DNA from: Acidobacteriota bacterium
Lineage (GTDB): Bacteria; Acidobacteriota; Blastocatellia; UBA7656
Length of the DNA stretch: 62,630 bases
Assembly (NCBI GenBank): GCA_038040445.1
Contig: JBBPIG010000033.1
Location: 1 to 62,630 of the forward strand
Direction: 5' to 3'
A program made the translations under genes and the position numbers. Every line of letters starts with the position of its first letter. Position 1 is the stretch's first letter. Under the pieces are notes generated by a model that made no database searches, had not been told where the DNA came from, and saw only the letters and a program-made list of their open reading frames with translations. This document shows positions 1-62,630 of the stretch, in pieces.

Positions 1-490
1 AGGGTAAGGCGATTCTGTCTTTGCCAGTTCCCCAGGTTGTATTGTTGGCCGGATTTTGAGAGCCAAGAAAGTAGGTGCCGACAGCCCAGGGATTGCTACC
101 CGTGTTCTTCATAGTAACTCTGACTAGGTAGTCCTGGTTTAAGAGGCCAAAACTGCCGGGTCCGATGGCGAGCCAGGCGTCAGTGGGACAGGGCTCTTTG
201 TAGAGCATAGAAACAAACTGGGCGTCATTGCCATTTACCGCGGTCGGCTCGACTGTCGCGATCAACTTCGTTCCCGCATAGATGTATTCCTTCGATGGGC
301 CGCCTGGGGAAAGGCTCATCACCGATACTTCGCCGGAATCTCTCTTCCCCTTTCCTTTCGACCTCACTTGCGCCAGGAGGCTCGTTCCAACGACACACAC
401 CAACGCTAACGTGATCGCAGCCGTGACCTTGTTTCTGCGGCCTCGCGTCGATGCGGTTGCGGGTCTTCGTCGTGTTTGCTTCTTTGACAT
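1..490 (-). CDS. Partial secreted protein with an NBR1-like Ig-type domain (3' end beyond window)
   Basis: The minus-strand frame is open from an ATG at 488-490 to the window edge, so the stop codon lies outside. The first ~20 residues are basic (KKQTRRRPATASTRGRRNK) and precede a hydrophobic stretch (about residues 21-40, ending near LLAQ), which reads as a signal peptide or membrane anchor. The later part contains VRVTMKNTGSNPW followed by YFLGSQNPANNTTWG, a pattern seen in bacterial Ig-like domains related to the NBR1 FW domain. I infer an exported protein. The domain call is by pattern only. Confidence 0.6.
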   Translation of the reverse strand, partial: MSKKQTRRRPATASTRGRRNKVTAAITLALVCVVGTSLLAQVRSKGKGKRDSGEVSVMSLSPGGPSKEYIYAGTKLIATVEPTAVNGNDAQFVSMLYKEPCPTDAWLAIGPGSFGLLNQDYLVRVTMKNTGSNPWAVGTYFLGSQNPANNTTWGTGKDRIALP

Positions 491-779
491 TGCGGCTCCT
501 TAGACACACCTATCCAACGAATCGCAGGCGAATTTCTTCGGCGATCTCATCTGTCTATTCTGTTGGCTGGCTCTTACCCCGCCGTCCGAACGCGAGACGC
601 AGGAGCAGCTCCGCGCGGGTCCGGCGCTCGAATTTGAGGAGCCACGGTTTGCCCGCTTTCGACTTTCTCTTCGGCCCTCATATGTATATACAAGCGAGCC
701 GAGAAAAATTGCGCACTTTGAGAAAAATATTTACGATTTCTTTTCGAGCCGGCAGAAACGCGCATTGTCCGGTCGAGTT

Positions 780-965
780 CTATTGAGCCGGTTCTGAACG
801 GATAGGGTCGGCAACCGTGCGCTGGCTCTTGATCGCCAACGCAAGGGTCTTACGACAGAGCGGGCATTCAACAAGGTGAGCCTCCGTCGACGCATTCTGA
901 TCGGACGCAAGGTTCTGGTCCAGGTATGCAGACAGCAATTCTATCGGTGGGCAGTCATCGGCCAA
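780..965 (-). CDS. Small zinc-finger (zf-HC2-like) putative anti-sigma protein
   Basis: A 61-residue protein with LLSAYLDQNL, then EAHLVECPLCRKTL. The spacing of His with the C-x2-C pair is typical of the zinc-binding anti-sigma (zf-HC2) fold. It lacks any membrane segment, so it would be a soluble zinc-finger protein or the head of a shortened anti-sigma factor. It sits about 200 bases downstream of the sigma factor gene on the same strand, which supports a sigma/anti-sigma pairing. Pairing is inferred from position and family. Confidence 0.6.
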   Translation of the reverse strand: MADDCPPIELLSAYLDQNLASDQNASTEAHLVECPLCRKTLALAIKSQRTVADPIRSEPAQ

Positions 966-1163
966 GTTTCACCTCACCTTCAATCCACTACGGTCTTAGA
1001 AGCATCCCCAAGAAACTGCGGCATGACCAAATACAGCCATGCCAGAAAAACTGCGCAGTAATCTAATGGGGATGGTAGGCGCGACGCAACCGCTCGGGAG
1101 AAGGGACCCGAATTCGCCGCGCTTCCGAGGCTAGTTGTGTCGTGGCCGCCGCTGCCTGTTTGC

Positions 1164-2024
1164 TTACGAGGCCTTCAGAAACACCAGGAGTGAGTGCGCG
1201 GGGTTCTCCATCACATCGAGCAGACACTCTTTGATGGCCTCTGGCCCAAGGTGATGCTTCACAGCGAGAACGGAGATGATCTTTTTTTTGAGCTTGAGAT
1301 GAATGTGCTGGAACTGACGAGTGATTCCTGAAGCGTGAACGCCAAGTACCTTTGCGATTTCAACCAGACGAAGCCCTTCTTCATATCGGAGCAAGAGCAT
1401 CAGCCGTTCGCGATCCGTCAGGCTTTCGCTTGCCAGCTTGAAGCTTTCGGACAATATCACTGCGTACCTGTTGTTCCTAAGCGCCGCCTCGATTCTACCG
1501 AGACTCGCTTTGTCAGCAACCTCAGCCGGGTGATCGCTGCGCTCGAAGCTACTCCACTTGGGCAGATGGTAGTTAATTGCACGCCGGCTGATTACGACTC
1601 GCAGCCAAGTGGCCAGGGACTGCCGTCCGTCGAACGAAGCTATGCGGCTACGTCCGGAGCCATCAGGCAGAATCAAATCACTAAGCAGGTTATCAGCAAG
1701 CTCGCGGGCCACCTCATCGGTAGGCGAGACAAATCTGGCGACGTCATTTATGTACTTCTGGTACGCATTTATGAACCGCCTCCAGGCTGACTCGGTCGGT
1801 TGCGCGCAGGCGAGCGCGAGATAGAGATCAGTTGTGCGAAGCGTGCGGACGAAGCTCAATAGGGTCGACGCCGGTGCGTTTGAGCCGAGATGCTTTTCGA
1901 TGGCTACATACAGATAGCTCTCGAACACTTCAAACTGCAAATCGACCTCGCCGTGGACCGCATAACCGTTAGAAAAAGCCTGAGCGGCGAGCGAAGACAA
2001 AACCACTTCGGGGGAGCTTGTCAT
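1164..2024 (-). CDS. ECF-like RNA polymerase sigma factor
   Basis: A 286-residue protein. Residues ~80-160 resemble sigma region 2 (AWRRFINAYQKYINDVARF, then DGRQSLATWLRVVISRRAIN). Residues ~210-255 resemble region 4 with a helix-turn-helix (LTDRERLMLLLRYEEGLRLVEIAKVLGVHASGITR is the core). It is longer than a classical ECF factor because of about 80 extra N-terminal residues, and so resembles the extended ECF-like families. It is followed by a zf-HC2 protein and divergently transcribed from valS. The target regulon cannot be read from the window. Confidence 0.75.
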   Translation of the reverse strand: MTSSPEVVLSSLAAQAFSNGYAVHGEVDLQFEVFESYLYVAIEKHLGSNAPASTLLSFVRTLRTTDLYLALACAQPTESAWRRFINAYQKYINDVARFVSPTDEVARELADNLLSDLILPDGSGRSRIASFDGRQSLATWLRVVISRRAINYHLPKWSSFERSDHPAEVADKASLGRIEAALRNNRYAVILSESFKLASESLTDRERLMLLLRYEEGLRLVEIAKVLGVHASGITRQFQHIHLKLKKKIISVLAVKHHLGPEAIKECLLDVMENPAHSLLVFLKAS

Positions 2025-2214
2025 TTCCCTCTCCGGATTCTTTTAGACTTAGGCTTAGACGTTCAGCTTGGGACCCAGGCAGCTCGAATCAATCTCTCGC
2101 TCACCAAGCTGTCAGAGCTACGGACATTCAGAAAGCCGACACGTTTCTAATACAGCGGGGTGATCTTGTCAACAATAATCGCATTCCCCAACGATTGCGT
2201 TTCCTGGTGAGAGG

Positions 2215-2243
2215 TTGACCATCGCCTCTCTATCCCTTTTAAT
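2215..2243 (+). promoter_or_regulatory. Predicted sigma70-type promoter for valS
   Basis: TTGACC (2215-2220) and TTTAAT (2238-2243) are separated by 17 bases, 33 bases ahead of the valS ATG. Each hexamer matches the consensus at five of six positions. This is a sequence prediction only. Confidence 0.45.
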
Positions 2244-2276
2244 TGTTCATCAACTTCATCTGTTCAAGATCATCCT

Positions 2277-4934
2277 ATGACCGACCTCCCAAAAGCCTAC
2301 GAGCCGCACAGCGTCGAGCAGAAGTGGTACCCGATCTGGCACGCCGCCGGGTACTTCAAACCAAGCGGCCATGGAATTAAGTACTGCATCACGATCCCGC
2401 CTCCCAACGTTACCGGCTCCCTTCACATAGGCCACGCGCTCTGCTACACGATTCAGGACGTGCTGATCAGATGGAAACGCATGCAGGGCTACAACGCGCT
2501 GTGCGTGCCGGGCACAGACCACGCGGGAATCGCCACTCAGAACGTGCTCGAAAAGCAGTTGAAAAAAGAAGGGCTCACTCGCCACGATCTTGGCCGCGAA
2601 CAATTCGTCGAGCGCACCTGGCAATGGGTGCACGAGTATGGAGGCGTTATCCTTTCGCAGCTCAAGCGGCTGGGCTGCTCATTTGATTGGGACCGCACCC
2701 GCTTCACGATGGATGAAGGCTACATCGATGCGGTGATGGAATGCTTCGTGCAATGGTGGGAAGCCGGGTTGATCTACCGCGGCAAGCGCGTTATCAACTG
2801 GTGCCCGCGCTGTCTGACCGCGATCTCGGATATAGAAGTCAACCACGAAGATCGCCCGGGCAAGCTTTACCATATTCGCTACCCTTTCCAAGACGGTTCG
2901 GGTCTGGTCACGGTTGCGACGACGCGGCCCGAGACGATGCTGGGCGATACGGCCGTTGCCGCCAACCCTTCCGACGACCGGTACAAGAAGCTTTTCGGAA
3001 AGCTCATAATATTGCCGCTCGTGGGCCGCGAAATTCCGCTGATAGCCGACGACTATGCCAGGTCCGAATTCGGCAGCGGCGCCGTCAAGGTGACTCCCGC
3101 GCACGACGTCAACGACTTCGAAGCTGGAATGCGGCACAACCTGCCAAAGATAATCGTCATCGATGAGCACGGGCGAATGACTGCCGGCGCGGGCGAGCGA
3201 TACGCGGGGCTCGATCGCTACGAGGCGCGAGAGCTCGTGCTTGCAGACCTGGCGGCGCAAGGACTGATCGAGAAGATCGAGGACTACGTCGTGCCTGAAG
3301 CCAGTTGCGACCGATGTCATACGGTAATCGAGCCTCTCCTTTCGGAGCAGTGGTTCGTGCGCATGAAAGAGCTTGCCCAGCCCGCGATCGACGTGGTCAA
3401 GCAAGGGCGCGTGAAGTTCATTCCTGACCGCTACGAGCGCACCTACCTGGACTGGATGGAGAATATTCGAGACTGGACGATCTCGCGCCAATTGTGGTGG
3501 GGCCATCGCATCCCGGTGTGGACGACTGAAGACGGCGAGTACATAGTCGCGCGTTCCGAAGCGGAAGCCCTCGAAAAAGCGAACGGCAAAGCGATCAAGC
3601 AAGACGAGGACGTGCTGGACACGTGGTTCTCCTCGGGACTGTGGCCTCAGGCGGTGCTCGGCTGGCCCAGGCAGACAGAAGACCTGGCGGCTTTCTATCC
3701 GACCTCGGTGTTGACCACCGCGCGCGACATCATCTACTTGTGGGTGTCGCGAATGATCATGTCGGGTCTCTACTTCATGCACGAGATTCCGTTCGACGAC
3801 GTGTACATTTACGCGACGGTGCTTGATGAACAAGGCCGGCGTCAAAGCAAATCGCTGGGCACCGGCGTCGATCCGCTCGATGTAATAAAACTCTATGGGG
3901 CGGACCCGTTGCGCTTCGCTCTGCTGGTTCGAGCGGCAAGAGGTCAGGACATCCGTTTCGCAAAGATCGAGAAGGACCGCCAGCCGCAGGTCGAGGAGGC
4001 GCGAAACTTCGCCAACAAGATCTGGAACGCATCGAGATTCGTGTTGATGAACATCGGCGGCGGCGGGGACATCGAGCCGCGCTGGGCGCCCTCGGACGCG
4101 CTTGCGGACCGGTGGATACTGGCGGAGTTGAACTCGACTATCGAGCAAGTCACGAGCGCGCTCGACGAGTACCGGCTAAACGAGGTGGCCCAGACGCTCT
4201 ACCATTTCTTCTGGGACAGCTTCTGTGACTGGTACATCGAGCTGACCAAGGCGCTTGTCGCCTCGCGTGAAGTCAACGACCAGGTTCGCGCGGCGCGCTG
4301 CCGGATCGCTTACGTGCTGGAAACCAGCTTGCGGCTGCTGCATCCGCTGATGCCTTACATAACCGAGGAAATATGGCAGCAGCTCCCGCACCAGGGCGAA
4401 TCGATAATGCTTGCTGCGTGGCCGCAAAGCGATCCGGCGCGCGACGATCCGCGAGCGCGAGAGGAGATGGGGACCCTGATCGCCCTGATTACCAAGGTGA
4501 GAAACATCCGGTCGGAAATGAACATCCCGATCCAAAGCCGGTTGAAGCTTTGCATTGGAACGACAGACCACGAAGCTCGCAAACTGGTGAATGAGAATTC
4601 GGATCAGATAAAGCGGCTCGCGCGGATTGAAGATATAACCATCTCCGATACGCTTCCCGTTTTGGAATCGGCGCCCCGCGACATCGTGGCTGGAATGGAG
4701 ATCGCGATACCGCTCGGAGGCTTGATCGACTTCGACAAGGAACGGGAGCGAGTCACAAAGGAATTGACCCGCAAAGAAACCGAGGCGCGTAGCCTGGCAG
4801 CGCGGCTCGACAATATCTCATTTATGGAGCGCGCGCCTCGCGAGGTAGTTCAGGAGACGCGCGGCCGGCACGAAGAGTTGATCGCCGAGATTGAAAAGCT
4901 GAGAGACACTCTCGGTGCGCTGGGCGCAAGTTAG
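2277..4934 (+). CDS. valS: Valine--tRNA ligase
   Basis: Charges tRNA-Val with valine in the cytoplasm. The 885-residue length fits the family. The class I signature HIGH is present within PPNVTGSLHIGHAL (near residue 50). The KMSKS loop appears as RRQSKSLGTG (near residue 525), a first-position variant. The editing (CP1) domain follows the expected TTRPETMLGDTAVAA motif, and DTWFSSGLWP is also present. The C-terminal ~65 residues form the usual charged coiled-coil tRNA arm. The ATG at 2277 lies just after a good promoter. Confidence 0.97.
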   Translation: MTDLPKAYEPHSVEQKWYPIWHAAGYFKPSGHGIKYCITIPPPNVTGSLHIGHALCYTIQDVLIRWKRMQGYNALCVPGTDHAGIATQNVLEKQLKKEGLTRHDLGREQFVERTWQWVHEYGGVILSQLKRLGCSFDWDRTRFTMDEGYIDAVMECFVQWWEAGLIYRGKRVINWCPRCLTAISDIEVNHEDRPGKLYHIRYPFQDGSGLVTVATTRPETMLGDTAVAANPSDDRYKKLFGKLIILPLVGREIPLIADDYARSEFGSGAVKVTPAHDVNDFEAGMRHNLPKIIVIDEHGRMTAGAGERYAGLDRYEARELVLADLAAQGLIEKIEDYVVPEASCDRCHTVIEPLLSEQWFVRMKELAQPAIDVVKQGRVKFIPDRYERTYLDWMENIRDWTISRQLWWGHRIPVWTTEDGEYIVARSEAEALEKANGKAIKQDEDVLDTWFSSGLWPQAVLGWPRQTEDLAAFYPTSVLTTARDIIYLWVSRMIMSGLYFMHEIPFDDVYIYATVLDEQGRRQSKSLGTGVDPLDVIKLYGADPLRFALLVRAARGQDIRFAKIEKDRQPQVEEARNFANKIWNASRFVLMNIGGGGDIEPRWAPSDALADRWILAELNSTIEQVTSALDEYRLNEVAQTLYHFFWDSFCDWYIELTKALVASREVNDQVRAARCRIAYVLETSLRLLHPLMPYITEEIWQQLPHQGESIMLAAWPQSDPARDDPRAREEMGTLIALITKVRNIRSEMNIPIQSRLKLCIGTTDHEARKLVNENSDQIKRLARIEDITISDTLPVLESAPRDIVAGMEIAIPLGGLIDFDKERERVTKELTRKETEARSLAARLDNISFMERAPREVVQETRGRHEELIAEIEKLRDTLGALGAS

Positions 4935-5017
4935 TCGTCTGTCAGTGTGATGCTTTCATCCGTCACAATCATCCTGACTAATTGATGATGTCAGCCGTTT
5001 GCTGGCACTGCTGCAAT

Positions 5018-5869
5018 ATGGAACTCGACCCCGGAATCATCTACGCTTTCGCCGCCGATCTATTGAAGGAAGATCTTGGACGAGGTGACATCACCACACA
5101 AAGCGTGGTGCGCGGTGGCGCCAGGGCGCGAGGACGGTTTCTGGCTAACCAGGATTTCGTGCTGTGCGGGCTTGAAATCGCCGAAGCGGTATTCGGCACG
5201 CTCGACAACAACATCCTGCTCGAGTCCACCGTTTACGATGGCGAGAACATCGCCGCCGGCACTGAGTTCGCGCGAATGGAGGGCCCAGCCGCTGCGCTTC
5301 TGACAGGCGAACGCACGGCGCTCAACATCATGCAGCGGCTTTCCGGCGTGGCCACGATGACAAAAGCATTCGTGGATCGAGTCGAGGGCACTAGCGCTCG
5401 GATCGTCGATACCCGCAAGACAACGCCGGGATTGAGGCTCATTGAAAAGTACGCGGTCACGATAGGGGGAGGGTTCAACCATCGGTTCGGACTGGATGAC
5501 GGCGTGCTGATAAAGGATAATCACATCGCGCTCGCCGGAGGCGTGCGCCGAGCGGTCGAGTTCGCGCGCCGCGCGGCGCCGCACTTGATGAAGATCGAGG
5601 TCGAGGTCGGCAATCAATCACACCTTCGCGAAGCGATCGCGGCTCACGCCGATGTGATAATGCTCGGCAACATGAGCGTCGACGAAATTCGCGAGTCCGT
5701 GAAGCTGATTAGAGAGCAACTCCCCGGAGCAATCATCGAAGTCTCGGGTGGGGTCAGCCTCCAAAACGTGCGCGAGTTTGCTGAGTGCGGAGTAGATTTG
5801 ATTTCAGTCGGGGCGATCACTCAATCAGCGATCGCGGTTGATATCAGCTTGAAGACGAGACCGCTTTAG
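5018..5869 (+). CDS. nadC: Nicotinate-nucleotide pyrophosphorylase (carboxylating)
   Basis: Converts quinolinate and PRPP to nicotinate mononucleotide in de novo NAD synthesis. Motifs seen: EDLGRGDITT near the N-terminus, GERTALNIMQRLSGVAT, TRKTTPGLRLIEKYAV, and VSGGVSLQNVREFAECGVD with ISVGAITQSA at the C-terminal phosphate-binding end. The frame is open upstream to 4982, but MELDPG at 5018 fits the family N-terminus (283 residues). It lies 80 bases after valS on the same strand. No nadA or nadB is in the window. Confidence 0.93.
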   Translation: MELDPGIIYAFAADLLKEDLGRGDITTQSVVRGGARARGRFLANQDFVLCGLEIAEAVFGTLDNNILLESTVYDGENIAAGTEFARMEGPAAALLTGERTALNIMQRLSGVATMTKAFVDRVEGTSARIVDTRKTTPGLRLIEKYAVTIGGGFNHRFGLDDGVLIKDNHIALAGGVRRAVEFARRAAPHLMKIEVEVGNQSHLREAIAAHADVIMLGNMSVDEIRESVKLIREQLPGAIIEVSGGVSLQNVREFAECGVDLISVGAITQSAIAVDISLKTRPL

Positions 5870-5956
5870 GGCTTGTGGTTTCCGGTTTTCGGCCGCCAAT
5901 TCGAGTTCGCGGAAACCGCAAGGCTCAGAAGCAACGAAAGCCAGGAACCAGATCAT

Positions 5957-6370
5957 ATGTCAACAAGGTCCGGCAAGACGCGCCTGCGATTCGACCATAC
6001 CGAAACTGACCAGGATGCCGGCGGTCAGTGCCGTGTAAAGGTCACGCTGGCGCTTGGACAGCTTCTGTTTACGGCAGATTCGGCAGACACCGCCGATGGA
6101 AACGGACCCCTGAGAGCGGCTGCCGCGGCCACTTTGAAGGCTCTTCAAGAAGCAGCCGCCAACAAGTTTGCGTGTTTGCTTTCAGACCTCGATCACGTCA
6201 ACGCTCTCGGCAAGGACCTAATCGCGGTCCTCGTCGACGTCGAGTTTCAGGGACGAGTCAACCAGGTATTCGGGAGCTGCCAGATCGCCGGAAGCGAAAT
6301 CGATTGCGCGGTGAAGGCGGCGCTCAACGCCACGAATCGAATGTTTGAGCTTGCGATGCGAGGGGAATAA
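5957..6370 (+). CDS. Conserved-looking protein of unknown function between nadC and birA
   Basis: A 137-residue protein starting MSTRSGKTRLRFD. Its pattern (VKVTLALGQLLFTADSAD, an Ala-rich helix with ATLKAL, then LIAVLVDVEFQGRVNQVFGS and a final helix with ALNATNRMFEL) has the beta-beta-alpha repeat look of the LeuA C-terminal regulatory domain. This may mean only a shared fold. There is no catalytic motif. The frame is open upstream to 5873, but the ATG at 5957 gives a cleaner N-terminus. Function unknown; position suggests cotranscription with nadC and birA. Confidence 0.55.
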   Translation: MSTRSGKTRLRFDHTETDQDAGGQCRVKVTLALGQLLFTADSADTADGNGPLRAAAAATLKALQEAAANKFACLLSDLDHVNALGKDLIAVLVDVEFQGRVNQVFGSCQIAGSEIDCAVKAALNATNRMFELAMRGE

Positions 6371-6459
6371 TTGCGGATTGCCGGACCAATTGCAGATGGG
6401 GATCGATTAAGTCGGCGCGGTCATTCATAAATCCGAAGTCCGACAGTCGCAATCAGAAC

Positions 6460-7218
6460 ATGACCAGGCTCGGATCAGCTTTCTTGCGATTTGACACAGT
6501 CTCATCGACCAATGACATCGCCAAAGAGTTGGCTGCATCGGGCGCGCCTGAGGGACTCTGCGTCATCGCAAGAGAGCAGACTTCGGGGCGTGGACGGCAG
6601 GGACGCTCATGGTCATCGCCGCCCGGCGAAGGACTCTACTTATCTTTGATCCTACGGCCGGCAATCAAGGCCGCGGACTCGGCTGTGATAACGCTTGCCG
6701 CAGCCGTCGCCGTAGCGGAAGCTCTCGCCGCGGACTTCCAGGTGCCTGGCGATATCAAGTGGCCGAACGACGTATTGGCATCGGGGCGCAAGATCTGCGG
6801 CATTCTGGTTGAGTCGGCCATTGAGAACAACCGGCTTCAATACGCGGTTATGGGAATCGGAGTGAACGTCGCCCAACGCATCTTTCCGCCCGAGATTGGT
6901 GAGAGCGCAACTTCTCTTTCGCTCGAAACCGGCCGCCCGGTTGCCCCGGAAGACTTTTTGAAGCCGCTGCTGGATCGGCTCGAACGCTGGTACACGACCG
7001 CGACTGCCCGCCCCGATCGAGTGATCGCGCGCTGGGAGGAGCTTTCGTCGTACGCTCGTGGCTGCGCGGTGCGAGTCGAATCATCCGCGGGTTCGATTGA
7101 AGGAGTGACTCGCGGACTGACGGCGGCCGGAGCACTTGTGATCGAGCTCAGCAACGGCGAGACACGTGAGATCGTTTCCGGGGAAGTGAGCCTTCGAGCG
7201 GTGAGCGCGGGCCGCTGA
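6460..7218 (+). CDS. birA: Biotin--[acetyl-CoA-carboxylase] ligase, catalytic form without HTH
   Basis: Activates biotin with ATP and transfers it to biotin carboxyl carrier protein. A 252-residue protein beginning at the catalytic domain. It shows TSGRGRQGRSWSSPPGEGLYLS (split signature GRGRQGR and GLYLS), the KWPNDV motif, and the GILVES and GIGVNV strands. A C-terminal SH3-like domain spans roughly residues 200-252. The N-terminal DNA-binding wing of bifunctional BirA is absent, so it should not repress transcription itself. Immediately upstream of coaX on the same strand. Confidence 0.93.
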   Translation: MTRLGSAFLRFDTVSSTNDIAKELAASGAPEGLCVIAREQTSGRGRQGRSWSSPPGEGLYLSLILRPAIKAADSAVITLAAAVAVAEALAADFQVPGDIKWPNDVLASGRKICGILVESAIENNRLQYAVMGIGVNVAQRIFPPEIGESATSLSLETGRPVAPEDFLKPLLDRLERWYTTATARPDRVIARWEELSSYARGCAVRVESSAGSIEGVTRGLTAAGALVIELSNGETREIVSGEVSLRAVSAGR

Positions 7219-7252
7219 TGCCGTCAGCGGCGAGTCCGCAAAAAAAGGATAA

Positions 7253-7361
7253 CCGCAGACTGGACAGTCTACGGTACACTGAATCGCTGAAGGCAGGCTG
7301 ATCGCAGTACTCCGCAGACTAGACAGTCTACGGTACACTGAAAAGCTGAAGGCAAGGCTGA
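7253..7361. repeat. Two direct copies (59-bp period) of a palindromic intergenic repeat
   Basis: Two near-identical copies begin at 7253 and 7312. Each carries the core GCAGACT-x-GACAGTCTACGG (one base differs: GGAC versus AGAC) followed by a shared tail through GCTGAAGGCA. The core includes the palindrome GACTG-nn-CAGTC-like. The same core reappears as a perfect hairpin at 17105-17163. It lies between birA and coaX. Confidence 0.85.
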
Positions 7362-7368
7362 CACAACT

Positions 7369-8145
7369 ATGCTGCTAGTACTCGATGTTGGAAATACAAA
7401 CACGACGCTCGGCGTTTACGATGGAACTACGCTCACGCACAGTTGGCGGTTAAACTCCGAGCGCCAGCGAACGGTGGATGAATACGGCATCATGTGCCGG
7501 ACGCTGCTGCAACTGGCTGGTCTGGATTCCTCTGCGATCAAGAGTATCGCTATTTCGTCGGTCGTGCCCCCGCTCGATTTCACGTTGTACAAAATGGCGG
7601 AGGTCTATTTTCAGATCAAGCCGCTGTTTGTCAGCGCCGCCAATGCCGGTATTCCCGTGCTCTACGACGACCCGCGAGAAGTCGGCGCCGACCGAATCGT
7701 AAACGCCGTAGCAGCCCTGGCGAGATATGGCGGACCGTGCATTGTTGTTGACTTCGGCACGGGGACCACGTTCGATGCGATCTCCAAAGCCGGCGAGTAT
7801 CTGGGCGGGATCATCTGTCCCGGCATACAGATTTCGGCCGACGCTTTGTTCCAGCGGGCGGCCAGGTTGCGCAACACCGAGATCCGCCGGCCAGACCATC
7901 TCATCGGCACGAATCCCACCGCCAGCATTCAATCCGGGCTCTACTACGGCAATATCGCCTTGGTGGATGGCGTGCTGAAGAAAATGGTGGAAGAACTCGG
8001 CCCGGATACAAGAATTGTGGCGACCGGAGGGCTTGCGCCGCTTATCAGCCGGGGCTCGCAGCTAATCGAAACTGTAGATCCTGATATTACGCTTGAAGGA
8101 CTGAGAATAATCCACGAACGCAACGCTTCTGAAACGCGGCCGTAA
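7369..8145 (+). CDS. coaX: Type III pantothenate kinase
   Basis: Phosphorylates pantothenate in the first step of coenzyme A synthesis. It belongs to the ASKHA kinase fold. Motifs: DVGNTNTTLGVYDG at residues ~5-18 (phosphate 1), GADRIVNAVAA near residue 105, DFGTGTTFDAI near residue 127, and ATGGLAPLI at the C-terminal end. Length 258 residues matches the family. It follows birA, a frequent neighbour in diverse bacteria. Confidence 0.95.
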   Translation: MLLVLDVGNTNTTLGVYDGTTLTHSWRLNSERQRTVDEYGIMCRTLLQLAGLDSSAIKSIAISSVVPPLDFTLYKMAEVYFQIKPLFVSAANAGIPVLYDDPREVGADRIVNAVAALARYGGPCIVVDFGTGTTFDAISKAGEYLGGIICPGIQISADALFQRAARLRNTEIRRPDHLIGTNPTASIQSGLYYGNIALVDGVLKKMVEELGPDTRIVATGGLAPLISRGSQLIETVDPDITLEGLRIIHERNASETRP

Positions 8146-8150
8146 GGAAT

Positions 8151-8221
8151 AAACCGCAGAGGACGCCGAGATGCGCAGAGGATTAAGATTCCTCTGCGTA
8201 TCTCTGTGTCCTCTGCGGTTT
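8151..8221. terminator. Large intergenic hairpin between convergent genes
   Basis: The arm starting AACCGCAGAGGACGCCGAGA pairs imperfectly with the arm ending GTGTCCTCTGCGGTT, around a short AT-rich loop. It lies between coaX and the convergent gene that ends at 8236, so it could stop transcription from both sides. Its arms have a loose 7-bp periodicity like the other hairpins in this window. Terminator function is inferred from position. Confidence 0.55.
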
Positions 8222-8235
8222 GTGCCCTGGTTGCT

Positions 8236-10422
8236 CTAGCCCGAAATACTCACGGGAGCTGATGTCCCGCCATTTGGGTTCTTCACCACGACGGAATGCG
8301 TTGAGCCTGGAGTGAAGATTTGAATTATTCTGAGGCTTCCAGGAGTGCTCCTCGTGCTCTTCAGTACAAGCCAGAGTCCGTCGCCCGCGTCCAGGGCGAA
8401 CGTCTCCTTGGCATCGACGATCAAGACAGCCCCCGTCACGACATTCGAGCCGGCAGACTGGAATCTGAGGCCTCTCTTCTTGAATTGGAGGCCGGCTATC
8501 GTGGGAACGACCACTTGAGTCGTACTCGTGCCTTTGAGCGGGATGAAGGTCAACACCGAGTCAGGGTCATTGCTGATTATTGATATCGAGCTCGTGAACA
8601 CTCCAACCGTAGTCGGCGAGAATGTAACGGTCAGGGTTTTCTTCTCGCCTCCTTTCAACGTACCCGTTCCACTGCCGGTTACTGCAAACGGCGCGTTCGG
8701 CAAGAATATGGCGGTGATCGTGAGGTCAGCCTCACCGGTGTTTTTGAGCTCAAGCAGCACCGGCGTCCTGCCGGTACCGAAATCAATCAGACCAGGGTTG
8801 ATGTCCAGGTTGGCTACGGCCGCCGCCGTGCCTATGCCGCTCAGACTAACCGTGCTAACCGGCGCATTCGGGTCGTTGCTCTGTATGGTGAAAGAACCGT
8901 TTGCGACCCCGGCGGATGTGGGCGCGAAGCGAACGCTCAGAGTCACGCTTCCTGTAGACGGGATAGTCAGCGGAAGCGCGGGCTTGTTGACAATTGAGAA
9001 CGGACCTCCCGGGTCGCTGATGCCTGAGAGTATCAGGTTCGCGGCGCCGGCATTGGTGATGGTGATCGTCTTGGTATCCGATTGAGTCACACGCACCGAC
9101 CCGAAGTCTATCGAAGTTGGCGCCACGACTATGACGGGGTTTGCCGGAATCGGATTCGCCGGTGTTTGGGCGAAGGCGATATTCGACGGATCGGAGGTCC
9201 CGAAATTGTTAAAGGCCGACACCCGATAGAAGAAGAATGTGTTCTCGAAAACGGTAGTGTCGCTAAAGGTGGTAACGTTCGTGCCGACGATGGCGATCTC
9301 GCTAAAGCTGAATCCGTCCAGGCTGCGTTCAACGCGAAATCCACCTTCATCCCCTGAGTTGTCCAGCCACGCCAAATCGATTTGAGTTGCAGAAACCGCG
9401 GTGGCCGTAAGATCGCTCGGCGCAACAGGCGAGCGCGGCATTGAGGGCTCAAGCGAAAGTGTGAAGTCGCCGGCATCGCCTCCAAACCCGTCGACGACTA
9501 CGAAGTAGGTGGTGCCGGCATCCAGGCTGCGTCGAAGTATCTCCGGAGTGCCTGATCCACCCACATCTACGCCGAAGCACCCGGCGATCGTTGCGCAGTC
9601 TGTAGTGAGGTAGACGGACGCGTCGAAGCGCCCATTTGGGGTAACCGTAATGATGTAGAGCTGCGAATCACCGGGAGTGAATTGGAAAAGAATATCCGGG
9701 CCATGCGTCGATTGTGATGACGTAAAACAGGACGCCCCCGGATCCGAATCGTTTGAAGCGCCAAATGTACTGGCCGACACTGTGAAAGGTAATCGACTGG
9801 GATCGATCACGGCCGCGCTTCCGCAAGTGTCGTTGGCGGGAAGCCCTCTGCGGAGCGAGAAGTGGAAACCGGCAGCGTTGTTATCGTGTGTCGGAGTGTC
9901 AACCACTATGAAATAGCGAGTGCCGGCGGTCAACACCGGTGTCAAAAACTCGCCACGATCAAACCCCTTTGCGTTCGCACCCGCGACACAAGTGCCCAGC
10001 GGGTTCGCGCAGTTGGTCACGACATAGAGGCTCACGTCGAAAGAGGTCTTCTGCGTCGCTCCAATCGTGTAAGTATCGGTCACGGCCGGAGCGAAAGAGT
10101 AAACGACGTCGTTACCCGCTCCCAACGCGCAGCCGCCGGGCCCCGGATCGATATCATTGGCAGCGCTGGCAAGCGTCGACTCTTCTGCGAACGGCAGCGT
10201 GGCCGGATTGATAACAGTTGCCCCTGCGCATGTGTCCGCCGCGGTCGGAGCCATCGTCTGACCGTTATCCGCGCCTCCGGATGACCCTTTGGATTGCGTT
10301 GAAGAGGCTTGTCCCGACCTCGTCAGATCAGCCGCCGTCACGATAGCCAGCAACACTATTGAGAATGCTAGAGGCAAGCGCTGCCTCAGCGATTGGCGTG
10401 CTAGAACGAGTTTCGACTTCAT
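8236..10422 (-). CDS. Large secreted protein with PPC-like repeats, fibronectin III and ASH/choice-of-anchor D domains
   Basis: A 728-residue exported protein. A signal peptide covers about residues 1-40 (RQRLPLAFSIVLLAIVTA). Two similar ~115-residue units follow, each with ATVI-type starts and YFIVVDT or YFVVVDG endings, like pre-peptidase C-terminal domains. A fibronectin type III domain lies near 345-425 (APSDLTATAVSATQIDLAW). Two ASH-like domains (about 430-535 and 540-635) each carry FGS/FGT, a TITNAG- or LKNTGEAD-type motif and SNDP. A final ~90-residue Ig-like unit ends the protein. No catalytic domain is seen, so an adhesive or surface-structural role is likely. Confidence 0.75.
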   Translation of the reverse strand: MKSKLVLARQSLRQRLPLAFSIVLLAIVTAADLTRSGQASSTQSKGSSGGADNGQTMAPTAADTCAGATVINPATLPFAEESTLASAANDIDPGPGGCALGAGNDVVYSFAPAVTDTYTIGATQKTSFDVSLYVVTNCANPLGTCVAGANAKGFDRGEFLTPVLTAGTRYFIVVDTPTHDNNAAGFHFSLRRGLPANDTCGSAAVIDPSRLPFTVSASTFGASNDSDPGASCFTSSQSTHGPDILFQFTPGDSQLYIITVTPNGRFDASVYLTTDCATIAGCFGVDVGGSGTPEILRRSLDAGTTYFVVVDGFGGDAGDFTLSLEPSMPRSPVAPSDLTATAVSATQIDLAWLDNSGDEGGFRVERSLDGFSFSEIAIVGTNVTTFSDTTVFENTFFFYRVSAFNNFGTSDPSNIAFAQTPANPIPANPVIVVAPTSIDFGSVRVTQSDTKTITITNAGAANLILSGISDPGGPFSIVNKPALPLTIPSTGSVTLSVRFAPTSAGVANGSFTIQSNDPNAPVSTVSLSGIGTAAAVANLDINPGLIDFGTGRTPVLLELKNTGEADLTITAIFLPNAPFAVTGSGTGTLKGGEKKTLTVTFSPTTVGVFTSSISIISNDPDSVLTFIPLKGTSTTQVVVPTIAGLQFKKRGLRFQSAGSNVVTGAVLIVDAKETFALDAGDGLWLVLKSTRSTPGSLRIIQIFTPGSTHSVVVKNPNGGTSAPVSISG

Positions 10423-10676
10423 AACAACCTTTACTCCGTTCGACCTGAATCCCCGCGTAGATTAGCGCACACGCGCGCAACACGAACGTGGTGAGGATAG
10501 AATCCGTCTTCCTGCTGATCGTGGAACGTGGGCCTGTGAACCGCGATTATATCGGAAATCAAAGTCAGTGGTAAAGCATGTAATTTACCCTGAGCAGTTT
10601 ATTGGATCGAGCGCCGACGAGACCTATGGACGCATCATCAACCAAACCACTGGGCACCAAGCCACTGGGCATCGAA

Positions 10677-11054
10677 CTATTGTGCGCAGCGAGTTGATGG
10701 CGCCGGCGGATCGAGCAAAGAGTCGAGGCTGAGCCAAAGGCTACGGGCGTGCCGGTTGAAAATGACCGGAAGCAGCAACGCGAGGGCGAACAAAACTGTA
10801 TAAGTGATCTGGTCCGCAGTTCGGTGCGCGAGAATGAAGGCGAGGTAGGTGATGAAGATAAAGGATTCAGTTGCTGCAACGTTCAGATAGATCGCCCCCA
10901 CGAAGTACCCTTGCTCACGGGCAAAGACCAGCCCGCAATAGTAACACTCGCGGCGCATCTTGAAGAAAGATTGGTAAAGCTGACCGAGTCCACACGCCGG
11001 ACACTTCAGCGTCAAGCCGCGAATCAAATGCCTTCTCGCTCGTGCGATTTCCAC
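10677..11054 (-). CDS. DUF983 family membrane protein
   Basis: A 125-residue protein with two C-x2-C pairs (CPACG near residue 19 and CYYCG near residue 37), which fits the zinc-ribbon head of DUF983. Two membrane segments follow (about residues 55-75 and 82-102). The start appears to be GTG at 11052-11054. Function of the family is unknown. It is divergent from the sulfatase-like gene with only 63 bases between. The 254 bases between it and the start of the gene at 10422 hold no gene I can support. Confidence 0.8.
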   Translation of the reverse strand: MEIARARRHLIRGLTLKCPACGLGQLYQSFFKMRRECYYCGLVFAREQGYFVGAIYLNVAATESFIFITYLAFILAHRTADQITYTVLFALALLLPVIFNRHARSLWLSLDSLLDPPAPSTRCAQ

Positions 11055-11117
11055 TCATCAATCTTAGCTAAGCTGCTCATCGAATCCAACCAGTAACCGG
11101 TTGCTCTCTTCCCTGAT

Positions 11118-13517
11118 TTGACACCCTTCGAGCTGGCTGATTACCATAAGCGTCCAATTCCTATTCTTAGAGGTTTCAGATTGTCCACTCCAGCAGCTCC
11201 GCCTCTTCCCAACATAAGCTCAAGTGCGGAAACCGATCAGGACGACAAGCGGCCGCTGCTCTTCGTCTCGCTACGCAATCACGCGCTCGTGGGCGCCGCC
11301 GCCTCGTCGTTACTCGCTTTAATCGAGCTTACGGACTTGAGTGTTCAGCTCACGCCGGTGTTTCAGTCGTTCCTCGAGCGAGCAATCTTTTGTGTGTATT
11401 TCAGCTTGAATGTCGCGGGAGGCCTGGTCATCGGCGTTTTCGTTGGATTGTTTGCTTATGCGGCCTCGCTTTTGAAGAGAACAGCGCAGCGGGTTATGGC
11501 AAGAGGAAACCCGGTGAAGTTGATTCACAAGCTCATCGCCGGCGCCGGGCTTTCTGCGCTTTTTGCGTTCGTGCTCAATCAACAGCCCCAGGTTCACGCG
11601 TACATTGTCGAGATAATCCGGGAAGCCGAGAAGATTGAATCTTTGACCGAGCCGCTCCTGAATCACGAAAGGGCGGCGTCATACTTGATATTGATTGTCC
11701 TGGTTATCGCTTGCTCGATCGTGTGGATGGCAACCCTGGCGTTGAGCCGCTCCAGGCCCCAAATGCGAGCACTATGGGTTTTGAGCCTCGTGGCCCTGAT
11801 CGCGTGCGCTTACTATGTGGACTCTCGCTTTGAGACGCAGCAATATGGTACTTCGATACATCGTTCGATGTTCCTGTTAAGCACGGCTCTTAGCATGTCC
11901 CTAATCGGCTCGATGTTCGGCTCGCTGTTTGGCTCCCTCTTTGGCTCGACGCCCGGCTCGATTGTTTTTCATCCGCCATCTCTACCGTTTTGGCCGGCCC
12001 TCGGGTCCCCGATCAGAACTGCGGCGCTAATCGTTGTCCCCATTCTGCTGATCGCGTCCGTGGCTTTTACCTTCGCTCACTTTGACAAGAACCAGAACCT
12101 CAAGACTCAGATCTCTTATCGCACCAGCCAGGCCAAACAATACTTCAAGCTTGCGCAGTGGGCGTTGGACTTTGACCGTGACGGTTATTCTTCATATCTT
12201 GGCGGCGGGGATTGTGATGACCGCCGTGCTGACATCAATCCGCGTCAGGTCGAGGTTGTCGGCGACGGCGTTGATCACAATTGCATCGGCGGCGAGTTGA
12301 CGCAACAAGACATCGCCGATTGGAATCTCGAACATAGTTCCCTTCACAAACCGCCCGAGGCATCTGCCAGGCGGTTGAACGTGATCTACGTTTTCATAGA
12401 CGCACTCAGGGCCGATCACTTGGGCGCGTACGGTTACAACAGAAAAACGAGCCCCAACCTCGACAAACTTGCCGCTCGCTCTTCGTTGTTCGAGAACGCT
12501 TACACGCCGGCGCCCAACACCTTTGAAGCATTGCCCAAGTTTACGCAGGGAACGTATTGGGACGCGCATGTTGAAACCTGGCCCGAGATCATGGCTCGCA
12601 ATGGATACGATGCCCTGCTCTTTCCGCGCCGCATTTCGACTCTGCTGCGGCACGTGAGGGGAATGAGTGTCGTTGAGAGCGCCAGGGTTGGGACGTTTGA
12701 GGGGACTATTGATGCGGCGATCAAGGTGTTAGTAGACACACCACCCGATCGCCCGTTCTGCGCTTACCTTTATTCGACCGATACCCACAGGCCCTACAAG
12801 CCGCACGAGGATTTTTATTACGGGCCTTCGATCGCCGATCTCTATGACGGCGAGATTGCTTATCTGGATTTCCATCTGGGCCGATTGTTTGACTCAATGG
12901 AGAAGGCCGGCAGGCTGGACGACACCATCGTAGTCATAATGGCGGACCACGGCGAATCGCTGGGCGAGCGAGGCGTCTATAAGCACTCGTCGCAATTGTA
13001 TGACGAGCAGGCCCGCGTACCGATGATAATTCACTTACCCGGTTTGCCGGCGCGGTTGATTACGGACTACGTCAGCACGATCGATCTCGGACCGACCATA
13101 TTGAATGCCGTCGGACTCGACTATCCAAAAGAGTGTGCTGGGGTGAGCCTGGCGCCGTTGATGCGCGGCGAGCCGTTCACTCATCCGCCGGTGTACGGAG
13201 AGCAGACGACGCAGGAAGTCTCTCCATTCGTTCGTCCCGAGCAACAGCTCGACCCAGGGCAAAAGAAGTACATGATTATCACGCAGGATGGATTCAAGCT
13301 GATCTACAACCGGGACGCCTACAACTTCGAGCTATTCAACCTGAAAACCGACCCGGCTGAGCTTCGCAACCTGTTCGACCAGATGCCCGAGAGGGCCGCC
13401 GAGATGAAGAAGCTGCTGGGCCGATTCATCGACGTGGTTACCGTAAGCAGACCGCGGGACGCAGATGAGAGCCAGTATTTCTTCGGCCCGACCGGCGAGG
13501 TTCGGGAAGCGAAGTAA
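11118..13517 (+). CDS. Membrane-anchored sulfatase/phosphoglycerol-transferase-like protein with a MopE-like metal-binding segment
   Basis: A 799-residue protein. About five to seven hydrophobic segments occupy residues ~55-340, including a curious SMFGSLFGSLFGS run near 265. A short Asp-rich segment follows near 350-395 (DFDRDGYSSYLGGGDCDD, then GDGVDHNCIG), resembling MopE-type putative metal-binding repeats. The sulfatase fold begins near 415 (VIYVFIDALRADHLGAYGYN) and includes VVIMADHGESLGERG. The usual C/S-x-P-S-R nucleophile is replaced by a TPAPNTFEALP region, so it may be a Thr-dependent transferase. The start is uncertain: TTG at 11118, with no good ATG nearby. Confidence 0.72.
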   Translation: MTPFELADYHKRPIPILRGFRLSTPAAPPLPNISSSAETDQDDKRPLLFVSLRNHALVGAAASSLLALIELTDLSVQLTPVFQSFLERAIFCVYFSLNVAGGLVIGVFVGLFAYAASLLKRTAQRVMARGNPVKLIHKLIAGAGLSALFAFVLNQQPQVHAYIVEIIREAEKIESLTEPLLNHERAASYLILIVLVIACSIVWMATLALSRSRPQMRALWVLSLVALIACAYYVDSRFETQQYGTSIHRSMFLLSTALSMSLIGSMFGSLFGSLFGSTPGSIVFHPPSLPFWPALGSPIRTAALIVVPILLIASVAFTFAHFDKNQNLKTQISYRTSQAKQYFKLAQWALDFDRDGYSSYLGGGDCDDRRADINPRQVEVVGDGVDHNCIGGELTQQDIADWNLEHSSLHKPPEASARRLNVIYVFIDALRADHLGAYGYNRKTSPNLDKLAARSSLFENAYTPAPNTFEALPKFTQGTYWDAHVETWPEIMARNGYDALLFPRRISTLLRHVRGMSVVESARVGTFEGTIDAAIKVLVDTPPDRPFCAYLYSTDTHRPYKPHEDFYYGPSIADLYDGEIAYLDFHLGRLFDSMEKAGRLDDTIVVIMADHGESLGERGVYKHSSQLYDEQARVPMIIHLPGLPARLITDYVSTIDLGPTILNAVGLDYPKECAGVSLAPLMRGEPFTHPPVYGEQTTQEVSPFVRPEQQLDPGQKKYMIITQDGFKLIYNRDAYNFELFNLKTDPAELRNLFDQMPERAAEMKKLLGRFIDVVTVSRPRDADESQYFFGPTGEVREAK

Positions 13518-13570
13518 ACCAGGCCAGGCACGATCGAAGGCGTGCTTAGCAGACGCCCTGGGAGATCAAA

Positions 13571-15067
13571 TTATCTTGGTTTGACTATTCGCTGGATCAA
13601 CCTTAAGTCTTTTCCGGCCATCTCCCCGCTGGCTATGAGCGCGCCCACGTACACCACAGTCAGAGCGACGAGCTTAGCCACTATCATCAACCTTGCGGAA
13701 GGAGCGAACAGAAGCGAAGCCCCGTAGACGGCGCCGGCAGCGGCAGCAATCCGCACCCCGGACACCGGCGACAACAACGCGCCGAATTTCAGCTTCAAAT
13801 AAACGCACCCGGCAACAGCGCCTCCAAGCATTGATACGGTAGTTGCCGCCGCCGCTCCCACCAATCCGTAACGCGGAATCAAAACAGCATTCAATCCGGC
13901 GCTGGCTCCGAGCGTCACCACCCCAATCAGCAAAGAGACCGCCGGGTGGCCGCTTGCGGAGATGATCGTTGTGACAACATACAACAATCCGAACAGCAGC
14001 ATTCCGTAGGCTACTATGCTCAACGCAATGCTGCCGGCCTGATAGTTCTGTGGGTATACCAGGCTCAACACTCCCGGTGCATTAGCCGAAAACAGAGTGG
14101 CAACCAAAGCCATGACGATCAGTGTGTAGCGGAGCGTGTTAGTGACGTAAGCCCGGGTCTTCTCGCGATCCTTCGCAAACGTTGCCTCTGACACCAGCGG
14201 AAAGATGACGAATGTCGCGGATATGATCACTTGATAGGTTATGTTGGCGACGTTGATGGCCGCGCCGTAGTGCGCCGCGTTCTCGCTCGCCACGGTTGCG
14301 TCCGGCGACGACAGCGCCTTGACTAGAATCAGGTCAGTCTTCTGCAGCAAGTTCATCGCCAGCGTGAACAGCAACAGATAACTCTGAAACCCCAGCAGAT
14401 CACGCACTCGCACTTCCCTTCTTCGATCCCCATTTCGCGCAATGATCGCCGAGAGCACGAGCACTGTGGCGGCGGCGAAAGCAAAGCCGCTGATGCCTCC
14501 AGCGACACCGAAGCCGAGCCAGACCAACAACACTACGAAGGTGAGCTTGAAGGTCGAATAGGCCGCGTCGAGCGACGCCTGGGTAAGAAATCTTTTGCGT
14601 CCATTGAAATATCCGGTGAACACCGCGTAGAACGAGTAGCAGAGAGTGATGAGCGAAGATAGCCTAAGATAGTTTACAAGCCGCGGATCGTTCAGATACT
14701 TCGCGACGAGTGGCGCGAGCAGAAAAAACGCGAGTGACGCGCCGCCTCCAACCAGCACCTGCAGCTTGAGCGCCGTCGCCTTTACCGAGCCGGCGCTCTG
14801 TTCATCTTCGGAGATGCGCTTCGATACAGTCTGGTAAGTGCCGGTGATGATGACCGCGTTGATGATCGACACCACGCCGACCACAACCTGATAGATCCCG
14901 AACTGCTCGGTGGTCATCAACCGAGGAAGGACGAAATGAATGCCGTAGCCGCTCACCATGAACCAGACCTTGGCGGCGGTGATGTAGATTGTTCCTCGCC
15001 CGGCGATCGCCGCGATGTTATCCGTTGACGCTGCCGGCTTCAATTCTTCTGCTGCCAATTGAGTCAT
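13571..15067 (-). CDS. Polysaccharide flippase of the MOP superfamily (Wzx-like)
   Basis: A 498-residue protein with about 12-14 hydrophobic segments over its full length. The N-terminal region (VWFMVSGYGIHFVLPRLMTTEQFGIYQVV) and the YGLVGAAAATTVS segment near the C-terminus are characteristic of O-antigen/teichoic-acid type flippases, which move lipid-linked glycans across the inner membrane. It overlaps the following glycosyltransferase gene by about 50 bases and so forms an operon with it. The substrate cannot be inferred. Confidence 0.85.
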   Translation of the reverse strand: MTQLAAEELKPAASTDNIAAIAGRGTIYITAAKVWFMVSGYGIHFVLPRLMTTEQFGIYQVVVGVVSIINAVIITGTYQTVSKRISEDEQSAGSVKATALKLQVLVGGGASLAFFLLAPLVAKYLNDPRLVNYLRLSSLITLCYSFYAVFTGYFNGRKRFLTQASLDAAYSTFKLTFVVLLVWLGFGVAGGISGFAFAAATVLVLSAIIARNGDRRREVRVRDLLGFQSYLLLFTLAMNLLQKTDLILVKALSSPDATVASENAAHYGAAINVANITYQVIISATFVIFPLVSEATFAKDREKTRAYVTNTLRYTLIVMALVATLFSANAPGVLSLVYPQNYQAGSIALSIVAYGMLLFGLLYVVTTIISASGHPAVSLLIGVVTLGASAGLNAVLIPRYGLVGAAAATTVSMLGGAVAGCVYLKLKFGALLSPVSGVRIAAAAGAVYGASLLFAPSARLMIVAKLVALTVVYVGALIASGEMAGKDLRLIQRIVKPR

Positions 15068-16289
15068 TCTTCTCTAGCGAGCTTTTAATGATCGCGCTGA
15101 ACTGAGCTCCAATCCGCGACCAATCGTAAGCCTCAGCCGTGCAGCGCGCGTTCTCTTCGATCTTCCGCCGCAACCTATCACTGCTTAGGACGAGCTTCAA
15201 CTTTTCGCTGAGCATCCGGCAATCGCCAGGCTCGAAGAGCAATCCATTCTCACCATCGGCTATCGCCTCGGCAAGCCCTCCGGCTCTCGAAGCAATCACA
15301 ACGCGACCGGCACTAAACGCCTCCAGGCAAACGACCGGCATACCCTCAGTCCGGCCGCCGGCAAGAACGCGAGACGGAATCACAACCGCGTCGCAAACCG
15401 AAAGCAACTCTTCCCTTTCCAGCGCGCCAACTCGGCCGATGAATCTCGCGTTGATCGCTAGATCACTCGCCATGCTTTCGAGTCCGTTTCGCAGTTCCCC
15501 GTCGCCGGCGACAATCAGACGCAAGCCGTCAATCCCTTTCATCGCTTTCAACAGAACATCGAGCCCCTTGATCTCGATGAGCCGCCCGACGAACAAGATC
15601 GTGAAGGTAGCAACAGTACCTGAAGGATCAATCACAGATTGCCCGTTTGGCCTGCTGCAAATCGCCTCCGGACGATTGATTCCCATCGGCACTACTTCAG
15701 CCTTAGCCGCAGCCTCCGGGCACAACTTAATAAGCTTGCGCTTCAAGCCGGCGCTGACCGTCACGATTCGTTCGCTGCAAGCGGCGACGAACCTCGCGAT
15801 GCTGCGCCCGCCGCGCATTCGCTCGAGAAGGTGAACCGCACCTGAGTGCTCGACGACAACATGAGGCTTTCCGAGCAGGCGCGAGATCGCAGCGCCGATG
15901 ACTCCCGAGGGCACCATCCAGTGCGAGCAGATTGCGTCGGCTCGCAAGGCCAGGACGAAGGCGTGCGCGAAAAAACAGAGTAGTGAGATCAGGGCGGCGA
16001 GCTTCACCAGCAAGTTTGCAGACGCCAACTGATTCAGATCGCGACCGGCCTGAAAAGGGTCCAGCAGGAGCGGCAAAACGGGGCGGCATCGTTTGAGCGT
16101 GAACGCGGTGTACGCATGGCGGGGGGGCCATTCAACTGCGCTGCGATCACGCGGCGCGAGAACGGTAACACTAAACTCTACAGAAAGGGCGCGGGCGAAG
16201 TCTCGAATGTAGCCACACGTTTCGTCGTCGGGCGAGGATGGAAACGAGCTCGTCAGCATCAACAGCTTTGGCTTGTGACTATGCTTCAA
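15018..16289 (-). CDS. Glycosyltransferase family 4-like (GT-B fold)
   Basis: Likely adds a sugar to a surface glycan. The KPKLLMLTSSFPSSPD strand is the usual start of the N-terminal Rossmann domain. C-terminal GT4 motifs are ILFVGRLIEIKGLDVLLKAM, then PSRVLAGGRTEGMPVVCLEAFSAG with the glycine-rich donor loop and acidic pair. The start is ambiguous: TTG at 16289 gives the neatest N-terminus and an 11-base overlap with the upstream gene. ATG at 16355 would overlap it by 77 bases, and ATG at 16259 would trim the first beta strand. It is flanked by a GT2 gene and a flippase. Confidence 0.85.
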   Translation of the reverse strand: MKHSHKPKLLMLTSSFPSSPDDETCGYIRDFARALSVEFSVTVLAPRDRSAVEWPPRHAYTAFTLKRCRPVLPLLLDPFQAGRDLNQLASANLLVKLAALISLLCFFAHAFVLALRADAICSHWMVPSGVIGAAISRLLGKPHVVVEHSGAVHLLERMRGGRSIARFVAACSERIVTVSAGLKRKLIKLCPEAAAKAEVVPMGINRPEAICSRPNGQSVIDPSGTVATFTILFVGRLIEIKGLDVLLKAMKGIDGLRLIVAGDGELRNGLESMASDLAINARFIGRVGALEREELLSVCDAVVIPSRVLAGGRTEGMPVVCLEAFSAGRVVIASRAGGLAEAIADGENGLLFEPGDCRMLSEKLKLVLSSDRLRRKIEENARCTAEAYDWSRIGAQFSAIIKSSLEKNDSIGSRRIEAGSVNG

Positions 16290-17073
16290 GATGGGCTTCA
16301 AGATGGAACTCTGCGGGGTCGGCAACAACGGGCGGGAAAGCCAGGACGCTCGCATCTGACTTTGTTAACCGGCGTCGTCGAATGTAGCCCCGGACGATAA
16401 GGTAGAGTATCGCTGGTATCGTGCTATAAGGGTTGATGCCCGACACCTCGTCACCGTAGACGGTCTTGACCGGTACGCTTTCAACCACAAGGCCCGCACG
16501 GCGCGCCGCGAAAAACATCTCGGTCGGAAAGCCGTAGCGATCATACATCTCATCGAGTGCGAGGCGCTTCAGGGCTTGATTGCGAACGACCGCATAACCG
16601 CAGTGAGCGTCCACGCTGCCGTCGAACGCCGCGGCGTTTCGCGCCAACCAGCTAAAGAACCGGTTGCCGAGATAACGCAACCGAGGCATTGACGTGATGC
16701 TTACTTTGTCCAAGAACCTGTTTCCCTTTACGTAATCGGCCCGCGTGATCGCGCAATCAAGCAAATCGGCCAGGTCGCGCCCGTCCATCTGGCCGTCTCC
16801 ATCCATCACGGCAATCAAGTCAATTTGGGAGTTCAGCACTATTCGATAGCCGGTCTTCGTAGCGGCGCCGACGCCGCGATTGGTTCTGTGTCTGACTGTT
16901 GTTAGTCGCTTATCCGTTAATCGACCAAGCACCTTCCACGTGTCATCAGTGCTTCCGTCGTCAACCGCCACGATAAGATCGACAAATGCCGGCACTCGTT
17001 TGATGGCCGGCTCGATGTGAGTTTCCTCGTTGTGCACGGGCATCACTACTGCGACGCTTTGGCCTCGATACAT
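16279..17073 (-). CDS. Glycosyltransferase family 2 (polyprenyl-phosphate sugar transferase-like)
   Basis: A 264-residue GT-A enzyme. VAVVMPVHNEE at residues 7-17, DDGSTDDT near 38 and DGDGQMDG near 92 are the nucleotide-sugar and metal-binding motifs of the DPM1/GtrB-like subgroup. A hydrophobic patch near 220 (AILYLIVRGYI) could associate with the membrane. The C-terminus is a small repeat (HLEAHLEA) encoded by a 12-bp tandem duplication. First gene of the flippase/GT operon that reads leftward. Confidence 0.85.
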   Translation of the reverse strand: MYRGQSVAVVMPVHNEETHIEPAIKRVPAFVDLIVAVDDGSTDDTWKVLGRLTDKRLTTVRHRTNRGVGAATKTGYRIVLNSQIDLIAVMDGDGQMDGRDLADLLDCAITRADYVKGNRFLDKVSITSMPRLRYLGNRFFSWLARNAAAFDGSVDAHCGYAVVRNQALKRLALDEMYDRYGFPTEMFFAARRAGLVVESVPVKTVYGDEVSGINPYSTIPAILYLIVRGYIRRRRLTKSDASVLAFPPVVADPAEFHLEAHLEA

Positions 17074-17104
17074 TTACTGTCCCTTTGCGATTCAGATGTC
17101 TCAG

Positions 17105-17163
17105 GTACCGTAGACTGTCCAGTCTGCGGATAACTCAACCGCAGACTGGACAGTCTACGGTAC
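17105..17163. repeat. Perfect 25-bp inverted repeat, same family as the 7253 repeats
   Basis: The arms 17105-17129 and 17139-17163 are exact reverse complements, with a 9-base loop. The arm core (GACTGTCCAGTC) is itself nearly palindromic. The right arm is the same sequence as the repeats at 7253 and 7312. It lies in the gap between two divergent genes (17073 and 17299), so it is unlikely to be a simple terminator. Confidence 0.9.
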
Positions 17164-17298
17164 ACGCGCTCGTAGCCGCAAAGCCAGTCTTAGTCACTCC
17201 CGCACCATCTCGAAAAGGCACCTAATAATTGACGGTCTGATACGGCTGTCGTAAGATGCCGCAATCACAGTCCGGTCCTCGGTTCCGCGAGAGCGCTT

Positions 17299-19842
17299 AT
17301 GAAGCTCAGTGACAAGAACGCGATTGACGAACTCGTGGGCACTCTGCTCGACGACAAATACAGGCTTGAAGAGAAACTCGGCGAAGGCGGAATGGGGATC
17401 GTGTACCGGGCCACCCACATCCAGATGTCAAACACGGTTGCCGTCAAGTTACTGCACCCGCGTCTAGCCTCAGACTCGACGGTTGTGGAACTCTTCCGGC
17501 GCGAAGCGCGCGCGGCTGCTCAAATCCGTCACCCTAATGCCCTGGTAGTCACCGACTTTGGAGTCACGAGAGACGCTGGAATCCCTTACGTGGTGATGGA
17601 ATTCCTCGAAGGCGAGGACCTGAGACACAAGTTAAAGCGACACCGTCAGCTCGACTTCGAAGAAGCCTTCCGAATACTGAGTCAGACTTGCGCGGCCGTG
17701 TCCGCCGCTCATGCCAGAGGCGTGATCCATGGAGACCTGAAACCCGACAACATCTGGCTAATCAAAACCGAGCCGGAAATGCAGGGTGTCAAGGTGCTCA
17801 ACTTCGGTATCGCAAAGTTGAAAGCAGGTACGGATTCGGAGAACCTGGCGCAGAAGGGAATGATCGTCGGAACGCCCTCCTACATGTCGCCCGAACAGTG
17901 TCGCGGTGAAGAAGTCGATGCTGCTTCAGACGTCTACAGTCTCGGTGTGATTCTCTACGAGATGCTCACCGGGCAGGTGCCGTTTGATGGCTCTGCGCCG
18001 CTGACAGTAGTGCTCAAGCACATCACCGAAACTCCCCGCCGATTGCGCGAACTGCGGCCAGATATTCCCGAAGAGGTTGAGAGGGTAGTTATGCGCTCGC
18101 TTGAGAAGAGGCCAGCAGACCGGCAGAAATCGGCGGTCCAGTTGGCGCAAGAATTCGAAGCCGCGCTACATGGCGCGACCAGGACTGTAGTTCTATCTGC
18201 GCGCGATAGAACTGCGGGCTCGCCCGTTCCGTCAGCCGCGCTACCTCCGATTGAGTCTCACACCGCTGATTCTGAAACGAAGCCTCTCTACCTGGACGAG
18301 AATGTTCAGTTCACGGTCTACCGGCCACAGACGGTCCAGCCGCTCGTCTGGTCAACCTTGCTTGCCTTCGCTCACCTGTCGGAGCGACAGCCCGATGCAA
18401 ACGAGAATGAGCCTGATCCGATCGAAGAGGTTCAGAGGCAGGCGCAGCGCCTACTCGGGGAAAGAATCGAGGACTACCAGAAAATCGTCCATGATAGTTC
18501 GCAGGCTGTTCCGCGCGAGGGTGAGATTACGTTTATGCCCGCGGTGCCGGGAATCGAATTCAATCCGCCAAGCCGAACCTTCAAGTGGCAAGAGAGCGTG
18601 CACCGCGAAGACTTCAGGCTTCGGGCGCCGCAGTCGCTGGACGGGCAAACGGCGCGCGGCCGGCTGTGCGTTTTTCTTGGGAGCATTTTGCTCGCGGAAG
18701 TCACACTTACCATCCGAGTTGACAGCGCGCAAACGCTCGAACCCGCAAGCTTCGACCCGGCCTCCGCGCGCTGCTATCGAAAAATCTTCGCGTCGTACTC
18801 GCACCTGGACTCGGTGATAGTCGATCAGTTCGAGCACTTCGTTCAAGCATTCGGAGATGAGTACCTGCGCGACGTAAGTCATCTGCGCGCCGGGGAAGTA
18901 TGGAGCGACCGGTTGGAGAAGATGATCATCGAAGCGGACATCTTTCAGCTCTTCTGGTCGACGAACTCGATGGGCTCTGAGTTTGTGAGGCGTGAATGGG
19001 AATTTGCATTGTCGCGTCGCCAGCCCAATTTCATTCGGCCTACCTACTGGGAAGAACCATTGCCGTCCGCGCCTGAGAAGGACTTGCCACCGGAAGCTTT
19101 ATCGCGGTTGCACTTTCAGCGGCTAAGCGTAGCCGGCGTCGCGCCTCCCGCCCACCCTCGCACCCAGCCATCAGTTGGCTCTCCTCCGATGCGCGCTGAG
19201 CCGGTTGCCGCTTCAAAGGCGCGCGAGGCGCCGGCGCCGGGCGGCGCTGCGGCTCCTCCGCCCGCGCCCGTGATGGAGTGGGTTCTCTGTGGACACTGCG
19301 CTGAAAAGGTTGGATCCGACGATGTCTTTTGTGCTCATTGCGGCTCTCGTCAGCCAACTCCGGGGAGCGCGGCCGCTGCAGGCTGCGCCTATGTGGGGGC
19401 GGGACCGCCCGATCGCATCACCGCGGAGCTTGTGGTCGTTGGCACACCCACCGGGTCGCTCGCCGAGGATGCTCCAGCAGCGCGGAAGTTCGACGATCGT
19501 GATTGGTCGCATCACCGGATTCGCTCACGCCCGAAGTCTCTATTGGCTCGCCGGCTTGTTCGGCTAGCCGTAATAGTATTGGTCTCTAGTGTGGTGTTTG
19601 CGGGTCTGTTCTCTTACACAAGAGCATGGGAGTCATCTATCTCGATCGACACCGTGGAAACGCGAGCCAAAGTTTATCGTGGTGATCAGCTCATCGGCAC
19701 AACACCTCTTGTCTTTCAAGTCCCAACCGGCCAACGCGTCAAGCTGACGTTAAAGGCTGATGGCTATGTCGATAAGGATGTAGAGTTCACTGCGGCAGCG
19801 GGTAAGTCAAACTTCACGTTTTTGATGGAGCGAACTAAATGA
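17299..19842 (+). CDS. Ser/Thr protein kinase-like protein with TIR, zinc-ribbon, membrane and PEGA modules
   Basis: An 847-residue multidomain protein. A Hanks-type kinase domain spans about 15-280: the Gly loop is GEGGMGIVY and AVKLL gives the ATP Lys. The catalytic loop is IHGDLKPDN (HGD rather than HRD), and the DFG position reads NFG (Asn168). A ~150-residue domain (about 335-485) containing LLAFAHLSER is next. A TIR-like domain begins near 491 (KIFASYSHLDS). Then come a Pro-rich linker, a zinc ribbon (LCGHCAEKV, then FCAHCG, about 662-682), a membrane helix (~750-772) and a C-terminal PEGA domain. Loss of the DFG Asp suggests weak or absent phosphotransfer. A membrane-bound sensor with a TIR effector is plausible. 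Confidence 0.85.
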   Translation: MKLSDKNAIDELVGTLLDDKYRLEEKLGEGGMGIVYRATHIQMSNTVAVKLLHPRLASDSTVVELFRREARAAAQIRHPNALVVTDFGVTRDAGIPYVVMEFLEGEDLRHKLKRHRQLDFEEAFRILSQTCAAVSAAHARGVIHGDLKPDNIWLIKTEPEMQGVKVLNFGIAKLKAGTDSENLAQKGMIVGTPSYMSPEQCRGEEVDAASDVYSLGVILYEMLTGQVPFDGSAPLTVVLKHITETPRRLRELRPDIPEEVERVVMRSLEKRPADRQKSAVQLAQEFEAALHGATRTVVLSARDRTAGSPVPSAALPPIESHTADSETKPLYLDENVQFTVYRPQTVQPLVWSTLLAFAHLSERQPDANENEPDPIEEVQRQAQRLLGERIEDYQKIVHDSSQAVPREGEITFMPAVPGIEFNPPSRTFKWQESVHREDFRLRAPQSLDGQTARGRLCVFLGSILLAEVTLTIRVDSAQTLEPASFDPASARCYRKIFASYSHLDSVIVDQFEHFVQAFGDEYLRDVSHLRAGEVWSDRLEKMIIEADIFQLFWSTNSMGSEFVRREWEFALSRRQPNFIRPTYWEEPLPSAPEKDLPPEALSRLHFQRLSVAGVAPPAHPRTQPSVGSPPMRAEPVAASKAREAPAPGGAAAPPPAPVMEWVLCGHCAEKVGSDDVFCAHCGSRQPTPGSAAAAGCAYVGAGPPDRITAELVVVGTPTGSLAEDAPAARKFDDRDWSHHRIRSRPKSLLARRLVRLAVIVLVSSVVFAGLFSYTRAWESSISIDTVETRAKVYRGDQLIGTTPLVFQVPTGQRVKLTLKADGYVDKDVEFTAAAGKSNFTFLMERTK

Positions 19843-19850
19843 ATGCGCCA

Positions 19851-20891
19851 CTAATAGGTTGCCGGCTTGTCGGACGCACCTCTGACTTTTGCTGTCGATA
19901 TATAAAGGATGCCGCCGAGGATTGCATTCAGGTAGACAGGTGCGAATGCCAGAATAGAAAACGTCAGCGCCTGCTCGCGCGCTATGCCTACGCTTCCAAA
20001 CAGCGCGATCATTGCCCACTCTCGCACGCCCAGTCCGCCGACTGAAATCGGCATCAGCCTTACCAGATCAACCAGAGAGATGAACGCAAACACCGTCAGC
20101 AGTTCGACCGGCAGTCTCATCGCCCACGCGACCACATAGCACCCCAGACTCCACACGATTCGGATCAAGACCGAAATCACCAAGGTTCGAAACAGCAAGG
20201 CTCCGTCGCGCCTCAACTGTGACACCGATTCGAGCGTTCGCGCCGCGGCTTCGGCCAATCGGACCGTTCTAATCCGCCGGCCAATTGCCCGGATGATTCG
20301 CGCCAGCCGCGACGAAACATAGTCGCTCATCAACATCGCTATCGCGATGAACGCAACTCCCAAAATCGTTTCGCTGACGTAGATCATCGGGTCCGTCTGC
20401 CCATACGCGCGAGTCATCAGCGTCGCGGCCAGCCCGATCAGCAATAGCGTAAAGACTCCGACCAGCCGTTCGTAAACCACAGTCGACAGCACTAACGCCT
20501 TGTCGCGCGCTTCGCGGTCAGCATAGATCAAGCGCGCCACGTCGCCGCTCACACCTCCGCCCGGAACGAAGCACGTGAAGAAAATGCCGATCAGGTAGTA
20601 GGCAAACAGACGCCGTGTCTTGAAGCGAAGGCCGCTCGCGGCCAGAATAGTTCCCCATCGATAAGCCATCAGCCAGGTCACCGCAAAGGAGGCGGCTACG
20701 GCAAGCGGCAGATAGATGACCCGCGTGTTCTTGAGCGCTTCAATCAGGCCGCGTGCGTCCGATTTCATCACCACGAACGTGAGCGCCCCGATGCCGATCA
20801 CTACCTGCACCAAACCGCGCAACTTGACTCCACGGCGAGTGTCCGCGCGCTTAACGCCGGATACGGGTTGTTCCGCATCTTGCCTCGTCAT
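19851..20891 (-). CDS. UPF0104/lysylphosphatidylglycerol synthetase-like membrane protein
   Basis: A 346-residue protein with about eight hydrophobic segments. The pattern VTWLMAYRWGTILAASGL, FFTCFVPGGGVSGDVARL and ISVGGLGVREWAMIALFG matches the LPG_synthase_TM (UPF0104) family. Members act as flippase-like or transferase membrane domains in lipid and glycan pathways. It ends 8 bases from the convergent kinase gene and begins 6 bases after the downstream end of the GT2 gene on its strand, so the pair is probably cotranscribed. Confidence 0.8.
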   Translation of the reverse strand: MTRQDAEQPVSGVKRADTRRGVKLRGLVQVVIGIGALTFVVMKSDARGLIEALKNTRVIYLPLAVAASFAVTWLMAYRWGTILAASGLRFKTRRLFAYYLIGIFFTCFVPGGGVSGDVARLIYADREARDKALVLSTVVYERLVGVFTLLLIGLAATLMTRAYGQTDPMIYVSETILGVAFIAIAMLMSDYVSSRLARIIRAIGRRIRTVRLAEAAARTLESVSQLRRDGALLFRTLVISVLIRIVWSLGCYVVAWAMRLPVELLTVFAFISLVDLVRLMPISVGGLGVREWAMIALFGSVGIAREQALTFSILAFAPVYLNAILGGILYISTAKVRGASDKPATY

Positions 20892-20897
20892 TGTTGA

Positions 20898-21614
20898 TTA
20901 GCGCTTCCCTCGAGGCTTCGAGTGGATGTTGATCCACATACGGCCGAGCTCAATAAGCGTCGCCGGAATATGGCTCGCGCGGATCGTCGAGCGGCCAGCG
21001 GGCCTTGGATAATGCCGCACTCCTACTTCGGCCATTCGAAAGCCGAAGTATCTAGCTTTCGCGAGGACCTCCGCATCGACGAAGAACTTCTTCGATTCGA
21101 TACTTACCTTGTCAAACACCTCGCGCCGAAACAGCTTGAACGCGCAGTCGATGTCGCGAACTTTGATCCTGAATATGACCCTGACCAGGAGATTGAACCC
21201 CCACGAAAGCACCAGCCGCGTCAACGGGTCGAAGCGGTAGATGCGAAACCCATTCACGATATCGGCGTCGTCAATGAGCGCCAGCAGACTGGTGATCTCG
21301 CGGACGTCGAACTGATTGTCCGAGTCGGTGTAGAAAATAAGTTGATGTCGCGCGCTTGTAAAGCCGGTCTTGAGCGCTTCGGCGTAACCGCGATTCGGGT
21401 TGTGATGAAAGACGCGGATGTGCGAGGGGTCGGCGGCGGAAAGGCGATCGGCAATCTGCCCGGTTCGATCTACGGAACCGTCATCGACGATGATCACTTC
21501 CCAATCGCGCAGGTCGAGCGAGCGAAGAACGTCAGCGACTCGCTTCGTAGCTGTCTCGATGTTCTCTTCTTCGTCATAAGCCGGGAGCACGGCTGAGATG
21601 GTATCGAATGGCAT
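20898..21614 (-). CDS. Glycosyltransferase family 2
   Basis: A GT-A enzyme resembling polyprenyl-phosphate glycosyltransferases. ISAVLPAYDEEENIETAT, IIVDDGSVDRTGQ and FYTDSDNQFDVREI are the nucleotide-sugar and metal motifs. I start it at the ATG at 21614 (MPFDTISAVLP, 238 residues). The frame stays open to 21731, but those extra codons are translation of an AT-rich heptamer hairpin and are not credible protein. Paired with the UPF0104 gene, which suggests joint use in glycolipid synthesis. Confidence 0.85.
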   Translation of the reverse strand: MPFDTISAVLPAYDEEENIETATKRVADVLRSLDLRDWEVIIVDDGSVDRTGQIADRLSAADPSHIRVFHHNPNRGYAEALKTGFTSARHQLIFYTDSDNQFDVREITSLLALIDDADIVNGFRIYRFDPLTRLVLSWGFNLLVRVIFRIKVRDIDCAFKLFRREVFDKVSIESKKFFVDAEVLAKARYFGFRMAEVGVRHYPRPAGRSTIRASHIPATLIELGRMWINIHSKPRGKR

Positions 21615-21644
21615 AGCTACAGAAAATGATTGGTTCAAGTGAGA

Positions 21645-21735
21645 AATCAAGAATTGAAAATTGAAAAATGAAAATTGAAAGTTAGCGACATTTGTCAATT
21701 TGAGATTTTCAATTTTCAATTCCCGGTTCAATTCC
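21645..21735. repeat. AT-rich heptamer hairpin
   Basis: The left arm is four tandem heptamers of the GAAAATT type (GAAAATT, GAAAAAT, GAAAATT, GAAAGTT). The right arm carries the reverse complement (ATTTTCA repeated, then variants). It lies between two minus-strand genes, upstream of the GT2 start. Confidence 0.75.
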
Positions 21736-21741
21736 CGGTCC

Positions 21742-23427
21742 CTATCCCAGGTATCCCAGTCCTCTCAGCCGCGCGCGGATTTCCTCGCTCTCCTCGTCGG
21801 TCATCAAAGGCGAGCCTTCGGGCGCGTGGTAATCAAGACCCGTCTCCCTCGAAACTCTCACCGGGTTCCCCGCAAGGTACTCCTCGGTGAAGATCTCTTC
21901 CAGCACACGGCCATCCATGTCCGGCGGGATATCAACGCCGAAGGAGTGGAGAATCGTCGGCGCGTAGTCGATAATACGGGCGCCTTCAACCCGCGCGCCG
22001 CGTCGGATCTCCGGCCCGCGCCCCAGCATTATCCCGTTCATTCGATGATCTCCGGAGTTGCCGTACACCGGGGTTATGAACTTGTTAGAGGTAAGGTCCA
22101 ACGTGCCGAGCGGCTTGTTGGCCATGTCGCTCGGCAGGAATTGAATATCAGGAGACTGCTCGATATAGGGACCGGTGTACAGATCTTCACGCCGCCAGAT
22201 CGGGCCGATCAGAGGTTGGTGCGTCTCAGGATCCATAAGAGCGCGCAGCTTATCGATGATCTGGCGCATTTCTGTTTCGTAGGCCGCTCCAGGTTCGACG
22301 ATACCGTGCTCTTCGCGCCCGCGCAGGTTGATGAATATCTGCCCGTAGTTCCCTTTTGAAAACGCAACCGTCCGCGACCAGTCCACGTCTTCAAGCGACA
22401 GCATGAGCAAATTTGCCAGCCTCATCAGCTTCGAGCGGTTGGTCACCCCAACCGACAATCGCAGGTGCGCCAGCCCCATCTTCATCGCCGAGCGGTAAGC
22501 GAGATCAGGCGTCAGACCCAGCCTGAAAAGCGCGCGCTTGAATAGAGTCATCGCGTCGCGCTTCAGCACGAGCAGCCCTTCATCAATCAGCCACACGTTA
22601 AAGCAAAGAAACTTCTCGATTGGGCCGAAACCGTGATCCGAACCCATGTAAACAGTCGTGTCAGGGCCGGCGTCGTCAAACAACTCGCCAAGAGTCGAAT
22701 CTACCGCGTGCCAGTACTCGTGTATGCGGCCTATGTGAGCGTCGTGCTCCTTGCGGTCGAAGAAGGGATGCGTTTCATCCAGCAGGTGCCACAGCTCATG
22801 CTGAAACCGGTCGGTTCCCCAATAGTGAGTAGCGAAGACCTCCCAGCCATACTGTTCCATCAGGTAGCGGTTGACCTTGGTCTTGTATTCGAGCTCGGTG
22901 AAGAGTTGGTCGAGAATCTTATCGACATTGCCAGGCGTGTAGACCTCGGTTATGTAAAGCTCATAAGGCCCAAACCTGCTTTCGATCTCTTCAACAAGGC
23001 TTTGCGGATAGGTGAAGTCGCGGCGTCCTCTTGGGGTCAGAAAATCAGAAACCATCACGCCGTTGACCATCATCGGAGGATAAGTGCAGGGGACGTTGGT
23101 TACGATCGCGCGTTTGCCCATCCGGCCGAGGATGTCCCAGAACGGAAGCCCGTCTCGCGAGTGCGAGCTTACAGGCATATCGGGCAGCGCGCCGCTTCCC
23201 TTTCTCCGTAGAAGGAACTCGAAAACGCCGTGTTTGCCAGGGTTTTTGCCGGTCATCCACGATACCCAGGCGGTCGGAGTGATCGGAGGTATAGTCGTTT
23301 CGAGCGGTCCGCGAACGCCTTCCTCGATGAACTGTTTCAGTCGAGGCATCAAGCCTCGATCGATCAACGGATCAAGCACGTCGAACGTCGCGCCATCAAG
23401 ACCGATGAATAGAACTTTCTTGCTCAT
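21742..23427 (-). CDS. Alkaline phosphatase family (type I phosphodiesterase/nucleotide pyrophosphatase) protein
   Basis: A 561-residue protein. The N-terminus VLFIGLDGATFDVLDPL carries the first metal-binding Asp. PPITPTAWVSWMTGKNPGKHG holds the Thr nucleophile region, and MGSDHGFGPIEKF gives a second metal-binding Asp/His pair. No signal peptide is evident. Members hydrolyse phosphodiesters or transfer headgroups; the substrate is unknown. The protein ends with an EEIRARLRGLGYLG tail that recurs in neighbouring genes. First of three paralogues in this region. Confidence 0.85.
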   Translation of the reverse strand: MSKKVLFIGLDGATFDVLDPLIDRGLMPRLKQFIEEGVRGPLETTIPPITPTAWVSWMTGKNPGKHGVFEFLLRRKGSGALPDMPVSSHSRDGLPFWDILGRMGKRAIVTNVPCTYPPMMVNGVMVSDFLTPRGRRDFTYPQSLVEEIESRFGPYELYITEVYTPGNVDKILDQLFTELEYKTKVNRYLMEQYGWEVFATHYWGTDRFQHELWHLLDETHPFFDRKEHDAHIGRIHEYWHAVDSTLGELFDDAGPDTTVYMGSDHGFGPIEKFLCFNVWLIDEGLLVLKRDAMTLFKRALFRLGLTPDLAYRSAMKMGLAHLRLSVGVTNRSKLMRLANLLMLSLEDVDWSRTVAFSKGNYGQIFINLRGREEHGIVEPGAAYETEMRQIIDKLRALMDPETHQPLIGPIWRREDLYTGPYIEQSPDIQFLPSDMANKPLGTLDLTSNKFITPVYGNSGDHRMNGIMLGRGPEIRRGARVEGARIIDYAPTILHSFGVDIPPDMDGRVLEEIFTEEYLAGNPVRVSRETGLDYHAPEGSPLMTDEESEEIRARLRGLGYLG

Positions 23428-23555
23428 AGCAAAAGACCTGAACTATAGCTGATCGATTGAAAAGTTTTCAACCGAGGCTCCAAAACTGGGGGTGCTGGCT
23501 AATTGACGCGCTCTGCACAATATGGTTAACCTACAACTGCAGTTTTGAGGAATGT

Positions 23556-23864
23556 ATGTCTGAAGAAACAGAAATCGCCTTCGTTGAGGAGCTTAGAAAG
23601 CACGAGAATCAATGGGTTGCTATCCATGAATCGGGTGAGAGCGAGACGATTGTGGGTAGTGGGTTGAATGCTGTCGAAGCCACGCGCGACGCGGAGGCAA
23701 AGGGATTCTACGACACGGTACTGTTCAAGGTCCTACCGACGGACCAAGCTTATGTTCCTGGTAACCGCAATCTGGCGCGACTCGTCACTTCAAATCTGCC
23801 TCGGAACCGCTCAAAAGTGATGCGGTATGTCACTGGCAAGAATCGAATTGAGAAAACTTCCTGA
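23556..23864 (+). CDS. DUF5678-like small protein
   Basis: A 102-residue protein starting MSEETEIAFVEEL, with the RBS GAGGA just upstream. The core (NQWVAIHESGESETIVGSG, then AEAKGFYDTVLFKVLP) fits the DUF5678 pattern of short proteins whose role is unknown. The frame is open upstream to 23457, but that part lacks conservation. It begins a short plus-strand block of small genes embedded in the minus-strand glycan region, possibly an acquired island. Confidence 0.6.
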   Translation: MSEETEIAFVEELRKHENQWVAIHESGESETIVGSGLNAVEATRDAEAKGFYDTVLFKVLPTDQAYVPGNRNLARLVTSNLPRNRSKVMRYVTGKNRIEKTS

Positions 23865-23952
23865 AAGTGACAGGAACGTGGAACGCGTTAGAACGCGCTT
23901 GCCACGTTACCTCGATACATGTCACGATAACACCCCCTAAAAGGAGGTCGCT

Positions 23953-24294
23953 ATGGCTAAGCACACCGCGAAGAGTCCTGCCGTATCTAAAACTATTAAG
24001 TATTCGGGTGCCGAGAAAGTCGTGTCTATCTTTGCGGATAACTACGTTATTGCACATAAAGGGACTTCGGCTACTCTATATTTTTTTCAGGCGCAGTTTT
24101 CACGTCTCACCGGTACGCAAGCTACCGGTACGGCACCTGGCTACAGCCAGCAAGTCAGGGCCTCAGACGCGGAGTATCAGTGTGTTTCTCGTGTTGCGAT
24201 GGATAGCGCAACATTTGATGGCCTTCTCAGAGCGATGGCAAAGAATCGAGGCCTTACTCTTCAGCCAGAGAAGAAGCAGGAAGATCAATCATGA
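23953..24294 (+). CDS. Small protein of unknown function, first gene of a three-gene module
   Basis: A 113-residue protein with a strong RBS (AAGGAGGT, 23940-23947). The middle (SIFADNYVIAHKGTSATLYFFQAQF) and the later VAMDSATFDGLLRAMAKN have the beta-rich plus helix layout of DUF3467-like proteins; this is a weak analogy. A hairpin-forming stretch (ACGTGG paired with CCACGT, about 23875-23912) precedes it. It overlaps the next gene by 4 bases (ATGA), so translation is coupled. Confidence 0.6.
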   Translation: MAKHTAKSPAVSKTIKYSGAEKVVSIFADNYVIAHKGTSATLYFFQAQFSRLTGTQATGTAPGYSQQVRASDAEYQCVSRVAMDSATFDGLLRAMAKNRGLTLQPEKKQEDQS

Positions 24295-24767
24295 CCTTGA
24301 ACATAGATGTCACATTGTCTGCACAGACGCCGAGTACGCGTGTAACGTTTGCGGAAGACGGTCGCCAAGAACAAGTAGTTACAGCGTCACCCCTGCCGGA
24401 CCGCTGGGTCTACGATTTTCGAACCAACACTGCGACCGGTATGTATAGCCTTGACGAGTCATCGGCCGAACTTGAGCAGACGTTTACCAAGCTTGCAGAA
24501 CAGTGGCGCAATGAGACTGCCCATTTATCGCTCGCCGGTGAGAAAGCGAATAGCTTCGCCTACCATCAGATCATGGCGATGGGCCCGAGGGTGCTACCTC
24601 TTATTTTTCGAGAACTCGAAGCTACAACGAGCGATTGGTTCTGGGCATTAAGGGCGATTGCCAGAGACAAGGCGCCAGTCATTAAGCCGGAGGACAGAGG
24701 AAGGGTCCGAAGGATAGCAGAAATATGGATGGACTGGGGGAAGCAGAATGGGTATGTCTCCGGCTGA
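24291..24767 (+). CDS. Unknown protein, second gene of the module
   Basis: A 158-residue protein. The N-terminal third is beta-rich. The rest is helical, with an Ala/Leu-rich part (SFAYHQIMAMGPRVLPLIFREL, DWFWALRAIA) that resembles a short HEAT-like segment. It overlaps the genes on both sides (4 bases before, 20 after), which argues for one operon and a shared role with the peptidase-like third protein. I do not recognise the family from sequence alone. Confidence 0.6.
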   Translation: MTLNIDVTLSAQTPSTRVTFAEDGRQEQVVTASPLPDRWVYDFRTNTATGMYSLDESSAELEQTFTKLAEQWRNETAHLSLAGEKANSFAYHQIMAMGPRVLPLIFRELEATTSDWFWALRAIARDKAPVIKPEDRGRVRRIAEIWMDWGKQNGYVSG

Positions 24768-25212
24768 CGCCTGGGTGCGGCGCCATTTCCCAAATCTACG
24801 CAACGGCCAGTATAGAGTGACAAGTCTAGACACGCGAGATTACAACTGTCTTGCCTGGGCTGCCGGTGAGACTGATAGAAAGTGGGATCCTAATGACCCG
24901 GATCAGCATTGGCCAGATGGCGTGCCGCGCGAACAGACCATTCCTGCTTTCATTGCTGCCTATTCGACCTGTCGTTATGTAGAGTGCGACAATGGAGCTT
25001 TTGAGGAGGGTTACGAAAAGATAGCAATCTATGCTAATCAACGTGGCCCGCAGCACGCGGCTAGACAGTTAAATGGGGCGTGGAGCAGTAAACTAGGCGA
25101 TGGCTGGGACATAGAGCATCCAACACTTGAAGGCGTAGAAAACAACGATTACGGTAAGCCTGTCGCCTATATGAAAAGGCCGATCATTCACGACGCGGAA
25201 ATCATTCCATAG
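24748..25212 (+). CDS. DUF7689-like protein with peptidase-like Cys/His motifs
   Basis: A 154-residue protein. DYNCLAWAAGETDRKWDP near residue 32 and GPQHAARQL near residue 95, followed by WSSKLG and DIEH, fit DUF7689. The NCxAW Cys and the HAAR His are spaced like an NlpC/papain-type catalytic pair; catalysis is inferred only. It overlaps the preceding gene, and the helical second gene could be its regulator or inhibitor. ATG at 24748 or 24754 are both possible. Confidence 0.65.
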   Translation: MGMSPADAWVRRHFPNLRNGQYRVTSLDTRDYNCLAWAAGETDRKWDPNDPDQHWPDGVPREQTIPAFIAAYSTCRYVECDNGAFEEGYEKIAIYANQRGPQHAARQLNGAWSSKLGDGWDIEHPTLEGVENNDYGKPVAYMKRPIIHDAEIIP

Positions 25213-25277
25213 TATTTGTTGAAAGCCATTAGACTGGTGAGTCAACGTGCTCGCTCATTTACTGGCGTCAACAAATC

Positions 25278-26807
25278 TCAACCACGTCCGCTGCCAGCCC
25301 ATATCATCAAGTATAAAAGAAGGATCACGCCGCCCAAACCAATGGCTATCAGCCAGCTCTCAATAAACCAGCGCCGCTTCAACGTGACCGTGACCTTCTG
25401 CCATATCTCCGCGATCCTGCGAAGCTCGCGCTTATCAAAAAAGCGAAGCGCGAACAGCAACAGCGGGAACAACAATGCCAGCGTCGCCTTGGTCGCCATC
25501 GACGCAAAAAGAGTGGCGCGATTTTGCGTGTCACCGTGAAACCAATCGTTGAAGTAGAAAGCCCCGACAAGCAGCGTTCCGACAGCCAGGATGGCAAACA
25601 CTCGGCCCCACTCGTACCGGACTTTGAAAAACAGATTCGAAGCCCAATATCTGAGCGCACAAAACACTACGTACGACAGCAGCGTCGAGACGGTCGCTCC
25701 CATGATGCCGTATCGCGGGATCAACCAGAAGTTCAATCCGATGTTCACCATCAACGCCGCGAGGATGACTATCGGTGCAAAGATCGTCCGCTTCTTTAGA
25801 GTAATGCCGATGTTCAGCACCCGGGACGCGCAGTCGAGCACCGCTGCCAGCCCAAGCAGCGGGATTATCGTTGCCGCCGGCCAGTAGCTCTTCAAGCCGT
25901 ACAACCGAAGCCCGTCTCCGGCTACCGCCGACACGCAAAGCGCGAAGAACATGCTCACGAACAGAATGTAGGTCAGCACCCGCGAGTAGTATTCTTCTGC
26001 GCCCTCTTCGTTCATCACCGAGAATCGCATCACCGTCCACACCTGACTGAACGGCACTGTCACCAGAATGGTCACAACCGATACCAGCGTGTTTGCCATC
26101 GAATAGGCGCCGAGCTCTCTCGGGGTCCCGTACCGCTCGAGGAAAAAGCGGTCGATCATCATGAATAAGTGAAACGATATCTGACCGAAGATCAACGGCG
26201 CGCCAAACGACAGCATCCCGCGAAGCTCGGTTGCGGAAAAACTCAGGCTCAAGTCGCGCCTCACCATCACGTAGAACAGCACGGCTTCAAACGCCCCGCC
26301 CACCAGCCGTCCGATCAGCACGTTACGAATATTCGCGCCGACGCCAATCACCAGGTACGTGATCAACACGAGCTGGAACAGAAATGCCGTGATGTTAAGA
26401 GCGGAATATTGGGCGGACTTGAACCTTGCGCGCAGGATCGAGTCCGGGATAAGCGTGATGACATCAAAGAAGCTGATAAGAAAAATAATCTGAATCAGGT
26501 TGGCGCGCGATCGATCGCCCTGAAAGACAATCGCCGACACCTGCGGAGCGGCCATCCACAAAAGCGCGGTCGCCGCGGCCGACGACCCAAGCAAGAAGAT
26601 CAACGTCGAACCGACTATCCTACGGCGATGAGCCGTATCCTCAGTCTCGTAATAGTGGCGAAAGAACGCGTGATTGAGCCCGAACTTGAGTACGATCGTC
26701 ACCAGCGTCAGCGTAACGGTGAGCAGCGACAATACGCCGAACTCGCCTGCCGGCAGATAGCGGGCGTACACCGGCACCAGCACGAGTCCGAAAGCGCTGT
26801 TGACCAC
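25278..26807 (-). CDS. Oligosaccharide flippase of the MOP superfamily
   Basis: A 509-residue polytopic membrane protein (about 12-14 segments) with FGLVLVPVYARYLPAGEFGVLSL at the N-terminus and RYGIMGATVSTLLSYVVF near residue 380, typical of lipid-linked glycan exporters. The GTG at 26807 is the first standard start, but the same frame continues upstream through KIKKTVKHTLIFGIGS, which is the normal family N-terminus. No ATG, GTG or TTG is found there; ATA at 26864, 9 bases after the stop of the upstream gene, is the best non-standard candidate. Confidence 0.8.
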   Translation of the reverse strand: MVNSAFGLVLVPVYARYLPAGEFGVLSLLTVTLTLVTIVLKFGLNHAFFRHYYETEDTAHRRRIVGSTLIFLLGSSAAATALLWMAAPQVSAIVFQGDRSRANLIQIIFLISFFDVITLIPDSILRARFKSAQYSALNITAFLFQLVLITYLVIGVGANIRNVLIGRLVGGAFEAVLFYVMVRRDLSLSFSATELRGMLSFGAPLIFGQISFHLFMMIDRFFLERYGTPRELGAYSMANTLVSVVTILVTVPFSQVWTVMRFSVMNEEGAEEYYSRVLTYILFVSMFFALCVSAVAGDGLRLYGLKSYWPAATIIPLLGLAAVLDCASRVLNIGITLKKRTIFAPIVILAALMVNIGLNFWLIPRYGIMGATVSTLLSYVVFCALRYWASNLFFKVRYEWGRVFAILAVGTLLVGAFYFNDWFHGDTQNRATLFASMATKATLALLFPLLLFALRFFDKRELRRIAEIWQKVTVTLKRRWFIESWLIAIGLGGVILLLYLMIWAGSGRG

Positions 26808-26872
26808 GCTGCCGATGCCGAAGATCAGCGTGTGCTTGACCGTTTTCTTGATCTTGTCGTATATCGTGGCCG

Positions 26873-29425
26873 TTACTCCCGCCTTCGCCTGATGGACACA
26901 ATCAGCGCGGCCAGCGTCAGCGCCGCAGCCGCGAGGCTAACGTACACTGATAGGAAAAAGGCCTTTGGCATAAACGCAAATGATACCACATGGCGGCCCG
27001 CGGGCACGTTTACCGCTCGCATCGTATGATTCGCCCGCAAGACCTCGACCGGCCGGCCATCCACATACCCGCGCCATCCGGGATAGTAGTTGTCGCTAAG
27101 CACGAGCAAGCCGTCTTGAGCGCTCTCGGTCTCAACTACCACCCGATTGCGTTTGTCTTCGATGATCGTCGCGGACGCAGCGCCCGGGTCGGCCGTCGCG
27201 ATCCCATTCCCCGTCGCGATGACCACCGCCGTGTGCGTATCGAAGCGGATATCGCGCAACGCCTCGAGTGATGCCGCTGCGTCTCCCACCTCGATTACTG
27301 AGCTTGCGAAGAAGGCGCGAGGCATCGCGCCTTTGTTCTCGTACACGGACAGCCCTTCCGCCGTGGCTAACAAATCATAGCCGTCAATCGGGGGCGCCGA
27401 TTGGCGAGTCAACACGTATCTGACGTTCAGAAGGTCGAAGAACGGAGAGTGGTACTCATCGAACACAACGTGGCTGAGGTTTTGTTGCGGTTCGATCAGC
27501 GACGCGAATTCGCGATACCATTTTGGAAACTGCTGGTTCTTTCCGGTCACCGTCGCAATCTGATAAGGCAGCAACGTATTGGGCGGCGCGATGATTTTTT
27601 CCGCGCCGGCTTCGCTCGTGACTCTGCGATTAGTCTTGAGATCAGACGGCACGACCAGCACGCGGCCGGGCAGCAACGAATGTAGCAGCTCGGTTATCTC
27701 GGTCTTCGGAAACACACGCGAGCGATCAAAGCTGCGGTCGAACTGGGAGCTGTTCCAGAACAGATCAGCCACCAGCAGCATGGTTATCAGAGCAAGAAAG
27801 CTCGGGCCGGCAAGTCGCCGTTCGCTGAACGCCCACACCAACAAGACGGCCAGGAAAAGAAGCCCCAGAGGAATCAGTATGCTCAAGCTGGGCGGCGCGA
27901 ATTGAGCGCTCAGTGCAACGACCGCTCTTCGGATGAAAGCTACGCGGCCTCTCTCACCCGCATCAACGGTGACTCCGCTGAGCGACAACAAGTACGAACC
28001 GATCACCGCAAGCAGGACGAACGCTGCAATCCCAATGGCGAAGCGCCGCGCGAGCTTGCCGAATGCGCGAAGCCGCTCCGCGCCGGACCAAAGAAGCAAG
28101 TCCGTTCCAAACGCTACGAGCACCGCCGCCCCGAAAAGAAACAGGACGCCGGCGCGAACCGCGACTCGAATGATCTGAAGGATCGGTATGTATCGAGTAA
28201 GAGGAACATACAGGGGCGTGGTCATCATTATGATCAGCGACAACCCCGCGAGCATAGCGAAGAAGGCGACGTGATTGCGAAATGCAACGTCGGAGTTCGA
28301 AGTCTGAAAGAGACGTTTACTTCCTGTCTGCCTGAGCAAGTAAATACAAAAGCCAAGGGGCGCTAGCGCCGCTACGCCAAGATAAAGAATATGGTCGTGC
28401 GAGACCCCAAGCGCCGTGAATAGCGTGAGCATCTTCGCGTCGTAGGCCGCACCGAACAGGTTCGGAAAGATCAACGTGCCCGCGTACCACGGCGGCAGGT
28501 AGACGTAGCCAAGCTCCGCGCCCACTATCTTGCGATTCGAGTACGACAGCAGCTCCAACGACGGCGCCCATTGCGTCGCTGAAAGCGCGAAGCCCACAGC
28601 CAGCGTCAAACCCATCATCATAACCACGCGCCTGATCGCGCGGCTCCCGTTGGAACGCCGGACGAACGCGAAGAAGAGGTAGTACACGATAACCGCGCCA
28701 ACGTAGTAGATCTGATTCGGGAGATACCCGCAGAAAAACTGCGCCGCCAGACACACACCCGCCAGCATCGCCTGCACGTAGCTCTTGCGTTGGATGCTGC
28801 GATCCGCAAACAACATGATCAACGGGAGCCACATCAATCCGCCCCACCAGCCGAGCCCGGTCAGGTGCAGCATCGAGTGGGCGGAGAACTCAAACACCAG
28901 CGAGCCCATCAAGGCGCCGCCCCCGCCGGCGCCCATGGACACAAGGAAGATGTACATGAAAACCGCCGCCAGCATTAGCTCCGTTATGCGCGCGACAGAA
29001 TAACCAAGCGGTACGTCGAAGAACTTGTAGAACAACAGAAAAGGCGAGAGCGTGCGGGTGACTCCGTCAGCGTAGATGGGATGCCCCGCCATCGTGAAAG
29101 GGTTCCACAGCGGAAGCTCGCCATCACGATACGCGGACACTACGAAGTAGTCCCGAGTCACGTATGTGTCCGTCAGGTCGCGGCGATTGTAAGGGTAGTC
29201 CGATTGTCCGGCGTGGTAGCCCCAGGGCAACTGATTGTTAAGCGTGTTGACGTCGATGAGCGTTTCGCCGAGAAAGAACACGCGCCAGAACATCGCGATG
29301 ACGGCTGCCACTATCACGATGACGTTGACTGCATGCCTCGTGAGACCAGCGTTGCCGGATGAAGAGTCAAGTGGACGCGAGTCGTTCGGTGATGCGGAAC
29401 GCTCGACCTCTGGCTCAGCCATCAT
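26873..29425 (-). CDS. YfhO family membrane protein
   Basis: An 850-residue protein with about 12 membrane segments (the first at residues ~30-50) and a large non-membrane part around 600-800 containing LLVLSDNYYPGWRGYVDG, a hallmark of the YfhO family (glycosyltransferase-like, GT-C related). A final membrane helix ends at ~845. YfhO proteins act in glycosylation of surface polymers. It lies directly downstream of an alkaline-phosphatase-family gene (16 bases) and upstream of a flippase, so it belongs to the glycan operon. Confidence 0.85.
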   Translation of the reverse strand: MMAEPEVERSASPNDSRPLDSSSGNAGLTRHAVNVIVIVAAVIAMFWRVFFLGETLIDVNTLNNQLPWGYHAGQSDYPYNRRDLTDTYVTRDYFVVSAYRDGELPLWNPFTMAGHPIYADGVTRTLSPFLLFYKFFDVPLGYSVARITELMLAAVFMYIFLVSMGAGGGGALMGSLVFEFSAHSMLHLTGLGWWGGLMWLPLIMLFADRSIQRKSYVQAMLAGVCLAAQFFCGYLPNQIYYVGAVIVYYLFFAFVRRSNGSRAIRRVVMMMGLTLAVGFALSATQWAPSLELLSYSNRKIVGAELGYVYLPPWYAGTLIFPNLFGAAYDAKMLTLFTALGVSHDHILYLGVAALAPLGFCIYLLRQTGSKRLFQTSNSDVAFRNHVAFFAMLAGLSLIIMMTTPLYVPLTRYIPILQIIRVAVRAGVLFLFGAAVLVAFGTDLLLWSGAERLRAFGKLARRFAIGIAAFVLLAVIGSYLLSLSGVTVDAGERGRVAFIRRAVVALSAQFAPPSLSILIPLGLLFLAVLLVWAFSERRLAGPSFLALITMLLVADLFWNSSQFDRSFDRSRVFPKTEITELLHSLLPGRVLVVPSDLKTNRRVTSEAGAEKIIAPPNTLLPYQIATVTGKNQQFPKWYREFASLIEPQQNLSHVVFDEYHSPFFDLLNVRYVLTRQSAPPIDGYDLLATAEGLSVYENKGAMPRAFFASSVIEVGDAAASLEALRDIRFDTHTAVVIATGNGIATADPGAASATIIEDKRNRVVVETESAQDGLLVLSDNYYPGWRGYVDGRPVEVLRANHTMRAVNVPAGRHVVSFAFMPKAFFLSVYVSLAAAALTLAALIVSIRRRRE

Positions 29426-29441
29426 CCTTCATCCCCTCATC

Positions 29442-31073
29442 CTACAAGTAGCCGAGACCGCGCAGCTTGTCCTCGACCATCCGCTCTTCTTCCGCGGTCA
29501 GCCGAGTCTGATCGGAGCCGGTCTGCAAACCGGCGGAGTCGGCCTGCAATGGGTGCGCTGCCAGGAAGGCTTCTGTGAAGGCTGCTTGAATCACGTGGCC
29601 GTCCAGCTTATCAGGTACCGGCATGCCCGCTGCGTAGGTCATCGTCGGAACCAGGTCATAGACCGATGGCGAAGCCGTCAGCCTGGTCGAGCGCAGGCCC
29701 GGTCCTTTGCAGATCAAGATGCCCTCAGGCCGGTGATCGCCGCTCCACCAGAATCCGCGCGCGCGAACTTCTTCTGGCGGCCCACCAAGCCGGGCCGCCG
29801 AGTTCCAGTAGACATAAAGATCGCTCGCACGCTCGGTGAACGGGCCCGAATAAACCTCGTCGCGCCGAACTATCCGGTCGACTACCTTGTTTCCCCCGTC
29901 GTCGGTCCACTCGCTTAGATCTTCGATAATTCGGGAGCAGACTTCCTCGTAGGCGCTGCGCTTGACGATGCCGCCAGCGTTACGTCCTTCAAGGTTGATA
30001 TTGATGACGTGGCGGCCGGGCTCGGTGTAGGCGATCGTCCGCTCCCAATCGATCGAAGAATAAAACGAATCCTTCTCCGCAGTCTGTAATCGCGCGATGC
30101 GATCTTCACCCACTCCGGCCTTGACGCGTTCCCTGACGGACACGGGCAGGAGACTGCGAGCAGCGCGGCGGCCGGCGCTGATAAACGACAGCCGGCCCGA
30201 CGAGCGTCCGCTTCGAACCATGTAGCCTTTTCCTTCGAGCCACGCCGCCAGATGATAGGACGCGCCGGTGTGTGGTCCCATCCCGTGGTCCGAGATCACA
30301 AAGACTTGAGTCTCATCGTTCGCGCGGTTCAGCAGCCGCGCAATTGCTCGATCAAGCGCTCGATAGATTTCAAGAAGCGGATTGCTCGCCGCCGTCTCGG
30401 AAGGTTGATCGCCATGCAAGCCTTCATGGTATTTCCACAGATTGTGCCCCGCCCAATCGCTTGCCGTGTAGACCGTCATGAAAAAATCAACCGGCCTGTT
30501 TGCGATCAGATACTCCGCGGCGTCCGTCTGAGTCTCGATCAACTTCATCCAGGCGGTTGTCGCATCGTCGAGCCGGCCGGCTCTCATCAAATCACCCAGA
30601 CCCTGCGGGGCGAAATCATAATTTGAGAATCGGCTGAAGAATTCGCCGCGGAGCTTTTCTGGACAGAACGCGCGCTCGTTCAAAGACGGGGCGTCGAGCC
30701 CGCTAACCATGAAGCCGCCAGCCTCGCACTGAGCCGGATAGGTCATCGGCACGTTTAGAAATCCGCAAGTGAGCCCATGCCTCGATAGATGTGAGCTGAG
30801 CAACTCGCCCGTTCGGTCCCCGCCTTTGAAGAAGACTTGCTTGCCGGTTGCGAAGTCGCGATCGGAAAAAACAAACAACCCGTGACGGCCTGGAATCAGT
30901 CCCGTCAGTATCGAAGTCCATGCGGACGCGCTGTGCATATTCGGAGTTGACATCAAACGCGATGACGCTCCTTCGTTCATTAGCCGCGCCAGTGCGGGAA
31001 GATGGCCGGCCGCGGTCCACGGTTCGATGAGATCCATCGTGGCCGCGTCAAGACCGATGACTAGAATCTTCAT
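29442..31073 (-). CDS. Alkaline phosphatase family protein, second paralogue
   Basis: A 543-residue protein with ILVIGLDAATMDLIEPW at the N-terminus, the nucleophile region STPNMHSASAWTSILTG and the metal motif VISDHGMGPHTG. It shows the same fold and order as the paralogues ending at 21742 and 31241, with clear divergence. The C-terminus is EEERMVEDKLRGLGYL. Phosphodiesterase or headgroup-transfer activity is likely; the substrate is unknown. It is separated from the next paralogue by an AT-rich repeat gap. Confidence 0.85.
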   Translation of the reverse strand: MKILVIGLDAATMDLIEPWTAAGHLPALARLMNEGASSRLMSTPNMHSASAWTSILTGLIPGRHGLFVFSDRDFATGKQVFFKGGDRTGELLSSHLSRHGLTCGFLNVPMTYPAQCEAGGFMVSGLDAPSLNERAFCPEKLRGEFFSRFSNYDFAPQGLGDLMRAGRLDDATTAWMKLIETQTDAAEYLIANRPVDFFMTVYTASDWAGHNLWKYHEGLHGDQPSETAASNPLLEIYRALDRAIARLLNRANDETQVFVISDHGMGPHTGASYHLAAWLEGKGYMVRSGRSSGRLSFISAGRRAARSLLPVSVRERVKAGVGEDRIARLQTAEKDSFYSSIDWERTIAYTEPGRHVININLEGRNAGGIVKRSAYEEVCSRIIEDLSEWTDDGGNKVVDRIVRRDEVYSGPFTERASDLYVYWNSAARLGGPPEEVRARGFWWSGDHRPEGILICKGPGLRSTRLTASPSVYDLVPTMTYAAGMPVPDKLDGHVIQAAFTEAFLAAHPLQADSAGLQTGSDQTRLTAEEERMVEDKLRGLGYL

Positions 31074-31107
31074 AAACAGCTCAATGACATCGGAAACGGA
31101 GAAAGCG

Positions 31108-31189
31108 TTGAAAAATGAAAATTTCCACTTTCAGCGGTTTCGCTCGCAGCAATCTTCAATTTGCAATTTTCATTTTCATTGTTCAATTC
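31108..31189. repeat. AT-rich imperfect inverted repeat between paralogous phosphodiesterase genes
   Basis: A left arm with TTGAAAAATGAAAATT and a right arm with CAATTTTCATTTTCATTG flank a ~35-base GC-richer loop. It is similar in composition to the heptamer hairpin at 21645 but less regular. Confidence 0.55.
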
Positions 31190-31240
31190 ACTCCGGCTTG
31201 CGCGGATGAAACTTGTACCGTCTTAGATAACGCGCCCCGC

Positions 31241-32857
31241 CTACTCGATATAGCCCAGCGCTTTCAGGCGCTCACGCAGTTCTGCCTCTTCGCGCGCGTT
31301 GTAGACTGACTGAACCGACGCTTCGCTTGTAGTTGCCGCCGGTTGCTTGTATGAGGTGCCCCGTCGCGGAGATTCCATCGTCTCATCAAACACTTCTGTC
31401 AGCACGCGGCCATCCATATCCGTCGTCAGCGAACAACCTAGTGACGCCAGCGCGGTGGGACCGACATCGCGCAAGTTTGGCTGATTGAAAAGACTGGCCT
31501 CGCGTCCGATGCGGCGACCCCATGCGATGAATATCCCATCGCGTGAGTGAGTGCCCGTCGTCGAATCCGCCGGCACGACTACCTCGCCGTAGCTTGGACG
31601 CTCATTGTAAACATACTCATCGCGACGCGGGACCATCACCAGATCCGGCAGCCTGCTTGACCACGCGCCGTTGAATGCCTCCTCGCGGCGCATTGCCCGT
31701 TCAAACACCGGCTCTCCATCGTCAGGCGCGATCAGTTGCAGCAGCGCGCTCCGGGCTTCTTCGACAACGCTATCGAATGCGTCTTCGCTCACGATGCCTT
31801 CGCTTTCGCGGCCCGCCAAGTTCACCCAGACTCCTTTGTCTTGAGAGAAGAACGCGCGCGTCCGCGACCAGTCGATCTCTTCAAGAAAGCCGCCGCCGTA
31901 TTCCACTTTTCTATCAAGAACGCTTCCATTCGGAACTGCCGCCGAAATTCTCCGCGCGATCTTTCCCTTAAGCGCTCTGACTCGAGCAATGCTCTTGCGC
32001 GAAGCGGGTGACTTGAATGTCAGCAGCCCGGCGGAAGCCAGCAGCTCATTGACTCGGACTTCAAACAGCTCCGAACAGAAGCCGTGGTCCGAGACCACCA
32101 GCACTCTGGTCTCGGCGGGAAGCTGCTCGATCAATCTCCCAACTGCAAGGTCGAGCCGTTGATATGTCTCGTGAATGAACTCTCGAAACTCGGGCGGTGT
32201 TTTTGGGTCGTGGCGTGGATGCGCCGGGTCCATATCGGCCCAGTAGTCGTGCTGCGCTCGATCGAGCACCGAGAAGACCACCATCAGAAAATCCCACTCG
32301 CCTCGCTGCATCAAAAATCTGAGAGCGCGTTCGCGGACTTCGGTCGCTCGCCGAAACTCATTCGCGCGTGCATGCTTGTCGGGGATTCTCTCAGGCTCGA
32401 TAACGTAATTTGGAAACTCCGCGAGCAATTCGCTCTTGAGCGAAGCCGGATGCGTAAACTCTGACCCGCGGCCCGGCGTTAGCATTCCGGTCACCATCAA
32501 GCCGTTGATCGGCTCGGGCGGATAGGTCGTCGGGACATTGAGCACAATCGAGCGTCCGCCGTGTTCAGTCAAGATATCCCACACCGGTCTCGTCATTATG
32601 TCGCGCCCGCTCATAGCGCGTACCGTGTACTTCGAAGGGTTCTTGATGAACGGCGAGAAGACTCCGTGCATGCCTTCGCTGGTGCCGGTTGTGCAGCTAG
32701 CCCAGCCGGGAAAACTATTTGGCAGGATGGTGGAGCGAAGCGGCGCACTCACGCCCTCGCGCATCAGCCGCGCAAGAACCGGCAAACGGCCCGCGCTCGC
32801 AAGCGGATTGATTATGTCGAACGTCGCGCCGTCCAGTCCTATGATTACCGTCTTCAT
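31241..32857 (-). CDS. Alkaline phosphatase family protein, third paralogue
   Basis: A 538-residue protein with VIIGLDGATFDIINPL, the nucleophile region ILPNSFPGWASCTTG (Ser at the usual Thr/Ser position) and VVSDHGFCSELFEV. A late STTGTHSRDGIF segment contributes another metal ligand His. It ends EEAELRERLKALGYIE. Together with the APS kinase upstream this could point to modification of glycans with phosphate or sulfate, which is inference. Confidence 0.85.
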   Translation of the reverse strand: MKTVIIGLDGATFDIINPLASAGRLPVLARLMREGVSAPLRSTILPNSFPGWASCTTGTSEGMHGVFSPFIKNPSKYTVRAMSGRDIMTRPVWDILTEHGGRSIVLNVPTTYPPEPINGLMVTGMLTPGRGSEFTHPASLKSELLAEFPNYVIEPERIPDKHARANEFRRATEVRERALRFLMQRGEWDFLMVVFSVLDRAQHDYWADMDPAHPRHDPKTPPEFREFIHETYQRLDLAVGRLIEQLPAETRVLVVSDHGFCSELFEVRVNELLASAGLLTFKSPASRKSIARVRALKGKIARRISAAVPNGSVLDRKVEYGGGFLEEIDWSRTRAFFSQDKGVWVNLAGRESEGIVSEDAFDSVVEEARSALLQLIAPDDGEPVFERAMRREEAFNGAWSSRLPDLVMVPRRDEYVYNERPSYGEVVVPADSTTGTHSRDGIFIAWGRRIGREASLFNQPNLRDVGPTALASLGCSLTTDMDGRVLTEVFDETMESPRRGTSYKQPAATTSEASVQSVYNAREEAELRERLKALGYIE

Positions 32858-32894
32858 TCTTGTTTCTTAGGTCTCAAGCTGAACGATCATTAGC

Positions 32895-32955
32895 AACCAC
32901 AAAGGCACAAAGACACTAAGACAGGATTTCTTTGTGGCTTTGTGCCTTTGTGTTT
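32895..32955. repeat. Heptamer hairpin of the CACAAAG type
   Basis: The left arm ACCACAAAGGCACAAAGACA and the right arm CTTTGTGCCTTTGTGTTT pair around a short spacer. The arms show about 7-base periodic CACAAAG/CTTTGTG units. It lies between two minus-strand genes just after the APS kinase stop, and could end its transcript. Confidence 0.75.
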
Positions 32956-32967
32956 AGGTTCCGTCGT

Positions 32968-33570
32968 CTACGCATAGCCAGGCGCTTCAAGTCGGCGGCG
33001 AACTTCTTCCTCATCCTCTTCGGTGTAGCTGCTCGGCGCGGACGCCACCAGGGACATGTTTTCAAGCTTCGCGATTATTCGAGCCGCGCTTTCCTCGGGC
33101 AATTCTCGATCCGTTTCAACGATTACTTCCGAAGCAAGCGGCGCTTCATAAGGATCGTCGACGCCGGTGAAATTCTTGATCTCACCGGCGAGCGCCTTCT
33201 TGTACAGGCCCTTCACGTCGCGCTTGGCCAACACGTCGATCGGACACTTCACGTACACTTCGACAAAGGCGCCGATATCGCGCCGCAGTTCGTCGCGCAC
33301 TTCGCGATAAGGCGAGATCGCCGCCGCGATCGCGACGACGCCGTTGCGAGTCAGGAGATTGCACACAAAACCAATTCGTCGAATGTTTGTGTCGCGGTCT
33401 TCTTTAGAAAAGCCAAGCCCCTTTGAAAGATTAGTCCGGATGACATCGCCGTCGAGCACTTCTACCCTGTGGCCTCGAGCGTCCAATTCGCTTTCGACAA
33501 GCCGAGCAAGCGTGGTCTTACCCGCGCCCGAAAGCCCCGTAAACCATAATGTAAACCCCTTTTGTTCCAT
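32968..33570 (-). CDS. cysC: Adenylyl-sulfate (APS) kinase
   Basis: Makes PAPS from APS and ATP, giving the sulfate donor for sulfation or reduction. A 200-residue protein with the Walker A motif [31 protein letters not shown] and the lid motif [18 protein letters not shown], then [21 protein letters not shown]. The C-terminus has about 25 extra residues ending [18 protein letters not shown], unlike typical CysC but like the tails of the three phosphodiesterase neighbours. No ATP sulfurylase or sulfotransferase lies nearby. Confidence 0.92.
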
Positions 33571-33681
33571 CTGCTCTCCCGTTTGATAGATAGTCCGTTC
33601 ATTCTATTGCGAAAGGCGCTGATCGTGCAAAGGAGCGAATATACACGACCACTTCGACTTGCGAAAGAACGCGGCCGATTC

Positions 33682-33907
33682 GGTAGTGTCCTAATCTTGT
33701 GTTGATATTTGCAGGCGCCCTGGAGCACGACACCGATGACGGGCGACGGAATATTTGGACTGCGGCGGCCTTTGTGCGTTGCCGCCGCTTTTGGTTATCG
33801 CCCACGAAACGACACAAAGCGGTGGCAACGCAAAGACGCCACCGCAGTCCAAATACGCGGTCGCCCGATAGTGTCCTAGTCGACCAACACAAGATTAGGA
33901 CACTACC
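33682..33907. mobile_element. MITE-like element with 23-bp terminal inverted repeats and 8-bp target duplication
   Basis: Ends 33682-33704 and 33885-33907 are perfect 23-bp inverted repeats (outer sequence GGTAGTGTCCTAATC). They are flanked by an exact 8-bp direct repeat, GCCGATTC, at 33674-33681 and 33908-33915. The 226-bp interior is itself a long imperfect inverted repeat and has no convincing gene. This is the structure of a non-autonomous transposable element moved in trans by a transposase not present here. It sits in the 600-base gap between the divergent cysC and permease genes. Confidence 0.85.
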
Positions 33908-34042
33908 GCCGATTCGAAGCGAGCAGACTGAAGTCCGCAACAGCAGGCCGAAGATCATCGACTAGCCAAGGCGCCGCCGGGCAGGGTCTGAGAAGGTACC
34001 TGCCTGAGAGCGGCGCAGTCCAAAGCGGTATGAATGTTCGCC

Positions 34043-34072
34043 TTGACATGACTCCGCCTTAAAGTTAATAAT
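34043..34072 (+). promoter_or_regulatory. Predicted sigma70-type promoter for the first APC permease
   Basis: TTGACA (34043-34048, perfect -35) and AATAAT (34067-34072, 5 of 6) are separated by 18 bases, about 117 bases ahead of the ATG at 34189. The region between the MITE and this promoter (33916-34042) shows GC-rich stems but no gene. Confidence 0.5.
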
Positions 34073-34188
34073 CGCGGCGCTTCAACGACCTATTTCCGGT
34101 CTGCCAGCGTTTTCATTTGAGCTGCCTACTGGTCCAGAGCCCGCCTCTGCGGAGCTCTCATCCAACATCGAGAGGGGAACGCAATCGG

Positions 34189-36150
<1,962 letters not shown>

Positions 36151-36160
36151 GGCGAGGCCT

Positions 36161-36240
36161 GTCCGACAAACTTCAGTTTGTCGTGACTTTCGGCATCTGC
36201 TCTTCAGGGTAAGCAGACGACAAACTGAAGTTTGTTGGAC
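36161..36240. repeat. 24-bp inverted repeat with palindromic arms
   Basis: Arms 36161-36184 and 36217-36240 are reverse complements with one mismatch. Each arm contains the near-palindrome ACAAACTTCAGTTTGT. The right arm ends about 20 bases before the start of the next permease, so the structure could affect its translation or end the upstream transcript. It has the same paired-palindrome architecture as 17105-17163 but unrelated sequence. Confidence 0.85.
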
Positions 36241-36261
36241 AATTCTTCGGAGGAGACCACA

Positions 36262-37788
36262 ATGGCGGACGCTGCCGTCGCAGTCGAAGACAAAAAGACC
36301 GGATTTGTTCGCGGGCTCGGACTGCTGGACTCAACGACGATTGTAGCCGGTTCGATGATCGGGTCGGGAATCTTCATCGTCTCGGCCGAGATGGCCCGGC
36401 AAGTCGGCTCGCCCGGTTGGCTTCTTGTCGCATGGATTGTCACGGGGTTGCTGACGGTGATAGGCGCGCTCAGCTACGGTGAGCTTGCCGCGATGATGCC
36501 AAAGGCTGGAGGCCAGTACGTCTACATTCGCGAGGCTTTCTCGCCAATCTGGGGATTCCTCTACGGATGGACCCTGTTCATGGTGATTCAGACGGGGACG
36601 ATCGCGGCAGTCGCAGTGGGGTTCGCCAGGTACTTTGGCGTAATGTGGCCGACGCTTTCGGAAAGCAACTACATCGTGAGGCCGATTCATCTCGGGTCGA
36701 GCTACGCGATTTCGCTTTCGACCGCGCAGTTGGTTGGTTTGTTGATGATTGTGCTGCTGACGTGGATGAACACGCGCGGGCTGAAGCTCGGCAAGTTCGT
36801 GCAGAACGTTTTCACCTTTGCCAAGACTGGCGCGCTGATAGCTTTGATCGTGCTTGGACTTGTCATAGGTTTGCTGAGCGGAACCGCGGCACACGCCAAC
36901 TTTGCAGACCTCTGGACTGTGCGGGGCAAGCTTCAAGCTGTAGGGCCCAACCTAACGGCGATCACCACCCTCGGTTTGTTCGTGGGAATTTGCGTTTCGC
37001 AAACCAACTCGCTGTTCTCTGCCGACGCATGGAACAACATCACTTTCACCGCTGGAGAGGTGAAAAACCCGAAACGCAACATCCCGCTGTCGCTTGCATT
37101 CGGAACCTCTCTGGTCATCGCGTTGTACCTTCTGGCGAATTTCGCTTACCTGGTGACGCTTCCGTTCGAGACGATTCAAACCGTACCCAGCGATCGAGTG
37201 GCTTCAGCTACTGCCGACGTCATCTTCCCGGGCGCGGGCGCGACGATAATGGCAGTCTTTATCATGGTGTCGACCTTCGGCTGCAACAACGGGTTGATTC
37301 TGGCTGGGGCGCGGGCTTACTGGGCGATGGCTCGCGACGGATTGTTCTTCAGATCGGCCGGTGAGCTGAACACCAGGCACGTGCCGGCGTGGGGCCTCGT
37401 GATTCAGGGTATATGGGCGGCCGTTCTGGTGTTACCGCGGACGATAACTGGGACCAATGCGGCAACCGGCGATCCCACCTACGGGAACTTGTATGGAGAC
37501 CTGCTGACTTACGTGATTTCGGCGGCGCTTATCTTTTACATCCTGACGATTGCGGGAATCTTCAGACTGCGACGGACGCGCCCCGACGTCGAGCGGCCGT
37601 ATCGGGCGTTCGGTTATCCGATAGTTCCGGCGTTGTACATCGTCGGAGCGGCGGTGATTTTGGCGGTGCTGTTGATGTATCAGACGGCAACGACTCTGCC
37701 GGGCTTGATCATCATCGGAACAGGCATCCCGGTTTACTTTATCTGGCGAAAAGTAGGTGTGGCTTCGCCGGAGCAGGAAGCGCAGTGA
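36262..37788 (+). CDS. APC-family amino acid permease, second
   Basis: A 508-residue protein with about 12 membrane helices. DSTTIVAGSMIGSGIFIVSA is the helix 1 motif, GGQYVYIREAFSPIWGFLYGW is helix 3, and MARDGLFFRSAGELN marks the loop after helix 8. It is more like L-type/serine-threonine exchanger-type APC members than its two neighbours, which resemble each other closely. Start at ATG 36262 behind a GGAGG RBS. Confidence 0.9.
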   Translation: MADAAVAVEDKKTGFVRGLGLLDSTTIVAGSMIGSGIFIVSAEMARQVGSPGWLLVAWIVTGLLTVIGALSYGELAAMMPKAGGQYVYIREAFSPIWGFLYGWTLFMVIQTGTIAAVAVGFARYFGVMWPTLSESNYIVRPIHLGSSYAISLSTAQLVGLLMIVLLTWMNTRGLKLGKFVQNVFTFAKTGALIALIVLGLVIGLLSGTAAHANFADLWTVRGKLQAVGPNLTAITTLGLFVGICVSQTNSLFSADAWNNITFTAGEVKNPKRNIPLSLAFGTSLVIALYLLANFAYLVTLPFETIQTVPSDRVASATADVIFPGAGATIMAVFIMVSTFGCNNGLILAGARAYWAMARDGLFFRSAGELNTRHVPAWGLVIQGIWAAVLVLPRTITGTNAATGDPTYGNLYGDLLTYVISAALIFYILTIAGIFRLRRTRPDVERPYRAFGYPIVPALYIVGAAVILAVLLMYQTATTLPGLIIIGTGIPVYFIWRKVGVASPEQEAQ

Positions 37789-37815
37789 GGTCCCGCAGTG
37801 AATGCAGGTTTCGAA

Positions 37816-37905
37816 ACAATGAGTGATGATACAAGTGGAACGAATCGATAGGGAGACCACTAGTTTCTAATCTTAGACTCATCACTCATCACAGTCACTA
37901 CTCTT
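37816..37905. repeat. Inverted repeat of the ATGAGTGATGA type
   Basis: CAATGAGTGATGATAC on the left and ACTCATCACTCATCACAG on the right can pair around a ~45-base spacer. It is the weakest member of the short-unit hairpin class and lies in the gap before the third permease. Confidence 0.5.
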
Positions 37906-37927
37906 AGGACTCGCGGAGGATTTATTG

Positions 37928-39505
37928 ATGGCCAATCAACTTTTCGCAAGAAAACCGCTCGAAGTATTGCTCGCTGAAATGAAGGGCGATCACAGGCTTC
38001 GCCGAGTACTCGGCCCGGTTCAGCTCACATCTCTTGGGGTCGGCGCGATCATCGGCGCCGGCATCTTTGTAGCAACCGGGGCGGCTGCTCATAACACCGC
38101 CGGTCCCGCGCTTATGATTTCGTATTGCGTCGCCGGCATTACATGCGTGTTCGCGGCCCTCTGTTACGCCGAGTTCGCCTCTATGGCGCCGGTTGCGGGT
38201 TCGGCGTTCACCTATGCCTATGCCACGTTGGGCGAGCTATTCGCCTGGATCATTGGCTGGGACCTGGTGCTCGAATACGCGGTGGGATCGGCAACGGTAG
38301 CCAACGGCTGGTCGAGCTTCTTCCAGAGTCTGCTTCCAGGGATGGGCATCCACTTGCCCGATGCGATCAGGCAGGCGCCCATTGTCTACGACGCCACTGC
38401 GGGACATTTCGTCAGAACCAATGGCATCGTGAATCTTCCTGCGGTAATCATCGTGCTCATCGTCACGGCCGTGCTGGTGAAGGGCATCCAGGAAAGCGCC
38501 AGCTTCAACGCCACTATGGTCTTCATAAAGGTAGCGGCCGTGCTATTCGTCATCGTAGTGGGCGCCTTTTACATCAACCCCGACAACTGGAAACCTTTCT
38601 CGCCCTATGGATGGGGCGGGCTGAACGTCATGGGATATACGGTGTGGGGCGAAACTGTCGGCGGCACGCCAGTTGGGATGCTCGCTGGGAGCGCGATCAT
38701 CTTTTTTGCTTACATTGGCTTCGACTCGGTTTCGACGCACGCCGAGGAGGCAAAGCGGCCAAGCCGCGACGTCCCGATTGCCATCGTCACCTCATTGCTC
38801 ATCTGCACCGTGCTTTACGTGGCGGTCGTGGTCGTGCTCACTGGCATGGTGAAATACACTCGGATCGACACGGGAGCCGGTGTCTCGGCGGCCTTCAAGG
38901 AAGTTGGGCTGCCCTGGGCCGAGATCATAATCGCATCGGCGGGCGTCGCCGGCATCACGTCGGTGCTTTTGGTGATGATGCTGTCCGGGCCGCGGGTCTT
39001 TCTGGCGATGGCGCGCGACGGGCTTGTTCCGCCGAAATTCTTTGCCGATATACATCCGCGCTTCCGCACGCCTTGGAAGACCACGATGCTTATCGGCGCC
39101 TTTGTATCGATAGGAGCTGGGCTGCTACCCATCGACGCCTTGCTCCAGATGACCAACATCGGAACGCTCTTCGCATTCGCGGTGGTCTGCGGGGCCGTGC
39201 TGATCATGCGCCGAACACACCCGAACGCGGAGCGCCCATTCCGTTGCCCGTTAGTGCCGCTCGTCCCCATCCTCGGCATCCTCATGTGTTTGATGCTGAT
39301 GTTTTCATTGCCGGCGGCCAACTGGTTGCGCCTGATTGTCTGGCTTCTGATCGGGCTGGTCATCTATTTCCTCTACGGCCGGCGTCATAGCTTCATGAAG
39401 AAGTATCTTGCTCATGAAATCTCTGCCCACGGCGTTTCGCCCGGCGGGGCACTGGTAGACGACGTCGAGACCAAGGACGAAGCTCATCCCGATAAGCACA
39501 AGTAA
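37928..39505 (+). CDS. APC-family amino acid permease, third
   Basis: A 525-residue protein closely resembling the first permease (34189): RRVLGPVQLTSLGVGAIIGAG, SAFTYAYATLGELFAWIIGWD and FFAYIGFDSVSTHAEEA are shared almost word for word. The product is therefore a paralogue, probably by tandem duplication around the second permease. The RBS GGAGGA lies 7 bases before ATG 37928. Substrate unresolved; cationic or neutral amino acids are likely for this subgroup. Confidence 0.9.
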   Translation: MANQLFARKPLEVLLAEMKGDHRLRRVLGPVQLTSLGVGAIIGAGIFVATGAAAHNTAGPALMISYCVAGITCVFAALCYAEFASMAPVAGSAFTYAYATLGELFAWIIGWDLVLEYAVGSATVANGWSSFFQSLLPGMGIHLPDAIRQAPIVYDATAGHFVRTNGIVNLPAVIIVLIVTAVLVKGIQESASFNATMVFIKVAAVLFVIVVGAFYINPDNWKPFSPYGWGGLNVMGYTVWGETVGGTPVGMLAGSAIIFFAYIGFDSVSTHAEEAKRPSRDVPIAIVTSLLICTVLYVAVVVVLTGMVKYTRIDTGAGVSAAFKEVGLPWAEIIIASAGVAGITSVLLVMMLSGPRVFLAMARDGLVPPKFFADIHPRFRTPWKTTMLIGAFVSIGAGLLPIDALLQMTNIGTLFAFAVVCGAVLIMRRTHPNAERPFRCPLVPLVPILGILMCLMLMFSLPAANWLRLIVWLLIGLVIYFLYGRRHSFMKKYLAHEISAHGVSPGGALVDDVETKDEAHPDKHK

Positions 39506-39614
39506 ACGCTTTGACAATGCCTGGGAAGCGCCGTCCGGGTCGCTCATCTCTTGCGGAAGTGAAACTGAAAAGTAAAGAGCGGCCTGGACGGTCAGGGCTT
39601 TCAGCACGCAAGTT

Positions 39615-39644
39615 GACGCTCATCGCTCCCCGCAGCTAGAATCT
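39615..39644 (+). promoter_or_regulatory. Predicted promoter for tRNA-Leu
   Basis: TTGACG (39615-39620) and TAGAAT (39639-39644), 18 bases apart, lie 38 bases ahead of the tRNA 5' end. Confidence 0.5.
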
Positions 39645-39682
39645 GCTTTACTTTGAAGCTATCATCGCGCGGTTAAATCTAG

Positions 39683-39769
39683 GGGGATGTGGCGGAACTG
39701 GCAGACGCGAAGGTCTCAAAAACCTTTAAGGGTAACCTTGTGTGGGTTCGATTCCCACCATCCCCACCA
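39683..39769 (+). tRNA. tRNA-Leu (CAA)
   Basis: An 87-base cloverleaf. The acceptor GGGGATG pairs with CATCCCC and the 3' CCA is encoded. The anticodon stem AAGGT/ACCTT holds loop CTCAAAA, giving anticodon CAA (reads UUG). The long variable arm and the T-loop GTTCGATTC fit a class II tRNA-Leu. Confidence 0.96.
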
Positions 39770-39770
39770 A

Positions 39771-39812
39771 GATCAGCAGGCAGAAGGCAGCGGGCAGAAG
39801 GCAGCACGGCTC
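39771..39812. repeat. GGCAGAA-type heptamer run after tRNA-Leu
   Basis: Tandem heptamers GGCAGAA, GGCAGCG, GGCAGAA, GGCAGCA follow the tRNA. The same unit type makes the hairpins after both tRNA-Ser genes. No opposite arm is visible here. Confidence 0.7.
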
Positions 39813-39875
39813 AATCTAGTTGCATCGCGCTGCCGTTAGACCCCCTGACTTCTTTCTGGACACTCCCACTGTCTT

Positions 39876-40760
39876 ATGAAGAAGCCTGAAATCAGCTTCG
39901 ACACAATTCCGCGCTCCGCGGTCTCGAAGACCACTCTAAAGATTTGCCTCAAGTGCGCGTTCGACGTATTCACTAAACAGCTCAAGCTCACGCCGCGCAC
40001 CGCCTACTCGGAACTCAAAAAGCACGTACCAGAAGAAGCCGACATCACCGGCTCGGCTACCTCGCGCCCTCACTTCTTCGGCGAGCCCGGCGTCGATCAT
40101 TGTCCATATTGTAACGGCCCGAAGCGTTGGTTCGCGGAATTTCATGCTATTCGCATCGACGCTCATCCGTCATTCGAGAAAGAACGGAAGAAGCTTTGGG
40201 CCGTGCTCAAGAAGCAACCGGATCGCTATGCGCTCTGGAGCCTCGAACGAACCCAGATGCAAATCTTTTCTGAGTGGCTCGAGCGGTTGAACCGCAGCGT
40301 TAGCTTTGAGGGTGATCAGTGGTTGCTCGAAGCCGCGGTCTCGCACATCAAGCGCTCCGCGCCATCGCATGACTGGGACACCTTGCTATCAAGCGGAGTG
40401 CGAAGGGTCCAGCTCTCGCGGCAGGCGGAAGAGACCTTTAGTTACCAGGACGCGTGGCTGTACGTCTCGCCTGCGTTGTATGGCGACGTGATTATGGTGC
40501 AGCACCTGATCTCGCGCTCACATCAACACGGCGGGCGAACCTTCGAAGGAAGACTCACGTTTCAGGAACTGATCAGGCGGCTGCGAAGGATCGGCTATTT
40601 CGAGGCGAAGGGCATCGATGCGAACGATCAGTATGAAGCGTTCGAGCAAGCGATTGCCGCGCTGGTTGATTCGGGACCCGGCGCCGTGTACTATGCGGTG
40701 GACCGCAAAGACTATCTGGACAAATTGAAATCAGTTTACGAGAAGAAACGCGACAAATGA
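39876..40760 (+). CDS. Protein of unknown function with two Cys pairs
   Basis: A 294-residue soluble protein. C-x2-C pairs occur at ICLKCAF (near residue 25) and HCPYCNG (near residue 71), which could form a zinc site. The central part is helical and charged; the end is Lys-rich. I do not recognise the family. It overlaps the next gene by 4 bases (ATGA), so the two are translationally coupled, suggesting a cytoplasmic protein paired with an exported one. Confidence 0.7.
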   Translation: MKKPEISFDTIPRSAVSKTTLKICLKCAFDVFTKQLKLTPRTAYSELKKHVPEEADITGSATSRPHFFGEPGVDHCPYCNGPKRWFAEFHAIRIDAHPSFEKERKKLWAVLKKQPDRYALWSLERTQMQIFSEWLERLNRSVSFEGDQWLLEAAVSHIKRSAPSHDWDTLLSSGVRRVQLSRQAEETFSYQDAWLYVSPALYGDVIMVQHLISRSHQHGGRTFEGRLTFQELIRRLRRIGYFEAKGIDANDQYEAFEQAIAALVDSGPGAVYYAVDRKDYLDKLKSVYEKKRDK

Positions 40761-41167
40761 AAATCAAGACGATATTGATCAGCATTGTCATAGGACTGCT
40801 CCTCGCAGTTCCGGTCTGCGCTCAGGACACAAGCGGATCAGGATTCGTGATCTCGCTCAAAAACGGAAGCACGATTCGCGGCCGCACGCTCTCGCGCGAT
40901 GACGCGACCGGCAAGCTCCGCCTGGCGATGACCGAAGCGATCGGCGGTGAAGCACGGAGCTACGCCGTCATCGCTCCCGAGGACACGGCGGAGATTCGTT
41001 CGTCGACTAGCGACGCCGACTCGATTCGAATAAGGCTAAAGGGCGGGAGCGACCTGCGCTGCAAAGAATTCGCGCTCAACGGCGACTCCGTCGCAGTGAA
41101 GCTCGGCTCCGCGAGTAAGGTGGAAGTTCGGTGGAGTGATATCGAATCGATAAGCTTTGTGCAGTGA
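40757..41167 (+). CDS. Small exported protein of unknown function
   Basis: A 136-residue protein with a clear signal peptide (MKIKTILISIVIGLLLAVPVCA) and a likely cleavage after CAQ. The mature part is beta-rich, with two similar strand pairs: VISLKNGSTIRGRTLSRD and IRIRLKGGSDLRCKEFALN. This suggests an SH3-like barrel of the type found in periplasmic proteins. Its start overlaps the stop of the upstream gene. Confidence 0.7.
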   Translation: MKIKTILISIVIGLLLAVPVCAQDTSGSGFVISLKNGSTIRGRTLSRDDATGKLRLAMTEAIGGEARSYAVIAPEDTAEIRSSTSDADSIRIRLKGGSDLRCKEFALNGDSVAVKLGSASKVEVRWSDIESISFVQ

Positions 41168-41490
41168 AGGCCGAGGATAGAGGATCGAAGATCGAGGATA
41201 GAGGATAGAGGATAGAGGATAGAGGATAGAGGATAGATGATCGAGGATAGATGATCGAAGATCGCCTGTTTGCATCCTCTCGTCTCGATTCTCAATCTTC
41301 TATCCTCAATCTTCTATCTATCCCCAATCTTCTATCCCCAATCTTCTATCCTCAATCTTCTATCCTCAATCTTCTATCCTCAATCTTCTATCCTCAATCT
41401 TCTTCTATCCTCAATCTTCTATCCTCAATCTTCTATCCTCTATCTTCTATCCTCTATCCTCGATCCTCTATCCTCTATCCTCTATCCTCT
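41168..41490. repeat. Large heptamer satellite forming an inverted repeat
   Basis: From about 41172 to 41255 the sequence is tandem GAGGATA with variants (GAGGATC, AAGATC). From about 41280 to 41490 it is the opposite-strand version CTATCCT alternating with CAATCTT, returning to pure CTATCCT at the end. The arms could fold into a very long hairpin around GCCTGTTTGCATCCTCTCG. It separates convergent genes and overlaps the last bases of the decarboxylase gene. Apparent frames across it are low-complexity and not genes. Confidence 0.9.
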
Positions 41491-42948
41491 AATCCCCGCC
41501 AGTACCTCATTCAACTCAGCCCACGCCAATTTCACGTGCTCGCGCGTCGTGCGGATGTTCCCTATCGCGAGCCTCAACGTCAGTTTCCCAGCAAGCTTGG
41601 TGTGAGAGAGGTACACTTTCCCTCTGCGATTCACCTCGTCCATTAAGCGTTCGTTCAGGGTATCGAGGTCGGCTTCGTTCGACACGTCTTGCGGATGAGC
41701 CCTGAAGCACACAAGGCTGAATGGAACCGGGGCGAGCCGCTCGAAGTCTTCGCTCTGCTCAACCCAATTCGCGAACTCGCCAGCCAGCGCGATCTGATGC
41801 CGGATGCGCGCTTGTAGACCTTCGACCCCGAAGTAGCGCATCACGAACCAAAACTTGAGCGCGCGAAAACGTCTGCCAAGTTGAGGCCCGTAGTCCATGA
41901 AATTCTTGACCTCGTCGCCTTCAGCGGTGCGCAGATATTCAGGCACAAGGCTGAACGCGCCGCGAAGCACGTTCATCCTTCGACAGTAGAGCACGCTCAG
42001 ATCGACCGGAACAAACAAGCCCTTGTGAGGATTCACGACTAAAGAGTCGGCGCGGTCGGCCCCCTCGAGCACCCATCGCATCTCCGGCACGACTGCCGCT
42101 GATCCGCCATAAGCCGCGTCCACGTGCAGCCACAAGCCTTCATGCTCGCAGATATCCGCGATAGCCGGGACGGGATCGATGCTGGTCGTCGAAGTGGTGC
42201 CCGTGGTCGCTACGACACAAAACGGCCGCCAGCCATTTGCGCGATCCTCCTGTATCGCATGCGCGAGTGCGCCGGCATCCATTCGATAGTCGGCGTCGGT
42301 TGCGATTTTGCGCAGGCCGGCCTGTCCGATGCCGAGAGTAATCGCCGACTTATCGACTGAGGAGTGCACGTGTTCGGAGGCGTACATGCGCAGCTTCGCG
42401 CCTGTCGCTCCGAGGCCTTGCTCGCGCACGTTCAATCCGGCGGCTTCGCGAGCGGCTGCAATTGCGCACAGGGTTGATATCGAAGCGGTGTCGTAGATCA
42501 CTCCCTCAAAAGATTCCGGCAATCCGAGCATCTTGCGCAGCCACTCGAGCGTGACTTCTTCAAGCTCGGTTGCAGAAGGCGACGTTCGCCACAACATTGC
42601 ATTCACGTTGAACGCCGCGCTCAGCATCTCGCCCAATATGCCCGGCGCGGAACCGCTGATGGCAAAGTAGGCAAAGAAGCCGGGATGATTCCAATGCGTG
42701 ACTCCGGGGACAATCACGCGCTCCAGATCGGCGAGCATCGCTTGCATGGCTTCGCCACGTTCCGGCGCGGTCGTCGGCAGCGCTTGCTTCACCTGGCCAG
42801 GTTGATTTTGAGAGAGTACAGGATAGCGCTCAGGGTGAGAGAGGTAGTCGGCAATCCATTCGACAACCTGATGGCCGTAACGCCGAAAGTCCTCGGCGGT
42901 CATATCGCCGATGTACTCTGGTTGTGATCCTGGTGTTTCGGGTTTCAT
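41482..42948 (-). CDS. Pyridoxal-phosphate-dependent decarboxylase (aromatic-L-amino-acid decarboxylase-like)
   Basis: A group II PLP decarboxylase of 488 residues from the ATG at 42948 (MKPETPGSQPEY). The PLP-lysine motif is VNPHKGLFVPVDLSVLYCRR. LWLHVDAAYGGSA holds the cofactor-binding Asp, and TTGTTSTTSIDP is diagnostic of the group. It most likely decarboxylates an aromatic or related amino acid. The frame is open to 43014, but the extra N-terminus lacks family resemblance. The last codons run into the heptamer satellite. Confidence 0.9.
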   Translation of the reverse strand: MKPETPGSQPEYIGDMTAEDFRRYGHQVVEWIADYLSHPERYPVLSQNQPGQVKQALPTTAPERGEAMQAMLADLERVIVPGVTHWNHPGFFAYFAISGSAPGILGEMLSAAFNVNAMLWRTSPSATELEEVTLEWLRKMLGLPESFEGVIYDTASISTLCAIAAAREAAGLNVREQGLGATGAKLRMYASEHVHSSVDKSAITLGIGQAGLRKIATDADYRMDAGALAHAIQEDRANGWRPFCVVATTGTTSTTSIDPVPAIADICEHEGLWLHVDAAYGGSAAVVPEMRWVLEGADRADSLVVNPHKGLFVPVDLSVLYCRRMNVLRGAFSLVPEYLRTAEGDEVKNFMDYGPQLGRRFRALKFWFVMRYFGVEGLQARIRHQIALAGEFANWVEQSEDFERLAPVPFSLVCFRAHPQDVSNEADLDTLNERLMDEVNRRGKVYLSHTKLAGKLTLRLAIGNIRTTREHVKLAWAELNEVLAGIRG

Positions 42949-43040
42949 TCTGGTGATGGGTATGGGTGTGATCTTCTCGCCGCAACGTGGCACGGCCTGA
43001 AAAAGGGCGCGCAAGACGCGCGGGCATCATAGTTGTCACA

Positions 43041-44129
43041 TCATCCGGAGAGCCGAACATAATCCGCTCTGCGTTTCACTGGTGTGAAGCCCTCCGCGAC
43101 GATCGCCTCTCGCAGCATCATTTCAGTCGCGCGGTGGTTCGCTCCCGCCGGAGTGATGACGTTTTCCTCGATCATCGTGCTGCCCAGATCGTTTGCCCCG
43201 TAGTGCAAGCCCTGCCGCCCGACATCGAGGCCTTGAGTGAGCCACGACGCCTGGAGATTGGGAATGTTGTCTAGATACAACCTACCAATTGCGAGCCATC
43301 TCAGATACTCATCGCCGGGAATGCGATCAGGAAACCGCTTGCCGATCGGCGTATTGTCAGGCTGAAGCGTCCACGGAATGAATGAGACGAATCCAGGACT
43401 GCGGTCTTGAAGCTCTCGCAATCTTTCGAAGTGCATAAGCCGATGATCGCGAGTCTCGCCCATCCCGAACATCATCGTTGCCGTAGTCGGTATGCCCATC
43501 GTGTGCGCGACGTCCATCACGCCCAGCCACTCTTCGGTGTTGCAATGAGTGCGCCGCTTGCGTCGAATCTCGTCTACGAGGATCTCGCCGCCGCCGCCGG
43601 GTATCGAGTCAAGACCCGCCTCTCGAAGCTCGCGAAGCAACCCTTCGACTCCAAGCCCGGTGATCTTGGCTAGATGATCGAGCTCCGGCGGGGAGAAGCA
43701 ATGGAGATGAATCTTGTATCGAGTTTTCAGTTCGCGCAAAAGTCCGGTGTAATAATCAAGCGGAAGATCAGGGTGAAGACCACCCTGCATCAGCACTCCG
43801 CTGCCGCCCAGCTCGATCATCTCTTCGACCTTGCGGAAGATCTCTTCGTAACTATGAACGTAGCCTTCGGGCGAGCCCGGCTTTCGATAGAAAGCGCAAA
43901 AGGTACATACCGAAACACAGACGTTTGAATAGTTGACATTGCGATCGACCACGTAGGTCACGACGTCATCGGGGTGAAACGCCTTTCGTAGTTTGTCAGC
44001 CAGGCGCCCGAGTTCCTCAGTTGAAGCCGAGTCCTCAACCGCTTTCCACTCTTCATACGTCAGCCGTTCGCGCGCCTCGACGCGGGCGAGCAAATCGCCT
44101 ACTTCGGTTCTCTCCAAGGTGTCTTCCAT
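43041..44129 (-). CDS. mqnC: Cyclic dehypoxanthinyl futalosine synthase (radical SAM)
   Basis: Catalyses cyclisation of dehypoxanthinyl futalosine in the futalosine route to menaquinone. The 4Fe-4S motif is [52 protein letters not shown] and [15 protein letters not shown] match MqnC more closely than MqnE. Length 362 residues from ATG 44129. The frame is open to 44201 but that part overlaps a repeat. Other mqn genes are not in the window. Confidence 0.9.
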
Positions 44130-44193
44130 AGCAAGCCTCGCCGGGATTATAGCCAACGAGGAACCCAAATCAAAAACAAACGGGGCAAAGGCA

Positions 44194-44314
44194 TTGGTCA
44201 TTTGTCATTGGTCATTGGTCATTGGTCATTAGTTCTTCGTCAATGGCAAAGGTAAGCAAGGGACAAATGACCAATGACCAATGACCAACGACGAATGACA
44301 AATGACCAATGACT
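44194..44314. repeat. Heptamer hairpin of the TCATTGG type
   Basis: The left arm has tandem TCATTGG/TCATTTG units and the right arm tandem CCAATGA/CAAATGA units, around a ~35-base centre. It lies between divergent mqnC and the phospholipase D-like gene. Confidence 0.9.
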
Positions 44315-44413
44315 GTGGTAAACCGTTAGGTCAAGCGTTGCGCTCCCGTTTTGCCGCGCCGGGAAACCGTGTTGGTCTCTCGCCAATATTAACTATCGAG
44401 AACACTCACGCCG

Positions 44414-45337
44414 ATGGACGCATACAATAAGGTCCAAAACATATCGTTGATAGTCCAACCCGGCGACAGTTTCTTCCCGATCGTCGACGCGATAGACAGC
44501 GCCACCTCCAGCATCAAGATGACCATCTTTCGAATGAACGATCCCATCGTCCGCGAGGCGATGACCTACGCCGTGTCTCGCGGAGTCAAGGTGCAAGCCC
44601 TGGTTGCTCCGGCCTCGAAGGGTTGGACCAAGCGTAATAAACGGCTTGCGGAAGAACTGTCAAAGGTCGGCATCGAGGTCACCGTGCCGAGAGCGCGGAA
44701 GGAAAAGATCAAACGGTATCACTACAAGATAATGACCATCGATAATCAGGTATCGTTGATCTTGACCTTCAATCCTACTCAAAAGAACCTTCACTACGCG
44801 CGGGACTTCGGTCTGCTGATACGAGACCAGGAGATCGCAACCGAGTTGAGCCGTCTGTTCGACTGCGATTGGTCCGGCGAGAGCTTCAAGCCGAGCGATT
44901 CGCCGCTGCTCATCAGTCCATACAACAGCCGTCAAAAAATGATGGAGTTGCTCGGTTCAGCGGAACGGACGATTCGGATACTTGATGCGAAGGTCCAGGA
45001 CCAGCAAGCAATCGGGCTGCTTCTGCGCAAGGCGTCCGCCGGGTGCAGCGTAAAGATAATCAGCGAAGATACCTCCTACCACGAGGTAGTGCCGAACTAT
45101 CATGTGCGCAAGCTCGCTCGTTACAAGCTGCACGCAAAGTGCGTCGTGGTTGACGGCAGCAGGTTCTTCATAGGCAGCCAAAACATCCGCGACGAGAGCC
45201 TGGATCGCCGGCGCGAAGTCGGGATCATCGTGGAAGACGACGCGATGGCGCGAAAAATAGAACGCGTGTTCGATGAAGACTGGGAGAATACAACTGAGAT
45301 GCGCGCGGCCACGGAGGGCGTCGTAGCTGATGCGTGA
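44414..45337 (+). CDS. Phospholipase D-like (HKD) domain protein
   Basis: A 307-residue protein with two HKD half-sites. The first, HYKIMTIDNQVSLILTFNPT, is near residue 100. The second, LHAKCVVVDGSRFFIGSQNI, is near residue 240 and carries the canonical H-x-K. There is no signal peptide. The protein is in the size range of minimal PLD nucleases/cardiolipin-synthase-like enzymes. The substrate could be phospholipid or nucleic acid. Confidence 0.85.
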   Translation: MDAYNKVQNISLIVQPGDSFFPIVDAIDSATSSIKMTIFRMNDPIVREAMTYAVSRGVKVQALVAPASKGWTKRNKRLAEELSKVGIEVTVPRARKEKIKRYHYKIMTIDNQVSLILTFNPTQKNLHYARDFGLLIRDQEIATELSRLFDCDWSGESFKPSDSPLLISPYNSRQKMMELLGSAERTIRILDAKVQDQQAIGLLLRKASAGCSVKIISEDTSYHEVVPNYHVRKLARYKLHAKCVVVDGSRFFIGSQNIRDESLDRRREVGIIVEDDAMARKIERVFDEDWENTTEMRAATEGVVADA

Positions 45338-45456
45338 TCCGTGAAAACGTGATGCGTGAAACGTGATGCGTGACCGGATGAGTCTGATTAAACGCTTACT
45401 TCGACTGTCGGTCCGGTCACGCATCACGTTTCACGCATCACGTTTCACGCATCACA
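45338..45456. repeat. Heptamer hairpin of the GATGCGT/GAAACGT type
   Basis: The left arm alternates GATGCGT and GAAACGT-like units, and the right arm alternates their reverse complements (ACGCATC, ACGTTTC). The centre is about 40 bases. It lies immediately after the PLD-like gene stop and may terminate its transcript. Confidence 0.9.
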
Positions 45457-45463
45457 CACTCCT

Positions 45464-45613
45464 ATGACTTGCCTTCGATGCCGAATCAAGATGATCGAGA
45501 AGAAGCGCAGCTATCACAAGAAGCGCAAGTGGGCTTGTCCCAAATGTGGCGCGGCGCGTATGCAAACTCAGAAGCCGCGGCCGGCAAGAATCAATCGAGG
45601 TACACAAGTATGA
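45464..45613 (+). CDS. 49-residue zinc-ribbon protein
   Basis: ATG 45464 to TGA 45613 encodes a very basic protein with MTCLRCRIKM and WACPKCGAARM, two C-x2-C knuckles 19 residues apart, followed by a Lys/Arg/Pro-rich tail. The stop codon overlaps the next start as ATGA. The size and composition suggest a nucleic-acid-binding zinc ribbon. Confidence 0.6.
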   Translation: MTCLRCRIKMIEKKRSYHKKRKWACPKCGAARMQTQKPRPARINRGTQV

Positions 45614-45906
45614 ACAAAGGCCATCGGACAGACTTCAAGAAGGGCGACGAGGTGAGCTTCGCCATGCCTTCCGGCGTGCTCTACGGCACTGTCACTCGCG
45701 TGCTCGGCGCGGATGAATCGGCCGCGGTTGAAATTGAGTTCGAAGACGGCCGGAAGGAAATCAAGAAGGTGCGCGACCGGGCGCTGAGCCTGCTGAGGCG
45801 AGCAAGCGGAGTCAGCGAGGTAGAGGAACGCCACTCTGACCGCGAACGCTTGAGCGATCCGGAAATCCAGCGCCTCTTCCGCAGCGAGCAGCGAAGGAAA
45901 TCGTAA
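45610..45906 (+). CDS. Small SH3-like charged protein, coupled to the zinc-ribbon gene
   Basis: A 98-residue protein starting MNKGHRTDFKKGDEV. GDEVSFAMPSGVLYGTVTRVLG and VEIEFEDGRKEIKKVRD form a small beta barrel pattern like KOW/hypervirulence-type domains. The tail is charged and helical. It overlaps the zinc-ribbon gene by 4 bases. The frame extends upstream to 45469, but there it is the shadow of the zinc-ribbon gene. Both may act together on nucleic acid. Confidence 0.65.
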   Translation: MNKGHRTDFKKGDEVSFAMPSGVLYGTVTRVLGADESAAVEIEFEDGRKEIKKVRDRALSLLRRASGVSEVEERHSDRERLSDPEIQRLFRSEQRRKS

Positions 45907-45995
45907 CAATAGTGAAGCCGGGCAGAAGATCGACCGGCGTTAATGCCGGATCACTTTGCTGGTTGGCGAGTACCGCATGAGTTCACGGTACCTAC

Positions 45996-46241
45996 TTGAA
46001 GATCGGCGAATGGTTCAGAATCGGGTTCTTGAAGCGTCAACAGGAGCACACCCAGTCCGAGATCGACCACCTGGCATTCACCATTGATGATGAAGATCTC
46101 GCTGCCTTGGCGCGGCGGCTGACGGAATACAAGATCGAAGTGGTCGATCAAAGCGCGGACCGAATGATCATCCGCGATCCATTCGGAATGATGCTGGAGC
46201 TGTGGCCCAGATCAGTTCTGCAGAGGATGGGGTTGCTCTGA
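45996..46241 (+). pseudogene. C-terminal half of a VOC (glyoxalase-like) protein
   Basis: The frame VHGTYLKIGEWFRIGF, then EIDHLAFTIDDEDLAALARRL and MIIRDPFGMMLELWP, matches the second half of a vicinal-oxygen-chelate domain. An in-frame TGA at 45978-45980 separates it from any N-terminal part, and the preceding bases show no VOC-like first half. It is either a remnant or starts at TTG 45996 as an 81-residue half-domain protein, which would need to dimerise. Confidence 0.45.
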
Positions 46242-46252
46242 GTGACGATAGT

Positions 46253-46780
46253 TCAGTGAATGAGCCGCGCAATGAGCTGCGACAGAGGGCTATCGTGAAA
46301 GGTTAACGGACGATAAGCAAGCAAGTAAATAATTCGGACGAAGCCGTATGCTCCAAGCCCAATTGCGAAAGCGCGCACGAGGTTGAACCGCTCCTCGAAA
46401 TGATCAATCCGCTGAACTACGCTGCTTTTGTTCAACAGCACGCTCGCTGACCTTATCCAGACGACAACCAAACCCAAGAACAGGACTGGCCCGAGCAGGT
46501 TGAAGCCGAAAGCGTTCGCGAAGTCACCTTTGCCCAGCGCGCAGAACGAATGGGTCAGCCCACAACCGGGGCATGGCAGACCTGTGAAATTCTTAAAGCC
46601 GCAGATGGTGAAATACTCGCTGGCGGAGGGCTTGAACAGCACGCTCGCCAGGAACACGGCGGATAGTCCAATCAGCGCAAACACCGCGAGCCTCTTGGAC
46701 TGCCCTTCCCTCGCAGGTTCAACCGCGTTATTAACTTGGTGTCCGATTGCCGAGTCAACTTCCATAAGCGCACGGCTCAC
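46253..46780 (-). CDS. DUF2752 family membrane protein
   Basis: A 175-residue protein with about three membrane segments and the family signature FTGLPCPGCGLTHSFCALGK. The function of the family is unknown. It overlaps the hydrolase-like gene by 4 bases (46777-46780), so they share a transcript. The first ~25 residues are polar. Confidence 0.8.
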   Translation of the reverse strand: MSRALMEVDSAIGHQVNNAVEPAREGQSKRLAVFALIGLSAVFLASVLFKPSASEYFTICGFKNFTGLPCPGCGLTHSFCALGKGDFANAFGFNLLGPVLFLGLVVVWIRSASVLLNKSSVVQRIDHFEERFNLVRAFAIGLGAYGFVRIIYLLAYRPLTFHDSPLSQLIARLIH

Positions 46781-47607
46781 AATCTGCGAAGGGCTCGACC
46801 ACTCGCGGCCTCTTCCCGACCTGAGACGAAATCTTCAACCAGCTTCACGAACTGCCGCCGGTATTCTAGCATAGGCAGAAATCCGCAGTCCCGCATTGTC
46901 GCCAGCCTCCCAGCTCTTGCCAACGAAAACAATCTGCGCGCTTCCGCCGCGCCTTTCTTATCCTTCTCTCCACAGATCAGCAGGGTCGGAGAGTTGGTGC
47001 GTTTGATAACGTCTTCAAGTAAAGCGACTGCTTCCCCGGTCGATGCTGAAAGAGCCGTGTCATAAGCAGCGCGCGGGCTCAGACTCGCAAAATCGTTGAA
47101 CAGGCGGTCGCGATAAGGCTGAGGAGCGCGGCGGAATCTTCTCGCGACCAGGTTTCGCAAAAGCGGATACGCGGCTAACTCACGCAGCGCAAGCGAGGCC
47201 GGCGTGAGCACCGCGAGGTCCTTGACGTCATCTTGCGCGAAGCCTCGGCGGGGGCTAACGACGATCAATGAGCGCAGGTCTTGCGGATGGCGGTCCGCGT
47301 TGACCGCCGCAATCAACGAACCCATCTCGTGGCCGACGATGACAGCGTCGAAGACATTCACCGCACTAACGACCGAGTGCAAGTCCTCGGCATGGTCTTC
47401 AATAGTGAAGCTTGCGTTGATCGAAGCAGGCTGCGAACGCGCTACGCCGCGTGAATCGTACATCACACACCGATGCCGGTTCTTGAGCAGCGCTACCGCC
47501 GGCCGCCAGCACTCACACGACATCGCCCATCCGCTAACAAAAACAAGAGGGGGCCCGTCGCCGGTGATCTCGTAGTAAAGCGGCCCGCTGTTGGAGTCCA
47601 AAAACAT
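46777..47607 (-). CDS. Alpha/beta-hydrolase-fold protein lacking the catalytic triad
   Basis: A 276-residue protein with the alpha/beta hydrolase layout: PPLVFVSGWAMSCECW is the oxyanion region and YDSRGVARSQPA is the cap-strand motif. The nucleophile elbow reads VIVGHEMGSLIAA, with Glu at the usual Ser. The position of the catalytic His reads RDCGFLPMLEYR, where GH is expected. Both replacements suggest a pseudoenzyme or a binding protein. The coupled DUF2752 gene hints at a membrane partner. Confidence 0.8.
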   Translation of the reverse strand: MFLDSNSGPLYYEITGDGPPLVFVSGWAMSCECWRPAVALLKNRHRCVMYDSRGVARSQPASINASFTIEDHAEDLHSVVSAVNVFDAVIVGHEMGSLIAAVNADRHPQDLRSLIVVSPRRGFAQDDVKDLAVLTPASLALRELAAYPLLRNLVARRFRRAPQPYRDRLFNDFASLSPRAAYDTALSASTGEAVALLEDVIKRTNSPTLLICGEKDKKGAAEARRLFSLARAGRLATMRDCGFLPMLEYRRQFVKLVEDFVSGREEAASGRALRRL

Positions 47608-47795
47608 TTCTATTCCGTACCGACGTGCTACGTTACCTGGCGGTCACGCACAGCCGCACTTCCCGCATCGAGACGTTGATTCTGCACTTCGCGTCCCGTC
47701 ATTGCAATCGGGCGTCGAGCCGCTAGCCGTTTTCTTGACACTCCTCAAACGGCCTCAGTAACATTCGCATTTGTCTCAACGGTTGGAAACGCAAC

Positions 47796-48257
47796 ATGGA
47801 ACACGCTGACGAAGAGTTCATGCGACAAGCGCTGGCCGAGGCCGATGCCGCGGGCCAGGACGGCGAGGTTCCAGTCGGCGCGGTTATTGTGCTCGGCGGA
47901 ATCGTGATAGCGCGCGGTCGCAACAGCGTGATTAGAGCGAGCGACCCGACTGCACACGCCGAGATTGTCGCTCTGAGAGAAGCTGCGCGAGCCGCTGGCA
48001 ACTACCGGCTTACGGGCGCAACCATGTATTCGACCATCGAGCCTTGCGCGATGTGTGCGGGTGCGCTGGTGCATGCGCGCATTGCACGCTTGGTCTACGG
48101 CGCGAAGGACACGAAGGCTGGCGCGGTGGAAACTCATTTCGGTATCTGTTCAACCGATTTCCTCAATCATCAGGTAAGCGTCGAAGGCGGCATCCTTGAG
48201 GACGAATGTCGGCGGGTGCTACAATCCTTTTTTCGCGAAAGACGTAACACCCTATAG
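47796..48257 (+). CDS. tadA: tRNA-specific adenosine deaminase
   Basis: Deaminates adenosine 34 to inosine in tRNA-Arg(ACG). A 153-residue protein with the zinc motifs [11 protein letters not shown] (His and catalytic Glu) and [12 protein letters not shown] (Cys pair). The [13 protein letters not shown] segment is typical of TadA. It is followed within 6 bases by tRNA-Ser. Divergent from the hydrolase-like gene; the 188-base gap shows no gene. Confidence 0.95.
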
Positions 48258-48262
48258 CATGC

Positions 48263-48452
<190 letters not shown>

Positions 48453-48454
48453 CA

Positions 48455-48651
<197 letters not shown>

Positions 48652-48756
48652 TCAGGCTCCGGACGCCGTGCAATCGCGAGGCTGCAAACCCCGCCAGGCC
48701 GGGAACGGAGCAACGGTAGCGGTCCTCGGATGTGCCGCGGCCTCTCCGGAGCCTGA
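48652..48756 (+). ncRNA. ffs: Signal recognition particle RNA, small bacterial type (4.5S)
   Basis: The ends TCAGGCTCCGG (48652) and CCGGAGCCTGA (48746-48756) pair. The apical core CCCCGCCAGGCCGGGAACGG followed by AGCAACGGTAG matches the domain IV consensus, including the GGAA-type loop side and the conserved AGCA asymmetric loop. It is placed between tRNA-Ser and dnaX, a frequent location. Confidence 0.93.
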
Positions 48757-48894
48757 CCAGTTTTTGCCTGGGAGCGTGGCGCTGACTTTAGTCTGTGTGC
48801 GAGGGTCCAATTTAACGATTTCCATAGGCTAAAGTCTGCGCCACATCGAGTAGCGTTTCACCGCAGTGCTCATTTGATCTTGCGAACCTCAATC

Positions 48895-50841
48895 ATGTCG
48901 GACTCACACGTACTAGCCCGAAAGTTCAGACCGCAAACCTTCGATCAGGTCATCGGACAAGAGGCGATCACTCGCACGCTTAACAACGCGCTGAAGAGCG
49001 AGCGGATACATCACGCCTACTTGTTCACGGGGCCGCGCGGAGTTGGGAAAACCACGACTGCGAGAATCCTGGCCAAATCGCTCAACTGCGCGGAGCGGAT
49101 CACCACAACCCCCTGCGACGCTTGCTCCTCCTGCATCGAGATCACAGCTTCGCGGTCGATAGACGTTCTGGAGATCGACGCCGCATCAAACACCGGGGTC
49201 GACAATGTGCGCGACGTCATTATCAACTCGATAACTATTGCGCCCGCGCGCGACCGCAACAAGATCTTCATCATCGATGAAGTTCACATGCTCTCGACGG
49301 CGGCATTCAACGCGCTGCTCAAGACGCTGGAGGAGCCGCCTCCTCGAGTCGTCTTCATTCTGGCGACCACCGAACAGGGTAAGGTTCCGGATACGATCTT
49401 GTCGCGCTGCCAGATATTCGAGTTCCGTTCAATAACGCTTAAGAAGATGGTTCAGGAACTGCGCCGGATAGCGGTTGCCGAGAAGATCGAGATCAGCGAC
49501 GCAGCGTTGCTTGCGATCGCGCGGGTCGGCGAGGGCTCGATGCGCGATGCTGAATCGGCGCTCGATCAGGTGATAAGCTTTGCCGGCTCGACTGTGAGCG
49601 ACGACGACGTGTCCGCGGCCCTCGGGCTTGTCGATACTGAAACGCTTAACAACACTCTTCAGTCGATCGCGGATCAAGACTCCCAGCGTCTTGTTCGCAT
49701 AGTCGATGAAGTGGTCTCGCGCGGCTACGATCTGCGTAACTTCTGCCGCGAGATGATGGTGCATATCCGCGCGCTGCTCGTGGTCAAGATCGCCGGATTC
49801 GATTCGGAGCTGGTCCAGTTGCCTGAAAGCGAGGCCGATACACTCACGCGGCTCAGCGAATCCTTTTCAGAGCAGGATCTGCTGCGGTTCTTTTCGATCC
49901 TTACCAAGACCGAACAGGACATTCGATTGTCATCGCAGCCGCGGTTTCAACTCGAGATGGGACTCGTGAAGCTGGCGCAGGCGCGCAGGCTCTTCTTGCT
50001 CGAAGAAGCTCTTGGGCGTATTGAAGCGCTCGAATCAAGACTTGGCGTCGCAGGACCTCCGTCGAGTTCATCACCGGGCCGGGGGCCCGGTTCGCAGAGA
50101 GGTTCGCAGAGAGGCTCGCAGAGGGCCTCGCAACCAGCTCAGGACTCGACTCGTTCGTCAACAACGCCGCGCGCTGCGCCGCCGGCAACTCGGGCTCGCG
50201 ATGGCCAGTCAGCCGCGGAACAACCTCAAGCGGGAGGGCAAATAGCGACATCTGCCGAAGTCGCCGGTTCTGCACCGCCAACAGCAGCGGCGGCGAGCGC
50301 CACTCCAGCGCGGTCGAGCCTGAGCGCCGAACCGACTCCGCCTCCTGAAGTCGGGGTCCCGCCGCCCCCGATTGATGAGCCTTACGACGTCGCGCCCAGT
50401 CGTGCGCCAAAACCGGCCTCCCCCCCTAAAATCGCGAGCAGCGAGAGAGGCCCTGTTGACAAGATCAAAGATGCACTCGAAGCGAAGGGGAAGACCAGGG
50501 TTGTAGCGGCACTCGACAAAGGAACGATCTCGATCGATGGTGATTCTCTTCGCGTCGCGTATTCGCCTGAGAACAGCAACTGCAAAGCAGAGATTGAAGA
50601 TCGCAACAGACGCATCGCGATAGAAGATGCGTGCGAACAAGTTCTCGGCCGCAGGCTCACGCTTCGGGCTTCGATCGACGGCCAAGCGGAAGCCGCAAAC
50701 ATCGACGCCGCGACTGGAAGCGAGCGCGGCCCAAAGCGAAAAGAGAGTATCAAAGACGCAGCCCAGGATGAACCTAAACTTCGAGCGCTCGTCGACAAGT
50801 TTCACGGTGAGGTCATCGAGGTCATAAAACCGGAGCAGTAG
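48895..50841 (+). CDS. dnaX: DNA polymerase III subunits gamma/tau
   Basis: Clamp-loader ATPase of the replicative polymerase. A 648-residue protein from ATG 48895 ([17 protein letters not shown]). Walker A is [13 protein letters not shown], the zinc site is [20 protein letters not shown] is the Walker B variant and [10 protein letters not shown] is the SRC/sensor motif. Residues ~395-520 form a low-complexity Ser/Pro/Ala linker. It contains a short tandem repeat, [15 protein letters not shown], encoded by 12-bp units. A globular C-terminal domain follows. A frameshift to make gamma is not evident. Confidence 0.95.
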
Positions 50842-50915
50842 CTCTCGCGGGCAGCGCGGTTTGTCTGTTTGAGCGAGCCGCAGGTCCTAGTTGTCGAAAA
50901 GCAGGAGGCAAGACG

Positions 50916-51236
50916 ATGAAATTTCCAGGCGGGTTGGATTTGCAGGAGATGATGAAGCAGGCGCAGCAGATGCAGGAAGAGATGCAGCGCGAGATGCAAC
51001 GCATTCGCGTGGATGCGAGTGCCGGAGGAGGAGTCGTAAGCGTTGCGATGAACGGCTCGAAGGAATTGGTCGATCTTAAGATTGATCCTGAAGCGGTAAA
51101 AAGCGGCGATGTTGAGATGCTTCAGGACTTGATCATCGCGGCGGTCAATGAAGCGTCCAGAAAAGCCGACGAGGCAATGAAGGGTAAGCTCGGCTCGAAG
51201 CTCGGAGGGATGGGGCTGCCCGACGGGCTGCTCTGA
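50916..51236 (+). CDS. YbaB/EbfC family nucleoid-associated protein
   Basis: A 106-residue DNA-binding dimer. [19 protein letters not shown] forms the N-terminal helix. [23 protein letters not shown] and [19 protein letters not shown] are family-typical. The conserved order dnaX-ybaB-recR supports the call. The product binds DNA non-specifically. Confidence 0.95.
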
Positions 51237-51308
51237 CGCCTGCGCGTCAGACCCTTGCCTGCGGGCGCAAGATCTGTTCATCAACGTCATCCCTCTGAAA
51301 GCGAGACT

Positions 51309-51908
51309 ATGCTCGACTACGCAGAACCCGTAACCAAGCTCATCGATGAACTTCAGAAGATGCCGGGCGTCGGGGCGAAGTCGGCTCAGCGCATGGCGTT
51401 TTACATCTTGCGTGCCGATCGGCAAGAGACCGACCGCTTGATTGAAGCCATCCAGGAAGTCAAAGACAAGATCATCTTCTGCTCGTTGTGCAACAACATC
51501 ACCGACGTCGACCCGTGCCGTTATTGCACGAGCCCGCAGCGCGACCGGCGAGTGCTTCTGATCGTCGAAGAACCCTTCAACCTTGTCACTGTCGAAAAGA
51601 CTCGCGAGTACCGGGGTCTCTATCATGTGCTTCACGGCGCGCTGTCGCCGATTCGGGGGATCGGGCCTGATCAACTGAAGATCAAGAACCTGTTCGAGCG
51701 GCTCCGCGTGGAAGACGTCGAAGAGATCATCCTGGCTACCAACCCCAACACCGAAGGCGAAGCAACGGCAAATTACCTGGCGAAGCTTCTGAAGCCGCTC
51801 GGCATGCGAATCACTCGCATAGCGATGGGCGTGCCTGTAGGGTCAGACCTTGAGTACGCCGACGAAGTGACGATGCACAAGGCACTCACGAACCGGATTG
51901 AGGTATAA
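51309..51908 (+). CDS. recR: Recombination protein RecR
   Basis: Works with RecF and RecO in loading RecA onto gapped DNA. A 199-residue protein from ATG 51309 (MLDYAEPVTKLID). The HhH motif is MPGVGAKSAQRMAFYIL, the zinc finger is CSLCNNITDVDPCRYC, and the Toprim domain has LIVEEPFNLVTVEKT and LATNPNTEGEATANYL. The last core gene before the integron region. Confidence 0.95.
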   Translation: MLDYAEPVTKLIDELQKMPGVGAKSAQRMAFYILRADRQETDRLIEAIQEVKDKIIFCSLCNNITDVDPCRYCTSPQRDRRVLLIVEEPFNLVTVEKTREYRGLYHVLHGALSPIRGIGPDQLKIKNLFERLRVEDVEEIILATNPNTEGEATANYLAKLLKPLGMRITRIAMGVPVGSDLEYADEVTMHKALTNRIEV

Positions 51909-52000
51909 GCGGTCGTGCGTTGGCGATAAATCGGTTTTGAGAAGCCTTGCGGTCGTGCCGCTGGCGCAGAACGATCTCGTAATCTGAAATCCTGTCAGGC

Positions 52001-52029
52001 TTGCCACTGATCCGTCACCGGTGTATAGT
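52001..52029 (+). promoter_or_regulatory. Predicted sigma70-type promoter upstream of the integrase remnant
   Basis: TTGCCA (52001-52006) and TATAGT (52024-52029) are exactly 17 bases apart, 23 bases before the ATG at 52053, with GGAG at 52043-52046. It could still drive transcription into the downstream cassettes. Confidence 0.55.
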
Positions 52030-52052
52030 CGCGCCCGTAAACGGAGCTTGCC

Positions 52053-52427
52053 ATGCAGATCCCCGTCTCACGTGTGCCGCCCAGGAGCAGACTACAGCCG
52101 CAGGAAGCAGCCGCAGTTAAGCCGAAACTCTTAGATCAGGTCCGGCAGGCTATTCGCACCCGGCATTACAGCACCCGAACACATCATTTTCACGAGACCG
52201 CTGTGCAGAAGGCAATGAAGCTGGCCGTCAATCGCGCCCGCATAGGCAAGCCGGCCACGCCTCATACGTTGCGGCATTCATTCGCTACGCACTTGCTGGA
52301 GGATGGCTACGATATTCGGACGATTCAGGAGTTGTTGGGACACAACGATCTCAATACCACGATGATTTACACTCACGTGTTGAACAAAGGCGGCCGGGGC
52401 GTGCGCAGCCCGGCGGATCTGTTGTGA
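52053..52427 (+). pseudogene. intI: Integron integrase (IntI-type tyrosine recombinase) with an internal in-frame deletion
   Basis: A 124-residue frame. Residues ~23-42 ([20 protein letters not shown]) match the extreme N-terminus of IntI proteins. From residue ~43 it jumps to the C-terminal catalytic part: [57 protein letters not shown] and [10 protein letters not shown] (broken here by domain). The HTLRH box, the GHND His and the MIYTH Tyr are retained. The first catalytic Arg, the Lys and the integron-specific extra domain (about 200 residues of a ~320-340 residue protein) are missing. Recombination activity is therefore not expected. Promoter and RBS look intact. Confidence 0.85.
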
Positions 52428-52710
52428 GTCGCAGCCACCTGATTATACAAAGCGGGAATATGCGGAAACGAACGGTCTGGCTAACACTTCGAGAATTTAC
52501 ATCAGCTTCTGCGAAGTAATCTGTTGAACGATGACAGAATAACGGACCCAGACGGTCTCGGATCGCATTGGATTATGCGGAAAGAATCTTCTGGATAAAA
52601 GGATTATACAGGGCCGTATAATTCATGTTCGGCGGCGGCGGTGAAATAAGTGGCGCGGCAAGCTTTACCAACGCCCTTTTCTTAGTACTCAATCCAATGT
52701 GGGAGGCACA
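52428..52710 (+). other. Gap after intI holding a putative attI
   Basis: 283 bases without a gene. In an inverted integron the attI site would lie here. GTTGAAC at 52523-52529 fits the GTTRRRY core of a recombination site and is the only good match I see, so the insertion point could be there. The rest shows AT-rich stretches and no paired attC structure. Low confidence. Confidence 0.3.
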
Positions 52711-53283
52711 ATGAAAACTCTATTTATTCTAGTTGTCACGGTAATGTTACTGTTTGCGATACGTGAATCGGCTCAGTCTCAAAGTAAGCAATCGAAATCA
52801 GCAAAACCTGAAATAACTAACGTCCAAATGCTTGAAGCACTTGCCCGACAAATGGCGAGAGACGATAATGCGAAGGTCAAGTCGTGCCAAATGTGCGGTG
52901 GGGGTGGAGATGATGACGTAAAGTGGTTTGTCAAAAGTGTCACCACCCGGAGCGTCGATCTTAATGAAGATGGAAGGCCAGAGTGGATAATGAGCCTCTG
53001 TGGTAATCACACTTGTTCGGGCTGGATTTACAGGGCGGTTGCGGGCAAGTATGAAATGCTCTTTGCGGGTTATATGGGCGATGTTTCTGAAACCGCTCCC
53101 GTGGATACCGTCAGTAACGGTTATAGAGATTTGCGGCATGATGGTGGAGCTTACGCAATGATTCTCAAATATGATGGTAGACGCTATAAGCTGACAGAAT
53201 GTTTGGAATATAAACCAACCTATAATCGCCAAGGGAAGATGTTGCGCCGAAAGCTAGTCCGTCGTGGTCCGTGTCCTAAATGA
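52711..53283 (+). CDS. Cassette 1: exported protein of unknown function
   Basis: A 190-residue protein from ATG 52711 with GGGAGG at 52700-52705. The signal peptide is MKTLFILVVTVMLLFAIRES. The mature part has CQMCGGGGDDD, VDLNEDGRPEWIMSLCGNHTC and GWIYRAVAGKYEMLFAG, which read as a VCBS/integrin-like beta segment with several Cys. The base composition is visibly more AT-rich than the dnaX-recR block, consistent with transfer. First gene after the putative attI. Confidence 0.7.
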   Translation: MKTLFILVVTVMLLFAIRESAQSQSKQSKSAKPEITNVQMLEALARQMARDDNAKVKSCQMCGGGGDDDVKWFVKSVTTRSVDLNEDGRPEWIMSLCGNHTCSGWIYRAVAGKYEMLFAGYMGDVSETAPVDTVSNGYRDLRHDGGAYAMILKYDGRRYKLTECLEYKPTYNRQGKMLRRKLVRRGPCPK

Positions 53284-53405
53284 TTCTGGATTAACTGGCA
53301 CAAATGCAGTCATTGAATATGAACAACCAAGTGTCCCGAACAACTGCGATTTGCCTTTTTACCGAGTCGCTACCGCTCCCCGTTCTGACGGGCGCAACTC
53401 CCTCT

Positions 53406-53498
53406 GCCGAACAACACGGTGCAGCGGAGCGCGCGAAGCGGATTCTTCATGGTTAATCGGAGTGCCTCGCGCGCGCCCGCTGACCGTGAGCGTTAGGC
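53406..53498 (+). other. attC site 1
   Basis: R'' GCCGAAC (53406-53412) and R' GTTAGGC (53492-53498). Inner arms ACGGTGCAGCGGAGCGCGCG and CGCGCGCCCGCTGACCGT pair with extrahelical bases. 93 bp. One mismatch between the R boxes. Confidence 0.85.
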
Positions 53499-53557
53499 GG
53501 CGCTCGCCACCTTATCGCTCGATTGTTGAGAAAAATTACTTACCAGAGGCGGAAACG

Positions 53558-53893
53558 ATGAACGAAATTCAGGGTATAGCCAGGCTTATGATTCATGAGG
53601 GAAAGCTTGAGGAATTCAAGCGTCTCGCCGCTAAGTGCATGGAACGGGCGCGCACCAGGGAGCGCGGGACGCTGCGGTACGACTGGTTCTTCAGCGCCGA
53701 CCATTCCGAGTGTGTGGTGTACGAGAGATATCGTGACTCGGACGCTCTTCTCGAACAACCGTCCGACGACTTAGTAAGAAGTGTGGTGCCGCAAATAAAG
53801 CAGACACATCAACACTCTCTGACAGGGCGTCACCTCACGCGGGCATCCGTCTCTTTCATGAAAACGACGTTTGCGTTGCGGACGGTTCTGTAA
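53558..53893 (+). pseudogene. Cassette 2: antibiotic biosynthesis monooxygenase-like gene, 3' end lost
   Basis: ATG 53558 begins MNEIQGIARLMIHEGKLEEF, then RERGTLRYDWFFSADHSE and VVYERYRDSDALLEQ, a clear ABM-superfamily (dimeric ferredoxin-like) N-terminal and middle part. After 53757 the frame runs into unrelated sequence that is antisense to a transposase fragment. The missing C-terminal half is the part that survives in the fragment at 55824. So this copy has been truncated by an IS. Confidence 0.75.
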
Positions 53894-54022
53894 TCTTGCA
53901 GTCCGCTGGCTTTCTAATTCCGACAGCGTCAGCAACAAAACTTCGGCTAAGACTTTCGGCTGCAAGCCAAAGAGTGCTTTAATGGTCGCGGCAGAGTGTC
54001 GGTTGAGGCATTTGATTGTCAT
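53771..54022 (-). pseudogene. N-terminal fragment of an IS transposase (DDE type)
   Basis: An 83-residue fragment, MTIKCLNRHSAATIKALFG, then VLAEVLLLTLSELESQRTARL and REVTPCQRVLMCLLYLRHH. This is the helix-turn-helix head that precedes the catalytic DDE part in IS5-related transposases. The DDE domain is absent, so the IS is a remnant. It marks the point where the monooxygenase gene is broken (about 53758) and ends near 54040. Confidence 0.6.
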
Positions 54023-54080
54023 ACCTTAACTTTAGCCTAAGTTCTCGGCCCTTTCCTATCGAACTTTGTTGGAGCATGTA

Positions 54081-54725
54081 ATGAAATACACAATAACGAT
54101 TCTTATCGTGATGTTTTTGTTGGCTCTGGTATCGTCCGCAGCCGGACAGGCTGTCGCGAAGGAAAATGGATACAAGCTTATGCCTGGTACGGAAACACCG
54201 GCTTTTAAGAAATCGTCAGATGGTGAAATGTGTCTGGTTTTCCGCGAATACATTGTAAAGACTTCCCAACGTCGAGACACAGGAGAAAACGTTACAGTTT
54301 ACAAGCGCGAAGCCTCGGCTATTGCGGAAAGCGCCTGCAAGGAAACAGGCAGTTCTTATTTTGATACCGAATCCAGCGATCAATTTTTTTTCGGGCTCTC
54401 CGGCTCGCTGTTGTTCGTAAACAAAGATTCCAGTGTCGAGCCTTATCGCGACTTGACAATCTACAATTTGAAGACGCGTGAGTGGCTAACTGAAGAAACT
54501 TACACTGGAGAACCAAAACTCGTCGATGGAAGATTTGTGGTATTCGATTCAGATTCCGACAAAAGAGGCGAGGAGAAAACTTGTAAGGATTACGCGAAAT
54601 GGATAAGCGAGGACTTGAGCATCACCTGGGTACAGGGAAAAAAGCTTGATCTTCAAACGCTGAAGGTATCAAATGTCGGCGGGCTTCGCTGCCTTTCGTA
54701 TCGACTACGGATCCCTGGCGCATGA
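54081..54725 (+). CDS. Exported protein of unknown function in the expanded cassette 2
   Basis: A 214-residue protein from ATG 54081 (GGAG 54071-54074). The signal peptide is MKYTITILIVMFLLALVSS with a likely cleavage near AAGQA. The mature part has SDGEMCLVFREYIVKTSQRRD and a beta-rich C-terminal half. No known catalytic motif is visible. The composition is AT-rich. No attC separates it from the broken monooxygenase or the next gene, so it either came with the IS or lost its own attC. Confidence 0.65.
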   Translation: MKYTITILIVMFLLALVSSAAGQAVAKENGYKLMPGTETPAFKKSSDGEMCLVFREYIVKTSQRRDTGENVTVYKREASAIAESACKETGSSYFDTESSDQFFFGLSGSLLFVNKDSSVEPYRDLTIYNLKTREWLTEETYTGEPKLVDGRFVVFDSDSDKRGEEKTCKDYAKWISEDLSITWVQGKKLDLQTLKVSNVGGLRCLSYRLRIPGA

Positions 54726-54801
54726 TTGTAGGCGCTAATCCGAATTGTTCGTTAAAGGGCGAGCATCAAACAATTCGTTTGGAAAACCCGGGAGAATATT
54801 C

Positions 54802-55803
54802 ATGAAACAGTCTAGTCACAAAATTTTTTCAGGTCTGTTCTTTGCGTTTATTTGCGGTCTCTCGATCCCGCACGTGGCTCTTGGCCAAACCGAGAAGCTG
54901 GGCATTGTCCAATACACGCCTCCGAGAGGCTGGACTAGAACGGCAAAGGTGGAAAACGTGGTGGCGTTCAGCGATATAAAACAGAGCGGCGTATTCTGCA
55001 TTGTCACGCTTTACGGCGCAACAAACGGCACTGGAAATCCGGCCGGAGACTTCACGCGCGAATGGAATAATCTGGTCGCGGGGCAGATGAAAGCGGATGA
55101 AAATCCGAAGCCGGACACGCAATCGGCTGAAGGCTGGACAATACTTTCGGGCGGTTCTCCGGTTGTGGCGGATACCGGCAAAGCTCTGGCGTTTCTAACC
55201 GTTATCAGCGGATTCGGGCAAACCGTCAGCATGCTGGCTGTTTTCAATGATCCGGCATATGTAAAACAGGTGGATGATTTTGTCAGCGCGCTGGAGTTGG
55301 ATAAACCCGCCGCGCCGGCAAAAACTTCGACCGCACCTGCCCCGGCGGCTGTCGATGCCAACGGCAAACTCATCATCCCACTTCCGACGCGGCAGCTCAC
55401 CGTCGCCGATCTGGCGGGGGAATGGGGCGAGGGCGATAGTCGTATCGCAACGGCGTATTACAGCGCCAACACGGGAGACTACGTTGGGACAGACAGGCTC
55501 GCGTTCAGAACCAAGCACGCCATCACACAGAGCGGCGGCTATCTGAACGATTTCTTTGAGATCAGAAACGGCAGAAAACTTTCCGACAAGACAACCGGAA
55601 CCGTCGCGATCAACGGGTCGGTTTTTTCTATCGTCCGAGGCAAGAGCATATCGAAGTATGTTATCCGCGGCTGGCTGGAGCTGCCCGACGCGACGCTGAT
55701 GAAGATCACGGGCCCCTGGTATGACGGTGAGATTCCGCCCCAGGTATTTACCAGTCTTGAACACGCCGCAAACCTTGACAGCATCTGGGTTCGCAAGAAG
55801 TGA
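54802..55803 (+). CDS. Exported protein of unknown function with a lipocalin-like C-terminal half
   Basis: A 333-residue protein from ATG 54802 (GGGAG just upstream). The signal peptide is KIFSGLFFAFICGLSIPHVALG. The first half (GIVQYTPPRGWTRTAKVENV, VAFSDIKQSGVFCIVTLYGA) resembles domains with a Psb-like fold. An Ala/Pro linker follows near residue 185. The second half (LAGEWGEGDSRIATAYYSAN onward) reads like a small beta barrel. Function not recognised. Confidence 0.7.
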   Translation: MKQSSHKIFSGLFFAFICGLSIPHVALGQTEKLGIVQYTPPRGWTRTAKVENVVAFSDIKQSGVFCIVTLYGATNGTGNPAGDFTREWNNLVAGQMKADENPKPDTQSAEGWTILSGGSPVVADTGKALAFLTVISGFGQTVSMLAVFNDPAYVKQVDDFVSALELDKPAAPAKTSTAPAPAAVDANGKLIIPLPTRQLTVADLAGEWGEGDSRIATAYYSANTGDYVGTDRLAFRTKHAITQSGGYLNDFFEIRNGRKLSDKTTGTVAINGSVFSIVRGKSISKYVIRGWLELPDATLMKITGPWYDGEIPPQVFTSLEHAANLDSIWVRKK

Positions 55804-55823
55804 GGTTGGTTTTCGGTATCAAT

Positions 55824-56103
55824 CCTCGCCGTTAAGTGCATGGAATCGAATCGCACCAAGGATTCCGGGACATTGCAGTACGACTGGTTCTTCAGCGACG
55901 ATCAGTCCGAGTGTGTAGTGCACGAGAGATATCGGAACTCCGAGGCTCTTCTTGAGCACACCGCGAAACTCGGAGAGACGATGGACGCAATTTTTGCGAC
56001 AAGCTCCGTCTCGGGCGAAATCTTGGGGACGCCTAGCCCAGAGCTGATGAAGGCACTCGAGGGTAGCGATGTGCGGATCTATTCTCCGTACCAGTCGATA
56101 TAA
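55824..56103 (+). pseudogene. Monooxygenase-like gene, 5' end lost (C-terminal fragment)
   Basis: From 55824 the sequence parallels the broken gene at 53624 (TCGCCG-TAAGTGCATGGAA, then TACGACTGGTTCTTCAGCG) at roughly 78% by eye, and continues through ALLEH and TAKLGETMDAIFATSSVS to a natural C-terminus at 56103. The N-terminal 25 or so residues are missing; the ATG at 55840 is internal. It abuts attC 2. With the fragment at 53558 it would make one complete ABM protein. Confidence 0.7.
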
Positions 56104-56168
56104 TTCGCACACTTGATCGCGGAGTGTACTTTGACTGGATGAGGGCGCGTGCCGGTCGTGGGCACGCC

Positions 56169-56271
56169 GCCTAACAAGTCATTCAACCGGAGCGCGAATA
56201 GCGTTGCTTTCATGCGCGAGACTTGTCGCTTATGACGTTGTCTGCGCGCCCGGTTAATTCGGGCGTTAGGC
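56169..56271 (+). other. attC site 2
   Basis: R'' GCCTAAC (56169-56175) and R' GTTAGGC (56265-56271) are perfect complements. Inner arms AACCGGAGCGCG and CGCGCCCGGTT pair with an extra base. 103 bp. Confidence 0.93.
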
Positions 56272-56313
56272 GGCTTCAGTATTATCGTCAGCAGAAAAGG
56301 AGTGTATCAAAGC

Positions 56314-56769
56314 ATGAATGACGGATTCGTGACAGTTCCCCAGGGTCACAAGATAGTCACTATCCATCCCAGCACTCAGCCGCAGGTGTGGCAACTCGAA
56401 TCGAAGTTTCTTGTATTGGACTTCGGCCTCAATAGCGATTGGCGAGCTTTCGTTTCAGATTTCGATGAGAGGGTAGGTCAAGTTGAAGTTCAGCCGACGG
56501 TAGCGATTCTTCAAGGCGCAATGCTCGATAGGCTACAGGCATCGGGCGAAATCCACGACTTTGTGTCGGAGTGGCAGCGCCTCAGGGAGCGAGGATGGCA
56601 AGCGGTCTGGGTATTGCCTCGGGAGGCAGCCGAACGAATGGACGCAGTTGAGTTGCTCAAGTCGGCTGGCTTCGGTGTTCATGGCTCAGCCAAAGACGGG
56701 GCGTGCTTTATCGAGGTTCACAAACCCGACGGGACGATTACCATCGGCATGACGGGGCCGAGTATTTAG
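56314..56769 (+). CDS. Cassette 3: protein of unknown function
   Basis: A 151-residue soluble protein from ATG 56314 with AGGAG at 56298-56302. It has no signal peptide. It alternates strands and helices (KFLVLDFGLNSDWRAFVSDF, QAVWVLPREAAERMDAVEL, TITIGMTGPSI), which gives a small alpha/beta fold without a recognisable motif. Bounded by attC 2 and attC 3, it is a single-gene cassette. Confidence 0.7.
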   Translation: MNDGFVTVPQGHKIVTIHPSTQPQVWQLESKFLVLDFGLNSDWRAFVSDFDERVGQVEVQPTVAILQGAMLDRLQASGEIHDFVSEWQRLRERGWQAVWVLPREAAERMDAVELLKSAGFGVHGSAKDGACFIEVHKPDGTITIGMTGPSI

Positions 56770-56873
56770 TAATAGGCTCGACCTTGTAGCCATCGGCCGA
56801 ATCAGCATTTGCACCGGAACCGGCTCAATGTGAGTCAAGAACCTGAGCGGAACCAGCTTTCATAAAGCGTGCG

Positions 56874-56959
56874 GCCTAACAACGGCATGCACCCGACGCC
56901 CCATCACGCTGCCTCTTATGAATCTTGAATTGGGGCGCGGGTGATGCCGGGCGTTAGCG
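56874..56959 (+). other. attC site 3
   Basis: R'' GCCTAAC (56874-56880). The inner arm GGCATGCACCCGACGCCCC pairs with GGGGCGCGGGTGATGCC, leaving two extrahelical bases. R' begins GTTAG at 56953 and departs from consensus in its last bases. 86 bp. Confidence 0.88.
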
Positions 56960-57066
56960 TACCGCCTGATAGCACGACCGTTGAGCCCGACGAAAGTGAA
57001 CGGCATGCGCTGCTAGAACACGCGACGACGGGAAGCGCGCCAGTGAAGTGAGAGGAGTAATGAAAT

Positions 57067-58411
57067 ATGAAAGGCGACCAAGCCAGTCGGCCCATTCCGC
57101 TGTTCGGGGCGAGGAAGATGGCGCGCGAACTCCTTGCGGAGGTCGACTCTCTCAGAGCGCAGTGTGACCAGTCGAGAGAGACGCTAGCGAGGCTCGGAGC
57201 TCTGTCGGTTCTTCAGCTCGAGGCCAAGCGAGCCGGTCTTGAGCGCGAGATCGTTGAGCAAGCAGCGCGGCTAGAACGAGAGCGCGCGGATGCTGCGGAA
57301 GCGCTGTGCGCAGCCAGTACGCAGCTTGATGAGGCGCGGAAGGCGATCGTTGTGACCGAGGAGTTGGCCCTGCTGCAAGAGGTCGGGATATACCGGTATA
57401 GACATCCGTTGACCGATGCTGTCGCTTATCAGAGGGAACTCGATGCCATGGAGGAGAGAATCAAGGCGATGGCGCGAAAGGACGGCGGCGCAGTTCTCGC
57501 GGCGACGGACTGGACTGTCAATGGATCGATCGTGCAAGGTCGGGCAATGGTACGAGACTTCTCGAAGCTGCTACTGCGGGCATTCAACGCTGAGGCAGAC
57601 AATTTGGTCAGAGGTCTGAAACCCTACAAGCTCGACGCCGCGATCGAGCGGCTCACGAAAGTGTCGGAAGTCATCGAGCGCCTTGGGAAGACGATGAACA
57701 TCAAGATATCGACGCCGTACCTGAAGGAGCGCGTGCGTGAGCTTGAGCTGACCGCTGACTTTCTGCAGAAGCAGGCCGAAAAAAAGGAAGCTGAGCGTGT
57801 TGAACGAGACCGTCTGCGTGAAGAGCGTAAGGTGCAGCAGGAAATCGAGAGGGAGCGCGCGCGCCTAGAGAAGGAGCGTCAGCACTATTCAAATGCCCTC
57901 GAGGCCTTGGTTGCAAAAGGCGATGACGTCGGCGCTGCCCGACTCCGTGATGAGCTGAGGGATGTTCAACGGGCTATCGAGGACGTGGACTACCGAGCGG
58001 CCAACATACGCGCGGGCTACGTGTACGTTATTTCGAATCTAGGTTCATTCGGCGAGGATATGGTCAAGGTGGGTATGACACGCCGACTGGACCCAATGGA
58101 TAGAATCCGTGAGTCTCAGCGACGCCTCGGTCCCGTTCAACTTCGACATTCATGCTTTGTTCTTCTCGAAAGACGCCGTCGGTATCGAATCCGCGATGCA
58201 CGAGCGCCTAGCCGCTCAACGGGTGAACCTGGTCAATCAGCGACGCGAGTTCTTCCGGGCCACACCTGCGGACGCGAAGGCTCACCTCGCCGAACTGGCG
58301 GGCGAGCTGTTGCAGTATCAGGATGTTCCAGATGCGCTCGAGTACCGTGAGAGTCTTACGCGAGCGGAGCGGTCGGGAGCGAACGCGCGCGTAAGCCCAG
58401 GAGTCGCCTAG
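57067..58411 (+). pseudogene. Cassette 4: DUF4041 / T5orf172 (GIY-YIG-like) protein with a frameshift
   Basis: ATG 57067 encodes a long coiled-coil N-terminus, a central DUF4041 region (RKDGGAVLAATDWTVNGSI, AEADNLVRGLKPYKLDAAI), another coiled coil (residues ~225-310) and the start of a T5orf172 domain (AGYVYVISNLGSFGEDMVKVG). At 58114 one extra base breaks the frame. The second frame continues DASVPFNFDIHALFFSKDAV and REFFRATPADAK to 58411. Correcting one base gives about 447 residues. DUF4041/T5orf172 proteins are common in phages and defence islands. Could be a real mutation or a sequencing error. Confidence 0.8.
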
Positions 58412-58512
58412 AGCGCCGCCGCGGCAGCAGGACGCCGGCGGAAGGAATATGCACCACCATCAAAGCGAAGATCGGAGACTCTGTTGGGAGAGTTGGGTGT
58501 CCCCTGAGCGGC

Positions 58513-58612
58513 GGCTAACTCACGCTTGCAGCCGACGTAGCCCGCTGCACACTCAACGTGGGTGCTAAGATCTCGCGTGCGGGCTACGCGGCTGAAGCGT
58601 AGGCCGTTAGGC
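58513..58612 (+). other. attC site 4
   Basis: R'' GGCTAAC (58513-58519) and R' GTTAGGC (58606-58612). The inner arm ACGCTTGCAGCCGACGTAGC pairs with the arm ending GCTACGCGGCTGAAGCGT, with two extra bases. 100 bp. Confidence 0.9.
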
Positions 58613-58807
58613 GTTTACAACCTCGATGCTTAGCACAAGAAATAGCTCGCATCAGGACACGTAGCCGCTGAGACCATGGTTCCTATGTCGCCGCCGGCTG
58701 TGAAAGACGCAAGTGCCACAAGTCTAGGTCGCGAACTTTGACGGAGGCTAGTCGCGACTGGGCAACGAGGTTCGAAAGATAGACAGGTTATTGGTCTGGA
58801 GGGCAGT

Positions 58808-60439
58808 ATGCCAAGCACTAGCCGTAGCTCCGATGAAGCGTTGTCGATCTTGCTGGATCCCAGCAAGCGCAGTGAGGCAGAAGGGATCTTCAGGAGGCTA
58901 TTAACGGCAGTTCAAGAAAAACAGGGCACAGATTCCCCCGAGGCGGCGGCAATATCGAACAAACTCGGGGAGATCATAGCATTTGACGGACGACACGCAG
59001 AGGCTGTTGAGCTCTTTTGGCAGTCAGTACGAGTAAGCGCAGCCCAAACCGAAGTTTCCCCACAGGCTGCCACGTATTACCGGAATCTTGGTTTAAGTTT
59101 AGCCTGCCTTGATCGGCGCGATGATGCGGTCCTCGCGATACAGGCCATGGTCGAAATGCTCGAACAGGGCGTTGGTGCTCAAGACAGCCGCGTGACTGAG
59201 GCCCGCTCACTCCTGGCGAAGATTTCTACGGGGTGGAAACCACCACTCCCGAATGCGCTGCTTCCGTCATCGGCTCACGAAACCGGAGATGCCGACTCAG
59301 ATGCCGCCAGCACCATAGTCGCTGAGTTTGATCTTAACTACTCCCTGTGGGAGGCTGCTTATTTGAAGGCCGCCCCTGACACGCCACAGGGCTTTCTCAT
59401 TCGCCTTCAGCGGCTTCGCGCCGATCCTCGCTCTGACTCCGAATATAACCGGCTGCGCGACACCACGTGGATGCTCGGGCGATCTCTCCAGGGGATTGCC
59501 CCGGACATCACGAAAGCGGTCTTTGGCAAAAACCCTGCCTTTGCCCAAACCTACTACATTCAAGAGATGCTGCTCGCACCAGTGCAGAAGTACTTGCCGG
59601 AAAGCGTTCTCAAGCTCTTGCCCAATATCGCGTTCGGTACATTGCCAGTGCGCTCCATTAATGGTGGCGCACTTCGAGCGCCAAAAGACGGATACATAAT
59701 CGTGTTGGATACTGGGCTCTTCCAAATCCTGTCTTACTTCCTCGAATCCATTTTCATAGAGGTCAAGCTGCATCAGGAAGGTCGTGATGCTGATGCTAAT
59801 GCTTACAGAAACTCTATCTACACATTCATCTGTGACTACTACCGCGAGCGGGGAAATATCAGCTTCGCTTTTCCACAATCTGACCACGCCCTAAGAGTTG
59901 AAGAGCAAGCAGTTTTTGGTTTCAGACTCATATGCGCAGAGCTATTCATCCTCTGTCACGAGATCGCGCATGTCGCTCTCGGGCATCTCGAGGATTGCGA
60001 TACTGTTGTTCTGAGGAGTCGTGCATTCGACGAAGCTCTCGCACACCACGGCGAAAGGCCTCTTCTGGTGTATTCCTACAATGAGGCGAAAGAGTTGATG
60101 GCGGATGTTCTTGGGTTCTCTATGTTTCGATCTATCTGGTTCCATCACCCGGTTTTGGCGCCGGTAGCCAACAATCCGAATATGCGAGATCTTTGGGAAA
60201 ATGAGGCGCTTCTTGTTTTCTCCCTATTAAGCTTGATCGAAAAGAATGTGCCCTCGCATGTGGGCATATCCAGCCACCCTCCTGTCGAGAAACGACTAGA
60301 GGCGCTGTTTTATCAAGCTGCACGTGAGGCACAGTCTCAGGGACTCAAAATCGCAGGCGATAAGCTGCCCGCTGCGATGGATTGGATACGTAAGCATGCA
60401 CAAATGGCGCGCAACATGCCTGTTATCAAAGGAGGATAG
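58808..60439 (+). CDS. Cassette 5, gene 1: TPR-like protein with a HExxH metallopeptidase domain
   Basis: A 543-residue protein from ATG 58808 (GGAG 58798). Residues ~8-140 hold TPR-like helices (AEGIFRRLLTAVQEKQGTDSP, PQAATYYRNLGLSLACLDRR). The C-terminal part has LILCHEIAHVALGHLEDCD-type sequence (HEIAH at residues ~384-388) and, ~50 residues later, NEAKELMADVLGF, the E-x2-AD-x2-G pattern of M48/ImmA-like gluzincins. So it is probably an active zinc peptidase with a TPR sensor part. It is followed after 4 bases by a small partner gene in the same cassette. Confidence 0.75.
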   Translation: MPSTSRSSDEALSILLDPSKRSEAEGIFRRLLTAVQEKQGTDSPEAAAISNKLGEIIAFDGRHAEAVELFWQSVRVSAAQTEVSPQAATYYRNLGLSLACLDRRDDAVLAIQAMVEMLEQGVGAQDSRVTEARSLLAKISTGWKPPLPNALLPSSAHETGDADSDAASTIVAEFDLNYSLWEAAYLKAAPDTPQGFLIRLQRLRADPRSDSEYNRLRDTTWMLGRSLQGIAPDITKAVFGKNPAFAQTYYIQEMLLAPVQKYLPESVLKLLPNIAFGTLPVRSINGGALRAPKDGYIIVLDTGLFQILSYFLESIFIEVKLHQEGRDADANAYRNSIYTFICDYYRERGNISFAFPQSDHALRVEEQAVFGFRLICAELFILCHEIAHVALGHLEDCDTVVLRSRAFDEALAHHGERPLLVYSYNEAKELMADVLGFSMFRSIWFHHPVLAPVANNPNMRDLWENEALLVFSLLSLIEKNVPSHVGISSHPPVEKRLEALFYQAAREAQSQGLKIAGDKLPAAMDWIRKHAQMARNMPVIKGG

Positions 60440-60443
60440 AGTA

Positions 60444-60791
60444 ATGAGAGAACCGCTGGACGTTGCCTTAACCTTCCCCGCTGAAATGAACGAGGCTGAC
60501 CTAACGGCACTATTGACAGCCGTCAAACAGGGCTTCGACATCATTGATGACGGCCGTTCGAATTTCAATGCGGACTGGGTTACCATTATCGCTCTACTCA
60601 AGGACGGTGCGGAAATAGTGGGCGGCCTTGGGGCGCTGGCCTCATTGGCCAACACACTGATTGCGTGGCGGACCAAGACGGTCAGAAGCGGACGACCAAC
60701 ACCAGTTCGAATTAAAGTGAGTGGTCGGAAAGAAATCGATCTTGAATCTGTCTCCGATGATGAAATCAGGCGCCTCATCGGAAGACCATAG
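60444..60791 (+). CDS. Cassette 5, gene 2: small EACC1-like partner protein
   Basis: A 115-residue protein from ATG 60444; GGAGG at 60431 lies within the end of the upstream gene. The layout is an N-terminal strand and helix, a Gly/Ala/Leu helix (GALASLANTLIAWRTK) and a C-terminal PVRIKVSGRKEIDLESVSDD. This resembles effector-associated constant component (EACC1) proteins that accompany peptidases in bacterial conflict systems. The match is to pattern only, and the helix could alternatively be a membrane-interacting segment. It is close-coupled to the metallopeptidase. Confidence 0.6.
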   Translation: MREPLDVALTFPAEMNEADLTALLTAVKQGFDIIDDGRSNFNADWVTIIALLKDGAEIVGGLGALASLANTLIAWRTKTVRSGRPTPVRIKVSGRKEIDLESVSDDEIRRLIGRP

Positions 60792-60941
60792 AGGGTATCA
60801 AACAACAAGATCTTCATCGTTCATGGACACGACAACGAAGCGAAGCACACGTTTGGCTTGTTGGGTGCTGGGCTGTTCTCCTTTATCGTCGGAACTATTC
60901 TATGGATACATAGGGCTTGGAAGTTTCACGATGTCAAATAA
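60792..60941 (+). pseudogene. TIR-like (PF10137-type) remnant fused to a membrane helix, no start codon
   Basis: Directly after the TAG stop of the preceding gene, the same frame reads NKIFIVHGHDNEAKHT, the exact opening of TIR-like nucleotide-binding domains. It then jumps to LLGAGLFSFIVGTILWIHRAW, a membrane helix, and a stop at 60939-60941. No start codon precedes it. Either it is debris of a TIR-like gene, or it is made by reading through the TAG as a C-terminal extension of the 115-residue protein. Confidence 0.5.
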
Positions 60942-61010
60942 CAGATCGAGTATAGCTAAGAGCAGTTTCCGGAAAATAGATTGAATTGGAATGGCGCTCA
61001 TCAACACGGC

Positions 61011-61102
61011 GTCTAACTCTGCCGTGAACCGGAGCGCGGCAATCGAGAGTCTCAACACCTTCTCAGTTTTTGCGCCGCGCCCGGTTACGCCACTCGTTAG
61101 GC
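61011..61102 (+). other. attC site 5
   Basis: R'' GTCTAAC (61011-61017) and R' GTTAGGC (61096-61102). Inner arms GAACCGGAGCGCGGC and GCCGCGCCCGGTTAC pair. 92 bp. The arms closely resemble those of attC 2. Confidence 0.9.
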
Positions 61103-61178
61103 GGCACGGCCGGGTCGGTAGTGCCATCGTGCGTGTTTGGTGTTCGAAACCTTCGTGGCATGGCGAAAGGAGAACAAG

Positions 61179-61589
61179 ATGCCAGACGTGGTTCCGTTTT
61201 TGACCTATGAGGACGGCATTGCCGCCCTAGAATGGCTGGCCGAAGTGTTTGGATTCACGGAGACAGCTCGCTTCACGTCTTCCGATGGGAGGCTTTCTCA
61301 CGGAGAAATGTCGATCGGGGATGGACTAATCATGTTGGCCAGTCCGTCGCCGGACTATGAAGGCCCCAAGCGACATCGCGGCAACTGCGAGATTGCCGCC
61401 TCATGGTCCGCTCTGCCATGGATCATTGATGGTGTTCTCGTCTATGTTGAGGACGTCGATGAGCACTATGCTCGGGCTAAGGCCGCAGGAGCCGTTATCT
61501 TGTCTGAACCGGAGGATGGGCCGCCAGCGCGACGATATCGAGTTGAGGATCTAGAAGGACATCGATGGATGTTCATGGCACGAAACTAG
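61179..61589 (+). CDS. Cassette 6: VOC-family (glyoxalase/PhnB-like) protein
   Basis: A 136-residue protein from ATG 61179 with AGGAG six bases upstream. TYEDGIAALEWLAEVFGFTET, SHGEMSIGDGLIMLASPSP and VEDVDEHYARAKAAGAVI, ending RYRVEDLEGHRWMFMA, match the bleomycin-resistance/PhnB-like VOC type. Metal-binding and substrate are unknown. VOC genes are frequent integron cassettes. The frame is open upstream to 61137, but the ATG with RBS is better. Confidence 0.85.
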   Translation: MPDVVPFLTYEDGIAALEWLAEVFGFTETARFTSSDGRLSHGEMSIGDGLIMLASPSPDYEGPKRHRGNCEIAASWSALPWIIDGVLVYVEDVDEHYARAKAAGAVILSEPEDGPPARRYRVEDLEGHRWMFMARN

Positions 61590-61633
61590 CCCGCACGCTA
61601 TTCACGATCGCAACGGGAGTGGAACGCGGTGCC

Positions 61634-61738
61634 GCCTAACAAAGGGATGGAGCTGACAGTCAAAAGCGACACGCCCTTTGCAAAGAGAAGAGCAAAGGGC
61701 GCGCCGCTTTTGCCTGCAGCTCATCCCAGACGTTAGGG
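61634..61738 (+). other. attC site 6
   Basis: R'' GCCTAAC (61634-61640) and R' GTTAGGG (61732-61738). The long inner arms AGCTGACAGTCAAAAGCGAC and CAAAAGCGG-type partner pair around CCCTTTGC/GCAAAGGG. 105 bp. Confidence 0.9.
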
Positions 61739-61757
61739 CTCCCAGGAGAAGCTAGTT

Positions 61758-62549
61758 ATGAACCCAGAGAAAGAAGATCGTCGACCAAGAAGTCGCGCCG
61801 AGTTGCTCGACCTGATGCGTCGCCGCGATATCACTGGTTGGCAAAGTCTCTGCGACTACCTTGGCATGTCGCTTTCCGGTCTGTGCGAAACCAACCAAGG
61901 CGGCTGGTGGATGCACCAAGTTGAGATCCTTCGCTCTTGCGGTTTTCTTCGAATCGAAAAAGACGACTCATTGTCGCCTGTTGCTGACGGCGAGCCATAT
62001 TTCCCGCGAGAACTTGAAGGACGATTCGTCGTGACTGATCTGTGGCGCGATGTTCAAGCCGCCCTGGAAATTGGTCTGTCCGATATCGCAAATATGAATC
62101 GCGAAGGATCTACGGTAATGCGCCCGGTTTTTGGGCCCCCTGGCGAAGATCATGCGCACGATGTATTCGTACTTATGCCCTTTTCTGAGGACCTTGAGCC
62201 CGTCTATACGGACCACATCCTAAAGGTCACTGACAAACTCGATTTGTCCACTAAACGTGCTGATGATCTCTACTCCCCGACGTTCATCGTCCGAGATATC
62301 TGGAATTCAATCAACTCTGCGAAAGTCATCATCGCTGACTGCACCGGGAGGAATCCGAATGTGTTTTACGAACTGGGAATTGCTCACACGGTCGGCAAAT
62401 CACCAATAATCCTTACACAGGACGATCAGATCCCCTTTGACATTAATTATGTACGCCTCATCAAATACCAGTACACACCAAGAGGAATGGAAAAATTTGA
62501 ACAATATTTGGAACGATACCTAGGATATGTACTCGGGCGATGTACATAG
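61758..62549 (+). CDS. Cassette 7: winged-helix plus TIR/deoxyribosyltransferase-like protein
   Basis: A 263-residue protein from ATG 61758 (CAGGAGAA upstream). Residues ~10-115 are helical and winged-helix-like (RSRAELLDLMRRRDITGWQ, LRSCGFLRIEKD). Residues ~130-260 form a Rossmann-type domain with DVFVLMPFSEDLEPVYTDHI, RDIWNSINSAKVIIADCTGR and NPNVFYELGIAHTVGK. This combination is characteristic of the TIR/nucleoside-2-deoxyribosyltransferase-like group, often tied to phage defence. The Glu in FYELG is a candidate catalytic residue. NAD or nucleotide hydrolysis is inferred. Confidence 0.8.
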   Translation: MNPEKEDRRPRSRAELLDLMRRRDITGWQSLCDYLGMSLSGLCETNQGGWWMHQVEILRSCGFLRIEKDDSLSPVADGEPYFPRELEGRFVVTDLWRDVQAALEIGLSDIANMNREGSTVMRPVFGPPGEDHAHDVFVLMPFSEDLEPVYTDHILKVTDKLDLSTKRADDLYSPTFIVRDIWNSINSAKVIIADCTGRNPNVFYELGIAHTVGKSPIILTQDDQIPFDINYVRLIKYQYTPRGMEKFEQYLERYLGYVLGRCT

Positions 62550-62568
62550 ATTTAACTCGACCACTGAT

Positions 62569-62630
62569 CCCTAACAACAACTTAAGACTTCGCGCGGCGC
62601 GGCTCAGAAGCGTTCTCCCTCAGACGCCAC
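62569..62630 (+). other. attC site 7, cut by window end
   Basis: R'' CCCTAAC (62569-62575) lies 19 bases after the stop of the cassette 7 gene, followed by a GC-rich arm (GACTTCGCGCGGCGCGGC). The R' side is beyond the window, so the array continues. Confidence 0.65.

Follow-up and report, generated by a model that had tools for sequence, protein, structure and literature searches.

MITEs are short, non-coding elements that carry terminal inverted repeats (TIRs), are flanked by target-site duplications (TSDs) and occur in many copies. Among the systems to which such an element can be compared, the IS1 family makes TSDs of 8–9 bp, with an E. coli IS1 end that starts GGTGATG, and mobile insertion cassettes (MICs) contain passengers but no transposase. 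Transporter ISs and MICs are both named in the available part of PMC3129680, which draws on the IS1595 article for the transporter ISs. TSDs of 8 bp are given as usual for IS1595 in the available text of PMC8101967, and the accessible sections of PMC3733652 report tyrosine transposases associated with GTAG-type repeats in Acidobacteria. In PMC8841776, MITEs appear only in the reference list. In the open-licence literature no mention of the MITE described below or of its ends was found, although a search of this scope can indicate absence only weakly. Querying the same literature with 11 bases of the end returned only unrelated titles.

Here we analyse an element of this kind that lies in a stretch of 62,630 nucleotides from an Acidobacteriota bacterium, referred to as the window. 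The MITE served as an entry point: following its ends uncovered IS1-like elements with restriction-modification and toxin-antitoxin genes, bounded by clean 8-bp TSDs. The genomes compared are drafts, and gene calls are mechanical open reading frames (ORFs).

The element and its insertion site

The MITE occupies positions 33682–33907, as established by direct reading, repeat search, copy search and comparison with a family consensus. With a length of 226 bp and no transposase gene it is a non-autonomous miniature transposon and, as such, ordinary. Direct reading places the TSD GCCGATTC on both sides, at 33674–33681 and 33908–33915. The repeat search identified the left TIR, GGTAGTGTCCTAATCTTGTGTTG, at 33682–33704 on the plus strand, which could also be matched to the ends of elements in the related genomes G005 and G032, and the right TIR, its perfect complement, at 33885–33907 on the minus strand. 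Pairing is perfect over 23 bp within the element; the 24 bp given by the repeat search include one further pair, between the flanking C and G. An earlier sequence-only reading had proposed precisely this architecture of an 8-bp TSD, 226 bp and perfect 23-bp ends, and its further claims hold as well, namely that the interior is a long, imperfect palindrome and that another TIR-like segment is present there. The palindrome is formed by two 52-nt arms on the plus strand, 33740–33791 (repeat search and folding) and 33816–33867 (repeat search), that are 85% complementary and separated by a 24-nt spacer. The third, internal segment was located by repeat and end-core searches at 33866–33881 on the plus strand; over 16 nt it shares 88% identity with the left end, and it forms a 42-bp TIR–TIR hairpin together with the right end. 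At up to two mismatches the 13-bp core of the ends occurs three times in the window, always within the MITE, whereas 100 shuffles contained 0.51 on average and at most 2. Three mechanical ORFs (88, 119 and 88 aa) overlap the MITE, each extending into the flanks.

The location between cysC and a permease gene, likewise taken from the letters alone, is borne out by profile matches. In the cysC gene for adenylylsulphate (APS) kinase (32968–33570, minus strand; PF01583, 5.1e-62), the start codon lies 112 bp away from the MITE; the relatives of CysC found by a search belong to mixed phyla. The amino-acid permease gene (34189–36150, plus strand; PF13520, 8.5e-61) has its ATG 282 bp from the MITE, and its mechanical ORF begins upstream of that codon, at a TTG at 34117. 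On the permease side, matching to the consensus revealed a putative sigma-70-like promoter site (TTGACA-18-AATAAT, 11/12) at 34043–34072 on the plus strand, which is conserved in the related genome G003. A weaker promoter-like site on the cysC side (TTCGCA-16-TATATT, 9/12; 33638–33665, minus strand) lies 16 bp from the insertion. Both putative sites are uncut by the insertion, for which the sequence-only reading had suggested a possible influence on the expression of cysC and the permease gene. Elsewhere in the window, the minus strand carries neighbouring ORFs of 543 and 538 aa (29442–32857) whose similar starts (IGLDAATMDLI and IGLDGATFDII) suggest that they are paralogues.

The cysC–permease region of G003, which belongs to another species of the same genus and is ~80% identical here, provides an empty site with a single TCCGATTC, corresponding to 7 of the 8 TSD letters. 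Compared with the joined flanks, the G003 match continues for 11 bases beyond the junction, after which the sequences diverge; compared with the filled site, it ends 2 bases inside the element. The sequence-only reading had named in advance two findings that would speak against a MITE, namely the absence of any other copy and related strains without an empty site, and what was found is 22 loci in the host genome and the empty site in G003. Farther along this intergenic region G003 has other inverted repeats; a pair different from that of the MITE, CACCCACGGCAGTGGGTGGATCGTTCAGG, lies within the region (L303:1155-1410, G003:C330).

A repeat family in the host genome

The copy count that had been suggested was carried out with the 226-bp MITE on the host genome, an assembly of 6.75 Mb in 72 contigs. 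Some of the 86 alignment rows obtained are self-matches of the palindrome on the opposite strand, and the rows were reduced to 22 separate near-complete loci; L018–L020 are counted among these although the alignment misses parts of one or both of their ends. TSDs of 8 bp are exact and private at 12 of the 22 loci, have one mismatch at 3 and are absent by our criterion at 7. Partial copies lie at the extreme ends of six contigs (C10, C15, C46, C58, C65 and C69), and the family has therefore probably also broken the assembly.

Relative to a consensus built from 21 of the 22 loci (without L020), the window copy has 3 substitutions in 224 positions, and divergence over the 21 copies ranges from 0.9 to 13.8%. 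With so few differences it is, by this measure, among the youngest of the family, which supports the recent transposition that had been proposed for it. No full 226-bp copy was found in six other genomes of the taxonomic family, in two of which not every candidate was scored, and four of the six contain short matches, mostly to the MITE ends. Since these six lack a full copy, the 226-bp family seems to have expanded within the host lineage. A blastn search of a plasmid collection, which may omit records close to the window's genome, gave no match. As a control for the end pattern, the reversed pattern gave 20 matches compared with 58 for the real one, a control that is not independent because the end, read by eye, is nearly mirror-symmetric.

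Insertions of the MITE prefer intergenic DNA. When the sites were joined, an ORF of at least 150 aa spanned 9 of 22 insertion sites, with L020 placed only approximately; among control positions taken from these flanks it was 394 of 440 (p = 1.4e-7). For ORFs of at least 100 aa the counts were 13 of 22 and 412 of 440.

Transposons with related ends

The parent transposase was expected outside the window, and this proved correct: the likely parent family, judged from the ends, is that of IS1-like transposons of related genomes. The MITE end, with at most two mismatches, is present in 6 of 8 genomes of the order; in a draw of 396 genomes from the phylum that did not include G003–G006, it was found in 7. 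Elements with exact 8-bp TSDs found via these ends measure 3,544 bp in G032, 2,698 bp in G005, 1,366 bp in G213 and 663 bp in G402, and two in G019 are 160 and 161 bp long. The G032 element (L273:2581-6124, G032:C16) has GTCTGAGA on both sides and ends that match the MITE at 20/23 and 20/23 positions. Its transposase of 326 aa lies above the cut-off of PF03400 (DDE_Tnp_IS1) and reaches 97 bits with the NCBIfam model transpos_IS1, whose cut-off is 100. Similarly, an element of 4,001 bp in G004 (G004:C64) has CGGTAAAG on both sides, ends that match at 19/23 and 19/23, and an IS1-like transposase. In the G032 and the G004 locus alike, the two element ends match best out of 17,956 positions each. 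The MITE TIR agrees with one end of the G005 element at 22/23 positions and with the other at 19/23. Markov shuffles of five loci yielded 0–0.01 exact-TSD end pairs around the transposase per shuffle, and the real pair is present in four of the five.

When the 326-aa transposase of G032 was used as a query, 5 of 8 genomes of the order proved to contain IS1-like loci. Among four transposases tested, three exceed the PF03400 cut-off (30.6, 30.2 and 29.0 bits vs 24.1) and that of the C14 element in the host falls below it (21.0 vs 24.1). The NCBIfam IS1 model NF033558 is the best match for all four, in each case under its cut-off (97, 82, 55 and 41 vs 100 bits). As all four remain under the NCBIfam cut-off and one under that of PF03400, 'IS1 family' is to be understood as a distant assignment for these proteins. 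A sequence-profile search of the PDB with the transposases gave nothing at an E-value of 0.01.

Within the 72-contig host assembly, no transposon was found whose ends are identical to those of the MITE, the best agreement being ~17/23. The C14 element (L299:751-4209) spans 3,459 bp between copies of GAGCCGCG and its ends match at 12/23 and 12/23; its IS1-like transposase frame comprises 280 aa, with a TAG within the match in one search row. C5b (L298:903-3006), of 2,104 bp and with the TSD ACAATTGG, has ends at 17/23 and 12/23 and retains only a fragment of an IS1-like transposase. A third locus, C5a, combines a 240-aa frame with one end at ~17/23 by hand count, for which no partner end was found. 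The suggested search for a transposase flanked by the 23-bp TIR was thus rewarded in related genomes, where near-identical ends surround IS1-like transposases, and failed in the host, where none has equal ends. Two candidates were not counted: L059 (628 bp), which has an exact TSD but a partner end with 6 of 13 mismatches, and the lipase element L285, whose TSD is not clean (2 mismatches). Of 36 single TIR-like ends from several genomes, 35 had no partner beside a TSD, the one exception being L059. Outside the ends, no noteworthy similarity was seen between the MITE and the elements compared, and because the likeness is confined to the ends, a simple origin of the MITE by internal deletion lacks support.

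Very probably, then, the MITE is a non-autonomous element mobilised in trans by a single-ORF DDE transposase of the IS1-like kind that recognises its ends. Such an enzyme would bind the 23-bp ends, GGTAGTGTCCTAATC..., in trans and cut the target with an 8-bp stagger, so that the MITE would be inserted between cysC and the permease gene with duplication of GCCGATTC. The non-coding palindromic interior would be carried along. We infer that this type of transposase moved the MITE and that its direct partner was either lost or is not included in the host assembly.

Alternative explanations

Two other transposase families deserve consideration. A MITE of the IS1595 family would likewise produce 8-bp TSDs, the length described as usual in the available text of PMC8101967, and the host genome does contain an IS1595 transposase at C1:446185. 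Inspection by eye also places 10 bases of the end core, GTGTCCTAAT, on the reverse strand at ~L082:681-690, ~700 bases from the gene, with no partner seen. Against this parentage, the 15-bp end has no match with up to three mismatches in the 7 kb around the C1:446185 gene, where the repeat comparison rests on 25 of 47 pairs. Nor did any of 22 further loci from the class with an IS1595 match, several of them short or cut by contig ends, show a convincing flanking pair at up to 4/14 mismatches. As no DDE_Tnp_IS1595 gene was found between these ends at the loci searched, IS1595 is not supported as the parent, and we consider it very unlikely. A REP/BIME-type repeat moved by a RAYT (Y1 tyrosine) transposase is suggested by the ends, which read GGTAG and so contain GTAG as in GTAG-tagged REPs, by the linkage of tyrosine transposases to such repeats in Acidobacteria reported in the accessible sections of PMC3733652, and by the 29–33-bp palindromes of the host genome. 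Against it stand the exact 8-bp TSDs, present at 12 of 22 copies and even at a 29-bp palindrome, and the staggered-cut TSD seen on most young copies; this explanation appears extremely improbable. Y1 elements are not known to make a TSD.

Alternatively, the element could be a regulatory or structural RNA hairpin that is under selection and mobile only secondarily. Its fold is indeed very stable on both strands, with z-scores of -14.3 (plus) and -12.6 (minus) and 0 of 200 shuffles as stable on either, and one terminator-like match lies inside the MITE (33762–33785). A count of one is not above the shuffle mean of 0.7, however, and no Rfam match at the gathering threshold was found in 32900–34700. 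Pairing was evaluated on an alignment (A3) of 20 of the 22 near-complete loci, leaving out L020, which lacks one end, and L021, in which both ends are of the right-end type, against 500 column shuffles, which related copies can exceed without any structure. Two of five measures lean above the shuffles: 93.8% of the palindrome cells are paired compared with 93.5% (reached by 21/500), and 6 cells show two-sided change compared with 3.1 (reached by 32/500). The remaining three are unremarkable, namely the covariation score (144/500), pairs with two-sided change (161/500) and further pair types (492/500). When partners are slid out of register only 35–47% are paired, and therefore the palindrome is real. 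The copies nevertheless give little sign of selection on an RNA fold of the interior, and we regard this explanation as very unlikely. Mobilisation by an IS1-like transposase remains the reading that we prefer.

Passenger genes and small forms

Several elements with related ends carry passengers. In G005 the 2,698-bp element (L194:3279-5976, G005:C481; exact TSD GAATTTCT) lacks a transposase and contains a single protein of 814 aa in which an Mrr-like nuclease is fused to a DNA methylase (PF04471, PF01555). C5b carries a DNA methylase (PF01555) and an SfiI-like restriction enzyme (PF11487, 4.9e-53), and C14 a HigB-like protein (PF05015) with a HigA-like protein (TIGR02607, 48.2 bits vs a cut-off of 47.7) that also matches the PADLOC model PD-Lambda-2_B (7.5e-41). 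The passenger of the G032 element is an AAA ATPase and that of the 663-bp G402 element a DUF6438 protein. Nothing recognisable was found with Pfam in the other two frames of the G004 element, or in the ORF listing of the G213 element.

At the other extreme, the host genome contains very small forms. A perfect palindrome of 29 bp at C18:71319-71347 (L004:2987-3015) consists of two 14-bp ends flanking one base and has the exact 8-bp TSD GAGCCGTG. A 92-bp form without the central palindrome is flanked by CAAGTTCA, and forms of 62, 32 and 31 bp have TSDs matching at 7/8. For forms of 33 bp (C15), 38 bp (C20), 41 bp (C11) and 42 bp (C6) there was no TSD within the limits used; the 41-bp sequence, at C11:20817-20857, is a separate one that resembles the 42-bp TIR–TIR hairpin of the MITE. 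We read the short forms as products of internal deletion in inserted elements, with direct movement as the alternative, and the series of sizes with TSDs (226, 199, 92, 62 and 29 bp) makes decay or a minimal element size testable. The host also has a second repeat type of ~140 bp (L083, L084, L086, L087, L090 and L091), which starts with the GGTAGTGTCC core shared with the MITE and whose interior is palindromic and rich in CTCTGCG; only L083 shows a second matching end.

The extended family spans 29-bp TIR-only palindromes to restriction and toxin-antitoxin cassettes. As a tentative idea, plausible if somewhat short of probable, one IS1-like transposase system in this bacterial family might mobilise whatever lies between ends of the GGTAGTGTCCTAA type, namely TIR-only palindromes (29–32 bp), hairpin MITEs and whole defence cassettes with a restriction-methylase fusion, an SfiI-like restriction system or HigBA. 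If so, MITEs and mobile defence islands would be two outputs of a single machinery. Such elements would give small defence cassettes a simple route within and between the genomes of one lineage.

Comparison with known systems

As a short, non-coding, multicopy element with TIRs and TSDs, the MITE resembles bacterial IS-derived MITEs, of which MITEAba12 (PMC6382973) is an example. Its own ends match IS1-like transposons of related genomes, and its interior consists of a single long palindrome together with an additional copy of the TIR. The single-ORF kind of the IS1 family is suggested by transposases that match PF03400 and, below its cut-off, NCBIfam transpos_IS1, and by the ends of the MITE-related elements, which start GGT. 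Unlike that family, the TSD-bounded examples here measure 2.1–4.0 kb and at least three have recognisable passenger genes; one transposase lies just below the NCBIfam cut-off (97/100 bits) and the others well below. The terms transporter IS and mobile insertion cassette suit the cargo-bearing elements. In the G032, G005, C5b and C14 elements, IS-like ends surround passengers with or without a transposase, as in the transporter ISs and MICs named in PMC3129680; what distinguishes the present elements from these is that the ends are IS1-like and the cargo is mostly of the defence type.
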